Assembly: GCA_004195715.1 (NCBI GenBank)
Contig: PSPX01000008.1
Coordinates: 1 to 50,938 of the forward strand
From: Methanobacteriota archaeon
GTDB taxonomy: Archaea; Thermoplasmatota; Poseidoniia; Poseidoniales; Thalassarchaeaceae
Direction: 5' to 3'
DNA length: 50,938 nucleotides
The stretch's first letter is position 1. The number at the start of each line of letters is the position of its first letter. The notes below the pieces were generated by a model, which was not told the DNA's origin, did not search any database, and saw only the letters and a list, made by a program, of their open reading frames with translations. Shown one piece after another: positions 1-50,938 of this stretch. The translations under genes and the position numbers were made by a program.

Positions 1-1
1 A

Positions 2-343
2 TCACAGGCTCTGATAGCAGCGGGGGAATTGGCCGATATTGAAATTAATGCCACCGTAATAGATATGCACACACTAAAACCGTTGGACACGGGGCTAATC
101 AACTCGATGGCGATGTCATGCGGGTGCTTCGTAACTGCTGAAGACCACTCAGTGATAGGGGGCCTAGGAGGGGCAGTAGCCGAACATCTGTCGACCGGAA
201 TAACTGCCCCACTGGAAATGGTTGGAGTCAGAGATGAATTTGGTCAGAGTGGCGGGTCCTCTGAGTTAATGTCGAGAATGGGTTTGACATCAGAGGACAT
301 CAAAAACTCCGCTCTCAAGGCCATCAGTAGGAAAACAGGCTGA
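2..343 (+). CDS. Transketolase, C-terminal subunit (partial, 5' end outside window)
   Basis: This is the last ~113 residues of a transketolase C-terminal (split-type) subunit. Transketolase moves two-carbon ketol units in the non-oxidative pentose phosphate pathway. The reading frame is open to the left edge, so the start lies outside the window. The visible part is the C-terminal transketolase domain: the VIDMHTLKPLD stretch, the conserved TAEDH followed by GGLGGAVAEHL, and GVRDEFGQSG. Archaea commonly encode the enzyme as two polypeptides, with this half after the thiamine-binding half; that partner would lie to the left. The fold assignment is secure. The split organisation is inferred, because upstream sequence is not visible. 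Confidence 0.88.
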   Translation, partial: SQALIAAGELADIEINATVIDMHTLKPLDTGLINSMAMSCGCFVTAEDHSVIGGLGGAVAEHLSTGITAPLEMVGVRDEFGQSGGSSELMSRMGLTSEDIKNSALKAISRKTG

Positions 344-394
344 TTCACCACGCCATAGCGTTTGATTCATGAACAATAGTGTCCGGCGAACACC

Positions 395-1246
395 ATGAGC
401 GATGCCGAGAGGGTCAAAGGTCTACTTGATGGGAGCATGGATCCTACTGAGTTAGAAGACGATGCTGAGCTGTACATCCTAGCGGAGAGAATCTATGGCA
501 GAGAGGCATTGGATGAGATGGGCGTTGCTGCTCCGATGAGGCCACCTGAAGTTGATCCTACTAATCACTCGAACGGAAACAATCTGGAAGTCGAACTCCC
601 AGATATTTCAGAATTAGATGAGATACCCGAACAGTCGTCCAAGGAATCTTCACGTAGTCGCATCATGCTGATGGCAGGTCTAGTCGGATTGATTCTGGTG
701 AGTGTTAACGTGTCAATAGGAATTGGACAGTACCTAGCACTGTGTGAAGACCAGATAGAGGCCCCCCCGCTGAGCTTTACAACATTATCGAACTGGCATA
801 ATGATACAATTCACATTACGTGGACAGTTGCCAATCTGAATGCCACCATAAATTACAGCGTTTATTGGTCGATGTCGCAAAATGGATCATCCGAATTCGT
901 AGATGACGACTGGTTCAATTGGACCGGATCAAGTAATCTGATACACTCAGAGAATCGAGCTGCATCGACACCACCGGGGTGTTATATCTCTACACTATAC
1001 TCTGAAGGAATTGAAATTTCTCAATCTAATGGTTGCACTGAAAATTCTTCTACAACATCCATACTGGCTGTAATTTCTGAAGTTCCTGCGCAGTGCGAGG
1101 ATAACACACGATTGCTTTGGGACAAGGTTGACGAATACGAATCCGTAGACTCGTGGGCACCGGCAGGGACCGGTGGATTGCTCGATGGTGCTCTTCTAAT
1201 GTTGTTTGGAATGATTACTCTTCGCAGCGCATTTCGGAAGAAGTGA
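395..1246 (+). CDS. Predicted two-TM membrane protein with a glycosylatable outer domain
   Basis: Unrecognised 283-residue protein. Residues 1-88 are hydrophilic and acidic, with no signal peptide. A hydrophobic segment at about 90-112 follows the basic run SSRSRI. The region from about 113 to 260 is polar and Asn/Ser/Thr-rich, with four cysteines (LCED, GCYI, GCTE, QCED) that could form two disulfides and at least six N-x-S/T sequons. A second hydrophobic segment lies at about 262-278, and the end is basic (RSAFRKK). The predicted topology is N-terminus in, domain out, C-terminus in. It ends with TGA directly abutting the stop of proS on the other strand. Function unknown; a surface or envelope protein is inferred from topology and sequons only. 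Confidence 0.72.
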   Translation: MSDAERVKGLLDGSMDPTELEDDAELYILAERIYGREALDEMGVAAPMRPPEVDPTNHSNGNNLEVELPDISELDEIPEQSSKESSRSRIMLMAGLVGLILVSVNVSIGIGQYLALCEDQIEAPPLSFTTLSNWHNDTIHITWTVANLNATINYSVYWSMSQNGSSEFVDDDWFNWTGSSNLIHSENRAASTPPGCYISTLYSEGIEISQSNGCTENSSTTSILAVISEVPAQCEDNTRLLWDKVDEYESVDSWAPAGTGGLLDGALLMLFGMITLRSAFRKK

Positions 1247-2767
1247 TTAGTACATTCTAGCAAGATGTTGCCTTCGGTTCGTAGGCTTTCCTGTTACTGC
1301 ACAATCTACTGGTTCGTCATACGCGGTGACGCAATCGCCGAGCAGGGTCAGTCCTGTGGTCTTCTCAAGTACCTCAGCATCAGCATCATTGCCATCGAAA
1401 GCCAGTTCATAGACGATACCGTCTTCTACGGGAGATTGGAGATGCCAACCAGTTTCATTGTGCATTAGTCCGGGGAATGGATGAATCATATCAGAAGCAT
1501 AACTGTGAGAGCGAGCTCGTAGTTCATCTGACACAGAATCAAGCAATTGAGTCATAGTCTGGGTAATCCCGTCTAATGGAATTTCGCTCTTACCTCCAGT
1601 GCGTAGAGTAACGACACAGTTGCCTGAGGCTAGATCTCTAGGGCCAATCTCGAGACGCACAGGAACGCCTTTGATCTCCCAATCGTAGTGCTTGGCTCCA
1701 GGACGAAGGTCTCTGTCATCGAGATGTACTCTGAATCCGCTCTCGGACAAGTGTGTTGCCAGTTGAGATACACGCGGCATTACATTAGCATCAGAATGTG
1801 CTGCGACAGGCATGATTACAACTTGGATTGGTGCTATAGAAGGTGGTAAAATCAGACCATTATCATCTCCGTGCATACCGACAACCGCTCCAAGCAGACG
1901 CTCGGACATCCCAAATGTCGTCTGATGGCAGTATCTGGTCGAACCATCTCCGTCTTCATAAGACAAATCGAATGCACGTGCCCACTGATCACGATAGTGA
2001 TGATACGTGGCGACCTGTAGAGTTCGGCCATTGGGCATCACTGCATCTACAGCAGTAGAGTACCAAGCCCCGGGAAACGTATCCCATATGGGTCGCTTGG
2101 AAACTATTGCGGGAAAGCACAACTCATGTAACAGTCTCTGGACAATCTCAGCGTCCTCAGCAATCTGCTCTGTAGCTCCCTGCTCATCTGCATGAACTGT
2201 GTGGGCTTCGAAGAAGTGTATCTCGCGGACTCTAATGAATGACCTAGTCTGCTTGGTTTCGTAACGGAAGGTGTTTACTATCTGGAATGTTTTCAGTGGT
2301 AAATCTGCATGGCTCCGAACCCACAAAGAGAACATTGTATACATCGGAGTCTCAGATGTCGGCCGGAGGAACATTGGCACCTCCAGTTCATTATTCCCTC
2401 CGTGCTTAACCCAGTACACCTCCTTCTCGAAACCACTCTCTTCTTCTCCCATCCTCAACTCAGAGGGGTCAACACCTGCATCCCTAGCTGCTTTGAGCAT
2501 CGATACCAACTGATTCTCCTTGTCCAAGAGATCCTCAGGTACGAGCAGGGGAAAATTATACTCCTCGTGGCCTGTTCGACTCATTTGAGATCTTGTAAGT
2601 GCATCTATGAGAGACATTGTCTTCCACCCATAGGGCTTCCATACATCCATGCCCTTGATGGGGTATCTCTTGTCAACTAAATCTGCAATCTCGACTATGG
2701 CAGGATACCATGAGTTGAAATCGGACTTGGGGGGAATTCCCCTCTTGGCCTTTCCCGGACCTCCCAT
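1247..2767 (-). CDS. proS: Prolyl-tRNA synthetase (archaeal/eukaryotic type)
   Basis: Charges tRNA-Pro with proline in the cytoplasm. The 506-residue protein is a class II synthetase of the archaeal/eukaryotic type, without the bacterial editing insertion. Visible landmarks are the N-terminal KSDFNSWY and DVWKPYGW, LRPTSETPMY (proline-site loop), NTFRYETKQTRSFIRVREIHF (motif 2 region, shown in part), the anticodon-binding domain starting around IAPIQVVIMP, and an aromatic C-terminus. I chose the ATG at 2767 (MGGPGKAKRG) because the open frame upstream has no family similarity and would run into coaBC. It follows coaBC in the same direction with a 49-nt gap, and its stop abuts the stop of the convergent membrane protein gene. 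Confidence 0.95.
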   Translation of the reverse strand: MGGPGKAKRGIPPKSDFNSWYPAIVEIADLVDKRYPIKGMDVWKPYGWKTMSLIDALTRSQMSRTGHEEYNFPLLVPEDLLDKENQLVSMLKAARDAGVDPSELRMGEEESGFEKEVYWVKHGGNNELEVPMFLRPTSETPMYTMFSLWVRSHADLPLKTFQIVNTFRYETKQTRSFIRVREIHFFEAHTVHADEQGATEQIAEDAEIVQRLLHELCFPAIVSKRPIWDTFPGAWYSTAVDAVMPNGRTLQVATYHHYRDQWARAFDLSYEDGDGSTRYCHQTTFGMSERLLGAVVGMHGDDNGLILPPSIAPIQVVIMPVAAHSDANVMPRVSQLATHLSESGFRVHLDDRDLRPGAKHYDWEIKGVPVRLEIGPRDLASGNCVVTLRTGGKSEIPLDGITQTMTQLLDSVSDELRARSHSYASDMIHPFPGLMHNETGWHLQSPVEDGIVYELAFDGNDADAEVLEKTTGLTLLGDCVTAYDEPVDCAVTGKPTNRRQHLARMY

Positions 2768-2816
2768 GGTTACTCGTCCTTCATGTGCGCTGCTTGAATG
2801 TGACGCAGGGGCGCCA

Positions 2817-4010
2817 TCAAGAATCGTGCAATAGTGACTCCACGGCCTCACATAGATCGGCGTCGTCACGCATTACCAGTACGGTGCCGTCTGGTAGTAC
2901 GATGCGGCCTCGAGGGGAGTCTTGATCATGCACCTCCTCCTTCAGATTAGCCACTACAGCATCGACTCCATAACGCTCAATTTGTTGCCTCGCTCTATCG
3001 ATTAAAACTTCCACGGAAACCCCCGTCTCCAGTTTGAAACCTATTCTCCTAGCACCGCTAACGAATGGTGCAATCTCGGAGATATGCTTAGGTCCCTCGG
3101 TCAATGAGATATCCCATGATTTATCGCCGCTGGGCTTCTTCTCACTCAGAGGCTCGGTGAAGTAATCCAACACGGCTGCTGAGTATATCCAAGCATCGGG
3201 CTTTGGATCGGATGAAGCAACCTCCAAGGATACAGCCAGCATTTCATCCGGAGAGCCGCCCCTTCGTACGTCGGGTAATGTGAATTCTGGTGCTACTGAA
3301 GTTTTTCCGGCTATGCAAATCACTCTGTGCCCCATTCTGTGGAGATATTGTGCAATGGTCCATCCAGTAGATCCTGACGAAGCATTCTGAATAGCCCTCA
3401 CTGCATCGATTGGAGCTCGGTTGGCCCCTAGGGTAATCGCAACAACCTTCCTGTCGGGCAACTCTGAATTTACTAAATTGCATAACTCAGCTACGATAGA
3501 AACAGCATCTGGTTGCTTTCTTCGACCTTCCTGTGGTTCTTCGAACATAACTGCACTTCCCTCATCACGTAGGGCAGCAATATGTTCCGAAGTTACTGGG
3601 TCATCGAACAGGTCAGAATGCATTGAGGGTACGAATAGCATTGGAGTCTCGTTACCGCGGGCTGCAGAAAGAGCCATTGTTGCAGGAGAGTCGATGAGTC
3701 CGTGAATATGTTTTGAAATGGTGTTCCTCGTGGCTGGAGCAACTAGTATTGCATCATAATCATCTAATTGCGCCATCTTATGATCCCATCCAGTCAAAGC
3801 CGTGGTTCCCGAAGCCCATGACAATGCCAGTGGAGTGATGATCTTCTCAGCCTCACTGGTCATGAGGATACTGAGTACTGCTCCATGGCGTCTCAGCTCC
3901 CTCGATAGCCTCACAGATTCCACTGCTGCAATGCCACCAGTGACAACAAGTAATACTCGATGATTTGCAAGGCTACAGCCACGAGATTCTACATCGGCGT
4001 CGTCGACCAT
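2817..4010 (-). CDS. coaBC: Bifunctional phosphopantothenoylcysteine decarboxylase / phosphopantothenate-cysteine ligase
   Basis: Coenzyme A synthesis: ligates cysteine to phosphopantothenate and decarboxylates the product. The 397-residue protein has an N-terminal flavoprotein (CoaC) half with VTGGIAAVESVRLSREL and DAILVAPATRNT, and a CoaB half with LGANRAPIDAVRAIQNASSG and KKPSGDK. The bacterial active-site motif PxMNxxMW reads PSMHSDLF here, and the bacterial Cys-containing lid is replaced by an EEPQEGRRK stretch. Replacements of this kind are usual in archaeal CoaBC, so I do not read them as loss of function. The start at ATG 4010 (MVDDADVES) is preferred over an upstream extension with no similarity. 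It heads a pair with proS and is divergent from a membrane protein at 4085. Confidence 0.93.
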   Translation of the reverse strand: MVDDADVESRGCSLANHRVLLVVTGGIAAVESVRLSRELRRHGAVLSILMTSEAEKIITPLALSWASGTTALTGWDHKMAQLDDYDAILVAPATRNTISKHIHGLIDSPATMALSAARGNETPMLFVPSMHSDLFDDPVTSEHIAALRDEGSAVMFEEPQEGRRKQPDAVSIVAELCNLVNSELPDRKVVAITLGANRAPIDAVRAIQNASSGSTGWTIAQYLHRMGHRVICIAGKTSVAPEFTLPDVRRGGSPDEMLAVSLEVASSDPKPDAWIYSAAVLDYFTEPLSEKKPSGDKSWDISLTEGPKHISEIAPFVSGARRIGFKLETGVSVEVLIDRARQQIERYGVDAVVANLKEEVHDQDSPRGRIVLPDGTVLVMRDDADLCEAVESLLHDS

Positions 4011-4084
4011 GTATATGCGAGAGCACGGGGCTTCATGAGTGCGTCGACAAAGGAAAAGTATTCTTTGCGAGGGGTAATCGGGAC

Positions 4085-4642
4085 ATGGGGCCTGGTAGGA
4101 TGGAGTTGCTGCACAGGCATCTAACAAGGTTCATCGCAATCGATGTAGTGTTGTTGATACTGCTGTTGACTACAATGGGTAATTCGGGGTCGGCCTCAAT
4201 ATTCGTGTTCTATATGCTTCTTGGCTTGGTACTGATACCATTGGGCATAGTTTCGGTAATCTCTATGCTAAGACGTAGCCCTAGTGGTATTAATCTAGGA
4301 ATAGCCAGCCTTGGATTCACTGGTGCTGCATTTTTGTTGCTTGGAGTATTAGGTGGTATTAGCTATCTAACAGGAGGGAGTACGGAAATTCTACTTCCAG
4401 TAGTTCTAATCCTACTGGGTACCTCTACACTGAAGAAGATACCAACAATGAAGAATCCATCATATGATTTGTGGTACAGAGGGGAAAATAGTTCTCAACA
4501 TTCTAGAAATGAATTTGAACAAGAGGTCTTAGCAACTTGTCCATCATGTCATAGCGTTTTGGCGGTATTTCCCAATCAATTATCAATTAACGACATATGT
4601 CCGAATTGCAATGAAGGGTTGGTATATTCTGAAGAGGAGTAA
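4085..4642 (+). CDS. Multi-TM membrane protein with C-terminal zinc ribbon
   Basis: Unrecognised protein of about 185 residues. The first ~110 residues carry three to four hydrophobic helices (FIAIDVVLLILLL, IFVFYMLLGLVLIPLG, FTGAAFLLLGVLGG, LLPVVLILLG). A soluble tail follows, with a four-cysteine zinc ribbon: CPSC, 16 residues, CPNC, then an acidic end (EEE). ATG 4085 (MGPGRMELLH) or 4100 (MELLHRH) are the likely starts; a longer frame back to 3965 would overlap coaBC on the other strand and looks non-coding. The stop abuts the thiolase stop exactly (TAATCA). A membrane-anchored nucleic-acid- or protein-binding zinc domain is possible, but no function can be assigned. Confidence 0.7.
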   Translation: MGPGRMELLHRHLTRFIAIDVVLLILLLTTMGNSGSASIFVFYMLLGLVLIPLGIVSVISMLRRSPSGINLGIASLGFTGAAFLLLGVLGGISYLTGGSTEILLPVVLILLGTSTLKKIPTMKNPSYDLWYRGENSSQHSRNEFEQEVLATCPSCHSVLAVFPNQLSINDICPNCNEGLVYSEEE

Positions 4643-5776
4643 TCATGGGGTTTCCAAAGCGATAGCTATCCCCATACCTCCTCCTATGCACATCGTGGCA
4701 ATTGCCCTTTTGGAATTTGTTCGTCTGAGGAGAGATGCTGCTTTCCCAGTAATTCTCACCCCTGAAGCACCTAAAGGATGTCCTAGCGCTATGGCACCAC
4801 CATCAATATTGATCTTTGATGCCTCCAGCCCCAACTCTGAGATTACAGCTAGACTCTGAGAAGAGAACGCTTCATTTAATTCGTATAAATCAATAGATTC
4901 ACTGTCCCATCCAGTTCTCTCCAATACCTTCCTAGTGGCTTCAACGGGCCCGATGCCCATAATCCCCGGCGGACATCCACTCACTGCACCCGAAACAATT
5001 CTCGCCATAGGATTGAGTCCTCTTTCAGAAGCAAATTCCTCGCTACAGACAATCATAGCAACCGCACCGTCCGTGAGTGGAGATGATGTTGCAGCGGTAA
5101 CCGTACCGTTTTCGGAAAATACTGGCTTTAGTCCGGACATTGCATCTAAGGTTGAGTCTGACCTAATGCAACCATCCACTTCGATGATTGTTTCTCCGTC
5201 AATTACCGGAATAATTTCATCATTGAATCTACCTTCCTCAAAAGCAGTTGTAGCTTTGATATGAGATTCTAGTGCGAAAATTTGCTGTTCTGCTCGTCCT
5301 ATCTCCCAATCATCTGCAATGTTCTCTGCTGTTTGACCCATGGTGACGTATGCTTCTGGCCAACCGAGTTCAAGACCAGGGTGGGGGCTCCAATTGAATC
5401 CCCTACGCTTTACCCTACTCATTGATTCAACGCCCGCACACAAGTAACAATCGCCCCAACCCGATTCGATATTTGCTGCGGCTGACAACACGGCCTGCAT
5501 TGAAGATCCACACAGTCTGTTGAAGGTCATTCCTGGCACACTGTCGGGCAAACCTGCTAGGAAAGTGACCAGTCTACCTATGTTGTATCCCTGTTCGGCC
5601 TCTGGATAACCGCATCCCATCATAAGGTCGTCAAAATCGGCTGCATCGATATCGTTCCTGGCGATTAAACCCTTGACTATCTGACTAGCCATGTCATCTG
5701 GACGGAGTCCGCGCAACTCCCCCTTGTGAGCCCTGTGAAAGGGAGAGCGGGCCCAATCCACGATTACTGCTTTCAC
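4643..5776 (-). CDS. Thiolase (acetyl-CoA C-acyltransferase family)
   Basis: Condenses or cleaves acyl-CoA thioesters. The 377-residue protein has the complete thiolase catalytic set: nucleophile Cys89 in NRLCGSS, His333 in GGAIALGHPLGASG, and Cys363 in MCIGGGMG. The thiolase-typical NEAF motif (YELNEAFSSQ) is present. It could be a degradative FadA-type beta-ketothiolase or an acetoacetyl-CoA thiolase feeding mevalonate synthesis; sequence alone does not decide. It starts with GTG at 5776, where translation immediately gives the conserved KAVIVDWARSPF. An AT-rich candidate promoter (ACAAATAACC, 5797-5806) lies about 25-30 nt upstream of the start, opposite kptA. Confidence 0.93.
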   Translation of the reverse strand: MKAVIVDWARSPFHRAHKGELRGLRPDDMASQIVKGLIARNDIDAADFDDLMMGCGYPEAEQGYNIGRLVTFLAGLPDSVPGMTFNRLCGSSMQAVLSAAANIESGWGDCYLCAGVESMSRVKRRGFNWSPHPGLELGWPEAYVTMGQTAENIADDWEIGRAEQQIFALESHIKATTAFEEGRFNDEIIPVIDGETIIEVDGCIRSDSTLDAMSGLKPVFSENGTVTAATSSPLTDGAVAMIVCSEEFASERGLNPMARIVSGAVSGCPPGIMGIGPVEATRKVLERTGWDSESIDLYELNEAFSSQSLAVISELGLEASKINIDGGAIALGHPLGASGVRITGKAASLLRRTNSKRAIATMCIGGGMGIAIALETP

Positions 5777-5882
5777 GGACTGACGGCTGAGTGTTCACAA
5801 ATAACCATTGACCAGTGAAGGATGATAGATAGCGCTCGACCGAGAGGTTCATGAGAGGTATTACTCTCGAAAATCTGATACT

Positions 5883-6572
5883 ATGATTAGAGAGTGTACC
5901 AATCACGGCTACTACGCCGATGACCACCTATGTCCTGCATGTAATTCTGAAGGGAAATTCATCATGAGAACGGGGGAGAGAGACAGTATGGCGAGACGTC
6001 TAGCACTGGTCCTCAGGCATGCACCAGAAAAGTTTAATCTGGAAATGGATATTAACGGCTGGATAGATGTCAAGGACATAGTCAAGCAGTTCAAGGGCTC
6101 GAATGAAAAGAGATACCACTGGCTCAGGCCTCATCACTTTCGAGCAATCTCAGAAACAGATCCAAAGGGCAGATATGAGGTCAGAGGGAACATGATTAGA
6201 GCCACATACGGGCACACATTAGAAATCGAGTTGGACTTACCAACTGATAACATCCCAGAGGCCCTGTATTATCCCTGCTCGCCGGATGAGTGCGACAATC
6301 TGCTAGAGTTGGGCGTGGAACCAAGTGGTCGCTCACATGTCCACTTATCGGCATCCATTCGCTCTGCGGCAGAGGCCGGACATGTTCATCACACACTTCC
6401 AACTCTGCTTGAGGTTGATACTGCTAGGATGGTTGCTGCGGGTGAGACCATATGGCATGCTGGCATTACCGTGTACCTAGCAGACAAAGCTCCAGCAGAG
6501 TACTTGTCAGTCGTTGCCAACGACCACCCTGAGTACGAATTGGCTAGGGTGCACTGGGACGAAGAGGAGTAA
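5883..6572 (+). CDS. kptA: Probable RNA 2'-phosphotransferase (Tpt1/KptA family)
   Basis: KptA/Tpt1 removes an internal 2'-phosphate from RNA using NAD+, giving ADP-ribose 1'',2''-cyclic phosphate; in eukaryotes it finishes tRNA splicing. The 229-residue protein starts with a small Cys/His knuckle (CTNH...CPAC, residues 5-20), then the KptA fold: LVLRHAP (catalytic Arg-His), DINGWIDVKDIV, IRATYGHT (conserved Arg), GRSHVHLSAS (conserved Arg and His) and VYLADKAPAEYLSVV. The usual LYHGT motif of the NAD site reads LYYPCS here, so the His-Gly-Thr is lost. Family membership is clear, but activity should be treated with caution. The stop abuts the stop of the zinc-ribbon gene (TAATCA). Confidence 0.9.
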   Translation: MIRECTNHGYYADDHLCPACNSEGKFIMRTGERDSMARRLALVLRHAPEKFNLEMDINGWIDVKDIVKQFKGSNEKRYHWLRPHHFRAISETDPKGRYEVRGNMIRATYGHTLEIELDLPTDNIPEALYYPCSPDECDNLLELGVEPSGRSHVHLSASIRSAAEAGHVHHTLPTLLEVDTARMVAAGETIWHAGITVYLADKAPAEYLSVVANDHPEYELARVHWDEEE

Positions 6573-6956
6573 TCAGCGGTACTCACCGCATGCTGGACAG
6601 AAGTCCAAATCCTCGCTAACAGTAGCTTCGCAGTTCTTACAAACTGAATCGTTTGATACTGCAGTGGTAGTGACACTCTCATCCTCGACCAACCTTACTG
6701 AAGAGTCTCTTTCGGCAAAAGGAGGAGGTATATCGCCTCCATCTACTGTGATAATCTGTCTGTATTGAATTGCAAGTTGAATGGCCGATTCAATTTGCTT
6801 GGTGGCTCTGCTTCTCTCAGTTGGGTCCTCAATCTGCTCAACGATAGTTAACCTAGCCTGCAACCATCTCTGGAACTGTTCTATTGCCTTACCGTCATCC
6901 ACATAGCCCTCACGGGGGCTCCCGTCATAAACTACGGGAGAGGCTAAGTCATGCAC
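6573..6956 (-). CDS. Small zinc-ribbon protein of unknown function
   Basis: A 127-residue protein I do not recognise. Residues ~20-75 are a predicted helical region rich in Gln, Glu and Arg (FQRWLQARLTIVEQI, RATKQIESAIQLAIQYRQ). A Pro-rich linker follows (GGDIPPPFAE), then a C-terminal zinc ribbon C-x2-C-x10-C-x2-C (CKNC...CPAC) and a short GEYR tail. It is transcribed divergently from isopentenyl phosphate kinase; the alternative upstream starts of that gene would overlap this one by a few bases. Zinc ribbons of this size often mediate protein or nucleic acid contact; nothing more specific can be said. Confidence 0.7.
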   Translation of the reverse strand: MHDLASPVVYDGSPREGYVDDGKAIEQFQRWLQARLTIVEQIEDPTERSRATKQIESAIQLAIQYRQIITVDGGDIPPPFAERDSSVRLVEDESVTTTAVSNDSVCKNCEATVSEDLDFCPACGEYR

Positions 6957-6977
6957 CTCATGGCAACAATGAGTAAT

Positions 6978-7769
6978 ATGCCCAGAGTCATAGTGAAACT
7001 TGGTGGAGGACTCATAACCGACAAGTCGCTATACAGACAGGTCAGATTGGACCGCGTTGATGCAGTATCTGCTGTCATTAGGGAACTGAAGGATTCTGGA
7101 TACTCTGTAATCATCGTCCACGGAGCGGGTTCCTTCGGACACTTAGAAGCAAGGAAATGGAAGCTATCAGAAGGCTACAACCGAGATATCTCCAAAGAGC
7201 AGGCGAATGCTGTAACTAGAGTTCGTTCAGACATGGACGACCTCAATGAATACATTGTGAAGTCCCTAATGAATGCCGGAGTTGAATGCGAAGTTATGCC
7301 GCCCCGAAAGTGGGCTACAGGAGTGGGTGTTGAGTTTCAAGGTGAATTGGATATGTTCGTTCGAGATCCAGCACTACCAGTTCCAATTACATTCGGCGAT
7401 GTGGTAGAAACATCGGACGATACCAGATTTGGCATCCTATCAGGAGACCACATCATGGTGCGTCTAGCATGCGAGATGCCTGATGTATCTGCATGCGTCT
7501 TCCTGTTAGGCGATGCGGATGGCCTCATGGACAGGCCGCCCGACGAGCCCGGTGCTGTGCTACTGCCTACATGGAAGTCGGACCAGAGTTTTTCGGAATC
7601 TCATAATCCGGATATTGATATAACGGGAGGAATTATGCTGAAGGTTCGTTGTGCATCCCTGATAGCCCGTGACGTAGAACATGTATGGCTGCTTGACGGA
7701 ACAGTTCCTAGAAGAATAATTGATATTGTATCGAGAGGAGATACAGTAGGAACTAGGATACTGCACTGA
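6978..7769 (+). CDS. ipk: Isopentenyl phosphate kinase
   Basis: Phosphorylates isopentenyl phosphate to isopentenyl diphosphate, the last ATP step of the archaeal mevalonate variants. The ~263-residue protein belongs to the amino acid kinase fold: VIVKLGGGLITDK at the N-terminus (phosphate-binding Gly-rich loop and Lys), HGAGSFGH with the His that marks IPK, and DADGLMDRPP and DITGGIMLK near the C-terminus. Four in-frame ATGs lie between 6951 and 6978. I chose 6978 (MPRVIVKL) because homologues begin right before this strand and it avoids overlap with the divergent zinc-ribbon gene. It is followed after ~70 nt by the IDI/prenyl synthase fusion gene, the next steps of the same pathway. Confidence 0.93.
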   Translation: MPRVIVKLGGGLITDKSLYRQVRLDRVDAVSAVIRELKDSGYSVIIVHGAGSFGHLEARKWKLSEGYNRDISKEQANAVTRVRSDMDDLNEYIVKSLMNAGVECEVMPPRKWATGVGVEFQGELDMFVRDPALPVPITFGDVVETSDDTRFGILSGDHIMVRLACEMPDVSACVFLLGDADGLMDRPPDEPGAVLLPTWKSDQSFSESHNPDIDITGGIMLKVRCASLIARDVEHVWLLDGTVPRRIIDIVSRGDTVGTRILH

Positions 7770-7807
7770 ACATATTAGCCCTAAGAGTGACTACAAAATA
7801 GCATTCC

Positions 7808-7818
7808 GATTATATGCG
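7808..7818 (+). promoter_or_regulatory. Candidate archaeal TATA box for the IDI-prenyl synthase gene
   Basis: GATTATATGCG lies 22-32 nt upstream of the ATG at 7840. That is the expected spacing of an archaeal TATA element for a leaderless or nearly leaderless transcript. It is the most convincing TATA-like sequence in the window. Confidence 0.5.
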
Positions 7819-7839
7819 AGCGTATTCTCGGCGTAATAG

Positions 7840-9528
7840 ATGACCGAGCATGGAGAGTCGGAAATTCTCGAGGGACATGATCGGTCTCAAGCTGATATGA
7901 TGTCCGAAAACTGTATACTCGTTGACTCGAATGATTGTGCCATCGGTTCTGCAAGCAAAATCGAATGTCATCTCGGACTAGGCAAGCGACACAGAGCATT
8001 CAGCGTACTACTGTACGATGATAGTGATAGGTTATTGGTTCAGAGGAGATCTCTCGAAAAGATTACTTTTCCTGGTGTCTGGGCAAATACTTGCTGCAGT
8101 CACCCTCTCGATATCGTTAATGAAAATGGAGACTCCATAGATGGCGTGATTGCTGCGGCTAGAAGAAAACTTGTCCAGGAATTGGGCTTCGATGCTTCGA
8201 AAGTCTCCGAATGGAGTTTTGCTCACATTGGCTCTTTTGAGTACAGCTGCAGGTGGGATGCGAACTGGATGGAGCATGAAGTTGATCACGTATTGGTAGT
8301 TCGCGCTAATGCAAATGCACAACCAAATCCGAATGAGATATCTGAACTGCGCTGGCTCGACCCTGGAGAGTTATCAGAGATGATTGATGGGGTGGGGCAC
8401 TGGCAGAACCAATCTGTAGCACCATGGTTCAAGATGATCTGGGAGCATTTTCTAGTATCAAACCACCCTAAGATTCCGACATCACAGGATGTCAAGTCTA
8501 TCATCAGATGCGGAGAATTGCAAATGAATACAACTGAAATTCCTGGGCAATCCCTGTTGGATGCGTTGAGCATTCACCGTGATATCGTCGAGGAGGTCAT
8601 TATGAGCAGTCTTGGTAAGATGAAGCAAGAGAGATTACATGGCGCGATGACTCACCTATTCGCCGGAGGAGGAAAGAGGCTCAGGGCTATCCTGCCGCGC
8701 TTGGTCGGAGAAGCCGTAGGAGACGTCCATGAAGGCCACTATACCTTGGGGGCCTGTATAGAGATAATTCACAATTTCACCCTTGTGCATGATGACATCA
8801 TGGATCAGGATCCAATTCGCAGAGGTCTAGAAGCAGTCCATGTCGCATATGACGATGCAACGGCCATCAACGCTGGTGATGCTATGCTCGCCGTAGGATT
8901 CGAGATTCTAGCAGAATCGCCACATATACCGAATGATAAACTAGCGTTCTTAGTCAGTTCGATAGGTGAGATGGTCAGGAAGGTCGCCGAGGGACAGATG
9001 GTGGACATAGAGTTCGAAAATCGTGAAGAAGTGAGCGAAGATGACTATATTGCCATGATAGCAGGAAAGACTTCGGCTATGTTCGAGACTTGCGCAATGA
9101 CCGGGGCCAAGCTGGCTGGTGCGAATGATGATGCTGTGGAGAACATGGCCAAGTGGGGATTGAATCTAGGATTGTGCTTCCAGATGATGGATGACTTGAT
9201 TGACATTACCGGAGACACTCAAACACTAGGAAAGCCCGCTGGATCTGACATTGTCCAAGGTAAGAGGACTCTGATTGCAATACACGCCCTAGAATGTGAT
9301 GCCGTGCTACCGATGTTCACAAAGGTGTTTGGAGCTGGTGAATGTAGTGATGAAGATCTCACTAAAGCGGTTGGTGAATTGCATTCCAGTGGCTCCATAG
9401 ACTATGCCAAGGAGCGAGCTATGCATCATCATTCTCTCGCCCATAGTTGCCTAGACAAACTGGAGAACGGTCCAGCATTGTCTATTCTTAGAGAATTAAC
9501 TGACTTCCAGTTGATTCGCATCAACTAA
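7840..9528 (+). CDS. Fusion: type I isopentenyl-diphosphate isomerase + polyprenyl (GGPP-type) diphosphate synthase
   Basis: One 562-residue protein joins two consecutive isoprenoid enzymes. Residues ~24-215 are a Nudix-fold type I IPP isomerase: RRSLEK, TFPGVWANTCCSHP with the catalytic Cys86 equivalent, the Nudix-like segment ending RRKLVQELGF, and acidic residues in WMEHEVDH. Residues ~238-562 are a trans-prenyltransferase: GGGKRLRA, the first Asp-rich motif DDIMD at 318-322 with Phe five residues before it, the second motif DDLID, and GKPAGSDIVQGKRT. The IDI half makes DMAPP from IPP; the synthase half condenses these, presumably to geranylgeranyl diphosphate for archaeal lipids. No stop or frameshift separates the halves. 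It lies directly downstream of isopentenyl phosphate kinase. Product chain length is inferred, not shown. Confidence 0.93.
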   Translation: MTEHGESEILEGHDRSQADMMSENCILVDSNDCAIGSASKIECHLGLGKRHRAFSVLLYDDSDRLLVQRRSLEKITFPGVWANTCCSHPLDIVNENGDSIDGVIAAARRKLVQELGFDASKVSEWSFAHIGSFEYSCRWDANWMEHEVDHVLVVRANANAQPNPNEISELRWLDPGELSEMIDGVGHWQNQSVAPWFKMIWEHFLVSNHPKIPTSQDVKSIIRCGELQMNTTEIPGQSLLDALSIHRDIVEEVIMSSLGKMKQERLHGAMTHLFAGGGKRLRAILPRLVGEAVGDVHEGHYTLGACIEIIHNFTLVHDDIMDQDPIRRGLEAVHVAYDDATAINAGDAMLAVGFEILAESPHIPNDKLAFLVSSIGEMVRKVAEGQMVDIEFENREEVSEDDYIAMIAGKTSAMFETCAMTGAKLAGANDDAVENMAKWGLNLGLCFQMMDDLIDITGDTQTLGKPAGSDIVQGKRTLIAIHALECDAVLPMFTKVFGAGECSDEDLTKAVGELHSSGSIDYAKERAMHHHSLAHSCLDKLENGPALSILRELTDFQLIRIN

Positions 9529-11736
9529 TCAATCGGTGTATTGAAGCTCGTCTGGAATCTCTGACTTCAGACCCTTGCGCTCCCTTATCTCTGCAGTGAC
9601 CTTGTGGAACAGGCTCGGAGGCAGATGGACGTATCCAGCATTCTCTGTGTTCCAAACCGCCCTTCCTTGAGTAGCTGCTCGGATATCATTAGAGAATCCA
9701 AAAGACTCTGCGACAGGCATGACTCCTATGACACTGGCCGTATTGCCCTCTATCGGCATGTCTTCAATTACTCCTCTACGTGTGGTGACTTCTCGAGTAA
9801 CGCCACCAATGACATCATTGGGTGCGTCAATTCTGATATTCTGAATGGGCTCGAAAATTACTGACTTAGAACGTAGTAGTGCCCCCTTGACCGCTTTACG
9901 TACAGCGGGAATTGTCTGCGCGGGGCCTCGATGGATAGCGTCCTCGTGTAACTTAGCATCAACGAGCCTGACCATTACGCCCATCAATGGCTCCTCAGCT
10001 ACTGGACCTTTCTTACATACGTCATTGAATCCCTCAATAATCAACTCACGTGTCTCATGTAGATTCTGAATTCCTTTGGTGTCATTCACTAGAACATTTG
10101 TTCCATTAATAGCGTAAATTTTGCGCATCAGATCCTTGTTCATACCGAACTCGGCGAACCTGTCTCCTATCCCCTTAGCATCTTTATTCCTAACTGCCCC
10201 ATCTCCGAAAGTACCCTCGCGTAGAGCGTCGGTGACGTCATCGGGAAGTGGTTCGGTCTCGATGTAGAAACGATTGTGTCTGTTTGGGGACTTCCCTTCA
10301 AAGGCACGTCCTGTGTTATTGGATGAAATTGATTCCCTGTACACCACTATCGGTTCACTGACTGTGACCTTTATTCCCTGCTCTTCCTCTAACCTGTATA
10401 CCGTGATCTCGAGGTGTAACTCACCCATTCCAGCTAGCAACGCCTCCCCAGTTTCTTGATTTGTGGAGACTTCAAGAGACGCATCGGCCTTACCGAGTGT
10501 TCTTAGAGCATCGATGAATTTTGGCAGATCCTTCATTGATTTCGGCTCTACTGCTACAGTTACCACAGGCTCAGAGTAATGTCGAATTGGTTCGAACGGA
10601 GTCGCGTCCTCATCCCGTGTAACCGTGACGCCTGCCGCTGCACTACGCACGCCAGTCAGTGCGACTATGTTACCAGAAGAAACTTCAGGGACCTGAATTC
10701 TATCACTGCCCACCATCATGCTCACCTGCTGTACACGCTCTGATTTGGCCCCTCCGAGGGCCCATACTGAATCGCCGTGCTTGATAGTGCCCGAGTAAAT
10801 CCGCCCAACGGCTACCTCCCCTGCATGTGGATCCATCCATATCTTGGTGATCATTAGCGATAGGGGGCCTTCTGAATCGCAACTAAGCATTGCCATACCG
10901 GTTTCCGATTCTAGATCACCCTGCCAGATATTGGGTATCCTGTACTTTTGCGCCACAATCGGTGAAGGCAGTTTATCTACAGCCATGTCAAGTAGAACTT
11001 CGTGTACAGGTGCTTTCTTGGCCAACTCCTTCTGTTCTTCGTTATGGCAATACTCGAAAATTTGTGTGAAATTCACACCTGACTTTTGCATGTATGGCGC
11101 GGTAATTCCCCAATTGTGGAACGCGGATCCGAACGCAACGGTTCCATCTAACACGCTAACCTGCCAGTCTATCTTGTGTTCGGGAGGTGCGAAAAGCCTA
11201 ATCAGAGTGTTTACCTTCGTGATCTGCTCTTCGAACCTGCTCATCATATCTTCAGGAGTAACTTGTAGTTCGTTAATCAGACGATCTACCTTGTTGATGA
11301 AAAGAACTGGTTTTACCTTCTCCTTGAGTGCCTGCCTAACAACAGTCTCTGTCTGTGGCATAGCACCTTCTACCGCACAGGTCAGTATGATGCATCCATC
11401 TACAGCCCGCATCGCCCTTGTGACATCGCCACCAAAATCGACGTGACCGGGTGTGTCGATGAGATTGATTAGGTAGTCATCAGTTCCTACTGTGTGTACC
11501 ATTGAAGCACTGGCTGCATTGATTGTTATTCCTCGAGCACTCTCCTGGTCGTCAAAGTCCAGCACGCGTGACTTACCTGCTAACTCCTCTGACATCATGC
11601 CCGCACCTGCTATCAGATTGTCCGACAAAGTGGTCTTGCCGTGATCTATATGCGCTGCTATTGCTAGGTTCCGAATTTTCTCGCGATCGTGCATGACTTC
11701 GGTCGCTCGCTTGATGTTGTCTTCCTTACGACCCAT
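9529..11736 (-). CDS. fusA: Translation elongation factor 2 (aEF-2)
   Basis: The GTPase that drives ribosomal translocation. The 735-residue protein has G1 AHIDHGKTT, G2 ARGITI, G3 DTPGHVDF and G4 NKVD in domain I, and the archaeal/eukaryotic C-terminal domains. The diphthamide loop DAIHRGPAQ places the modifiable histidine at about residue 602. The start is ATG 11736 (MGRKEDNIKRA); the frame upstream shows no similarity. It is last in the order uS12-uS7-aEF2, 104 nt after uS7, so it may have its own promoter. A TTCATAAA element (plus-strand reading) lies at 11774-11781. The usual downstream EF-1 alpha is absent; the stop abuts the IDI fusion gene instead. Confidence 0.97.
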   Translation of the reverse strand: MGRKEDNIKRATEVMHDREKIRNLAIAAHIDHGKTTLSDNLIAGAGMMSEELAGKSRVLDFDDQESARGITINAASASMVHTVGTDDYLINLIDTPGHVDFGGDVTRAMRAVDGCIILTCAVEGAMPQTETVVRQALKEKVKPVLFINKVDRLINELQVTPEDMMSRFEEQITKVNTLIRLFAPPEHKIDWQVSVLDGTVAFGSAFHNWGITAPYMQKSGVNFTQIFEYCHNEEQKELAKKAPVHEVLLDMAVDKLPSPIVAQKYRIPNIWQGDLESETGMAMLSCDSEGPLSLMITKIWMDPHAGEVAVGRIYSGTIKHGDSVWALGGAKSERVQQVSMMVGSDRIQVPEVSSGNIVALTGVRSAAAGVTVTRDEDATPFEPIRHYSEPVVTVAVEPKSMKDLPKFIDALRTLGKADASLEVSTNQETGEALLAGMGELHLEITVYRLEEEQGIKVTVSEPIVVYRESISSNNTGRAFEGKSPNRHNRFYIETEPLPDDVTDALREGTFGDGAVRNKDAKGIGDRFAEFGMNKDLMRKIYAINGTNVLVNDTKGIQNLHETRELIIEGFNDVCKKGPVAEEPLMGVMVRLVDAKLHEDAIHRGPAQTIPAVRKAVKGALLRSKSVIFEPIQNIRIDAPNDVIGGVTREVTTRRGVIEDMPIEGNTASVIGVMPVAESFGFSNDIRAATQGRAVWNTENAGYVHLPPSLFHKVTAEIRERKGLKSEIPDELQYTD

Positions 11737-11773
11737 GACTAGACCTCTTAATGATGCGGCGACCTGACAACGG

Positions 11774-11781
11774 TTCATAAA
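11774..11781 (-). promoter_or_regulatory. Candidate TATA box for aEF-2
   Basis: On the minus strand this reads TTTATGAA, within GGCTTTATGAACC, and lies 38-45 nt upstream of the ATG at 11736. The 104-nt gap after uS7 makes a separate promoter for aEF-2 plausible. Support is by position and composition only. Confidence 0.35.
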
Positions 11782-11840
11782 GCCGATTGTAAGGCCGACT
11801 CAATCTACTCTCAGCAACCTTGTTTGGAGGGTGCCGGAAC

Positions 11841-12458
11841 TCATCGCGCGGATGCCGCGATTCTCTCGATCTCTTCTCTCTTCCCTACCGAGTAAGAATT
11901 GACGTCTCCCTCAGCTGCCTTGGACAGTTCTGAAACTATCCCCTCGGTGAGCGTGCGACGACTCTTGGCAGTCGCAGTGGCCGCACCGATGGCGATGTTG
12001 CGCAGTGCTATGTCCAATCTACGACTGGGTGACGAATCCACAGCCTTAGGCTGACTGACTGCTCCAACCTTGATGCGAGTCGTCTCCTCACAGGGAGCAG
12101 CTTCAACAATTGCATCGATGAACTTCTGAAGCGGATTCTGTCCGTCCTTGGATGCTATCTTGTCTAGAGCCTGTTCATACGCCTTGACACAGTGCTGCTT
12201 CTTACCAGAGAACTTACCTGTTCGCATCAGATTGTTGATGAAGCGCTCGATAACGGAAAGTTTGGACTTGCCGAACCACGCGTTGGCGTGCCTACCGCCT
12301 GAATGAGGAGTTCCTATTGTTGTGAGATTGATGTATGGGGCCAGTCCAGGGTCATCGCAGATAACTTCGGATGCATCCCACTTACCGAACACCATAGTAC
12401 CGATACCGGCAATAGGTGCCTCCTGCTCTACCTGCTCTACCTGCTCTTCCTCGGTCAT
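11841..12458 (-). CDS. rps7: 30S ribosomal protein uS7
   Basis: Small-subunit head protein that binds the 3' domain of 16S rRNA. The 205-residue archaeal-length protein contains [39 protein letters not shown] (shown in part as the archaeal uS7 core), [27 protein letters not shown] and [14 protein letters not shown]. The first ~20 residues are an acidic Glu/Gln-rich extension ([11 protein letters not shown]). It overlaps the end of uS12 by 4 nt, so the two are translationally coupled. Together with aEF-2 it forms the archaeal counterpart of the str operon. Confidence 0.96.
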
Positions 12459-12895
12459 TCAGAACACCTCACCTGACGTCCGCGAACCATCTCGTCGAGA
12501 GATACTCCGTTAACCTTGATTACTTTGTATCGAACACCGGGCAGATCACCATACGACCGCCCCTTGCTCCCACCAATTCCTTCGACAAGGACCTCGTCAT
12601 GCTCATCGATGAATGATATGGCCCCGTCTCCTGGTGCGAAGGCAGTCAACTTATTCCCAGTTCTAATCAGACTAATCTTGACTGCCTTACGTATTCCGGA
12701 ATTCGGTTGCTTGGCCTCGAAACCGACCTTCTCAATCACTATACCCTTACCTTGAGTACTCCCCCGAAGTGGGTCATGCTTGAGAACACCGCCTGCTATA
12801 CGTTTGAATTGGCGGTTTCGAAACTTGCGTTCCTTCCAGCGAAATCTCTTACGGTCTTTCTTCATCTTCGGCCCTGAGAATAATCCACGACCCAA
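12455..12895 (-). CDS. rps12: 30S ribosomal protein uS12
   Basis: Decoding-centre ribosomal protein of 146 residues, standard for archaea. Conserved blocks are [47 protein letters not shown] (the PNS loop that touches the A site), [21 protein letters not shown] and [22 protein letters not shown]. It is first in the uS12-uS7-aEF2 group. The upstream region is shared with the divergent UbiD gene and holds a TATA-like element and a short-loop palindrome. Confidence 0.97.
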
Positions 12896-12932
12896 GTATA
12901 CGCCTCAAACTGACGCCCCGCCGACCCACCGA

Positions 12933-12941
12933 TGGTATAAG
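12933..12941 (-). promoter_or_regulatory. Candidate TATA box for the uS12 operon
   Basis: On the minus strand this reads CTTATACCA and sits about 38-46 nt upstream of the uS12 ATG. It is the only AT-rich hexamer in the otherwise GC-rich gap between uS12 and ubiD. Because TATA elements are nearly symmetric, the divergent gene could also use it, but the distance (~90 nt) argues against that. Confidence 0.4.
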
Positions 12942-12951
12942 AGCGTGACGG

Positions 12952-12968
12952 ACTCACCATAGGTGAGT
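12952..12968. promoter_or_regulatory. Perfect 7-bp inverted repeat with 3-nt spacer (possible operator or hairpin)
   Basis: ACTCACC, ATA, GGTGAGT: a perfect palindrome with arms at 12952-12958 and 12962-12968. It lies in the 133-nt gap between the divergently transcribed uS12 operon and ubiD gene. It could be a protein-binding operator for either promoter or fold as a hairpin in a leader. No function is shown. Confidence 0.45.
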
Positions 12969-13028
12969 GCAGACTAGAGGGGTTGGGCGTTGCTAACATT
13001 CAAACCGATTAGGCACAGCGACGACACC

Positions 13029-14300
13029 ATGGCGTTCCGTGATTTGCTACACGGAGTCGATTGCGACGATAATGCTGTCAGCGTAAATTTGGAGATGTTT
13101 GACAGGGCTTCTGCGTCAGGGGGCAAAGGAGTAGTGTTCAGTGATATCATCGAATCTCCCGGGCACAGGGCTGCACTCGATGTACTAGTCAGAGACCGTC
13201 TGTGCGAGGTTTTCTCAGTCAGCCCCGGCGAACTCATCGATGTGCTTGCTTGGGGAATGGCCAATCCTGAATCTCCCCTCGTAGTCGATGCTGCCGATGC
13301 TGAAGTGCTTCAGTGCAGACAGGAACCTATTGACCTGCAGAAGATACCTATTCCTAAGCATTACCAAGAGGATGCTGGGAGATATCAATCCGCATCGGTC
13401 ATCATAGCAGAGTACGACGGCATACGGAACATGTCGTATCACCGTCAGTTGCTCCGAGGGAAACGGCACTGTGTGGCTAGATTCGTTCCGAGGCATCTAC
13501 GGACCATGTACGAAAAAGCTCGTGCTAATGGAGATGAAGTCCCTATTGCAGTTGTCAACGGAGCAGATGCTACCGTTCTTCTGGCTGCTGCTATGTCTTT
13601 CAATGAAGACCTAGATGAGCTCACTGTAGCTGCCGCCCTTCACAACAGACTGCATGGCAAACCACTGCGTATGGTCCAGCTCCCTAACGGAATTGCTGTG
13701 CCAGCCGACTCAGAGTATGCCATGGAAGCCAGAATCACCCTAGAGTTGGATGACGAAGGACCCTACGTCGACATCACCGGTACGGTTGATGAAGTTCGGC
13801 AGGAACCTGTGATAGAGTACGACTCAGTGTATCATCGCACGGAGCCTGTGTTCCACGCGCTGATCTCAGCCGGAGTGGAGCACAGGACTCTGATGGGGAT
13901 GCCGCGTGCTCCGACCATCAAGGCGGCTGTCTCCAAAGTCGTCAATTGTACTGATGTCTATCTAACTGAGGGAGGTTGTGGTTGGCTGTCATCTGTGGTT
14001 CAGATTAAGCCACAACATGATGGGGATGGCATCAAGGCAATACATGCTGCACTCGATGGGCATCGTTCAATGAAGCAAGTCATAGTGGTGGATGAAGACA
14101 TAGACATAGCTAATCCGATTAGGGTCGAATGGGCGTTGATGACTAGATGGCAACCCGATACGGACACAGTCATCCTCACAGGTCAGAAAGGCTCGTCACT
14201 GGACCCGAGCAGGGACGAAGACGGTTCAACTAGTAAGATCGGAATGGATGCAACCCTGCCCATAGGAGTGGACCGTGGACCGTTCGAATCGGTCCTGTGA
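13029..14300 (+). CDS. UbiD-family decarboxylase, possibly anhydromevalonate phosphate decarboxylase
   Basis: UbiD enzymes decarboxylate unsaturated acids using prenylated FMN. The 423-residue protein has the family landmarks PIPKHYQEDAGRYQSASVI, MSYHRQLLRG, RHLRTMYEKARANG, PIAVVNGADA, LPVPA-like GIAVPADSEYAMEARI (the catalytic Glu region) and DEDIDIANPIRVEWAL. In archaea using the modified mevalonate pathway, a UbiD homologue makes isopentenyl phosphate from trans-anhydromevalonate 5-phosphate. Isopentenyl phosphate kinase at 6978 would take that product, which favours this role, but a menaquinone/ubiquinone-type UbiD is the alternative. The start is ATG 13029 (MAFRDLLHGV), which fits the family N-terminus; an upstream TTG at 12990 is less likely. 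Confidence 0.88.
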   Translation: MAFRDLLHGVDCDDNAVSVNLEMFDRASASGGKGVVFSDIIESPGHRAALDVLVRDRLCEVFSVSPGELIDVLAWGMANPESPLVVDAADAEVLQCRQEPIDLQKIPIPKHYQEDAGRYQSASVIIAEYDGIRNMSYHRQLLRGKRHCVARFVPRHLRTMYEKARANGDEVPIAVVNGADATVLLAAAMSFNEDLDELTVAAALHNRLHGKPLRMVQLPNGIAVPADSEYAMEARITLELDDEGPYVDITGTVDEVRQEPVIEYDSVYHRTEPVFHALISAGVEHRTLMGMPRAPTIKAAVSKVVNCTDVYLTEGGCGWLSSVVQIKPQHDGDGIKAIHAALDGHRSMKQVIVVDEDIDIANPIRVEWALMTRWQPDTDTVILTGQKGSSLDPSRDEDGSTSKIGMDATLPIGVDRGPFESVL

Positions 14301-14307
14301 GGATCAG

Positions 14308-15294
14308 ATGGCCAAAACCACCGATGACGTGTCTACGAAGCTACAGCACCCCCGGCGAAGCCTAGGGAACAGGCACAGGAGTCAGGCAGAGAAGTTTCTC
14401 TCATTGACTGAATCGGATCCGCAGAACCTAAAATGGGCTGAACAGAGTGCTAGGCAGGCTGTGCTGCACGATTTTACCAACCCTGAGAATTGGAGGATTC
14501 TGGTGCAAGTAAAGCTAAAATCGGGAGATGAGCATGGAATTCGAGCGGTTCTGAACGAATTGTTCACTATTCTCGGCCGCAATCCTGAGACGTTGGCACA
14601 ACTAGACGATGTAAACATGAATCAATCTGGATATCCAATACTTGAAGCTAGTTTGATGGCGGATCCCTTGGATCCAGATGAATGGTGGGCATCGACTTCG
14701 CAATCAGATGTAACTCTTGAAGATTTTATCGAGCGGGTCAAGAACCTTGATCTAACGGATCAAAGAGCCAATGTATTGTTCTCTAGACGGTTGGAAAGGG
14801 TAAGGGATAGTGGGATGGAAAAGCAGTATCTAGAACTCTCCCGAATTATTCTGGCACAGCGACCTAGCAACCACGAGGCCTGGGCAGAACTAGGGCGGAT
14901 GCACGAGAGACGTGGTGAGTTCGAGCAAGCGTGGATGTGCTATGATCAGGCACAAACACACTTTCCTGATATTCAGGTTAGGGATCGTTTTCGAGATAGG
15001 ATGGAAGCGAAGATGGATGGGAGAACCTCAAGACCGTGGAAGGAACCTGAAGTAACTCGGCGCGTAGATTTCTTGTCTCGGATGCAGCAATTGGCCACAC
15101 CCAATGTCGAAAATATTCCGACTACGGTGAATGAATCCGATGAGGTTTCCAGCAACCCTCTGGAAGAAATCCACTTACTCCTCGCTGAGGAGCGTTTGTC
15201 TGAGGCCTTTTTCTTAGCCCGAAGAATGGCTGCTGAAGGAGTTGAAGGGGCAATTAATCTGGTAGAATCAATTAGGAAGGATATCCATGACTGA
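14308..15294 (+). CDS. TPR-repeat protein of unknown function
   Basis: A 328-residue soluble protein. The clearest tetratricopeptide repeat is NHEAWAELGRMHERRGEFEQ followed by AWMCYDQAQTHFP (residues ~188-220), matching the W-L-G-Y-A-F-A-P pattern. A second degenerate unit is near the N-terminus (NPENWRILVQVKLKSG), and the C-terminus is helical (LLAEERLSEAFFLARRMAAEG). The start ATG 14308 has GAGGATCAG just upstream, and it begins 7 nt after ubiD. It overlaps the next gene (Nudix) by 8 nt, so ubiD, this gene and the Nudix gene are probably one transcript. It is likely a protein-interaction scaffold; partners are unknown. Confidence 0.75.
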   Translation: MAKTTDDVSTKLQHPRRSLGNRHRSQAEKFLSLTESDPQNLKWAEQSARQAVLHDFTNPENWRILVQVKLKSGDEHGIRAVLNELFTILGRNPETLAQLDDVNMNQSGYPILEASLMADPLDPDEWWASTSQSDVTLEDFIERVKNLDLTDQRANVLFSRRLERVRDSGMEKQYLELSRIILAQRPSNHEAWAELGRMHERRGEFEQAWMCYDQAQTHFPDIQVRDRFRDRMEAKMDGRTSRPWKEPEVTRRVDFLSRMQQLATPNVENIPTTVNESDEVSSNPLEEIHLLLAEERLSEAFFLARRMAAEGVEGAINLVESIRKDIHD

Positions 15295-15685
15295 AGCATT
15301 CGTCTTGGCCTGGACCACTTCAACTTTGAATGATGGAGAAGTATGCTGGGTAATGGTACGCGATGCTAAGAGAGGTTGGGAACTACCTGGTGGCAAGATC
15401 AATGAAGGAGAAGCAATTGAAGAAGCTGCTCTGAGAGAGTTGTTCGAGGAAACGGGATTGTTGGGCACGGCTAAAGCTTACGATTCTGGCATAGTCGAAG
15501 GTGGGCATGTTGTGTGGATAGAAGTAGAAGAAGACCCCGTGCCCGTATCATGGCAATCTCCAGAGCATAGAATCGAAGAGGTAGGATGGTGTATGCAAAT
15601 ACCGCATGATATCGCATGGAATTCTGAAGAGATTGAGAAGATGCTGGGTCACGATTGGAGTGCTGCGACAACACTCGAGTCCTGA
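15287..15685 (+). CDS. Nudix hydrolase (MutT-like)
   Basis: A 132-residue single-domain Nudix hydrolase, which cleaves nucleoside diphosphates linked to another moiety. The Nudix box is complete from GGKINEGE to RELFEETGLLG and matches GX5EX7REUXEEXGU. WELPGGK precedes it, and EHRIEEVGW is the downstream element found in MutT-type enzymes. The substrate cannot be read from sequence; nucleotide-pool cleaning or another diphosphate is possible. It overlaps the TPR gene upstream by 8 nt. Its last 37 nt overlap the 3' end of the convergent gene at 15649. Confidence 0.88.
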   Translation: MTEAFVLAWTTSTLNDGEVCWVMVRDAKRGWELPGGKINEGEAIEEAALRELFEETGLLGTAKAYDSGIVEGGHVVWIEVEEDPVPVSWQSPEHRIEEVGWCMQIPHDIAWNSEEIEKMLGHDWSAATTLES

Positions 15686-16479
15686 ATCTCGGAAACTCTC
15701 TCAGAGATTTTTTCCAACCACGAATCCTCTCCAAGTGCCTCTGCAGCATCCAATATCAATCCGAGATCCTTTCGTTCATCACCTGAGACATCTGCAAGCA
15801 GGACTGGCATCAATGATTCCACAACATCTCTAATGTCTTCCGGATTCGCTGGTACCCATGTATTTCCTGGCTTACTCCTGGGTGTAGCCTCAGTAACACG
15901 GACGGACATCCTAGGAGATTCGCTGTCGATTTCCTCAAGCGCCAGGTCTAGCCACTCTAGCGAAGCGGACAAGGCTTCGGGGGGCATACTAGATTTCGTC
16001 AGGTACTCTCTCGCAGACCACAAGTGTCTCATCGCGGGATCGAGATCATCAAGACCGACTAGGATTCTTGCCGCCTCCAATCTGGAAAGGCCGATTATCT
16101 CGATTGGATGCCCTATAGACAAAGAGATGCTTGAATGAGTAGCTAGTGACATCATCGTCTCTCCTTTGTTTCGGTGCCATGCTGCTAAATTGAGTAGGCA
16201 TACTCCATGGCTCGCCGATCCCGGAGACAATGCATTCATCCTATCTGCACACCACCTCAACTCCGCACCGACCAACGAAGGCTCGTTGGGTATATGCAAC
16301 GTCCTCTCCATTCGTATCATGGCCTCGATGGCAGGGTCTCTCTCTTCTTTGGACCTTGAACGCTCAAGGATGCTTGCAGAGTCATTGATAGCTGTTGCAA
16401 CGTCTCCTCTGAGCATAGTCTGCCGGAACTTGAGAAAATCATCTTGCAGACGAGATTTTGACGAGTCTTCGACAGCCAT
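15649..16479 (-). CDS. Helical-repeat (TPR-like) protein, unknown function
   Basis: A 276-residue predicted all-helical protein. I do not recognise a family, but it has TPR-like pairs such as SHGVCLLNLAAWHRNKGETM and AARILVGLDDLDPAMRHLWSAREYL. The start ATG 16479 (MAVEDSSKSRL) lies 7 nt after the prefoldin beta stop, so it is the last gene of the exosome/proteasome superoperon. A longer frame would overlap prefoldin beta. Its 3' end overlaps the convergent Nudix gene by 37 nt. Position suggests a link to protein or RNA quality control; that is inference from context only. Confidence 0.7.
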   Translation of the reverse strand: MAVEDSSKSRLQDDFLKFRQTMLRGDVATAINDSASILERSRSKEERDPAIEAMIRMERTLHIPNEPSLVGAELRWCADRMNALSPGSASHGVCLLNLAAWHRNKGETMMSLATHSSISLSIGHPIEIIGLSRLEAARILVGLDDLDPAMRHLWSAREYLTKSSMPPEALSASLEWLDLALEEIDSESPRMSVRVTEATPRSKPGNTWVPANPEDIRDVVESLMPVLLADVSGDERKDLGLILDAAEALGEDSWLEKISERVSEIQDSSVVAALQS

Positions 16480-16486
16480 CTCGACC

Positions 16487-16810
16487 TCACTGGGCCTCAA
16501 ATGCCTTAGCCATCTGCTCATACTGCGAAACCAATGCAGATTCCCTCTCTGCCAATCTGCCTGCATGACTCTTGAAAGTTGATTTCGAATCTTCTAGCTC
16601 TTTAGTGAGAGCTTTTCGGTCGTCCACCTCTAGTAGAAGATTTCCTACTGCTCTGAATACAGGTCGCGAAGACTCTTGAGTCGATAGGGCTTCAATCGTC
16701 AATGAAATTTCGTTAATCTGCGCAGTGACGGCCTGCAACTGCGATCTAGTCAATTGCAAATCCTGGGCTACGGCCTGTAGGCCCTGTGCTGACACATCAG
16801 ATTCGGTCAT
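16487..16810 (-). CDS. pfdB: Prefoldin subunit beta
   Basis: Beta subunit of the hexameric prefoldin chaperone, which holds unfolded chains on coiled-coil tentacles for the thermosome. The 107-residue protein has two long helices with heptad-like spacing (LQAVAQDLQLTRSQLQAVTA and KALTKELEDSKSTFKSHAGR) flanking the beta-hairpin segment RPVFRAVGNLLLEV that builds the barrel. It overlaps the Pcc1 gene upstream by 4 nt. This is the standard position in the archaeal superoperon. Confidence 0.93.
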   Translation of the reverse strand: MTESDVSAQGLQAVAQDLQLTRSQLQAVTAQINEISLTIEALSTQESSRPVFRAVGNLLLEVDDRKALTKELEDSKSTFKSHAGRLAERESALVSQYEQMAKAFEAQ

Positions 16811-17040
16811 TCATTCCCCTCTGCAATTCCCAGTACCTGCTCTGATGCAATTAACCCACGCATCAAAGTGTTCCATCTAGCCCTCAAGTCCACCATGCTT
16901 GTTGCCCGCTCGGTGACCTCTATGGTACCTTTGATATCACTGAATTCAGCCTCGGTGGTTAAGGATGCGGCTAAAGCATCCGCATCCTCGTGAGTTAATC
17001 TAAGCACGAGTCTTGACGACTCACTCTTCCTCGGAGCCAT
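16807..17040 (-). CDS. pcc1: KEOPS complex subunit Pcc1
   Basis: A 77-residue KEOPS subunit, the dimerising component that bridges the complex making N6-threonylcarbamoyl-adenosine (t6A) in tRNA. The signature is the C-terminal ARWNTLMRGLIASEQVLG, preceded by a short beta-rich segment; this fits the small Pcc1 fold (typically 75-90 residues). It overlaps eL43 upstream by 20 nt and prefoldin beta downstream by 4 nt. In many archaea an rpoP gene sits between eL43 and pcc1; here the overlap leaves no room for it. Confidence 0.85.
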   Translation of the reverse strand: MAPRKSESSRLVLRLTHEDADALAASLTTEAEFSDIKGTIEVTERATSMVDLRARWNTLMRGLIASEQVLGIAEGNE

Positions 17041-17386
17041 CTAACTCAGCCTCTGCGAGCTTTCGCTCATAGTCCAATGCCGCCTGCTGAGCGATAACGG
17101 TCATATCTGTAGCAGTAGCACCCTCCATCGAACGACGGATGATCCTGTTATTGGAATCTGTTGCTCGAGTAAATGGTTCCCAGACTCCTCCAGTGAATGT
17201 GTGGTCACACTTACGGCACTCCCAGATCCCTGCTGCCTTGCGCCGAACCTTCTGATATTGGCATACAGGACAGGTATATTTCCTGGACTTCTTCTTGATT
17301 GCTAAGCCTGCTCTCCTACGCACGCTCACGCCGTATCGAGAACCGAAACGTGCTGTAAGGCCCGTCTTCTGCGTTCTCTTAGCCAT
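17021..17386 (-). CDS. rpl37ae: 50S ribosomal protein eL43 (L37Ae)
   Basis: Large-subunit zinc protein shared by archaea and eukaryotes. Conserved blocks are TGRFGSRYG-like TARFGSRYGVSVRRRAG and the zinc site CPVC, 14 residues, CRKC, then FTGGVWEPFT. At 121 residues it is longer than most archaeal eL43 (around 70-95); the extra part is a C-terminal acidic/helical tail (ALDYERKLAEAELDGSEEE). ATG 17386 is preferred over the preceding TTG and shares one nucleotide with the Rrp42 stop. It lies in the middle of the exosome superoperon. Confidence 0.93.
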   Translation of the reverse strand: MAKRTQKTGLTARFGSRYGVSVRRRAGLAIKKKSRKYTCPVCQYQKVRRKAAGIWECRKCDHTFTGGVWEPFTRATDSNNRIIRRSMEGATATDMTVIAQQAALDYERKLAEAELDGSEEE

Positions 17387-18180
17387 CAACCTGCCTCCTC
17401 GGCATTAAGCACCATCTCTCGAAGTTCCTTGCATCTGCTCTGAGCGTGCTCCATGATTTCAGAAAACTCACTTTCTGTGAATATGCCCTTTAGTCCCTTC
17501 TGGAGAGAATGAACGTGTCCGTCATCACCCAGTGTGATATGTATTCGCTCATCGCCACCGAGTTCCTCCCTTCCATCGGCATCGTAAACGAAACGTCCAC
17601 CGACTTTGTGATAGGAGCACATTGTAGGAATCTTGGATACTGGTAAAGGTCTGTCACTGTCACTCATTTCGAACCTCACTTCAGGAAGCATTGCTGACTT
17701 CAATGCTGCAATTCCGGCCAAAGCAAAGGCGTCGAACAGATTGCCGTCATCAGAAATTGCAAACAGATCCAGAATGACCTGCCAGGCCTTCTCGCCTGGA
17801 ATGATGCAGAGATTATCTACGTCTATGCATCCTGACTCACGTATCCCTCTGTCGACTACTCGTCCGAGTTCTATCGACTCTGGGCTAGGGGGCCCGGGTT
17901 CCCAGTTGCGCCCTGCTACGGGTCTAATCTCAGCGGTGCACATCAGACCGCCCTGATTGGGACGATCGGGATATGGAGTCATGATTTGGAATTTTACACC
18001 GGCGTATACGATGGTGTCGCCCATCCTAACCTTTGCAGAACCTTCGGCATTCCGAAGGATACCAATCTCGAGTTCGGTGTCCCTAGACTCCCATCGTGCA
18101 CGGCCATCATGCCTCTCGTCATTCTCGGCCAATTCGGCCAGATGAGCTCGTAGTAATTGTGGAACTATAGGAATTGCCAT
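17386..18180 (-). CDS. rrp42: Exosome complex subunit Rrp42
   Basis: Non-catalytic RNase PH-fold subunit that pairs with Rrp41 in the hexameric core of the archaeal exosome. The 264-residue protein has HDGRARWESRDTELEIG, AEGSAKVRMGDTIVYAGVK, ELGRVVDRGIRESGCIDVDNL, and GEKAWQVILDLFAISDDGNL typical of Rrp42/PNPase-like subunits. Three genes (rrp4, rrp41, rrp42) follow each other with 1-nt overlaps, consistent with production in fixed ratio. ATG 18180 is used; a GTG 3 nt upstream is an alternative. Confidence 0.95.
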   Translation of the reverse strand: MAIPIVPQLLRAHLAELAENDERHDGRARWESRDTELEIGILRNAEGSAKVRMGDTIVYAGVKFQIMTPYPDRPNQGGLMCTAEIRPVAGRNWEPGPPSPESIELGRVVDRGIRESGCIDVDNLCIIPGEKAWQVILDLFAISDDGNLFDAFALAGIAALKSAMLPEVRFEMSDSDRPLPVSKIPTMCSYHKVGGRFVYDADGREELGGDERIHITLGDDGHVHSLQKGLKGIFTESEFSEIMEHAQSRCKELREMVLNAEEAG

Positions 18181-18896
18181 CACGCATCACCTCCTTTGAG
18201 CGCGTCGACCATTATCTGATGGACCACCATCGCTGCTTCCATGTTGTAATCCCATGCCTCTTGAAACTCTGCTGGTGACAGGTCGCCATCCAACTGTAGG
18301 AACACGAGTTCTCCCGAGTTAGGAAGGATTCCCATGGGCAAGTCGGCCTCTCCGTAATTGTCCTCTTCCTTGTTCAAGTCACACACGACAACACCGTTGA
18401 TCTTGCCAGAAGCCACAGAGACCACCATGTCTGTCATGGGGATTCCTGCATGGGCCAAAGCAACCGAAGCGGCGGTCAAGCCCACGCAGCGGGTTCCGGC
18501 CTCGGCACATAGAATCTCGATTTCGACTCGAATCTTACATCGAGGATACATCTCCAGTAAAACTACACTCTCAAGGGCATCTGCAGTGACTTTGCTGATT
18601 TCCCTGCTACGACGATTGAAACCGGGTCGCATCCGGTCGGGTGTTGAGAAGGGGGCCATGTTGTAACGTACATCCAGTACGGCGCGGTCCTGTCGCTGAA
18701 TTTTCCTTGGGTGGCACTCCATGGGTCCGTATACTGCCGCTACTGCATGATTGGTACCCCATATCACGCGAGCTGAACCGTCTGCGACAGGGATAACTCC
18801 GGTCTCAATCGAGACGGGTCTCAAGTCACCTGGTCCTCGGCCGTCCACTCGAACGCCGTTCTCGTCAATCATCTGCACGTCGCCATAACCTCCCAT
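18180..18896 (-). CDS. rrp41: Exosome complex catalytic subunit Rrp41
   Basis: Phosphorolytic 3'-5' exoribonuclease subunit. The 238-residue protein shows RVDGRGPGDLRPVSIE, DGSARVIWGTNHAVAAVYGP, YNMAPFSTPDRMRPGFNRRS (RNA-binding Arg region), LCAEAGTRCVGLTAAS, and GEADLPMGI with the catalytic Asp typical of Rrp41. It shares one nucleotide with the rrp4 stop upstream and with the rrp42 start downstream. It is expected to assemble as three Rrp41-Rrp42 dimers capped by Rrp4 (or Csl4). Confidence 0.96.
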   Translation of the reverse strand: MGGYGDVQMIDENGVRVDGRGPGDLRPVSIETGVIPVADGSARVIWGTNHAVAAVYGPMECHPRKIQRQDRAVLDVRYNMAPFSTPDRMRPGFNRRSREISKVTADALESVVLLEMYPRCKIRVEIEILCAEAGTRCVGLTAASVALAHAGIPMTDMVVSVASGKINGVVVCDLNKEEDNYGEADLPMGILPNSGELVFLQLDGDLSPAEFQEAWDYNMEAAMVVHQIMVDALKGGDA

Positions 18897-19567
18897 CAGG
18901 CATCAACTCCTGTTGATTTGGCGTCGTCTGACATGGCATTGAGCTGATCTCGGACAGCGACGATACCGTCGAACTCCCCATCTATCCAAACTCTGCCGTT
19001 GTCAGCGACTATGATTCTGCAATCGGTGTCCTCCTTGAGCTGGCGCAGGGCCTTTCCTCCCTTGCCTATGAGTCGTCCGAGCAGGTGCGGGTCGACCTGC
19101 TCAATGTTACCTGAACGGATCTTTCGCAGACCCATGCCCTTCATGGTGACTACACTGGAATGGGTCTCCTCGACCTCCTGCACCCTGCACAGCACGGCCT
19201 CGCCGATATCCATGAGACTCCTAGTCCCACCGAATGCGGCCTTACCGGGCCCGAGGCTCATCGGCAATATCGCGTTGAATGGGGCTCCGATGTCGATGAA
19301 CCAGATGTTGTTGGTGCATCCCTCTACGTAGCCGATGACCAGATCGCTCGGCCGTGGTATGTAGGCCGTTCGAAGCGGCTCTATGGCAATCTCAGTGCCG
19401 TTATCGTTCACTCTTCCATGCTTCGTCGCACGCAGCCGCCCGTCCATTTCTAGGACGCCGTGGCCGGCTTCGTGGCCCTCTGATTCTCCGAGATCCTCTC
19501 CCGGTGCGACGAGCAGGGAAGCCCGTCCTTGGTTTCGCGGTCCGCCCGCATCATTGCTAACACTCAT
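18896..19567 (-). CDS. rrp4: Exosome complex RNA-binding subunit Rrp4
   Basis: Cap subunit that threads RNA into the exosome. The 223-residue protein has an N-terminal domain with LLVAPGEDLGE, an S1-like domain (LVIGYVEGCTNNIWFIDIGAP), and a KH domain with LLGRLIGKGGKALRQLKED, where the GKGG loop contacts RNA. ATG 19567 (MSVSNDAGG) is chosen because the extension to 19600 has no similarity and sits in the gap after SBDS. The usual archaeal order SBDS-rrp4-rrp41-rrp42 is kept. Confidence 0.95.
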   Translation of the reverse strand: MSVSNDAGGPRNQGRASLLVAPGEDLGESEGHEAGHGVLEMDGRLRATKHGRVNDNGTEIAIEPLRTAYIPRPSDLVIGYVEGCTNNIWFIDIGAPFNAILPMSLGPGKAAFGGTRSLMDIGEAVLCRVQEVEETHSSVVTMKGMGLRKIRSGNIEQVDPHLLGRLIGKGGKALRQLKEDTDCRIIVADNGRVWIDGEFDGIVAVRDQLNAMSDDAKSTGVDA

Positions 19568-19629
19568 GTTATCTGGCCGCGCGACCCGCCCACCCTTCAT
19601 AACCGTGATGCAAACACCTTCGGTGCGCC

Positions 19630-20319
19630 TCAGTCTATTTCCCTAACTTCCACCTCTGAAGAGCGGTTAGCCACTCTACTGATGATTTCGTTCTTCATGC
19701 CTCCTGGGATTTCAACGACACAGGCCCACGAACCGTCTGAAAGCCACTGGTCCTTCTGCATGGAATCGCGTAATAGATTACTGACTCCGCCGTAATCCTT
19801 ACCAGGTACTTTGAAAGCCAATTTTATTGTGATGAATTGGAGTGGAATAATCGGCTTCAGGATATTCACCGCGTCTTTCACCTGGCGCTCCACGGATAGA
19901 AAGGGATCGGCTTTGAAACGAGCTTCTTGCAGAGCGTTCTCGATTCGGGTCTGTGGATGCGGCAGCTTGGTCTTCGGATCGGTAGCCGTCGTCGCTATCT
20001 CATTGACAATTTGCTTCATTCTCTCATCTACCATCTGCCGTCTCTGAGCAGTCGTCAGTTGTAACGAACCATCCCTGAGAATCTTATCCACGCAGGTTGA
20101 GAGATCAGTGCTTCCGAACACTCTCTCTAGGGCATCGGAAGTGGGCCTGTCTCCTGCCTTAGCATCCGACCACACTTCGTCTATGGCCAGCAGATCGGAC
20201 AATTCTACCGAAGTTGGATCCTCCTTCCAAGTATCAACCAATTCGGGGTCGACGAGAATCTCGTACCTAGAGCCGCCCTTCTCAAGACGGGCGAGTACTG
20301 CGTCGTCGAGGCTGACCAT
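19630..20319 (-). CDS. sbds: Ribosome maturation protein SBDS (Sdo1)
   Basis: Archaeal homologue of the Shwachman-Bodian-Diamond protein, which acts in release of the anti-association factor aIF6 from large subunits together with an EF-2-like GTPase. The 229-residue protein has the family features GSRYEILVDPELVD, a central helical domain with RRQMVDERMKQIVNEIA and THPHP-like KLPHPQTRIENAL, and the C-terminal ferredoxin-like domain with LKPIIPLQF and GSWACVVEIPGGM. It lies between psmA and rrp4 in the superoperon. Confidence 0.95.
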   Translation of the reverse strand: MVSLDDAVLARLEKGGSRYEILVDPELVDTWKEDPTSVELSDLLAIDEVWSDAKAGDRPTSDALERVFGSTDLSTCVDKILRDGSLQLTTAQRRQMVDERMKQIVNEIATTATDPKTKLPHPQTRIENALQEARFKADPFLSVERQVKDAVNILKPIIPLQFITIKLAFKVPGKDYGGVSNLLRDSMQKDQWLSDGSWACVVEIPGGMKNEIISRVANRSSEVEVREID

Positions 20320-20358
20320 GACATGGCACAGGGGGGGGACGTCCTTAGATGAATGTCC

Positions 20359-21069
20359 TCAGGATAGTTTCGCAAGGTGTTTCAGAGTGGTTTCGTGATC
20401 CAGCTTGCAGTAACCATCTGAGTTCACAACTGCTATTTCCACGGTGTCAGAGTTGAGATCGTCCTCCAAGGACTCCCTGAGAGCCTCCAATCCAAGCTTG
20501 ATAGCTGCATTTTGAGTCATGTTTGCCTTCCAACTGCTCTCGAAGTGGTCTATGACGGCAGAGCGACCCCTGCCGATAGCTCCGGCTTGATACGACTGGT
20601 AGGCACCGGAAGGATCAGTCTCAAACAGGTGGATTCCCTCATCATCGATTCCAGCAATCAGCAGAGCGGTTCCGAACGGGCGTGCGCCGCCATACTGAGT
20701 GAAAGACTGCTTATGATCGCACATCTTCTTGACTAGGGATGTGATGGCTATCGAATCTCCATAGGTCATACGGTTGACTTGGCACTGCACACGAGCGCGG
20801 TCAACTAGTTGCCGGGCATCTGCAACTAGGCCCGAGGTAGTTATCCCGATGTGATCGTCAATCTGGTACATTTTCTCGATAGAATCTGCTATTACCAGCT
20901 TGCTGGAAATTCTCTTGTCTACTATCAGTATGACTCCATCGCGGTACTTTAGCCCCACAGTAGTAGTGCCTCTCTTCACCGATTCACGGGCGTATTCAAC
21001 CTGATATAGCCTGCCGTCTGGTGAAAAAGTAGAGACTCCTGAGTCATATCCGCGTCCACTGGGCTGCAT
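20359..21069 (-). CDS. psmA: Proteasome subunit alpha
   Basis: Alpha subunit of the 20S proteasome gate and ring. The 236-residue protein has the alpha-signature YDSGVSTFSPDGRLYQVEYA at the N-terminus, then GTTTVGLKYRDGVILIVDKR, GITTSGLVADARQLVDRAR and RPFGTALLIAGIDD. ATG 21069 (MQPSGRGYDSG) is the correct start; the open frame upstream lacks similarity and overlaps dph6 on the other strand. It is the first gene of the superoperon, with a TATA-like TTCATAAG (minus strand) at about 21098-21105, some 30 nt upstream. Confidence 0.96.
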   Translation of the reverse strand: MQPSGRGYDSGVSTFSPDGRLYQVEYARESVKRGTTTVGLKYRDGVILIVDKRISSKLVIADSIEKMYQIDDHIGITTSGLVADARQLVDRARVQCQVNRMTYGDSIAITSLVKKMCDHKQSFTQYGGARPFGTALLIAGIDDEGIHLFETDPSGAYQSYQAGAIGRGRSAVIDHFESSWKANMTQNAAIKLGLEALRESLEDDLNSDTVEIAVVNSDGYCKLDHETTLKHLAKLS

Positions 21070-21087
21070 GGTCAACAAGACGAAGCC

Positions 21088-21105
21088 AAGACGGAGTCTT
21101 ATGAA
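21088..21105. promoter_or_regulatory. Short palindrome and TATA-like element upstream of psmA
   Basis: AAGAC, GGA, GTCTT is a 5-bp inverted repeat with a 3-nt spacer (21088-21100). It overlaps a minus-strand TTCATAAG at 21098-21105, which is about 29-36 nt from the psmA start and so a plausible TATA box. The region is shared with the divergent dph6. Palindromes of this length arise by chance fairly often, so the TATA call is stronger than the operator call. Confidence 0.3.
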
Positions 21106-21167
21106 TCTTAGTCGGATGGAGTCTTGCGCATCGCGGCATTCTTGGTGATGAAGCGCTACGCCGGGGC

Positions 21168-21923
21168 ATGCGGGTTGCAGTTTTAGCTTCTGCCGGAAAA
21201 GATTCAGCTTACGCAGCATGGTGGGCTACGATGAGGGGTTGGGAAGTGGAGTGTCTCGTGACTGTCTGCGTTTCAGGAGACGATTCTATGATGTATCAAT
21301 TGAATGGGACGGCTGTAGCCGCCTTGCAGGCTGCGTCTATGGGAGTGCCGTGGCTCCCAGTGCTGAGTTTAGGAGAGGAAGAATATGAGGTCCTTGAGTT
21401 GGAAGTAGCCCTGAGAGGACAAAGTGATATCCAATCTGCCTTCTTTGAATCATGGCCCCAAGATTGGAATGTGCCGGAGCAGCTTGAGATTTTGATGGAT
21501 ATGCCCGACTTGGACGCAGTTGTAGTGGGGGCGCTCCGCTCGGACTACCAGAAGACGCGAATCGATAGGATGTGCGAGCGCCTAGGCATAATCTCATACA
21601 GTCCGTTATGGCATCACGGATCTCACGAGCACATGCACGCCCTAGTGGATCATGGATTCGATGCGCGTATAGCATCAGTGTCATCCGAGGGATTGGGTGA
21701 AGATTGGCTCGGAAGGAGAGTAGACAATGAGTCGTTGGCCGTACTGAAAGTGCTGGCTGAGAAACACAGATTCAATCTGGATGGTGAAGGAGGCGAGTTT
21801 GAGACTGTAGTACTTGCAGCACCACACATGCGTGCTCGCATAGAATGCAGTGCTGAAAGCCAGTGGGATGGTACCAGAGGGGTTTGGAATATAGAATCCG
21901 CCAACTTAGTCCCCATGCGCTAG
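21168..21923 (+). CDS. dph6: Diphthine-ammonia ligase (Dph6 family)
   Basis: ATP-dependent amidation of diphthine to diphthamide on aEF-2. The 251-residue protein is an N-type ATP pyrophosphatase: the PP-loop ASAGKDSAYAAWWA at residues ~7-20, SGDDSMMYQ (the Dph6 counterpart of the substrate loop), VVGALRSDYQKTRIDRMCERLG, and the C-terminal GEGGEFETVVLAAPHM characteristic of the family. The target histidine is in aEF-2 at 9529-11736. It is divergent from psmA and followed by purB after 42 nt. Confidence 0.88.
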   Translation: MRVAVLASAGKDSAYAAWWATMRGWEVECLVTVCVSGDDSMMYQLNGTAVAALQAASMGVPWLPVLSLGEEEYEVLELEVALRGQSDIQSAFFESWPQDWNVPEQLEILMDMPDLDAVVVGALRSDYQKTRIDRMCERLGIISYSPLWHHGSHEHMHALVDHGFDARIASVSSEGLGEDWLGRRVDNESLAVLKVLAEKHRFNLDGEGGEFETVVLAAPHMRARIECSAESQWDGTRGVWNIESANLVPMR

Positions 21924-21965
21924 CCTCAAACAGGGGTCTGGGGTCGGCTGGTCACGGGGAAGGCT

Positions 21966-23315
21966 GTGTCAGTATCGCCGTTGGACTATAGATACGGTCG
22001 TGACGAGGCCAAGCACATCTGGTCTCGAGAGGGTCGGCACACTCGTCAATTAGAGGTTGAGAGGGCTCTAGTCTGGGCTCACTGCCAACTTGGTAAGGTA
22101 AGCGCGGAGGACTATGACAGGGTCGCAGACATCGCCGATCCAGGAATAGTCACCGCAGACCGAGTAGATGAGATCGAGGCGGAAATCAAGCATGATATCA
22201 TGGCGCTGACAAAGGCGATGGCTGAGGCTGCCGGTGATGCTGGTTGGTGCATCCATCTAGGTGCCACGAGCAACGACATAGTCGATTCAGCTGTAGCACT
22301 GCAGATTAAAGACAGTATAGTGATGCAGCGTGATGTGCTCAAGCAGTTGATGGGAACCCTGTGCGAGATTGCTGAGCGTGAAAGGGACACTGTGATGCTG
22401 GGACGAACACACGGACAAGCCGCGGTACCGATCACATTCGGCCTGAAAGTTGCGGTTTGGGTGGATGAGTTTGCAAGGCACCTTGAGAGGCTCGGAGAAC
22501 TATCACTCCGTGCCACTACAGGAAAATTCCTAGGGGCAGTTGGAACCGGTGCAGCGCAAGGAGAGCAGGCGTTTGAGCTACAGAGTCTCATCATGGGGGA
22601 ACTGGGTCTCGGAACTCCTGTTGCCACTACTCAGGTCGTCGGTCGAGACCGCTACATCGAATGGGTCGGATGGATGGCAAATGTCGCCACCAGCGTCGAG
22701 AAGGTGTTACAAGAGGTCAGGAACCTTCAGAGAACTGAGATTGCTGAGGTTGCTGAGGCCTTCGATACGGACAAGCAAGTTGGTTCCTCGACGATGGCTC
22801 ACAAGCGCAATCCGATTACTTCTGAGAATGCCTGTGGTCTGGCTAGGATTGTCCGTTCGATGATCGTGCCATCATACGAAAACGCTCTGTTATGGCATGA
22901 AAGGGACCTTGCGAACTCCTCAGCAGAGAGGTTTACGCTATCTCATTCGATGATACTACTAGACGACATTTTGGCCAAGACCGACAAGGTCCTCTCAACA
23001 CTGGTGATTGATGCAGGTAGGATGCGGGCCAACATAGACGCTCAGAAGGGGCTCATCATGGCCGAGAAGGTAATGCTGGCGCTGGTCGACAAAGGCGTAG
23101 CTAGGGACGAAGCGCACGAGATGCTGAGAGAGGCCTCAATAGAAGCACTCTCCAGAGGCGATGGTTTGGAAGCTGTATGCGCGAGGGACAGTAAAATATC
23201 AGATATCTTCGATTCCGCTGAACTGAGTGATTTGTTCCGCCCGGAAGGTCATTTGGGGCACAGTGGGCGAATTGTAGACGAAGCGGTGGCCAAAGCGCGC
23301 ACCATGCTGGACTAA
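21966..23315 (+). CDS. purB: Adenylosuccinate lyase
   Basis: Purine synthesis: splits fumarate from SAICAR and from adenylosuccinate. The 449-residue protein belongs to the fumarase/aspartase superfamily, with LGATSNDIVDSA, MLGRTHGQAAVPITFG and the signature loop GSSTMAHKRNP. It starts with GTG at 21966 (MSVSPLDYRYG), where the family N-terminus begins. It overlaps the stop of the small membrane protein on the other strand by 4 nt (CTAA). Confidence 0.96.
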   Translation: MSVSPLDYRYGRDEAKHIWSREGRHTRQLEVERALVWAHCQLGKVSAEDYDRVADIADPGIVTADRVDEIEAEIKHDIMALTKAMAEAAGDAGWCIHLGATSNDIVDSAVALQIKDSIVMQRDVLKQLMGTLCEIAERERDTVMLGRTHGQAAVPITFGLKVAVWVDEFARHLERLGELSLRATTGKFLGAVGTGAAQGEQAFELQSLIMGELGLGTPVATTQVVGRDRYIEWVGWMANVATSVEKVLQEVRNLQRTEIAEVAEAFDTDKQVGSSTMAHKRNPITSENACGLARIVRSMIVPSYENALLWHERDLANSSAERFTLSHSMILLDDILAKTDKVLSTLVIDAGRMRANIDAQKGLIMAEKVMLALVDKGVARDEAHEMLREASIEALSRGDGLEAVCARDSKISDIFDSAELSDLFRPEGHLGHSGRIVDEAVAKARTMLD

Positions 23316-23542
23316 AGAGCCATCAATGCTAGAAGGACCAAACCTGTCAGTGATGCGAATACACCTAGCAGCATCACCATCGCGTGGGGACCGTACTGGT
23401 TAACGTCATTCAAAGCGACATCGAGGAACCCATCTTCCGATATCGCCTCCATCATCCCCGCCTCAGACTCCTTGAAGTCCGGAGGGGGGCGGCGTGGTAT
23501 CCTCTCCTTCTGCTGTGTCACGACCTTGCGGTGGTATGGCAT
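23312..23542 (-). CDS. Small single-TM membrane protein
   Basis: A 76-residue protein with a polar, basic N-terminus (VVTQQKERIPRRPPPDF), an acidic middle, and a C-terminal transmembrane helix (MVMLLGVFASLTGLVLLALMAL), giving a tail-anchored layout. It is the last gene of the gmhA-gmhB-tiaS group. ATG 23542 (MPYHRKVV) avoids most of the overlap with the gene before it; a longer frame to 23599 exists. No family recognised; the function may relate to the membrane protein immediately upstream. Confidence 0.55.
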   Translation of the reverse strand: MPYHRKVVTQQKERIPRRPPPDFKESEAGMMEAISEDGFLDVALNDVNQYGPHAMVMLLGVFASLTGLVLLALMAL

Positions 23543-23595
23543 TGTATAGCATTCTCGATAGAAATTGCTGCATTCAGGGTGTATGAACGGTCGGT

Positions 23596-23814
23596 TCACT
23601 CGTCCGTGTCTGCGCCATAATTGCCCAGGAGCCTGTCTAGTTCCTCTAGAGCTTGGTCATCAGCAGATAACAGTGCAGCGGGATTCCTAGCGGATCCAGA
23701 GTACTCAGATTCTTCAGCGGAGTCATCTCCAAACCTCCTTCTTCGTATTAGTTCCCTGAGCAGGAGGACTGCTGTCGCAGTCAGCACCACTGCTACTACA
23801 TCTGCCGACACCAT
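23596..23814 (-). CDS. Small N-terminally anchored membrane protein
   Basis: A 72-residue protein with one N-terminal hydrophobic helix (VSADVVAVVLTATAVLLL) followed by a basic stop-transfer run (RELIRRRRFG) and an acidic soluble tail (SAEESEYSGS...LLGNYGADTDE). It begins 3 nt after the tiaS stop, so it is co-transcribed. Together with the next gene it makes a pair of tiny membrane proteins of opposite layout (N-anchored and C-anchored). No function known. Confidence 0.6.
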   Translation of the reverse strand: MVSADVVAVVLTATAVLLLRELIRRRRFGDDSAEESEYSGSARNPAALLSADDQALEELDRLLGNYGADTDE

Positions 23815-23817
23815 GGA

Positions 23818-25080
23818 TTATGCTCCCGGGATGCCCAGTTCGAGGGGCATAGCCAGATGTCTACGATTAGAGGGAGAGGGTTGTGACCAGTTTTCGACTA
23901 ATTCAATTCCACTCAGATTCGCTTCTTCGCTATTCCACTCCCTCTGGGACGTGCTTCCGCACTTACGGCACCTGAGTTGTTGGCCTGCGCCGCCGCTGCG
24001 CATTGATTTGTTGCAGCATGTCGGCCTACCGGTCACCCTAGGCACCTGATCCACTAGAGTCAAGCGTTCAAGATGGATTGCATCATCTTGAGCTGTGAGT
24101 CCAAGCCATGCAACTCGATCCCCAATCTGCAACGTTCTGAGAAGCCTGTTTACAGGTCCGCCCTCAGAGAACGCGACTAAGTCTACCCTATCTCCTCCAG
24201 AGAGAACTGATATGTTTGAATGGGCCCCTTTGACCTCTTCCGGACAACTGATTACGGTACCAAAAGTCACCACGCCCAGATGATCGTCGGTCAACTGATT
24301 CGTTCTGTGCACCCCCCATCGAACTGATTGTTCCACGTCACTTCGAGTTTGCATCCAGTGGTGAGCCTCCACTACACATTCGGATGTGGCGCCCCTGATG
24401 CCGTACAGTACTGGACAGGGGGTCCTAGGCGCAATTAGCCCTCGTCCTGCTGTAGGGTCTCTGTTGACGAAGGTCAAAGGGTGTTCCTCCTCCATCATCC
24501 TAACAGCCTCAGAGGTTATCTGTCTGGGTTGCCCAATCAATTCATGATTTCTCCATGCAATAAGTTCCCAAGTTGATGTGGCCCCTGGCCTCCATGCTAT
24601 CGCAGCACTCGCGCCTACAGCACCCCACTGCTCCTCGCCGGACAGCATCCAACATCCTTCGTCGTGGATCGATGCCATACGAGGCTGCAGGTCTACGTGA
24701 GCTGTCACTGCTTCCCAGTACCATTCCTCTGGAGGAAGATTTTCTGAAACCAGGAGCACGGGTGCTGCAGGGGTTGACGAATTAGGATGATTCGCCACCT
24801 CTTTCAAAACGCCTTCAAACCATTCACAACATAGATTCCTAAATTCTCCTTTGCTGCTCTGGAGGATACTGATCTCGGCACGCAATGCCCCATTACCGCG
24901 AGTCCTACGTGCCGCAAACGGCCATAACCTGACTAATCCCCTCTCGATGATATGGATATCTGAAATTCTCGCCACCAGTAGACTCAGGAGTTCGTCGAAT
25001 GTCGAGGTGGTACATCCTGAGAGTGGGTGATCAGTGTCATCCAATCCTATTCGGAGACTTAGCCGTTGGTCCGAGTTCAA
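23818..25080 (-). CDS. tiaS: tRNA(Ile2) 2-agmatinylcytidine synthetase
   Basis: Attaches agmatine to the wobble C34 of tRNA-Ile(CAU) so that it reads AUA; an archaea-specific essential modification. The 420-residue protein has the N-terminal GLDDTDHPLSGCTTS, LVRLWPFAARRTRGNGALRAEI, a central OB-like region (LQIGDRVAWLGL) and a C-terminal zinc ribbon (CCNKSMRSGG...CRKCG). The first knuckle reads Cys-Cys rather than the usual Cys-x2-Cys. It starts with TTG at 25080, overlapping the gmhB stop by 4 nt, which supports this start and translational coupling. Confidence 0.92.
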   Translation of the reverse strand: MNSDQRLSLRIGLDDTDHPLSGCTTSTFDELLSLLVARISDIHIIERGLVRLWPFAARRTRGNGALRAEISILQSSKGEFRNLCCEWFEGVLKEVANHPNSSTPAAPVLLVSENLPPEEWYWEAVTAHVDLQPRMASIHDEGCWMLSGEEQWGAVGASAAIAWRPGATSTWELIAWRNHELIGQPRQITSEAVRMMEEEHPLTFVNRDPTAGRGLIAPRTPCPVLYGIRGATSECVVEAHHWMQTRSDVEQSVRWGVHRTNQLTDDHLGVVTFGTVISCPEEVKGAHSNISVLSGGDRVDLVAFSEGGPVNRLLRTLQIGDRVAWLGLTAQDDAIHLERLTLVDQVPRVTGRPTCCNKSMRSGGAGQQLRCRKCGSTSQREWNSEEANLSGIELVENWSQPSPSNRRHLAMPLELGIPGA

Positions 25081-25715
25081 TGGGAGCCCCCCAGTATGCT
25101 ATCTATGACACCTGAGATACCTGTATCCGAGTCACACAGAATCCCGACGACACCGAATCTGGTTGCTGCAGACATATCCACCCCTCGGTCCCCGACCATT
25201 ACAGAAGCACTTTCATCTGGCCTATCAGTCCAATCATCACCGAATTTGAGATCCAGTTCTCTCATCGAGGGGTCTGACGATGCAACGTCAATCAACTGTC
25301 TGCCTGCTTCAAGCATACCAGGGAACGGCTTGCGCGCCCAAGCTCCTTCCCACGGGGCATAAGGGCTATGCAGAATCAAATCGAGGTGTGCATCACCATC
25401 GTTCTGCAGTAACAACTGACCCATCCTGTCATGAATCATTGACAGGTTGCTGCTGCTCCAGAGACCCCTGTTGATAGGAGATTGATTCGTTACTACGCAG
25501 ATTCTGTACCCTGCTCGCCTCAGATCGCCGACGGACTTAGCCGAATCGGGCAGGAGCACTACTTCATCTACGGTGTTCACGTAGTTCTCTGATCCTGCGA
25601 TAATAACGCCGTCACGATCCAGATATGCTATACTCCCATTCCATGCTTCGTTCGGAAGTTGGGGTAGTTGCAGTGGTGAAGTCAACTCTACATCGTCTCG
25701 GTGAGGAATGAGCAC
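25077..25715 (-). CDS. gmhB: HAD-family phosphatase, GmhB-like (heptose-1,7-bisphosphate 7-phosphatase)
   Basis: Likely removes the C7 phosphate from D-glycero-D-manno-heptose 1,7-bisphosphate in nucleotide-heptose synthesis. The 212-residue protein has HAD motif I DRDGVI, motif II VVTNQSPINRG, the GmhB-like Lys in ARKPFPGML, and motif III/IV VGDRGVDMSAA. It starts with GTG at 25715, 4 nt after gmhA. An alternative is histidinol-phosphatase, a close HAD relative, but linkage to a GmhA-like isomerase favours the heptose role. It overlaps tiaS by 4 nt. Confidence 0.8.
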   Translation of the reverse strand: MLIPHRDDVELTSPLQLPQLPNEAWNGSIAYLDRDGVIIAGSENYVNTVDEVVLLPDSAKSVGDLRRAGYRICVVTNQSPINRGLWSSSNLSMIHDRMGQLLLQNDGDAHLDLILHSPYAPWEGAWARKPFPGMLEAGRQLIDVASSDPSMRELDLKFGDDWTDRPDESASVMVGDRGVDMSAATRFGVVGILCDSDTGISGVIDSILGGSH

Positions 25716-25719
25716 AGCA

Positions 25720-26301
25720 TCACAACCCGTTGTGAGCCTTGACAGCCTCCTTGATGATGTGGTTGATCACCAGTTGGATGTCCTCGATTCGTTCCATTGA
25801 TCCAGTAGGGGCCACAATCGAGATATCTGCAATATCTGCAATATTTCCTCCCTGTGAACCGGCAATATTGCCAGTTACAGCTACTGTTGAGCAACCCTGC
25901 TCCTTAGCGTAATGGATGCCGTTGACAACATTGGCGGAGTCACCTGAACCACTGTATGCAACAACCATGTCACCTTCTCTCAGGAAAGTTGACAACTGTC
26001 CGACGAAGATGTTGGTGTAATCTGTGTCATTCGCCCATGCTGTAATAGAAGCGGCGTTGTCAGTATGGGCAATTGTTCGTAGACCTAATTCCTTCGACCA
26101 ATCGCCAGCGCTGTGGGACGGCGTAGCAGCACTGCCTCCGTTTCCGATGAAGTGAATGCTACCGTCACCGGCACGGGTGCTCTCAACCATTCGCCAGAAT
26201 TCTTTCAATGTACTTCTGGGAAGTCCATCCAGGGCCCGCTTCAAATCTGTGATGTATGAGTCTGTGAACTCATCAAAGTCGAAACTCACAGGTATCCCCA
26301 T
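25720..26301 (-). CDS. gmhA: SIS-domain phosphoheptose isomerase (GmhA-like)
   Basis: Probably converts sedoheptulose 7-phosphate to D-glycero-D-manno-heptose 7-phosphate, the first step to activated heptose for surface glycans. The ~193-residue SIS domain has HFIGNGGSAATPSH, the phosphate loop AYSGSGDSANVV, and C-terminal helices (IEDIQLVINHIIKEA) as in GmhA. ATG 26301 (MGIPVSFDF) is used; 26319 is an alternative. Sedoheptulose 7-phosphate is a transketolase product, though the transketolase gene at the window start is far away. It is divergent from artA with only ~33 nt between starts. Confidence 0.82.
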   Translation of the reverse strand: MGIPVSFDFDEFTDSYITDLKRALDGLPRSTLKEFWRMVESTRAGDGSIHFIGNGGSAATPSHSAGDWSKELGLRTIAHTDNAASITAWANDTDYTNIFVGQLSTFLREGDMVVAYSGSGDSANVVNGIHYAKEQGCSTVAVTGNIAGSQGGNIADIADISIVAPTGSMERIEDIQLVINHIIKEAVKAHNGL

Positions 26302-26334
26302 AACCGCCGGTGAGGGCATCCTATTTACGGGTTG

Positions 26335-27339
26335 ATGGGTCGAATCACACTGATGCAGGAGCCTCTGGGGTTGCTCGTAGCAATGATTGCAGACTTTGCA
26401 GGTATAGCAGATGTCAGCTTGAAACTGCTGATATGCGCTCTTGGTGCTGCTGCCCTAGGGGTGGGTTTCCATCTCAAAGATAGATGGTATGCGCCGTACT
26501 CATCTGCCCTTGGATGGATATCTGTCGGGTTGTTCCTGTACCTACAGTCCTCGCACTATGTGGAGATCTCGGACCCGGTTCTCGTGTTGATGACTGCCTC
26601 CGCCCTACCTGCAGGGATAGCCCTCGGTGTATGGGAGGTTCGAAACTGGAAAGATGCCCCCGAGGCTCTGGTCTGGTTCAGAGGATGCGTAGTATGGGCA
26701 GTGATACCCTACTATATCGTGTACAGCGTTCCATGGCTCAACATGGCATTGGTCCACGCAACCGCGTGGAATACAGAGTTCATGTTGGAATTCACAGGGC
26801 TCGGGAGTTACCAGATGGGGCCGATGATGGTCGATCTCCTAGAAGGAGGGGAGATTCCGGCTTCAGAGTGGGGAGGTAACAGATGGGTCATGGCCGAACC
26901 TCTCGGAGAAAATGGCTTCTTCGTCCCTCTGGAACACTCCGATGGGACTTTGGTGAGTGTCAGTTTCATACTCGCATGCTCCGGACTACAATCGATGATA
27001 GTGTTCGTTGGTGCGATAGTGGCACTTGGCTCAGTGGAATGGAGTAGGAAGATTAGGGCCTTGTTCATTGCAATACCCACCATCCATATCCTCAATGTGT
27101 TCAGGAATGCTGGAATCGTTTGGTTAACAGATAATTACACCGAATGGTCAATCTTGGGCATGGGGATGTTCGAATTCGCTCATAGTTACGCTGCAAAGTT
27201 CGGTAGTCTGTTCGCCATGTTCCTTATGGCACTGGCACTGTTCGATCTGCTTCCCGAGTTGCATAGCAATATTATGCGGATTCTCCGTCCTGTGATGGAA
27301 GCGCTGGGAATTGCAAAAGTTGAGTCTGGTTCAACGTAA
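26335..27339 (+). CDS. artA: Archaeosortase A (PGF-CTERM protein-processing transpeptidase)
   Basis: Membrane cysteine transpeptidase of the exosortase/archaeosortase family. In haloarchaea ArtA removes the PGF-CTERM tail and attaches a lipid. The 334-residue protein has about eight hydrophobic helices and the catalytic triad of the family: Cys~215 in ACSGLQSM, Arg~257 in NVFRNAG, and His~283 in EFAHSYAAK. The long hydrophilic insert (PMMVDLLEGGEIPASEWGG) before the Cys segment is an outward loop. A likely substrate with a PGF-CTERM tail lies at 47032 in this window. Its stop overlaps the lhr stop by 9 nt on the other strand. Confidence 0.9.
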   Translation: MGRITLMQEPLGLLVAMIADFAGIADVSLKLLICALGAAALGVGFHLKDRWYAPYSSALGWISVGLFLYLQSSHYVEISDPVLVLMTASALPAGIALGVWEVRNWKDAPEALVWFRGCVVWAVIPYYIVYSVPWLNMALVHATAWNTEFMLEFTGLGSYQMGPMMVDLLEGGEIPASEWGGNRWVMAEPLGENGFFVPLEHSDGTLVSVSFILACSGLQSMIVFVGAIVALGSVEWSRKIRALFIAIPTIHILNVFRNAGIVWLTDNYTEWSILGMGMFEFAHSYAAKFGSLFAMFLMALALFDLLPELHSNIMRILRPVMEALGIAKVESGST

Positions 27340-30300
27340 GCGGAGCTTATCATACAGCTTCCCTGTGAGCTTAGTGTCGTGCTCCCATGCGAACTCTTTC
27401 ATCACTCTGAGTGCCTCCTTCTCCAAATCGGAATCACCTACGAAATCAGTTATCTCAATGGTGCCGGTTCTAGTGTTGGCCTTGAATGCGGCAATGACAT
27501 CCTCATTGTGGAACACCATATAGGCTGATCCGAATGAGAATCTCTCCCTCAGGATTCCTCCAAAGTAGTGAATCAGGTTATCTGAAGGAGGTACTACCAG
27601 ATCGCGCGTCTTGCGTATTCCCTCCAGACCTTCCAAGAGGTCTTGTCTGCCCCAACAGATGTCCTGTAAATCGTCAACTAGGAATCCCTTGATGAGAGTC
27701 CCGTCGTCTTCAAACTCATGCATGACGTCGCTAATCTCCTCAGCTGAGAATGGGGATCCGGCCAATCTCTCTAACTGACGCAAGGAGATTACAGGGTAAT
27801 CACTCACTAACTCCCTGAGATAGTCTCTCTTAATTTCCCACAAATCAACACCACTCAGTGGCTCTACTGTCTTGAATCCTCCTCGGTAGTCCTGAACCAG
27901 ATGACCACTGCGCACTAATGGCGATATCAGTTTCCTGAACTCGGCTCGCTTCATCGCGTGCCTATCCATATAGATGGAAGGATCGTGATGATCCCTGAAA
28001 AACTGCAATATGTCCTCATCTTCCTCGGCCGACTGCATGTTACGAATGGTGAGCAGTCGCTGGAAATGAGGGAGTTTTGCCCAGACCTGATGATTGCGCA
28101 GACTTGTGCCTTGGTGGAGTTGATGTGCAGCAGCCATTGAATGCAGGTCGACTCGGAACATCTCGCATCTGCCACGGAGCGCAAAGTCGTCTCGCAACTC
28201 CTTCATGTGCTCGAGAGCCATGGTCTCGTTCTCCAGACGGCTATCTTGGTGCATTTTGTGGTGATGGAATAGTAGCCGATTTACTTCGTTGCGAGAGCGC
28301 GGCTCAACCACTCCTCCACGGATATACCTCTCACCGTCACCCATACTAGAGAAACCAAGTTCGGCGAGAATCTTCTGGAGGTCCTCGTCGCAGTCGTGCA
28401 CTGGAACCCCGTTGAAGGCGTGCAGTACAGAGACATCCACTAGTCTGTCTCTGTAGTTGTCAAGCAATTCGGAAAATGTCTCTTTGAACTCGTCAAGGTA
28501 GGAATGAGGGATGTTGATGTCCTTGATCTCTAAGTAATCGTTGACAACAAACATCAAGATTCTGCCAATCGGATCTACGCCCTTGAATACGGGATGGTAC
28601 CACCCCTGCTTGAGTATTAGGCGAATTTCGTTGATGAAGCGACTACAAAATGGGTCGGACTGGGCGAGGATTCTCATCTCACGATCCTCCGGCATCGGCG
28701 AGAGTAAGAATTCGGAGTCCTCCTTAGAAGAGTAGTAATCAGTAGGATCGGGTTGTAGAGCCACTACTCTACATATCCTGTTAGAGTCCTCGAGATTTCG
28801 CAAGGAGTCTGCCAGTTCCTCTACTGGTCTACTGACGAAGAATCTCAATGTATGCAGGCGGATTGGTCCTATCTTGTTGATGAGTTCGACTAGTGCATCC
28901 TCGAACGATAGAGGTTCAATCACCCCGTGGATTCTATGGTAGACAGCCAGCGAGCGTTTTCTGTTCGGCACCTCGATGAACTGCTTAGCGATAACCAGTT
29001 GCCTCTCTAGATTGTTCAGAGCACCTTTGAGGCTCCTTTGAACGTGAACGTGGTCCTTGCCCTTGGGGTACCCGTCGAAAAGCTCGGCGCGTGTCAGTCC
29101 TTCTTCAGGAATTTTCTCTAGGAGTTCAATCTCAAGAGTACCGAGCCAAGGCTCACTGCGTAGGCCGGTGAGTATTGGAATCTGACTCTTGAGCGTGTAC
29201 CCAACGCGGTTATGCAAAAGCCTACCGTTGAACACATCGGGGTCGTGCTTGATGTCCTTCCAGTCCCTGAATCGGTAGTTACTGACTCTATGGAGCAGTT
29301 CGTCTCGGCGCTGAATCAAGACCAAGGAGCGAATCGCATCGGCTGGTTCTTCGTACTTAGTGAATGACTTCTTGAGGAGCAGCGTCTGCAGCGTCCTGTA
29401 ATCGACAACATCGACCTCTCCACCTGTAATCCTGTACTCGTCCATCCGCAGGATGTACTCTCCCTCGTCGGTCTGTCTGAAGAAGCCGATAGAGACTAGG
29501 TTCCTCATCTCCAACTCCTGCAGTACTGAGTCGACTTGGGCCGATGGGAACGGCAGCCTATCGCACAGAATCTCGGATGTCTGCGGCCCCTCGGAACCGA
29601 GCATGTCGAGCAGTTTCAGACGCAAGCAATCTAGTGGGTCGGACAACTTTCTATCCTTCCAATGACCGGGTTTACCTGCTTCGAAATCACTGCCCATCTG
29701 ATAACTTAGGCCGCCAGTGTAGAGTTCGGTCAGATCGTCCATCTCAGCTGCGCCAGCTACTGCTAGGCATCCCAAAGTTCCATGCACTTCTGCCATTCTC
29801 ATGGAGAACCACTTGTCATCTATCAGATCATGCCCAGTATCCTTGATTTTGGTGATGAGTCCACGTTCAGCGAGTTCGTGGACCCAACCCTGCATCACCT
29901 CAAACTCAATGTGGCTCAGTTTCTCGCTATACAGGGGGTTCGTCAATGAGGGTTCGAGACCGCCACCCATGTCCATCAGTCTAAGCAGTCCATTGGCATT
30001 GATTGGCGTCGAGACCTTTGACTGGTAGTACTCGGACAGTTTCGCCTCATCCAGATCTGTTGCCAGCGAACGTGCACCCAGAAGTCGGCGCAGTATCTCC
30101 GGATCTACGTCCTTGATCAGATATGCTCGCGTCCGAAGAGAGAGCAGGTCCTCAAATGAGGACATGAATAGTGTCATTCCCAGAGGAGAGGGCATACGAA
30201 CCCTGCGATGTACGATGCGTACGTCTTCGCTGTCCATCCTCGAAATGAAGTCGTCAAGCTGCTCCAGGTCAAGATCAGTGTGCATTATTTCATTCATTAC

Positions 30301-32622
30301 TTCCCGGACGAGGACAGAATCTTCCATCTGACGATGCTGGTGCATAAGCTTCTCAGCTCTCTGCTGAAACTGCTTGGGGCTGACCTCGTCGCCGCCGATA
30401 CGTCGCGGATTGAGCATGCTCCTTGAGGAGACTTCGCGGAACCTCTTAGCAAACAACTGTGAGTCCATGAGGTATCTCTGTAGCGTCTCAGCACTCCTGC
30501 CGCTCCTGAACACATTAGGAATCAGCGATATCTCGACCTCATGGCTCAGTCTCACCATGAAGCCGTTTTCATCAAACGATATCTCATGGACCATGACGTT
30601 GTCTGCGGCGGCAATACCGGCGAACAGGTAACCGAGTGCCATATTGAATGCTCGGCCCCTGCAAGTGGTCACAATATAGGTCGGCAGTGGACCTTCGACC
30701 TGCTCAACGAGTATCCTGTCTCTCGACGGGACTTGGAAGGTGGTGGCGCAGTGTTCTTCGAAGAAGTCAGAGAGGGCGTTGGCAACCGGTCTGTTGAGTT
30801 TCATTACCTTCATCATCATATCTCGTGAGTTTTCCTCTAAGCGATGCCGAACGGAGACATGATCGAGCAGAGATAGGACCTCTTGACTGAGTTCTAGTGT
30901 CCTGCTGTTCGCTTCGCCGGTCCACGAGGGTATAGTGGGCCGATATCCGGTCGCGGAAGTGACGTTGACTCTGGTCCCGATGATGCTGGAAACCCGGTAT
31001 GTGGAGCCTCCTAGCAAGAAGACGTCGCCGTTGCGTAGACTTGAGACGAATGACGAGGACAGTTGCCCTACCAGAGTCCCGTCCGAGGTAAAGACCAGGT
31101 AGTTATTATCCGGGGCGATGGTACCTATGTTGGTGTAATAGATCATCTGTGCGAATCCACGCTTCCCGAACCTGTTTTCCTCCCAATCAACCCAGATTCG
31201 ACGCTCCTCATCCAGAAGGTCAAGGACCTCAATGTAGTCATCTTTGGGAAGCGAGCGATATGGCCAGGATGAGGTAACAAGCTCGTAAGCCTCTTCAATG
31301 TCCCACTCCCTGATGATGGAGAGTCCGATGGCAAACTGAGCAAGGACATCTAGGCAGTTCTCAGGGAAACTAAGTTTGTCCATAGTACCCTGTAGAATGC
31401 CGTTCTGGACAGCTACCAGTTCAAGCAAATCGTGCGGCGATGTAGGTAGGAAGCGGGCTCGTGGCACGCCTCCGACCTGATGGCCCGCACGGCCAATCCT
31501 CTGCAGTGCAGTAGATATCGAGCCAGGAGAGCCGACTTGAATGACTAGATCGACAGAACCGATGTCTATACCCAGCTCAAGGCTCGATGACGAGACCACA
31601 GCGCGCAGTAAACCATCCTTCAGACGCCGCTCAACATCGAGCCGAATCGTCTTGTCCATCGAGCCGTGGTGCCCCTCGACCCCTTCTAGGCCAGCGACCT
31701 TGAGTCGTTGAACAACGGTCTCTGTCATGTTCCTCGTATTGACGAAAACCAGCGTAGTTGTATGTGCCTCGACCAGTTCCTTGATGCGATCGATGTTGTG
31801 ATCAAGAATCTCCTTGATAGGTGTCGAAGAGAACCTCGCCGTCGGAAGCAGAATGTCCATATCAATTTCACGTGCACCCGAGACCTTTGCTATCGAGATT
31901 TTCTGAGGGTTCATATCACTCTCGCGGGGGTCACTCGCGACTAGGAACTCAGCTACAGCATCGAGTGGTTCCATGGTCGCACTGATTCCTATCCTCTGGA
32001 CTTTTGAGGGTATGACTGCATCCATCAAGGCGAGAGATAGAGACAGGTGAGTGCCGCGCTTAGACGGCACCAATGAGTGCATCTCGTCGATTATCATCCA
32101 GCGTAGATCTTTGAGAATCGGCCTGAACCTCTTAGATGCTAGTCCGAGTCCCAAAGATTCTGGTGTTGTGATGAGAATGTGAGGAGGTTTTCTGAGCATC
32201 TTCTGCCTCTCATTCTGAGGAGTGTCACCAGTCCTCAGACCTACCTTGATATCTTTGGCTCTGCTTGGCAGGAATCTCTCCTTAATCTCCGTCAGAGGTC
32301 CGATGAGGTTCTTCTGAATGTCATTGGCGAGTGCTTTAATTGGTGAGATGTAAATGCACTGCACAGTGTCCGGAAGTGTTCCATCCAAGGACTTCCTGAC
32401 GAGGTCATCGATGATAGACAGAAAGGCGGTCAGGGTCTTACCCGATCCCGTAGGAGAGCACAGCAGAAGATGTTCGCCTTTCATGATCCTCGGAATCGCA
32501 ATTTTCTGAGGCTCGGTGAAGTCCGGGAACTTATCCTTGAACCAGTTCCTGACAGGGGCTGAGAGACTCTCTAGGAGTTCCTCAGTCTCCATCCTATCTT
32601 CTATGTATTCTATTTCAGGCAT
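27331..32622 (-). CDS. lhr: Lhr-type superfamily 2 helicase, very long form
   Basis: ATP-dependent 3'-5' nucleic-acid translocase of the Lhr family, involved in DNA repair. The 1763-residue protein begins with a helicase core: Q-motif FTEPQK, Walker A CSPTGSGKT (residues ~55-63), DEMH Walker B at ~179-182, GISATMEP (motif III), VFVNTRNM, and QRIGRAGH (motif VI) at about 395, then winged-helix and Lhr-specific domains. Archaeal Lhr proteins are usually about 850-950 residues; the extra ~850 residues resemble the long Lhr-CTD layout of bacteria, ending in a winged-helix-rich part (LRQLERLAGSPFSAEEI) and VPPSDNLIHYFGG. ATG 32622 (MPEIEYIEDRM) is preferred; a TTG-initiated extension to 32757 crosses a hairpin cluster. 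Confidence 0.92.
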   Translation of the reverse strand: MPEIEYIEDRMETEELLESLSAPVRNWFKDKFPDFTEPQKIAIPRIMKGEHLLLCSPTGSGKTLTAFLSIIDDLVRKSLDGTLPDTVQCIYISPIKALANDIQKNLIGPLTEIKERFLPSRAKDIKVGLRTGDTPQNERQKMLRKPPHILITTPESLGLGLASKRFRPILKDLRWMIIDEMHSLVPSKRGTHLSLSLALMDAVIPSKVQRIGISATMEPLDAVAEFLVASDPRESDMNPQKISIAKVSGAREIDMDILLPTARFSSTPIKEILDHNIDRIKELVEAHTTTLVFVNTRNMTETVVQRLKVAGLEGVEGHHGSMDKTIRLDVERRLKDGLLRAVVSSSSLELGIDIGSVDLVIQVGSPGSISTALQRIGRAGHQVGGVPRARFLPTSPHDLLELVAVQNGILQGTMDKLSFPENCLDVLAQFAIGLSIIREWDIEEAYELVTSSWPYRSLPKDDYIEVLDLLDEERRIWVDWEENRFGKRGFAQMIYYTNIGTIAPDNNYLVFTSDGTLVGQLSSSFVSSLRNGDVFLLGGSTYRVSSIIGTRVNVTSATGYRPTIPSWTGEANSRTLELSQEVLSLLDHVSVRHRLEENSRDMMMKVMKLNRPVANALSDFFEEHCATTFQVPSRDRILVEQVEGPLPTYIVTTCRGRAFNMALGYLFAGIAAADNVMVHEISFDENGFMVRLSHEVEISLIPNVFRSGRSAETLQRYLMDSQLFAKRFREVSSRSMLNPRRIGGDEVSPKQFQQRAEKLMHQHRQMEDSVLVREVMNEIMHTDLDLEQLDDFISRMDSEDVRIVHRRVRMPSPLGMTLFMSSFEDLLSLRTRAYLIKDVDPEILRRLLGARSLATDLDEAKLSEYYQSKVSTPINANGLLRLMDMGGGLEPSLTNPLYSEKLSHIEFEVMQGWVHELAERGLITKIKDTGHDLIDDKWFSMRMAEVHGTLGCLAVAGAAEMDDLTELYTGGLSYQMGSDFEAGKPGHWKDRKLSDPLDCLRLKLLDMLGSEGPQTSEILCDRLPFPSAQVDSVLQELEMRNLVSIGFFRQTDEGEYILRMDEYRITGGEVDVVDYRTLQTLLLKKSFTKYEEPADAIRSLVLIQRRDELLHRVSNYRFRDWKDIKHDPDVFNGRLLHNRVGYTLKSQIPILTGLRSEPWLGTLEIELLEKIPEEGLTRAELFDGYPKGKDHVHVQRSLKGALNNLERQLVIAKQFIEVPNRKRSLAVYHRIHGVIEPLSFEDALVELINKIGPIRLHTLRFFVSRPVEELADSLRNLEDSNRICRVVALQPDPTDYYSSKEDSEFLLSPMPEDREMRILAQSDPFCSRFINEIRLILKQGWYHPVFKGVDPIGRILMFVVNDYLEIKDINIPHSYLDEFKETFSELLDNYRDRLVDVSVLHAFNGVPVHDCDEDLQKILAELGFSSMGDGERYIRGGVVEPRSRNEVNRLLFHHHKMHQDSRLENETMALEHMKELRDDFALRGRCEMFRVDLHSMAAAHQLHQGTSLRNHQVWAKLPHFQRLLTIRNMQSAEEDEDILQFFRDHHDPSIYMDRHAMKRAEFRKLISPLVRSGHLVQDYRGGFKTVEPLSGVDLWEIKRDYLRELVSDYPVISLRQLERLAGSPFSAEEISDVMHEFEDDGTLIKGFLVDDLQDICWGRQDLLEGLEGIRKTRDLVVPPSDNLIHYFGGILRERFSFGSAYMVFHNEDVIAAFKANTRTGTIEITDFVGDSDLEKEALRVMKEFAWEHDTKLTGKLYDKLRLR

Positions 32623-32822
32623 TTTTTCTCTGCACCCTACGGGTGAAAGGGACTCCGTACCGTAAATGAATGCTTCTCCTTTGGATACTGTTTCAGGCCC
32701 TCTGGGCCTGGTATTCTTCTGGAATCGGGACTTCGTAGCGAAAGCGAAGTGTGACAAACACTTCCTAGGACTGCTTTGCTAGGATGGCTTGAAAGGCGTT
32801 ATGCGAGGTCGAAGTGCCGTTC
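32623..32822. other. Hairpin-rich intergenic region between lhr and glyS
   Basis: The largest gene-free stretch in the window (200 nt), shared by two divergent genes. It holds at least four perfect inverted repeats: CACCC-TAC-GGGTG (32633-32645), CAGGCCC-TCT-GGGCCTG (32694-32710), GAAGTGT-GACAA-ACACTTC (32746-32764) and CCTAG-N10-CTAGG (32764-32783). ACTTCG-N9-CGAAGT (32730-32750) competes with the third. No T-loop or tRNA-like fold was seen. It could be paired promoter operators, a structured leader or a small RNA. The lhr reading frame stays open through part of it, so some of it could be an lhr N-terminal extension. Confidence 0.5.
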
Positions 32823-34535
32823 ATGAGTGATAGACGAGTCGACAGACTGACTTCCTTACTGAGGCGGCGTGGAATAGTCCTGCCCTCATTCGAGTTGTAC
32901 GGCGGAGTTTCCGGATTGGTAGATTACGGGCCCGTGGGTGCGAGGATTAAGCGCAAAGTCATGGATTCTTGGATAGACCATTGGACCAGTCACGGGGACA
33001 TTGTTGAGGTGGATTCCCCCACCATCACGCCTGAATCGGTGCTGGTTGCTAGTGGACATGTCGGTGAGTTCAACGATCTGATGGTCGAGTGTGGTGGTTG
33101 CATGAGTGCCTTCAGAGCAGATCATTTGGTCGGGGATGATTACGAAAACCCAGATTCTCTGTCTCCAGAAGAGCTGGTCGCAATATTGTCTGCTGGTATC
33201 GAGTGCCCCACCTGTAAGGAATCCAAATGGTCCGATGTAAAGGAGATGAACCTAATGTTCAGCACGCAGATTGGGGCGATGAAAGGCGGGCGTAAAGCGT
33301 ACATGAGGCCCGAGACAGCTCAAGGTATGTTCATGCTATATCCTGCCCTATTCAGGCACTTCAAGCAGAAACTACCCTTCGGAGCCATTCAGACAGGAAA
33401 GGGTTACCGGAACGAGATTAGCCCACGTCAGGGTATGATTAGGCTGCGTGAATTTAACATGGCCGAACTCGAGTACTTCATCGACCCGGAGGACCCTCCA
33501 TGTCCTAATCTGAATACTTGGAGTGATTCGATTGCACTGGTTCCAGATCCCGATGGCGAACACGCTGGAGAGTGCTTGATGACTATCTCAGAGGCATTGT
33601 CCGCAGGAATAGTGCGACACCCCACAGTAGCATGGTTCCTTGCCAGGACGATGGATTTTCTGATTAGCGTAGGAATCGATTCGACTAAAATCAGGTTCAG
33701 GCAACATGCTAGCACCGAGATGGCCCATTACGCAAATGACTGTTGGGACTGCGAGTTACACGGCGAACACGGCTGGGTCGAATGCGTGGGCATAGCCAAT
33801 AGGACCTGCCACGACCTGCTGTCTCATGAACGACATTCAGGCTCCAAGTTGCTCAAGGCTTGGAGGCAGTTCGACGAGCCCCGAAGCGAGATCAGAGATG
33901 TACTGGCTCCGAACGGGGCATCGCTCGGTCCGACATTCAAGGAGCGCGCTGGTATAGTGATAGAGGCTCTGCAGAACCTGACTGAAATTCCCGAAAAAAT
34001 GCCCTTTGAGCTCGCTCTAACTGATGGTTCGAACGTTCAGATTACCGACGAAATGGCCACTAGGAGATCGGAAGAGGTCACCATGCACGGTGAATGGTTC
34101 ACCCCTCATGTCATCGAACCAGCATTTGGGATAGATCGAATCATATGGCATATACTAGATCACAGTTACACTGAGACTGAGAAGGAAGGTGAGAAGTACA
34201 GCATAATGAGACTCAGCTCGATGGTTTCGCCTTTCGATGTGGCTGTCCTCCCCTTGTTTGACAAAGACGGGATGGGAGAAATTGCCTCAGATATACTCTC
34301 GAGAGTGAACTCGATGCCGGGGCTGAGGGGCGAGATGGACTCATCGAAGTCGATTGGCAGGCGGTATGCCCGAGTAGATGAAATCGGTGTGCCTTGGGCT
34401 ATCACAGTCGATCACGAGACTCTCAACGATGGGAGTGTTACAGTTCGACGCAGGGATGACCAGAAACAGATTAGGGTAGCAGTAGACGAGGTTTTGTCGA
34501 ACCTAGGCACAGGCACCGTGTCAGCGCTGTTCTGA
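32823..34535 (+). CDS. glyS: Glycyl-tRNA synthetase (archaeal/eukaryotic alpha2 type)
   Basis: Charges tRNA-Gly. The 570-residue class II synthetase shows FELYGGVSGLVDYGPVG (N-terminal family block), a zinc-like CxxC pair (CGGC, and CPTC), motif 2 FRNEISPRQGMIRLREF, HYANDCWDCE, and motif 3 EPAFGIDRI followed by the anticodon-binding domain (VSPFDVAVLPLF). ATG 32823 (MSDRRVDRL) is used; a GTG 9 nt upstream is possible. It is followed by rfcL after a 36-nt gap. Confidence 0.95.
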   Translation: MSDRRVDRLTSLLRRRGIVLPSFELYGGVSGLVDYGPVGARIKRKVMDSWIDHWTSHGDIVEVDSPTITPESVLVASGHVGEFNDLMVECGGCMSAFRADHLVGDDYENPDSLSPEELVAILSAGIECPTCKESKWSDVKEMNLMFSTQIGAMKGGRKAYMRPETAQGMFMLYPALFRHFKQKLPFGAIQTGKGYRNEISPRQGMIRLREFNMAELEYFIDPEDPPCPNLNTWSDSIALVPDPDGEHAGECLMTISEALSAGIVRHPTVAWFLARTMDFLISVGIDSTKIRFRQHASTEMAHYANDCWDCELHGEHGWVECVGIANRTCHDLLSHERHSGSKLLKAWRQFDEPRSEIRDVLAPNGASLGPTFKERAGIVIEALQNLTEIPEKMPFELALTDGSNVQITDEMATRRSEEVTMHGEWFTPHVIEPAFGIDRIIWHILDHSYTETEKEGEKYSIMRLSSMVSPFDVAVLPLFDKDGMGEIASDILSRVNSMPGLRGEMDSSKSIGRRYARVDEIGVPWAITVDHETLNDGSVTVRRRDDQKQIRVAVDEVLSNLGTGTVSALF

Positions 34536-34571
34536 CGCGAATCTTATGGAGTCCCTCTCGGACACTTGCCT

Positions 34572-36086
34572 ATGGCCGAGCCCTCCGCTGATGACTGGAC
34601 CGAAAGGCATCGTCCAGAATCCATCGGCCTAATGGAAGGGAATGAGGCCCAGCTTCGCAGAATCAGGCAGTGGTTGAACCAATGGGAAGGAGGGAGTCCG
34701 CTCGAAAAGCGTGGACTGCTGTTATCGGGACCTCCTGGGGTAGGCAAGACCACGCTAGCTCGCGCGGCCGCTCTGGAAAGGGGGTGGACAATGATAGAGT
34801 TGAACGCTAGTGAAGAGCGGAACGCCGCCGCCATACGTAGGGCAGCGACCCATGGATCCCAGCACGTCTCCCTAGACCAGTTCTCAGGGAGCAGTGTGTC
34901 TAACGGTAAGACCCTGATACTCCTCGACGAAGTAGACCACCTTAGCGGGGGATTCGGTAAAGTTTCAGATGGTAGGATTGAGGAATCGATAAATCCTGAT
35001 GGGAAAGCCGCTGTCCTCAGAGGGGATTCAGGAGGCAAGGCTGAGTTGCTCAATTTGCTTGAGGTCACACGCCAACCAGTCATCATGACCTGTAACGATC
35101 CGATGAGACTGTGGGGCAGAAACAGAAACTGGAGGAGGAATCGCGACAGACTTCTCCGAAAGGCCGAACTGGTGAATTTCAAGAGGGCGGGAAAACTACA
35201 CCTCAGAAGGGTTGCGCACCGAGTTCTCGATGCCGAGGGCAGGGGTATGGACCCTGAGGCTCTAGAGGCCCTCATCGACGGTAACCCAGGCGACCTTAGG
35301 GCCCTAGTTAGAGACCTGCAAGCAGTCTGCGCCCTCAGGAAAGGGCACATCGACCTCTCTGCCGTCCTCGATTTAGCCGGGGTCTCTGAGAGAGATTCTC
35401 AAATTGATGTCTTCAGGGCCCTTCGCGAAGTATACCAAAGTGGGTCAGGAAAGGAAGCAAACAGGATTCTGATGATTTCTGACAAGGACCCTGACGAAAT
35501 GCTCGCCTGGTTCGTCTGGAACAACCAAACAGTATTCGATAGTGAAGTACTGGCAAAGATTAGTCCGGCCATGTGCATGGCTGACAGGTCGCTTGCTACA
35601 AAATACACTAATCGTGCCTTCAGATCTTGGTATTGGGGGTCAGCTCTGTCATCTCAGGCCGCTGTTTCACACCTTCCCATTGACGGTGCATCCGATCCGT
35701 TCCTCGCATATCCAAACTTCTTGCGAAGAGGAGGGGAGTCATGGAGGTCCAGTACTGTGGTAGAATATCTATCTGAGGATCTTGGCACCAGCAAGGCCTC
35801 AATCAGAGAAGACTTGTGGCCCAATCTTCTGGCGGTGCATGATTCGACACTCGGTGGAGACCCTAGAGAGTTCACCGTTGCCAAACACCTCGGACTATCC
35901 GGCGAGGCTCATCTGGCGCTGCACGGAATTCCTAGGAGCAGGAGGGAAGCACGAAGGATTCTCAAGGACTTCGATTCCGAGAACACGAGCAAACCAGAAG
36001 AGGTAATCATTGAGGAGATTATCGAAGATGTGAATTCTGACGAGGACGAAACAGATGGAACCCAGTCCTCTCTCGATTCCTTCTAA
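34572..36086 (+). CDS. rfcL: Replication factor C large subunit
   Basis: Clamp-loader large subunit that opens PCNA at primer ends. The 504-residue AAA+ protein has RHRPESIGLMEGNE, Walker A GPPGVGKTT, ASEERN, Walker B LILLDEVDHL, sensor 1 MTCNDP and the large-subunit C-terminal helical domain. The last residues QSSLDSF match a PCNA-interacting (PIP) box QxxLxxF, as expected for archaeal RfcL. The segment before it is very acidic (EEIIEDVNSDEDE). ATG 34572 follows glyS. The stop abuts the trkH stop (TAATCA). Confidence 0.95.
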   Translation: MAEPSADDWTERHRPESIGLMEGNEAQLRRIRQWLNQWEGGSPLEKRGLLLSGPPGVGKTTLARAAALERGWTMIELNASEERNAAAIRRAATHGSQHVSLDQFSGSSVSNGKTLILLDEVDHLSGGFGKVSDGRIEESINPDGKAAVLRGDSGGKAELLNLLEVTRQPVIMTCNDPMRLWGRNRNWRRNRDRLLRKAELVNFKRAGKLHLRRVAHRVLDAEGRGMDPEALEALIDGNPGDLRALVRDLQAVCALRKGHIDLSAVLDLAGVSERDSQIDVFRALREVYQSGSGKEANRILMISDKDPDEMLAWFVWNNQTVFDSEVLAKISPAMCMADRSLATKYTNRAFRSWYWGSALSSQAAVSHLPIDGASDPFLAYPNFLRRGGESWRSSTVVEYLSEDLGTSKASIREDLWPNLLAVHDSTLGGDPREFTVAKHLGLSGEAHLALHGIPRSRREARRILKDFDSENTSKPEEVIIEEIIEDVNSDEDETDGTQSSLDSF

Positions 36087-37670
36087 TCAGTCAGTACCAG
36101 ACCATGTTTTGGGGTGTAGTAGTACTAGTACTGTTAGCAACTCAAGGCGTCCCAACCACATCAGCATGGTGGCGATTAGCATCGACGGTTCACTGAGTGC
36201 TGCCCATGTCGCAGTTGGTCCGAATGCCCCGAGAGCCGGGCCCGTGTTTCCGAGTAGTGATATCGATACCGAGAGCACGTCTGTGAGCTCCAGTGTTGGT
36301 TCGAGGAAAGATAGTGTTAGCATCGATAGCGTCACGAGGACCATCCACGAACTGAGCATACCGAGGACAATCCAGATCTTCCTTTCCTCGATGATCTGCT
36401 GGTTGAAACGTATCGCCACTATTCGACGGGGCTGAATGATCTTGACGACTTCCCTCTTGGCCAACTCGAAAGCAATTCGGATTCTCATGACCTTGAGTCC
36501 GCCGCCAGTCGAACCGGCACTGGCACCTACAATCATTAGCAACAGTAGGACAAACTGGCTGAACACCGGCCAAGTGGCGAAGTCGGCGCTGGAGTATCCT
36601 GTGCTCGATATTGAAACAGATTGGAACAGGGCATGTCTAAGAGCAACAAGGGGAGCTAATTCGCCCTCAGTGGTGCCGAACCTGTAGAGATTGAAGGCCA
36701 TTGCCAGCCACGCTAAGAGTAAAATCAGTAAGTAGGCTCGTAACTCCTCGTCCTTCCAAGCATCTTTCGAGTGACCTGCGAGCATCAGGTGCAAGAGGCT
36801 GAAGTTGATACAGGTAAGCAACATGAAGACTATCAGAATGACTTCAACCCGAGCCGAGTCGAAGGCCATTATCCCCTCGTCAGTGGTGCCGAAGCCACCA
36901 GAGGGTAAAGTGGTCAGGGAGTAGTTCACAGCATCGAAAATTCCCAATCCCCCAAGGAAGTGGAGCATGCCGAACTCAAGAACTGTCAGAACGATGTAAA
37001 TCATCCAAAGCCGACTAGCAGTCCACTGCAATGTTGGACCTAGACGAGACAGGGAAGGACCGGTGAGCTCGGCCCTAGCCAGCGACATCCCGCCGCCGAG
37101 TACTCGGGACAGGATTAGCAAACCGAGCATGATTACACCCATCCCTCCAATCCATTGAGAGACTGAGCGCCATAGAATCAGGCTGTTATTCTGGCTTCCA
37201 ATGCAGTCATCGGCCACAGTCAGTGCGAAGCACACTGGACTAGTCGAGATGTCAATCACCGTTGCCCCCGTTGTGGTAAATCCGGACATTGACTCAAACC
37301 ATGAGTACAACAACCCCCTGAGCCCTTCCCAAATCGAGGCATCACCAGCGATCATCTCGAACGGGCCGTAGAACATTCCACCGAGCCAATATGGGAGGGC
37401 GCCTACAGCTACAACGGGAATCCACCCGAGAGCAACTGATGCGAATGCTTCCCTGTCCCTCACTCGGGAAGAAGCGTCCGAGTTCTTCGAGAGTGATACC
37501 AGTGACTGACCCAGTACTAGAGAAAGTATAGCTGGGGGCAAGAAAGTCTTGGCTGCGTACTCCATCCCCTCGGACCCGATTGAAGCACTATAGGCAAAGA
37601 CGACCATTAGAGGCAGGGCAATCAGACGAATTGTCCAACCCAGTACAAGTCCGACTACGTCCCAGCGCAT
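36087..37670 (-). CDS. trkH: Trk-type potassium transporter, membrane subunit
   Basis: K+ channel-like subunit with four M1-P-M2 repeats. The 527-residue protein has ~12 hydrophobic segments and four selectivity-filter loops: GFTTTGATV, TLPSGGFGTTD, SISSTGYSSAD and SLLGNTGPALG, each with the conserved filter Gly. It lies 2 nt after trkA in the same direction, so regulator and pore form one operon. It provides K+ uptake under control of TrkA nucleotide binding. Confidence 0.95.
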   Translation of the reverse strand: MRWDVVGLVLGWTIRLIALPLMVVFAYSASIGSEGMEYAAKTFLPPAILSLVLGQSLVSLSKNSDASSRVRDREAFASVALGWIPVVAVGALPYWLGGMFYGPFEMIAGDASIWEGLRGLLYSWFESMSGFTTTGATVIDISTSPVCFALTVADDCIGSQNNSLILWRSVSQWIGGMGVIMLGLLILSRVLGGGMSLARAELTGPSLSRLGPTLQWTASRLWMIYIVLTVLEFGMLHFLGGLGIFDAVNYSLTTLPSGGFGTTDEGIMAFDSARVEVILIVFMLLTCINFSLLHLMLAGHSKDAWKDEELRAYLLILLLAWLAMAFNLYRFGTTEGELAPLVALRHALFQSVSISSTGYSSADFATWPVFSQFVLLLLMIVGASAGSTGGGLKVMRIRIAFELAKREVVKIIQPRRIVAIRFNQQIIEERKIWIVLGMLSSWMVLVTLSMLTLSFLEPTLELTDVLSVSISLLGNTGPALGAFGPTATWAALSEPSMLIATMLMWLGRLELLTVLVLLHPKTWSGTD

Positions 37671-37672
37671 CT

Positions 37673-39091
37673 TCAGTTCTCCAGAGCCTTCTCCACTTTC
37701 TTGAGGTCATCTCTGGCAAGGAAGAGGTAAATCCTGTCGCCAACTTCGATGGTTTCCAAGGTATGTGGTTTCAGCACTACTGTCGAATCTGTATCATCGT
37801 GCCTCTCGACCATCACTATCCTAGCGCGTAGAGCTCTTTCCGAATCCTTAACCGACTTACCTGCGAACAAATGGTCGCGATTAACTTCCGCAGAAATCGA
37901 GATGATAGCAGGTATTGGTGGAATGACCTGATAAGTCCCCGGGACGTTCATGTGAATGGACTTCAAAATCGAGGTCACTGTCACCAATCTGCGGCTGACA
38001 GGTCGGGTTAGTCCTATTCTCTGAACCGCCTCAACCAAGGCTCTGTCCTTCAACAGTAGCCCTGTTCGGGGGACGCCCTTGTCCTTGGCCCGCATCGAAA
38101 TAGCGATGTTTAGGTTGTCGTCATCCAAAGCCGCGACTGCGATATCATGGTGATCTATCCCCAACTCCTGCAGCAACTCCTCATCCTGAGGATCGCCATG
38201 AATGACGTCGAGCCTCTTGCTGTTACCGACTGGAGAGCCAACTAGTTCGTTGGCCGCATCCAAGTTGGGTTCTATGACAACCACGTTAGAGCCCTTCGAT
38301 AGATAGTGGATAGCCAACTTGGAGCCGAATTGACTAGCTCCGAAAACTGCGACTTGCGCGTTATCGGGGAAGTCCTCATCTTTCTTCCCCACGGCTCTCG
38401 TGATCTGATGAAACTGGTCGGTGGACCTTGAGACGAAGACGAGAATCTGCCCCTCTTGGATAATCTCAGAACCTGTCGATAAAATGCCTTTTTCTCCCTC
38501 ATTCCTGAGGGCATAGATAGAGGGGATGCCTACGAATATCTCTCCCACGTATCCCGTCTTGGTGCCTATCAACGGTGAGCCGGCCATGACTTCTGACACT
38601 GCTATCCAGGAGGTACCTCCAAGTGGAAGTATTTCATCGATAGAAGGAGCTAGCAATCCTGCTGCTAGTTGTTCGACAATCTCGTCAGAGGAACAGACCA
38701 CATGGTCGGCCTTGGACCAACTCTCTAGCGGCCCTGCGCCCCTTGAGTAGTCTAGTAACGTCGGGTCGCTAATCTTGGCTATTGTTGTGAGTCCTGATGC
38801 GGTTCGATCGCTGACCTGCTCACTGTAGACCTTCTTGGCAAATGCGCATCCCAGCAGATTTGCTTCGTCGTCGTTAGTAGCCAAAACCATAATCTCAGCA
38901 TCGCTGATACCTGCTCTCAGGAGGGATTCTCGCGACAGTGCGCTGCCTGTCACCAACAAGCAATCAAGGCTTTGTGATTCGTTTATCGCAGTAGGGTCGG
39001 GGTCGATAAGAGCGACACTCCTCTTCTCCTGCCTGAGGGCGGCAGCGACACCGCGCCCGACTTCGCCAGCACCTGCGATAATGACCCGCAT
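37673..39091 (-). CDS. trkA: Trk potassium uptake protein TrkA (two RCK domains)
   Basis: Cytoplasmic ring protein that gates TrkH in response to nucleotides. The 472-residue protein contains two RCK_N Rossmann domains (RVIIAGAGEVGRGVA at the start, and AVFGASQFGSKLA near residue ~245) and two RCK_C domains (the last with IEVGDRIYLFLARDDL). This is the full-length double TrkA type. ATG 39091 (MRVIIAGAGEVG) is the family start; the longer frame to 39223 is not conserved-looking and overlaps the gene upstream. Confidence 0.94.
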   Translation of the reverse strand: MRVIIAGAGEVGRGVAAALRQEKRSVALIDPDPTAINESQSLDCLLVTGSALSRESLLRAGISDAEIMVLATNDDEANLLGCAFAKKVYSEQVSDRTASGLTTIAKISDPTLLDYSRGAGPLESWSKADHVVCSSDEIVEQLAAGLLAPSIDEILPLGGTSWIAVSEVMAGSPLIGTKTGYVGEIFVGIPSIYALRNEGEKGILSTGSEIIQEGQILVFVSRSTDQFHQITRAVGKKDEDFPDNAQVAVFGASQFGSKLAIHYLSKGSNVVVIEPNLDAANELVGSPVGNSKRLDVIHGDPQDEELLQELGIDHHDIAVAALDDDNLNIAISMRAKDKGVPRTGLLLKDRALVEAVQRIGLTRPVSRRLVTVTSILKSIHMNVPGTYQVIPPIPAIISISAEVNRDHLFAGKSVKDSERALRARIVMVERHDDTDSTVVLKPHTLETIEVGDRIYLFLARDDLKKVEKALEN

Positions 39092-39182
39092 ACGTAGCGA
39101 CTGCCTCAGCGGGCCGGATATAAGACTGCGCCATTGGCATGCCCGATAAGAAGCGAATAGGCGCAGCAGAGTAGGATTACTT

Positions 39183-39971
39183 TCATTCCTCGCTATCGAC
39201 CGTTTGACCGCGAATCCTCTCATCTGAGGCCATTCTGTGCCTATAGGATTGCCTCGTAGTGCGGCGGAAGGCCTGTTTGGCGGCAGGAGTCATGCCTGAG
39301 GGCAGCCATGAGGTCTGGGCCGGCCCCCATGCCAACACAATGGCTGGAGCCGCTAGAAGCACCATCAGTGGCACAAACAGAGAGAATATTAGGCACATCG
39401 TCAAAGCGCCTCGAGCCGCTGCTGAGATTATGAATGGCCTCACTCTGCTTGACTCGAGGATTCTCGATCCTTGCCAAGACGCAAGCAGAGCATGTCCTAG
39501 GCAGGAGACCAAAGCTATGGCGAAAGCCAGAGTCACGCTGACTGCGTTGACTCCAGCGTACTCTGAGTACTGTAGTTGCTCGTCAAACATCCTATAGATG
39601 AGGTAACTAGCCTGCATCGACCCTATTCCCAATCCAAGGGCCCAGCCGTATGGAGGAGAGGCTCTCAAAGAAATTACTCGAGGTCTCGCCAGCAGAAACA
39701 TCACGAATGCTGCCTCAGCCGCCCCTATCAGAATGGCGAACATGCTTGCAGTGACAATATTGAGATATGCGAGTATCACGGAGGATAGAATGATTTTGTC
39801 GACACATATCGCCAGAAGCATTCCCGACACCAATCCGTAGACGAGGTGTTTCACAGCACCGGCGAGGTCATAGAAGCCCGTCATCTTGGAAATTGTCCCT
39901 TTCCAACCCGCATACACCCCGAGAATGCCAATCGCGAAGGCCACTTGGGTCTGCCACAGTTCCACCGCCAC
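39183..39971 (-). CDS. Multi-pass membrane protein, unknown function
   Basis: A 262-residue protein with about seven hydrophobic helices spread over residues 5-215 (for example FAIGILGVYAGW, LVYGLVSGMLLAICV, AILIGAAEAAFVMFLLA, VSVTLAFAIALVSCLG, MCLIFSLFVPLMVLLAAPAIVL) and a basic C-terminal tail (AFRRTTRQSYRHRMASDERIRG). It starts with GTG at 39971. No family recognised. It precedes trkA in the same direction with a ~90-nt gap and is divergent from SRP54. Confidence 0.7.
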   Translation of the reverse strand: MAVELWQTQVAFAIGILGVYAGWKGTISKMTGFYDLAGAVKHLVYGLVSGMLLAICVDKIILSSVILAYLNIVTASMFAILIGAAEAAFVMFLLARPRVISLRASPPYGWALGLGIGSMQASYLIYRMFDEQLQYSEYAGVNAVSVTLAFAIALVSCLGHALLASWQGSRILESSRVRPFIISAAARGALTMCLIFSLFVPLMVLLAAPAIVLAWGPAQTSWLPSGMTPAAKQAFRRTTRQSYRHRMASDERIRGQTVDSEE

Positions 39972-40047
39972 GATTGGCCATGCTGCATCGGCTTTGAGGA
40001 CCTCGCCCTCAGATAACGTTCAAACCACACAATCGGGACCCATTGAC

Positions 40048-41406
40048 ATGGCACTCGACGGGCTCAAGCAGCGCATAACGCGCTCAGTGGGTCTGCTGAA
40101 GGGAAAACGGAAGGTCGACGAGGAGACTGCTAAGGATCTCAGTCGCTCTCTTCGCAAGGCTCTGCTAGAAGCCGACTTCAACGTGAGGCAGTCAAAGGAG
40201 CTCACTGAGCGCATAGAGAGGCGTATGCTCGAGGAAGAGCCTCGACCGGGAGTCAAACTAGAGACGCATGCCATGAATCTCATCTACACCGAACTAGTTC
40301 GAATACTGGGGCGGCCCAGAGAGATAATGCCTCATAACCAGACGATACTGATGGTCGGGCTGTATGGACAGGGGAAGACCACCACCACCGCCAAGCTAGC
40401 AGACTGGTGGAGGCGTAGGCACGGTGTCAAAGTCGCTGTAATCGAAGCCGACGTGCATCGACCCGGAGCATTCGAGCAACTCCAGCAGTTGCTGGAAGGA
40501 ACAAACGTGGACGTCTACGGAGAGCCGGGAGAGCAAGATGCTACTAAGATTGTTAGAAACGGAATCAAAGAGGTTGGCAACGTCGATGTCGTAATCATCG
40601 ATACGGCGGGGCGTGATAGCCTTGATGAGCCGTTGCGCGACGAACTTGTCGGGATTGCAGAGATTGCCAATGCCACCGAGCGTTTCCTAGTCATTGACGC
40701 GCAGGTGGGGCAGGCAGCCGGACCTGTAGCCGAGACATTTCACGAACTTGTGGGAGTCACTGGTACGATAGTGACCAAATTGGACGGAACCGCCCGAGGT
40801 GGTGGGGCGCTCAGTGCTGTGTCGGCTACCGGTGCCCCGATAGTTTTCATTGGAGAGGGTGAAAAAGTTCAGGACCTAGAAAAGTTCGAGTCTGATCGAT
40901 TCATCTCAAGACTGCTCGGACTGGGGGACATCAAGGGTCTGATTGACCTAGCTCCTGGCGACCTTGACCAAGAAGAGGCTGCCCGATTGGCTCAGCGACT
41001 GATGTCAGGCAGATTCACCCTGACTGACATGTACAGCCAAATGGAGATGATGAGCAAGATTGGTAGCGTAGAGAAAATGCTCTCGCACCTGCCTGATGCA
41101 ATGTTCGGAGGAATGGGCAATATGAGCATGGCTCAGAAGCGTCAGATGCAGGGTAATCTGGAGAAGTATAGGGTAATCATGGACTCGATGACTCAGAAGG
41201 AAAAAGATGAGCCAATACTCCTCAAATCGAGCAGGATAAGAAGAATAGCTCGAGGTTCGGGAGTTAATGAAAAGGACGTCAAGGAACTCCTAGCACAGTG
41301 GAACCGGAGTCGCAAGATGATGCGAGGGATGAAGGGCGATCGTAGTTTCAGGAGGAAGATGAAGTCAATGATGGATGTTGATGACATGGACCTCGACATG
41401 GGGTGA
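40048..41406 (+). CDS. srp54: Signal recognition particle protein SRP54
   Basis: GTPase that binds signal sequences and 7S RNA for co-translational targeting. The 452-residue protein has an N domain (LDGLKQRITRSVGLL), the G domain with G1 GLYGQGKTTTTAK, EADVHRPGAFEQL, G3 DTAGRD and G4 TKLDGTARGG, and a Met-rich M domain (MFGGMGNMSMAQKRQMQ, SSRIRRIARGSGV binding RNA) ending in Met/Asp. ATG 40048 (MALDGLKQ) is correct; the frame upstream lacks similarity. A weak AT-rich element (AGATAACG) is ~30 nt upstream. Confidence 0.96.
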   Translation: MALDGLKQRITRSVGLLKGKRKVDEETAKDLSRSLRKALLEADFNVRQSKELTERIERRMLEEEPRPGVKLETHAMNLIYTELVRILGRPREIMPHNQTILMVGLYGQGKTTTTAKLADWWRRRHGVKVAVIEADVHRPGAFEQLQQLLEGTNVDVYGEPGEQDATKIVRNGIKEVGNVDVVIIDTAGRDSLDEPLRDELVGIAEIANATERFLVIDAQVGQAAGPVAETFHELVGVTGTIVTKLDGTARGGGALSAVSATGAPIVFIGEGEKVQDLEKFESDRFISRLLGLGDIKGLIDLAPGDLDQEEAARLAQRLMSGRFTLTDMYSQMEMMSKIGSVEKMLSHLPDAMFGGMGNMSMAQKRQMQGNLEKYRVIMDSMTQKEKDEPILLKSSRIRRIARGSGVNEKDVKELLAQWNRSRKMMRGMKGDRSFRRKMKSMMDVDDMDLDMG

Positions 41407-41410
41407 AGTC

Positions 41411-41992
41411 TTGCAACGCCACTTCGCCATAATTGGTCACGATGCTCCGGGTACCGGCGAATTGCGTCTAAACGATCTAGCCGGAGGATCTGGCAGAATG
41501 GATGTGCTGGCCAGAGCTGTCAATACAGCGCTATTCATCTCACATGGAATCAGGACTGATTCGACGATTACCATTCATCTCATGGGAGGAGAAATCCCTA
41601 GAAGAGTGAAATTTGATGGTAGAATCCTACGGGGAGTACATCCTGATGAACGTTCGATATCAGGGCACATCCGTTCGATAATGAAGCAGTCTGTTCCACC
41701 CATTGGGATATGGCAGGAGGCCTCGAAGGGAGTATCGCACTCAGGCGGCAGCGTAGGAGAGACTCTCAGAGAGTGGGACAGAGAAGGAGTGGTCGCCCGC
41801 ATTCTCGATACCGAAGGAGTGAGATTAGAGAGTGAAGGAGATGGTCCGATGGGTTTCGTACTGTCTGACCATTTGCCGTTCACGAACGAGGAAAGCGCTG
41901 TACTGAAGGATTGTCAAAAGGTTTCGTTGGGATCCGCGTTGTTGCAGGGGCACGTCTGCATAGCAATCGTACACCACATATTGGACGATTAA
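41411..41992 (+). CDS. trmY: tRNA (pseudouridine(54)-N1)-methyltransferase
   Basis: Methylates pseudouridine 54 in the tRNA T-loop to 1-methylpseudouridine, the archaeal counterpart of ribothymidine. The 193-residue SPOUT protein has FAIIGHDAPGTGELRLNDLA, GRMDVLARAVNTALFISHGIR, HPDERSISGHI and the C-terminal KVSLGSALLQGHVCIAIVHH. The start is a TTG at 41411 (LQRHFAIIGH) with GGGGTGAAG just upstream; the ATG at 41375 lies inside srp54. It overlaps the surE stop by 4 nt on the other strand. Confidence 0.9.
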   Translation: MQRHFAIIGHDAPGTGELRLNDLAGGSGRMDVLARAVNTALFISHGIRTDSTITIHLMGGEIPRRVKFDGRILRGVHPDERSISGHIRSIMKQSVPPIGIWQEASKGVSHSGGSVGETLREWDREGVVARILDTEGVRLESEGDGPMGFVLSDHLPFTNEESAVLKDCQKVSLGSALLQGHVCIAIVHHILDD

Positions 41993-42921
41993 TCGAGCCA
42001 CTCAGGCAAACCCGAGGAAGACTGGTTGGTAGCCTCGGAAAGCAATACCTCACTGAGCCCAAGAGGGTGGTTGACTGGCCAAGACGATAGAGGTGTGATT
42101 GAGACTGAGCCTGAATTGATAGCATTGCAGTCTGTTCCAGGTATGTCCTCATCCTCTATGGTTGCAGCCCCTACTTCGAAGGCCACGCCGATATTGTCGA
42201 TATCCCTCATGTCGATAGCATTGTGGTACCACCTAGAGCCGAGGGCAACCGTCTGGAAACTGCCGTTCCACTGTTCTGGTCCATTGATATTCAGTATCAT
42301 GTCGCCGTCGGCGAAAGCAGCGAGTATCCTATCACGAGTCGAGGCTAGGTCTGATATTGCCCTTCTGCTTCCATTGGGTCGTCCGAGGTTGACTGGCTCT
42401 GAAGGGAGCGATGACAGGCACGCTTCGATGATAGACAGGGAGGCTTCGAGGGTCTCGGAATAATCCGAATGCTCGTAGGTGGCTAAGCTGATGGCGATGG
42501 CTGGCATTCCGTATAGCGACGATTCCCTAGCAGCGGACACGGTACCCGAATGCAGGACGTCGACGGAAAGATTTGGACCTTGATTTATTCCAGAAATACA
42601 CAAGGCCGGGGCGATTTCTGGCGCCCATGCCTGAAGTCCACCGTCCATGGCTACGATGGCGCAGTCACACGGTGAACCATCCAAAGAGAAGATTCGTAGA
42701 GGGGGGCCATCTTCAATCCTGAGCGAGTCTGAGATGTCGGACCTCTCTTGGAACTTCAGGTCGTGACGCAGCGTCAGGCGCATCCCAGAGCACGACTGCT
42801 CACTAGCTGGTGCCAACACCACCACAGGGTGGCCTCGAGAGTGCAGAGCAGCCACTAGGATTTGCAATCCCTCAGATTCGACTCCGTCATCATTGGTCAC
42901 GAATACCGCAGAGTGATTCAC
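41989..42921 (-). CDS. surE: 5'/3'-nucleotidase SurE
   Basis: Metal-dependent nucleoside monophosphatase. The ~310-residue protein has VTNDDG (metal Asp-Asp), LAPASEQSCSGMRLTL (Ser loop), DGSPCDCAI and CISGINQGPNL (metal Asn). It is somewhat longer than the common 250-residue SurE, with extra residues toward the C-terminus. I prefer the GTG at 42921, where the family N-terminus starts and which leaves a 22-nt gap from the DMT gene; a longer frame to 42987 would overlap that gene. Confidence 0.9.
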   Translation of the reverse strand: MNHSAVFVTNDDGVESEGLQILVAALHSRGHPVVVLAPASEQSCSGMRLTLRHDLKFQERSDISDSLRIEDGPPLRIFSLDGSPCDCAIVAMDGGLQAWAPEIAPALCISGINQGPNLSVDVLHSGTVSAARESSLYGMPAIAISLATYEHSDYSETLEASLSIIEACLSSLPSEPVNLGRPNGSRRAISDLASTRDRILAAFADGDMILNINGPEQWNGSFQTVALGSRWYHNAIDMRDIDNIGVAFEVGAATIEDEDIPGTDCNAINSGSVSITPLSSWPVNHPLGLSEVLLSEATNQSSSGLPEWLD

Positions 42922-42943
42922 GTTCGAGCCATCGGAAGGGGGT

Positions 42944-43903
42944 TCATGAAACCGCGTCCCTATCTCTGTCGCCCCGCTCCTCCTCAAGGGTCACCATGAT
43001 TGCCCCTGCAAGCATCAGAGGACCGCCTAGAACGGTCCATATTCCAAGTGTGGCTTCTCCGGTCCAGAGCCATCCAATAATTCCGCCGACGACCGGTTCA
43101 AACAACAGGGTGATGGAAACTGTGATGGGAGTAATCCAGCGCAGTACAGTGTTTATCCCCGTATGACCGCACAATCCTGGGCCCAGGGAGAGATAGGCTA
43201 TCCATGGCAGCCACAATGCGTCAGTCCATCCTAGCAGAGATATCTCAGGTACGACATCGGTCATGCTGGCACCCTCTTGCGAGATAGCAGCCAGAGCCAG
43301 CCAGATGCCTGCTGCAAAGGTGACCGGGAAGGCGTATACGAATATCGGCATCCTCCTCTCCGACCTAAGATGCCTGCCGGCGAGCAGATAGCCCACCACA
43401 GTGACAGCGCCGAGGAACGCAGCTGCATCGCCTAAGACAGTGACTTCTCCTCCGGCCTCCACATCACCCAACGACAGCAGAGCGCCGGTGATTCCAACCA
43501 TCACTCCGGTAATGTGGCCTCGGCGCACTGCTAATCCTATCGCAGGCATGAGCAACACGAGGACCAATGGGTGAATCGAGACGAACAGAAGACTGTGGAC
43601 AAGACTGGTGTGATCAAGCGACCAGACCCATGCGCCGAAGTGGATGGAGAGGAACACGCTCGATGCCAGGATGATTTGCCAGTCCCTCGTGCTAACTCCA
43701 CCGCTTCCCATCGCCCTGAACTGGTAGACGAAGCCCGGCAGAAGAATCAGGGCGGTGCCCTGCATCCTCCACGACGCCCGAAGCAGAGGTGGTACCTCGC
43801 TCATGGCCTGAAGCACGACACCGGCGCTGGAAACGGCCAACAGCGCCACACCGAGCAGTGCCCAAGCGAACAGTGGTGTGGTTGAACTTGACGATTCTGA
43901 CAT
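42944..43903 (-). CDS. EamA/DMT-family permease
   Basis: A 319-residue drug/metabolite transporter-superfamily protein with ten predicted helices in two five-helix EamA repeats. The second half has LWLPWIAYLSLGPGLCGHTG and the typical LLFEPVVGGIIGWLWTGE, followed by LGGPLMLAGAIMV. The substrate is unknown; amino acids or metabolites are typical for the family. ATG 43903 starts 2 nt after the OPT stop, so the genes are co-transcribed (aIF5A, OPT, DMT, surE run in one direction). Confidence 0.88.
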   Translation of the reverse strand: MSESSSSTTPLFAWALLGVALLAVSSAGVVLQAMSEVPPLLRASWRMQGTALILLPGFVYQFRAMGSGGVSTRDWQIILASSVFLSIHFGAWVWSLDHTSLVHSLLFVSIHPLVLVLLMPAIGLAVRRGHITGVMVGITGALLSLGDVEAGGEVTVLGDAAAFLGAVTVVGYLLAGRHLRSERRMPIFVYAFPVTFAAGIWLALAAISQEGASMTDVVPEISLLGWTDALWLPWIAYLSLGPGLCGHTGINTVLRWITPITVSITLLFEPVVGGIIGWLWTGEATLGIWTVLGGPLMLAGAIMVTLEEERGDRDRDAVS

Positions 43904-43905
43904 CC

Positions 43906-46440
43906 TCAATCCGCCATCTCAGCGTCCATGACCTCTGAATCACCCTCTGAATCGGGGTTAACTCCGATTATACCCGCTGATCTGAATAAAACGAATATTA
44001 TGGCCGCCAATGCCACATTGACGACCAAGAAGCCGGCGAATCTGGCCTGGGGCCACCATGATTTGATGCTCATCGGCTCCTTACAAACCACAGAACTGGG
44101 TAATATCTCGCAAGAGAGAGGTTTTCCTTCATCTATATCTGAAGCGATGCGCGATGTAGCGTAGGTCAGAACATGACCAAAGTCATCATCCTCGACACCG
44201 AGCATCTCGTCTAGGTAGGTATCGGTCCACGAGTCGGGCAGGTACTCTTGCTCGGTCTTATGCTCGTCCGAGACAGCAAGGATTGCAGACTCGACGCCGA
44301 AGAACGCCTCACCTGTCAAAGCACCTGCAGCGATCATGAAGGTAAACAGGAGCATCAAGGCACGACTCCTTTCCGAGGCCTCCGATCCTTCGGAGAGGCG
44401 TATCTCCTCGACCTTAGGCAGGAGCCTGCGCTTCTCCCACCAGTCCCGAGCAGCGCCACCTATTAGCATAGGGAAAGTGACGGGAGTGGGCAGGTACATC
44501 CCAAGCCCGAATGACGTGCCCATGCCGGTGGCCCACTCGGCAAATGCGCCGAGCAAGAAGCCCAGGCCCAAGGCGTACCAGTCTCCCTGTCCCTCGGCGA
44601 GGATTATTGTGAAGGCTGCGAAGGCGTTGGCTTGAGGAGCCAGTAGGTCGATGCTGCCGTCAGCCAGTAACTTGGATAGGAATATGGCGACACCGGCTCC
44701 AAGAATAGCTCCGGGAACCACTCCCATGATGTTGCCCTTTGAGATGTGATAGGGGCGATTGCCGATGTACAGACTATTCTTGTAATCACCCACTACCGTT
44801 CCTGACATCGAGATGGCGGAGCCGAAGACTGTGGTACCGACCAGAGCCATCAGCACCGACTCCTCCTTGCTCAGACCGACTGGCAAATTGAGGAAAACCA
44901 GAAGGAGTAGAAGCAGCACAATGAACGAAGTTCCCGAGACGGGTTCGATTCCAGTCTCGCCCATCACGCGAACAGCGATGGCGCCTAACAGGAAGGTGGT
45001 GGCTAGCAGAACAATAGCGAACAGGACGGAGGGCAGGACTGGGAATCCCCCGATTACGAAAATTGCAATCATGGCGAAGAATGCTATTGCCATAAAGATT
45101 GGAATGTGGCTCAGTGGCCACTCGTACCAACCCCTCTCTTCGACGTACTCCTCGCTCTTCTCTCCACTGAAGGCGTTGCTGATGTCACCGAAGATGTTGA
45201 CAAAAGTAGGGGCCATCTTGAGTAACCCGTAAATCCCGCCTCCTAGAATCGCCCCTATGGCGATGGTCCTAACAACTGTAAAGAAGGCCTTCCACTGAAC
45301 TATCGGATATACAGGAAGAGAGGACATGTCTCCATACTGAGTTATTTCGACGTACTGTCCTAAGGCGGGATCGTACACAGGGGCGTCCAGAAGAACGACC
45401 AGGGGGACCAAATAAAACCAAGCTACTATCGAGCCGAGATTCACGAGGAACGCTACTCTGAACTTCATGAACCACCCTATGGCGAGCAGTGTGGGACTCA
45501 ACTCGACTCCGAGGAAGGTGTACGAGAAGATGTTGCCTGACTCGTAGGGAGTGATGCCGCCGAACTGAGCGTGGCCGTCGGCCAACTTGCTGGGCTGATG
45601 CAACCATCTCTCAGTGTAAATTGAGGCGAGACCCCAATCCTCTCCGGAGAGCGCCATGGCCAACCAGTCGGCTAAGCTCCCTGGTATCCCGGAGATCTTG
45701 CGCCCCCACATCAGAGGATAGTCGATGAGGAACATGAAGCCCATCGTGAGGACTGTCCATAATCCGACTGTCTTCAGCGAATCGCGGGCTGCTTCAGCAG
45801 CTCCGCTGTTGACGTCAGAGGAGATGTCGAGCATCTTCAGAGTGGCTTCAAACCCTGGCATCGGCAGCGGGTCCTCAACTAGCCATACGCGTCTGAAGAT
45901 GATGAAGTACATGACCCCGAGGAAGCCGGCGAACATCGAGGCGATGATACCGATGAAGGCCAATTGGAATGTGTCGACTGAAGATATCAGGTGGCCGTCA
46001 CCAACGATGTAGTCGTCAGAGTAGGCTAACAGGAAGATGGCGGGGAATGTGAAGATGAAGCCGATTGAGGCGTTTGTGGCACCGGTTGTGGCGCTGGTTG
46101 AGATATTCACCTCCGAGGGGGACCATTTCAGAGCCATGCCAAGCAGGTAGGCGACGTACCATGCAGCGGAGACAGCAAGGCCGATCTTGAGGCCGATGTA
46201 GGCGGTGACACCGCTGAAGATAGCACCTATGGCAATGCCGATGAGTACTTTCTTGGTGTCCCAGTGGCTGATCTCGAATGAGTCCTGTAGGTTCTTCTCC
46301 TCTAGGTACTGTTCGAGGACGCCGGTGTTGAGATTGTTGTACATATCTTCGTCGAGCCACGTTAGTGTGCCTTTCTCGATAGCCTCGAGACCAGATGGCG
46401 TGGCCGGTTGCCTGTAAGCAGAACGTTGGACGTCTGACAT
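43906..46440 (-). CDS. OPT-family oligopeptide transporter
   Basis: An 844-residue member of the oligopeptide transporter (OPT) family, which imports peptides or metal-chelates by secondary transport. It has about 15-16 hydrophobic helices, with GIAIGAIFSGVTAYIGLKIGL near the start (residues ~68-90), ATTGATNASIGFIFTFPAIF, and GTSFIVLLLLLLVF. A soluble acidic segment follows SEASERSRALML and carries an outside loop with two Cys, and the C-terminus is acidic. ATG 46440 (MSDVQRSAYR) follows a TATA-like element. Peptide uptake fits a heterotrophic plankton archaeon; the substrate is inferred. Confidence 0.92.
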   Translation of the reverse strand: MSDVQRSAYRQPATPSGLEAIEKGTLTWLDEDMYNNLNTGVLEQYLEEKNLQDSFEISHWDTKKVLIGIAIGAIFSGVTAYIGLKIGLAVSAAWYVAYLLGMALKWSPSEVNISTSATTGATNASIGFIFTFPAIFLLAYSDDYIVGDGHLISSVDTFQLAFIGIIASMFAGFLGVMYFIIFRRVWLVEDPLPMPGFEATLKMLDISSDVNSGAAEAARDSLKTVGLWTVLTMGFMFLIDYPLMWGRKISGIPGSLADWLAMALSGEDWGLASIYTERWLHQPSKLADGHAQFGGITPYESGNIFSYTFLGVELSPTLLAIGWFMKFRVAFLVNLGSIVAWFYLVPLVVLLDAPVYDPALGQYVEITQYGDMSSLPVYPIVQWKAFFTVVRTIAIGAILGGGIYGLLKMAPTFVNIFGDISNAFSGEKSEEYVEERGWYEWPLSHIPIFMAIAFFAMIAIFVIGGFPVLPSVLFAIVLLATTFLLGAIAVRVMGETGIEPVSGTSFIVLLLLLLVFLNLPVGLSKEESVLMALVGTTVFGSAISMSGTVVGDYKNSLYIGNRPYHISKGNIMGVVPGAILGAGVAIFLSKLLADGSIDLLAPQANAFAAFTIILAEGQGDWYALGLGFLLGAFAEWATGMGTSFGLGMYLPTPVTFPMLIGGAARDWWEKRRLLPKVEEIRLSEGSEASERSRALMLLFTFMIAAGALTGEAFFGVESAILAVSDEHKTEQEYLPDSWTDTYLDEMLGVEDDDFGHVLTYATSRIASDIDEGKPLSCEILPSSVVCKEPMSIKSWWPQARFAGFLVVNVALAAIIFVLFRSAGIIGVNPDSEGDSEVMDAEMAD

Positions 46441-46472
46441 GCTACGCTCCTGCATAGGGGTCGCAGTTAGTC

Positions 46473-46480
46473 GCTTATAC
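46473..46480 (-). promoter_or_regulatory. Candidate TATA box for the OPT transporter gene
   Basis: On the minus strand GTATAAGC lies about 33-40 nt upstream of the ATG at 46440. The ~80-nt gap after aIF5A gives room for a separate promoter here. Supported by position and composition only. Confidence 0.4.
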
Positions 46481-46520
46481 TTCTCCGCATACTAGAGTCG
46501 AATGGGTAGATAGTGGGGCA

Positions 46521-46907
46521 TCAGTGGTTACGCGTAATCCTGAACCGGCCCATAGCCTCCATCCACTGGATCTCACTGCCCGGCTCGACGGTGAATTCAG
46601 AGGGCTGAGGTAGTATCAGGGATGCGTATGTCTTGTTGTCCATGGCGTGTACCTCGGAGCCTTGGATGTGAGTGATGACGGCCGAACCTTTCTCAATAAC
46701 TGGGACATAGATTGAATCAGTAACAGTGCCTACGTGACTCCTCTTCTGACCTGTGAATATGTCCTCGAGCTCAATTCTTGCCTTAGCAGAGCCGTGCTTA
46801 CCTGGCTTCGATTTAGACATGCTGAGAATCTTGTAGGCGCTTTCTTCGAGCGCTACGTAGCGACCTACCTTCAACGTTCGAATCTCCACTCTGTTCGTTC
46901 CTGGCAT
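46521..46907 (-). CDS. eif5a: Translation initiation factor 5A (aIF5A)
   Basis: Hypusinated factor that helps the ribosome with difficult peptide bonds. The 128-residue protein has KVGRYVALEESAYKIL and the hypusine loop SKSKPGKHGSAKA, with the modifiable Lys at about residue 37, then the OB-fold domain (RSHVGTVTDSIYVPVIEKG). ATG 46907 (MPGTNRVEI) is the family start. A CTTATC-like element (TGATAAGG on the minus strand, 46936-46943) lies 29-36 nt upstream. Confidence 0.96.
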   Translation of the reverse strand: MPGTNRVEIRTLKVGRYVALEESAYKILSMSKSKPGKHGSAKARIELEDIFTGQKRSHVGTVTDSIYVPVIEKGSAVITHIQGSEVHAMDNKTYASLILPQPSEFTVEPGSEIQWMEAMGRFRITRNH

Positions 46908-46935
46908 GCTAACGCTCTCAGGTCTCTCGCACCGC

Positions 46936-46943
46936 CTTATCAG
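46936..46943 (-). promoter_or_regulatory. Candidate TATA-like element for aIF5A
   Basis: Minus-strand TGATAAGG, 29-36 nt upstream of the aIF5A start, at a spacing similar to the other candidate TATA boxes in this window. The surrounding region is GC-rich, which makes the AT-rich octamer stand out. Weak support. Confidence 0.3.
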
Positions 46944-46986
46944 CATTCCCTGAGCAAGGCCTAGCCTAACTGACTGTGGCCGGGGC

Positions 46987-47004
46987 CGGGGACCGTAGCC
47001 CCCG
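46987..47004 (-). terminator. GC-rich hairpin downstream of the PGF-CTERM gene
   Basis: CGGGG-N8-CCCCG (arms 46987-46991 and 47000-47004) lies about 30 nt after the stop of the PGF-CTERM gene, inside a G/C-rich block. It could act in 3'-end formation of that mRNA, but there is no clear T-tract on the minus strand after it, so a terminator call is tentative. Confidence 0.25.
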
Positions 47005-47018
47005 ACTCCGGGTTATGT

Positions 47019-47038
47019 CGACTGAGCTTGCTCAGTCG
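47019..47038 (-). terminator. Perfect 9-bp hairpin containing the stop codon of the PGF-CTERM gene
   Basis: CGACTGAGC-TT-GCTCAGTCG: arms at 47019-47027 and 47030-47038, perfect over 9 bp with a 2-nt spacer. The TGA stop codon (47032-47034) sits inside one arm, so the hairpin ties the end of the reading frame to the 3' UTR. It may be a terminator, mRNA-stability element or translation-termination feature; which is unknown. Confidence 0.4.
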
Positions 47039-50000
47039 TCCTTGCGGCGGCCTAGGAGGGCAGCACCTAGCAGTGAGATTGCAGCGAACAGTGATGGGAA
47101 GCCCGGTACAGCGTTCGTCCATCCAAGGTTGGTCTCCTCATCTGGCGTGTAATCTGGGCCGTCAGTGTTGTCGGAGTCCATGGCATCGCAGAGTCCGTCA
47201 CCGTCGTAGTCGGACGGTGTGGAGTCAGCATCGAGGCTGTCAGAACCGCATTCGTCCTCATGTGAATCGCTCACAGTGTCGCCGTCGTCGTCGATGTCGG
47301 CATTGTTGCCTTCGCCGTCGCCGTCGGTGTCATCCCACTCAGCTGAGTTGGTTGGGAAGGCATCGTCTGCGTCTGCAACGCCGTCATTGTCGTCGTCGCC
47401 ATCAGCATTGTCACCTAGTCCGTCACCATCGAGATCGTTGGTCTCGGCCGCATTAAGCGGGAAGGCGTCGTCTGCGTCTGCAACGCCGTCACCGTCGTCG
47501 TCAGTGTCGCTGTTGTCGCCGATTCCGTCTCCATCACTGTCGACCCACTCAGACGAGTCGTCGGGGAAGACATCGATACCATCGTTGACGCCGTCACCGT
47601 CGTCATCCGCATCAGAGTTGTCACCCTGACCGTCACCGTCCATGTCGGCCCACTCACTGGAATCCTCGGGGAAGGCGTCGTCTGCGTCATCGTAGCCGTC
47701 GTTGTCGTCGTCATCGTCAGCATTGTTTCCAATGCCGTCGTTGTCGTCGTCAGACCACTCTGAGGAGTCAAGCGGGAACGGATCGGCCACGTCAGCGACT
47801 CCGTCGCCATCGTCGTCCGGATCAACATTGTTACCGAGGCCATCGCCGTCGGTGTCGTCCCACTCGCTCGGGTTGAATGGGAAGGCGTCGTTCACGTCGT
47901 CCACTCCGTCCGCGTCGTCGTCAGTATCGGCGTTGTCGCCGATTCCGTCGCCGTCGAAGTCCTCGCTCTCGGTAGCGTCGTTCGGGAAGCTGTCCTGGCC
48001 GTCGTTGACTCCGTCGTTATCGTCGTCGCCGTCGGCATTGTCACCTATTCCGTCTCCGTCGTTGTCGTTGACTTCGCTTGGGTCCTGTGGGAATGCATCG
48101 ACATCATCGTCGTATCCATCGTTATCGTCGTCAGCATCCATGATGTCGCAGATATGGTCTCCTTCGAAGTCAGCAGGCACAGAGTTGGCGTCTAGAGCGT
48201 CAGTTCCGCAAGCTGCCTCATCGGAGTCAGACCATGTGTCAGCGTCGTCATCGTCATCGATCGTGTAGGCCGATGGGTCGCAGGCAGAGCCATTGAGCAT
48301 CGTCGAGCCCAGGCTGTCTGCGAATCCGTCACCATCAGTGTCTAGGCCGACGCATGGGTCCAGTGGATCCAAGTCATCACCATCTAGAGTACCGTCGTTA
48401 TCGTCGTCGGGATCGAGGTTGGTGATTCCAGTAGGCACTGGCATGTCGACATCGTCAATCCAGACAGTGTCTTGGTTGCCGTCAACACTGGAGTCCTTCC
48501 AGTACACCCACGTGTAGGTGTGGAACCCGGCTGTTACCGGGAACTGGTAGATTCCAGCTGTGATACCGGACCATCGCATGGTGTATCCAGAAGTCCTCAG
48601 GCATCCTGCAGAGTTGTCGATACAGAACACGAGGAAGTCCCAGTTTGCCTCGGAACTCGTCTGGTATGCGAACTCGCCGGTTCCATTGACCGCGTTAACG
48701 ATAATCTCCAACATGGAGAACTCGTTGTGGACGATATCGCCGTTCTCGGCGGAGAAAGAGCCGCTGATTACAGTATTACTCTGGACGAACCATGATGTGC
48801 TACCACTGGTAGTCCATCCGCCGCCCAATGAACCGGACTCGAAGTCGCCGCTGAAGGGTGGCGGTCCGGTGTAGTCAGCGATTCCGTCACCGTCAGTATC
48901 GAGCCAAGCGCTGCCGTCCAGTGGGAACGGATCCTCGGTGTCGGGGACGTTGTCGCCGTCGTCGTCGAGGTCGGCGTTGTCGCCGGTGCCGTCGCCGTCG
49001 AAGTCAGACGACTCGGTCGGATCGTTCGGGAAGGCGTCGTTAGCGTCGAGGACTCCGTCGTTGTCGTCGTCGTCATCGGCGTTATCGCCGATTCCGTCCT
49101 GATCGTTATCGGTCTGCTCGTCTGGGTTCAGTGGGAACTCGTCGTTGAGGTCGTAGGTGCCGTCGTTGTCGTCGTCGGTATCCTGCACGTCACAGAAGCC
49201 GTCACCATCGGAGTCAGTGTTCTCGTTGGCATCGTACGGACAATCGTCGACTAGATCGTCGTATCCGTCGTTGTCGTCGTCCATGTCCTCGTCAACGCCA
49301 TCGGATGTCACGACCACGTTGTCGATGTAGATCGCCTCGGAACCGGAGTTCGAAGCGAACTGCACGACAATGCTGCCTGCACCGGAGACGTCGGCTGAGA
49401 TGGTCGTCCACACGCCCTCCATTGCGGAGAAGTCAAGATCGATGTCGTAGCCATTGGTGTCTAGCAGGTACGTGCTGCCCGTTGCGGTTTCATAGCTCAC
49501 GGTGATGTAGTCGGCCGTCTCCCATCCAGTGCTCTGGACGAAGATGTCCATTGACACACTGTCTGCGTCGGAGACGACATCGAAGACCAGTTGCGCGATA
49601 CCGTCGGTGTCAGACATCTGGTAGCCCTGCGAGCCGTCGGTGAAGGCACCAACAGTGCCGGCGTAGTCAGTGATTCCGAAGTAGTCGCCGTCAGTCAGGC
49701 CGACTCCGCCGGTGCTGGTGTACGATGCACTGTATCCGAGGTCAGACCCGGTCACGTAGGCTGTGAAGCCCATCATGTTCAGTCCGTACGGACTCGCATC
49801 CTGTGACCATGTGTAGGTACCAGGCTCTATCGAATCAGACCATCCAGTGTAACCGTACTGCGTAGCCCAATCGGTGTAGAAGTCACCGTTCGAGATAGAT
49901 ATCAGGAGGTGTCCAGACGGGCCTACCAATGTGGCGTCATGGTATGCGTACGTGTACGAGGACATTGTCCATGGCATCAGAGTCTCACCTTCGTTGAGGG

Positions 50001-50938
50001 TGAAGCTGCAAGTGAATGCAGTCATGATGGTGCCACCAGTTGTGCAAGGTGTCGTGGACGCGTCGTAGTTGACATCAGACTCTCCAGCGTTGTTATCCAA
50101 CGTGTGGTTGAGAGACTCGTTGCCAGTGTCTGTGTACTGAGAGCCGGTAGAGGCTGCCTCGAAAGAGGCGGTGGCCACTGTTGAACCGCAACCTACTGAG
50201 AGGAGGGTATCCGGCATTCCATCGCCGTCGAAGTCAGCATTCGCGCAGTTGTTCAGCGGGAACGGATCGCTAGCATCTGGTGTACCATCACCGTCGTCGT
50301 CGTCATCGGCGTTATCGCCAGTGCCGTCGCCATCGGTGTCATACCACTCAGTATCATCCAGTACGAATGCGTCGAGGTAGTCGTCTACACCGTCAGCGTC
50401 GTCATCGCCATCCAGCGTCAAAGTGCTCGAGCAGCTAGCGGCCAGGGTGTCAGGCCTGCCGTCACCATCAGTGTCCGTGTCGGCGCATTCGTCTAGTGAG
50501 AACGCATCGTCCACATCGGGTGTGCCGTCAGCGTCGTCGTCGGTGTCGGTATTGTCACCAGTACCATCAGCGTCAGTATCGACCCATTCGTTGATGTCAT
50601 CAGGGAAGTCGTCGGCGGCGTTGGCATATCCATCGCCATCGCGGTCTGTGTCCAGAGCGTCGCAGGACAGGTCACCATCCATGTCAGCAGGTGTGCTTGA
50701 TGCGTCCAACGAATCACTGGAGGAGGCATATACGCTGCCATCGTCGCAGAGAGCGGCTGTCGCAGTATCGTAAGCGTCACCCTCATCCAAGTCTGAGTAG
50801 CCGTCGCCATCGTCATCGTAGTCGACCGAGGTGCCGTAGGCGGTGATTGGAGGCACGGTCGTACCCGAAATGTAGGTGTACGAAGCACCTCCGGTCTCGC
50901 CACCGTCACCGTAGCTGTCCTCGAACACTAGAGTGTAT
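47032..50938 (-). CDS. Giant acidic calcium-repeat surface protein with PGF-CTERM anchor (partial, 5' end outside window)
   Basis: At least 1301 residues of a secreted surface protein; the frame is open to the right edge. Three blocks of thrombospondin type 3-like repeats (Asp-rich DxDxDG calcium loops, GDNADxDDD, then DAFP) alternate with two beta-sandwich-like domains: one roughly 48870-48420, with FESGSLGGGW near its start and VWIDDVDMP near its end, and a larger one roughly 50200-49300, with YIDNVVVTSDG near its end. The C-terminal array has eight units, the middle three, the left (N-terminal) four. The last residues are VPGFPSLF, a hydrophobic helix and GRRKDD: a PGF-CTERM sorting signal, the substrate type of archaeosortase A. 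Calcium binding and lipid anchoring are inferred from family knowledge. There is no catalytic motif. Confidence 0.9.
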   Translation of the reverse strand, partial: YTLVFEDSYGDGGETGGASYTYISGTTVPPITAYGTSVDYDDDGDGYSDLDEGDAYDTATAALCDDGSVYASSSDSLDASSTPADMDGDLSCDALDTDRDGDGYANAADDFPDDINEWVDTDADGTGDNTDTDDDADGTPDVDDAFSLDECADTDTDGDGRPDTLAASCSSTLTLDGDDDADGVDDYLDAFVLDDTEWYDTDGDGTGDNADDDDDGDGTPDASDPFPLNNCANADFDGDGMPDTLLSVGCGSTVATASFEAASTGSQYTDTGNESLNHTLDNNAGESDVNYDASTTPCTTGGTIMTAFTCSFTLNEGETLMPWTMSSYTYAYHDATLVGPSGHLLISISNGDFYTDWATQYGYTGWSDSIEPGTYTWSQDASPYGLNMMGFTAYVTGSDLGYSASYTSTGGVGLTDGDYFGITDYAGTVGAFTDGSQGYQMSDTDGIAQLVFDVVSDADSVSMDIFVQSTGWETADYITVSYETATGSTYLLDTNGYDIDLDFSAMEGVWTTISADVSGAGSIVVQFASNSGSEAIYIDNVVVTSDGVDEDMDDDNDGYDDLVDDCPYDANENTDSDGDGFCDVQDTDDDNDGTYDLNDEFPLNPDEQTDNDQDGIGDNADDDDDNDGVLDANDAFPNDPTESSDFDGDGTGDNADLDDDGDNVPDTEDPFPLDGSAWLDTDGDGIADYTGPPPFSGDFESGSLGGGWTTSGSTSWFVQSNTVISGSFSAENGDIVHNEFSMLEIIVNAVNGTGEFAYQTSSEANWDFLVFCIDNSAGCLRTSGYTMRWSGITAGIYQFPVTAGFHTYTWVYWKDSSVDGNQDTVWIDDVDMPVPTGITNLDPDDDNDGTLDGDDLDPLDPCVGLDTDGDGFADSLGSTMLNGSACDPSAYTIDDDDDADTWSDSDEAACGTDALDANSVPADFEGDHICDIMDADDDNDGYDDDVDAFPQDPSEVNDNDGDGIGDNADGDDDNDGVNDGQDSFPNDATESEDFDGDGIGDNADTDDDADGVDDVNDAFPFNPSEWDDTDGDGLGNNVDPDDDGDGVADVADPFPLDSSEWSDDDNDGIGNNADDDDDNDGYDDADDAFPEDSSEWADMDGDGQGDNSDADDDGDGVNDGIDVFPDDSSEWVDSDGDGIGDNSDTDDDGDGVADADDAFPLNAAETNDLDGDGLGDNADGDDDNDGVADADDAFPTNSAEWDDTDGDGEGNNADIDDDGDTVSDSHEDECGSDSLDADSTPSDYDGDGLCDAMDSDNTDGPDYTPDEETNLGWTNAVPGFPSLFAAISLLGAALLGRRKDD
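47285..48150 (-). repeat. C-terminal calcium-repeat array, eight units of exactly 105 bp
   Basis: Eight tandem 35-residue repeats. The gaa of the Phe-Pro codon region recurs at 47356, 47461, 47566, 47671, 47776, 47881, 47986 and 48091: a strict 105-bp period with no indels. Each unit encodes a consensus D-A-F-P-x4-E-W-x-D-x-DGDG-x-GDN-x-D-x-DDD-x-DGV. Codons are varied, so protein selection rather than recent duplication keeps the units alike. Confidence 0.85.
48870..49240 (-). repeat. Middle calcium-repeat block, three units of 105 bp
   Basis: Three units with the same period: the marker falls at 48925, 49030 and 49135. They read NDEFPLNPDEQ, NDAFPNDPTES and EDPFPLDGSAW, followed by the same DGDG and DDD loops. 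The block sits between the two beta-sandwich-like domains. Confidence 0.8.
50205..50660 (-). repeat. N-terminal calcium-repeat block, four units, one with a 30-bp insertion
   Basis: Markers fall at 50260, 50365, 50500 and 50605, so the spacing is 105, 135 and 105 bp. The 135-bp unit carries a 10-residue insertion around LAASCSSTLTL. Two units contain Cys (DECAD, NNCAN), unlike the C-terminal array. Confidence 0.75.

Follow-up and report, generated by a model that had tools for sequence, protein, structure and literature searches.

A near-fixed fusion of type I IPP isomerase and a GGPPS-type synthase in Poseidoniales, a probable bifunctional enzyme of lipid-chain synthesis

Here we report a gene that joins a type I IPP isomerase (IDI-1) to a trans-prenyl diphosphate synthase in one reading frame, and that is carried by nearly all genomes of the archaeal order Poseidoniales (Marine Group II). 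A bifunctional enzyme leading from IPP to GGPP, with both activities predicted from homology, is well supported. The N-terminal, eukaryote-type IDI-1 would convert IPP to DMAPP, and the C-terminal IdsA-type domain would add three more IPP to this DMAPP, giving GGPP as a precursor of archaeal ether lipids and of further products derived from C20. On the whole, such an enzyme, fused by way of an overlapping gene pair and coupling the supply of DMAPP to its use, is very probably the best explanation of the data. In the open-access literature searched, we found no report of an archaeal IDI-GGPPS fusion, and an earlier report elsewhere is possible.

Architecture of the fused gene

The gene is located at 7840-9528 on the forward strand of the window (the whole stretch of 50,938 nucleotides analysed here), in a genome assembly of 1.45 Mb that is 92% complete. 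It is an uninterrupted frame of 562 codons (562 aa) with an ATG start and an in-frame TAG directly 5' of this ATG. The isomerase core covers residues 20-204 (7897..8451, +), and the synthase domain of IdsA/GGPPS type covers residues 241-562 (8560..9525, +). Pfam detects NUDIX at residues 49-181 with 55.9 bits (cut-off 21.1) and polyprenyl_synt (PF00348) at residues 264-511 with 219 bits (cut-off 27), the latter being the only Pfam match of the C-terminal domain, with squalene synthase (PF00494) absent. In addition, the N-terminal part passes the NCBIfam model TIGR02150 (IPP_isom_1) with 145 bits against a curated cut-off of 105.8. Pfam and TIGR02150 thus bear out the sequence-only reading of a complete type I isomerase and a complete trans-prenyltransferase in a single frame. 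The same reading had placed the gene next to isopentenyl phosphate kinase (IPK), and the neighbour at 6951..7769 (+), separated from the fused gene by a 70-base gap, indeed scores 156 bits on NF040647 (NCBIfam; cut-off 120). On the other side, elongation factor 2 (EF-2; 9529..11778, -; Pfam) is the convergent neighbour.

Further upstream, a thiolase of the acetyl-CoA C-acyltransferase subfamily (4643-5776, -) and the RNA 2'-phosphotransferase KptA/Tpt1 (5883-6572, +) adjoin the cluster as conserved neighbours, and do so in the Poseidoniales genus g20 as well. Between KptA and IPK lies a gene (6573-6956, -) for a 127-aa protein with a C-terminal zinc ribbon, which is found at the same place in g20 with 30-32% identity. 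By eye, a TTATAT at 7810-7815, 25-30 bases 5' of the fused ATG, has a spacing that fits a leaderless archaeal transcript.

The AlphaFold model of the monomer has a mean pLDDT of 90.8 and a pTM of 0.77. Its N-terminal half matches human IDI1 (2i6k) with TMt of 0.83-0.86 and its C-terminal half matches archaeal GGPPS structures (both Foldseek); the synthase domain aligns with 1wy0 at Z 41.7 and rmsd 1.9 over 325 residues, and with 5jfq at Z 39.2. Human IDI1 (2i6k, 2dho) and the archaeal GGPPS (1wy0, 5jfq) share folds and catalytic residues with the two halves, but are free-standing. By analogy, the fused protein would form a homodimeric core of GGPPS type bearing two IDI domains.

An extra strand (residues 221-227) sits between the two Pfam domains in the model. 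Because a homologous stretch (residues 219-228 here; 8494..8523, +) forms the C-terminal end of the sister order's free IDI-1, we assign the strand to the IDI domain as its last strand, so the true linker comprises only about a dozen residues. The fusion point and this short linker correspond to residues 229-240 (8524..8559, +), with M229 at the place where free GGPPS begins in the unfused genus. Mean identity is lowest at residues 205-218 and 229-240 of the fused protein (17-22%, compared with 55% and 64% in the domains themselves), and these parts vary in length. The frame stays open across residues 205-240 in the window and in all full-length relatives aligned, with no stop or frameshift near residues 215-238, where such a defect had been considered.

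Predicted product and coupling of the two reactions

The synthase domain has both aspartate-rich motifs, DDIMD at residues 318-322 (8791..8805, +) and DDLID at residues 451-455 (9190..9204, +), together with the usual basic residues. Position -5 from the first motif is Phe313, and Phe is found at this position in every readable copy, fused or unfused. In archaeal GGPPS, Phe at -5 sets the C20 length, and for this reason geranylgeranyl diphosphate, the product named in the sequence-only reading, is likely. The domain misses the cut-offs of the GGPP synthase and IdsA equivalog models NF041003 and NF040698 (246 of 500 and 256.5 of 468 bits; NCBIfam), as do the synthases of the unfused relatives, and hence a C20 product is what we infer. 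The same genome has a GGGP synthase, and in addition a pair of adjacent squalene/phytoene synthase-like genes that come closest to HpnD and HpnC but stay under the curated cut-offs, located beside succinyl-CoA ligase genes (L217, G000:C40:50000-62000, ORFs 3928-5241 and 5290-6321, -). Such an HpnC/HpnD-like pair could need FPP, so the product of the fused enzyme may be mixed. The genome's second prenyl synthase (G000:C33; L002:1345-2325, -) has Ala at -5, which points to longer chains, and the sole IDI presumably feeds this synthase as well. It adjoins an FAD-dependent reductase (243-1340, -), geranylgeranyl reductase-like by eye.

A likely benefit of the fusion is that DMAPP supply and chain building are closely coupled; channelling of DMAPP, raised in the sequence-only reading, is only plausible, and a physical channel only possible. 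We lean slightly towards independent domains, for which joining would only fix 1:1 co-expression and save a start signal, with DMAPP diffusing freely and no channelling. This agrees with a junction that is the least conserved part and variable in length, with unfused pairs that are already overlapping genes, and with the presumed duty of the cell's only IDI to supply the second prenyl synthase too; against it, near-fixation over a diverse order hints at a benefit beyond expression, although retention alone is no proof. True channelling between active sites within the dimer is rather doubtful: the consecutive reactions in one chain, the short linker after the last IDI strand and the pTM of the monomer model speak for it, the variability of that linker against it. 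Co-expression or fixed stoichiometry accounts for the data equally well.

Type of the isomerase and its origin

Many archaea use the unrelated type II isomerase, and the sequence-only reading had pointed to a type I enzyme here as unusual. Our search agrees: IDI-2 (TIGR02151) is matched in 238 genomes, all of the same phylum and all outside the order, while among the genomes of the phylum searched no match is found in the window's genome, in Poseidoniales or in the sister order. Most of the remaining phylum has IDI-2, and in all five IDI-2 loci opened, IPK, IDI-2 and IdsA are neighbours on the same strand. This cluster of other Thermoplasmatota has the same gene order and pathway position as the locus studied here, with an IdsA homologous to the synthase domain, but it consists of separate genes and its isomerase is the unrelated flavin-dependent type II.

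The IDI domains of the fused proteins are 37-47% identical to human IDI1 and the sister-order proteins 46-51%, while eight other IDI-1 proteins of bacteria or Thermoplasmatota are 33-37% identical to it. E. coli IDI shares 25-30% identity with the IDI of the window, with that of a sister-order genome and with human IDI1. In the tree, the marine group and human are set apart from the other bacterial and Thermoplasmatota IDI-1 with support of 100/99. Judged by identity and tree, the IDI-1 of the fused protein is of the eukaryotic type; human is the only eukaryote in the set, so the direction of transfer is not readable from the tree. Elsewhere in the phylum, the handful of IDI-1 genes looked at belong to the bacterial type. 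In Haloarchaea and Thaumarchaeota, IDI-1 has been ascribed to bacterial donors (PMC3533463), unlike the eukaryote-type enzyme here. No viral carrier of the IDI domain was found, and plasmid IDI-1 genes are all below 60% identity (29-39% among the matches listed). A metal-only IDI-1 in place of the flavin-dependent IDI-2 would also do away with the need for reduced FMN in oxic water. A fuller scenario, in which the ancestor of the two marine orders gained a eukaryote-type IDI-1 that displaced IDI-2 in place and was then fused, with DMAPP preferentially channelled, seems improbable as a whole.

Several genomes of the window's family also have a second, free-standing Nudix protein resembling IDI-1 (G004:C13:2140-2622, G009:C79, G015:C18, G018:C34, G021:C14, G031:C12, G279:C11 and G388:C5). 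It is 28-34% identical to the fused IDI domain where measured and falls under the TIGR02150 cut-off.

Unfused relatives and the route to fusion

In the sister order, probably Marine Group III, all eight genomes have IDI-1 and, immediately 3' of it and on the same strand, a separate GGPPS gene, with a 4-base ATGA overlap in five and a 10-base overlap in three. Within Poseidoniales, genus g20 likewise has IDI-1 and GGPPS in two frames, and the overlap in its genome G386 is ATGA. The pairs of the sister order and g20 are homologous to the fusion halves, in the same order and on the same strand, and differ in being two overlapping frames (4 bases; 10 in the three sister-order loci). At the junction, the window reads GAATTGCAAATGAAT at the site of GTGTTAGAATGAGTT in G386; one base inserted in the ATGA overlap suffices to join the two frames, and the window retains a Met, M229, at the former GGPPS start. 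The three other g20 genomes give best E-values of about 1e-98 to 1e-106, as expected for a match to the synthase only.

This series of unfused and fused loci suggests that the fusion probably arose via an overlapping pair. An ancestral IPK/IDI-2/IdsA cluster would have lost IDI-2, IDI-1 would have come to lie directly 5' of IdsA, its stop overlapping the IdsA start in the four bases ATGA, and a frame change in that overlap, for which one inserted base is enough, would have fused IDI-1 to the synthase. One fusion with a later fission, two fusions, and an ancestral split would each fit the history of g20. Three trees place the genus near the base of the order without fixing its position, and in the EF-2 tree a grouping of the two families without g20 is not rejected (p-AU 0.25); fission and ancestral split are both possible.

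An internal start at M229, by which the fused gene would also give a free GGPPS, is unlikely. In the window, M229 sits where the unfused GGPPS begins and has a GGAG upstream with 8 bases between; on the other hand, no more than 15 of the 35 fused proteins have a Met near the fusion point, and just four (window, L004, L007 and L055) have it right behind the conserved GE-L/V-x motif. A conserved internal start as a general feature is ruled out by this scarcity.

Catalytic residues and conservation across the order

Alignment with E. coli and human IDI finds counterparts of E. coli His25, His32, Cys67, His69, Tyr104, Glu114, Glu116 and Trp161, whose catalytic and metal-binding roles we take from general knowledge of the E. 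coli enzyme. Among them, C86 (8095..8097, +) aligns with the catalytic Cys67, and E145 and E147 of the E145-H146-E147 stretch (8272..8280, +) align with Glu114 and Glu116. In 35 aligned fused proteins, H44, H51, C86, Y135, E145, E147 and W196 of the IDI domain are invariant, and H88 is kept in all bar one masked residue; so too are K279, R282, D318, D319, D322, K410, Q448, D451, D452 and K475 of the synthase invariant. Both active sites had been read as intact, and this conservation upholds that prediction. Consequently, an IDI domain that is catalytically dead or regulatory is very improbable, with all catalytic and metal-binding residues conserved, no other IDI found in the genome, and the fused domain its only IDI-1.

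Among 389 genomes of the phylum that were searched, the fused protein turns up in each of the order's two families. Of the 318 genomes of the order, 273, spread over 21 of 22 genera, match at E 1e-50 or better, so that the architecture, looked for in related genomes, is present there. At least 103 full-length, stop-free copies occur among the matches listed, a full-length copy being a match that starts within the first 20 residues and runs to the end with no internal stop. Candidatus Thalassarchaeum, among the nearest named relatives, is 72-74% identical over the fusion; such matches assign the window's genome to the Poseidoniales, and the name Marine Group III for the sister order has the same kind of basis. 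The single-contig assembly G037 carries a full-length gene. We used the adjoining EF-2 as a marker for the presence of the region in 14 genomes with the fusion missing or truncated: 11 without any piece of the fusion also lack EF-2, and the three with EF-2 keep a truncated fusion piece. As the genomes without any fusion piece lack the neighbouring gene too, we take the absences as assembly gaps, and the fusion is near-fixed across Poseidoniales.

Broken copies in a few relatives (G348 and G355) show that some MAGs carry errors at this locus, but with about a hundred genomes sharing the open frame, G037 among them, and with the EF-2 control, an assembly or frameshift artefact joining two genes is ruled out for practical purposes. 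Both were considered as real fissions. The G348 copy lies near a contig end and its IPK is frameshifted too, so it is probably an error; G355 has one TAA within its fusion match. The TGA inside some EF-2 matches is the terminal stop.

Outside Poseidoniales, a pattern-based genome scan, which reaches close relatives only, found no joined copy of the two domains except on L083 (NYYT01000056.1, 'Pedosphaera sp. isolate ARS72'), a contig that bears a verrucomicrobial label. Its fused gene falls inside the Poseidoniales tree, and the contig is probably mis-binned or mislabelled. Distant IDI-GGPPS analogues outside the close relatives are possible. Diatoms have IDI fused to squalene synthase, IDISQS (PMC6723447, PMC12168105). 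Like the gene reported here, IDISQS is a natural fusion of IPP isomerase to a downstream isoprenoid enzyme that is widespread in one group of marine plankton; unlike it, IDISQS is eukaryotic and presumably evolved separately, and its IDI is joined to squalene synthase instead of a trans-prenyl diphosphate synthase, so that the two reactions are not consecutive.

Implications

The IDI-GGPPS fusion is thus a natural, near-fixed one with living unfused intermediates. Fused and unfused versions can be compared directly to see what is gained by joining consecutive enzymes, and the fused enzyme offers isoprenoid engineering a ready-made part. In a group of uncultured archaea that are abundant in the ocean and ecologically major, a eukaryote-type enzyme appears to have displaced the archaeal type II isomerase at the first stage of lipid-chain synthesis. 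If the fuller scenario given above is true, one bifunctional lipid-chain enzyme would make, and preferentially channel, all DMAPP in some archaea that rank among the most abundant of the surface ocean.
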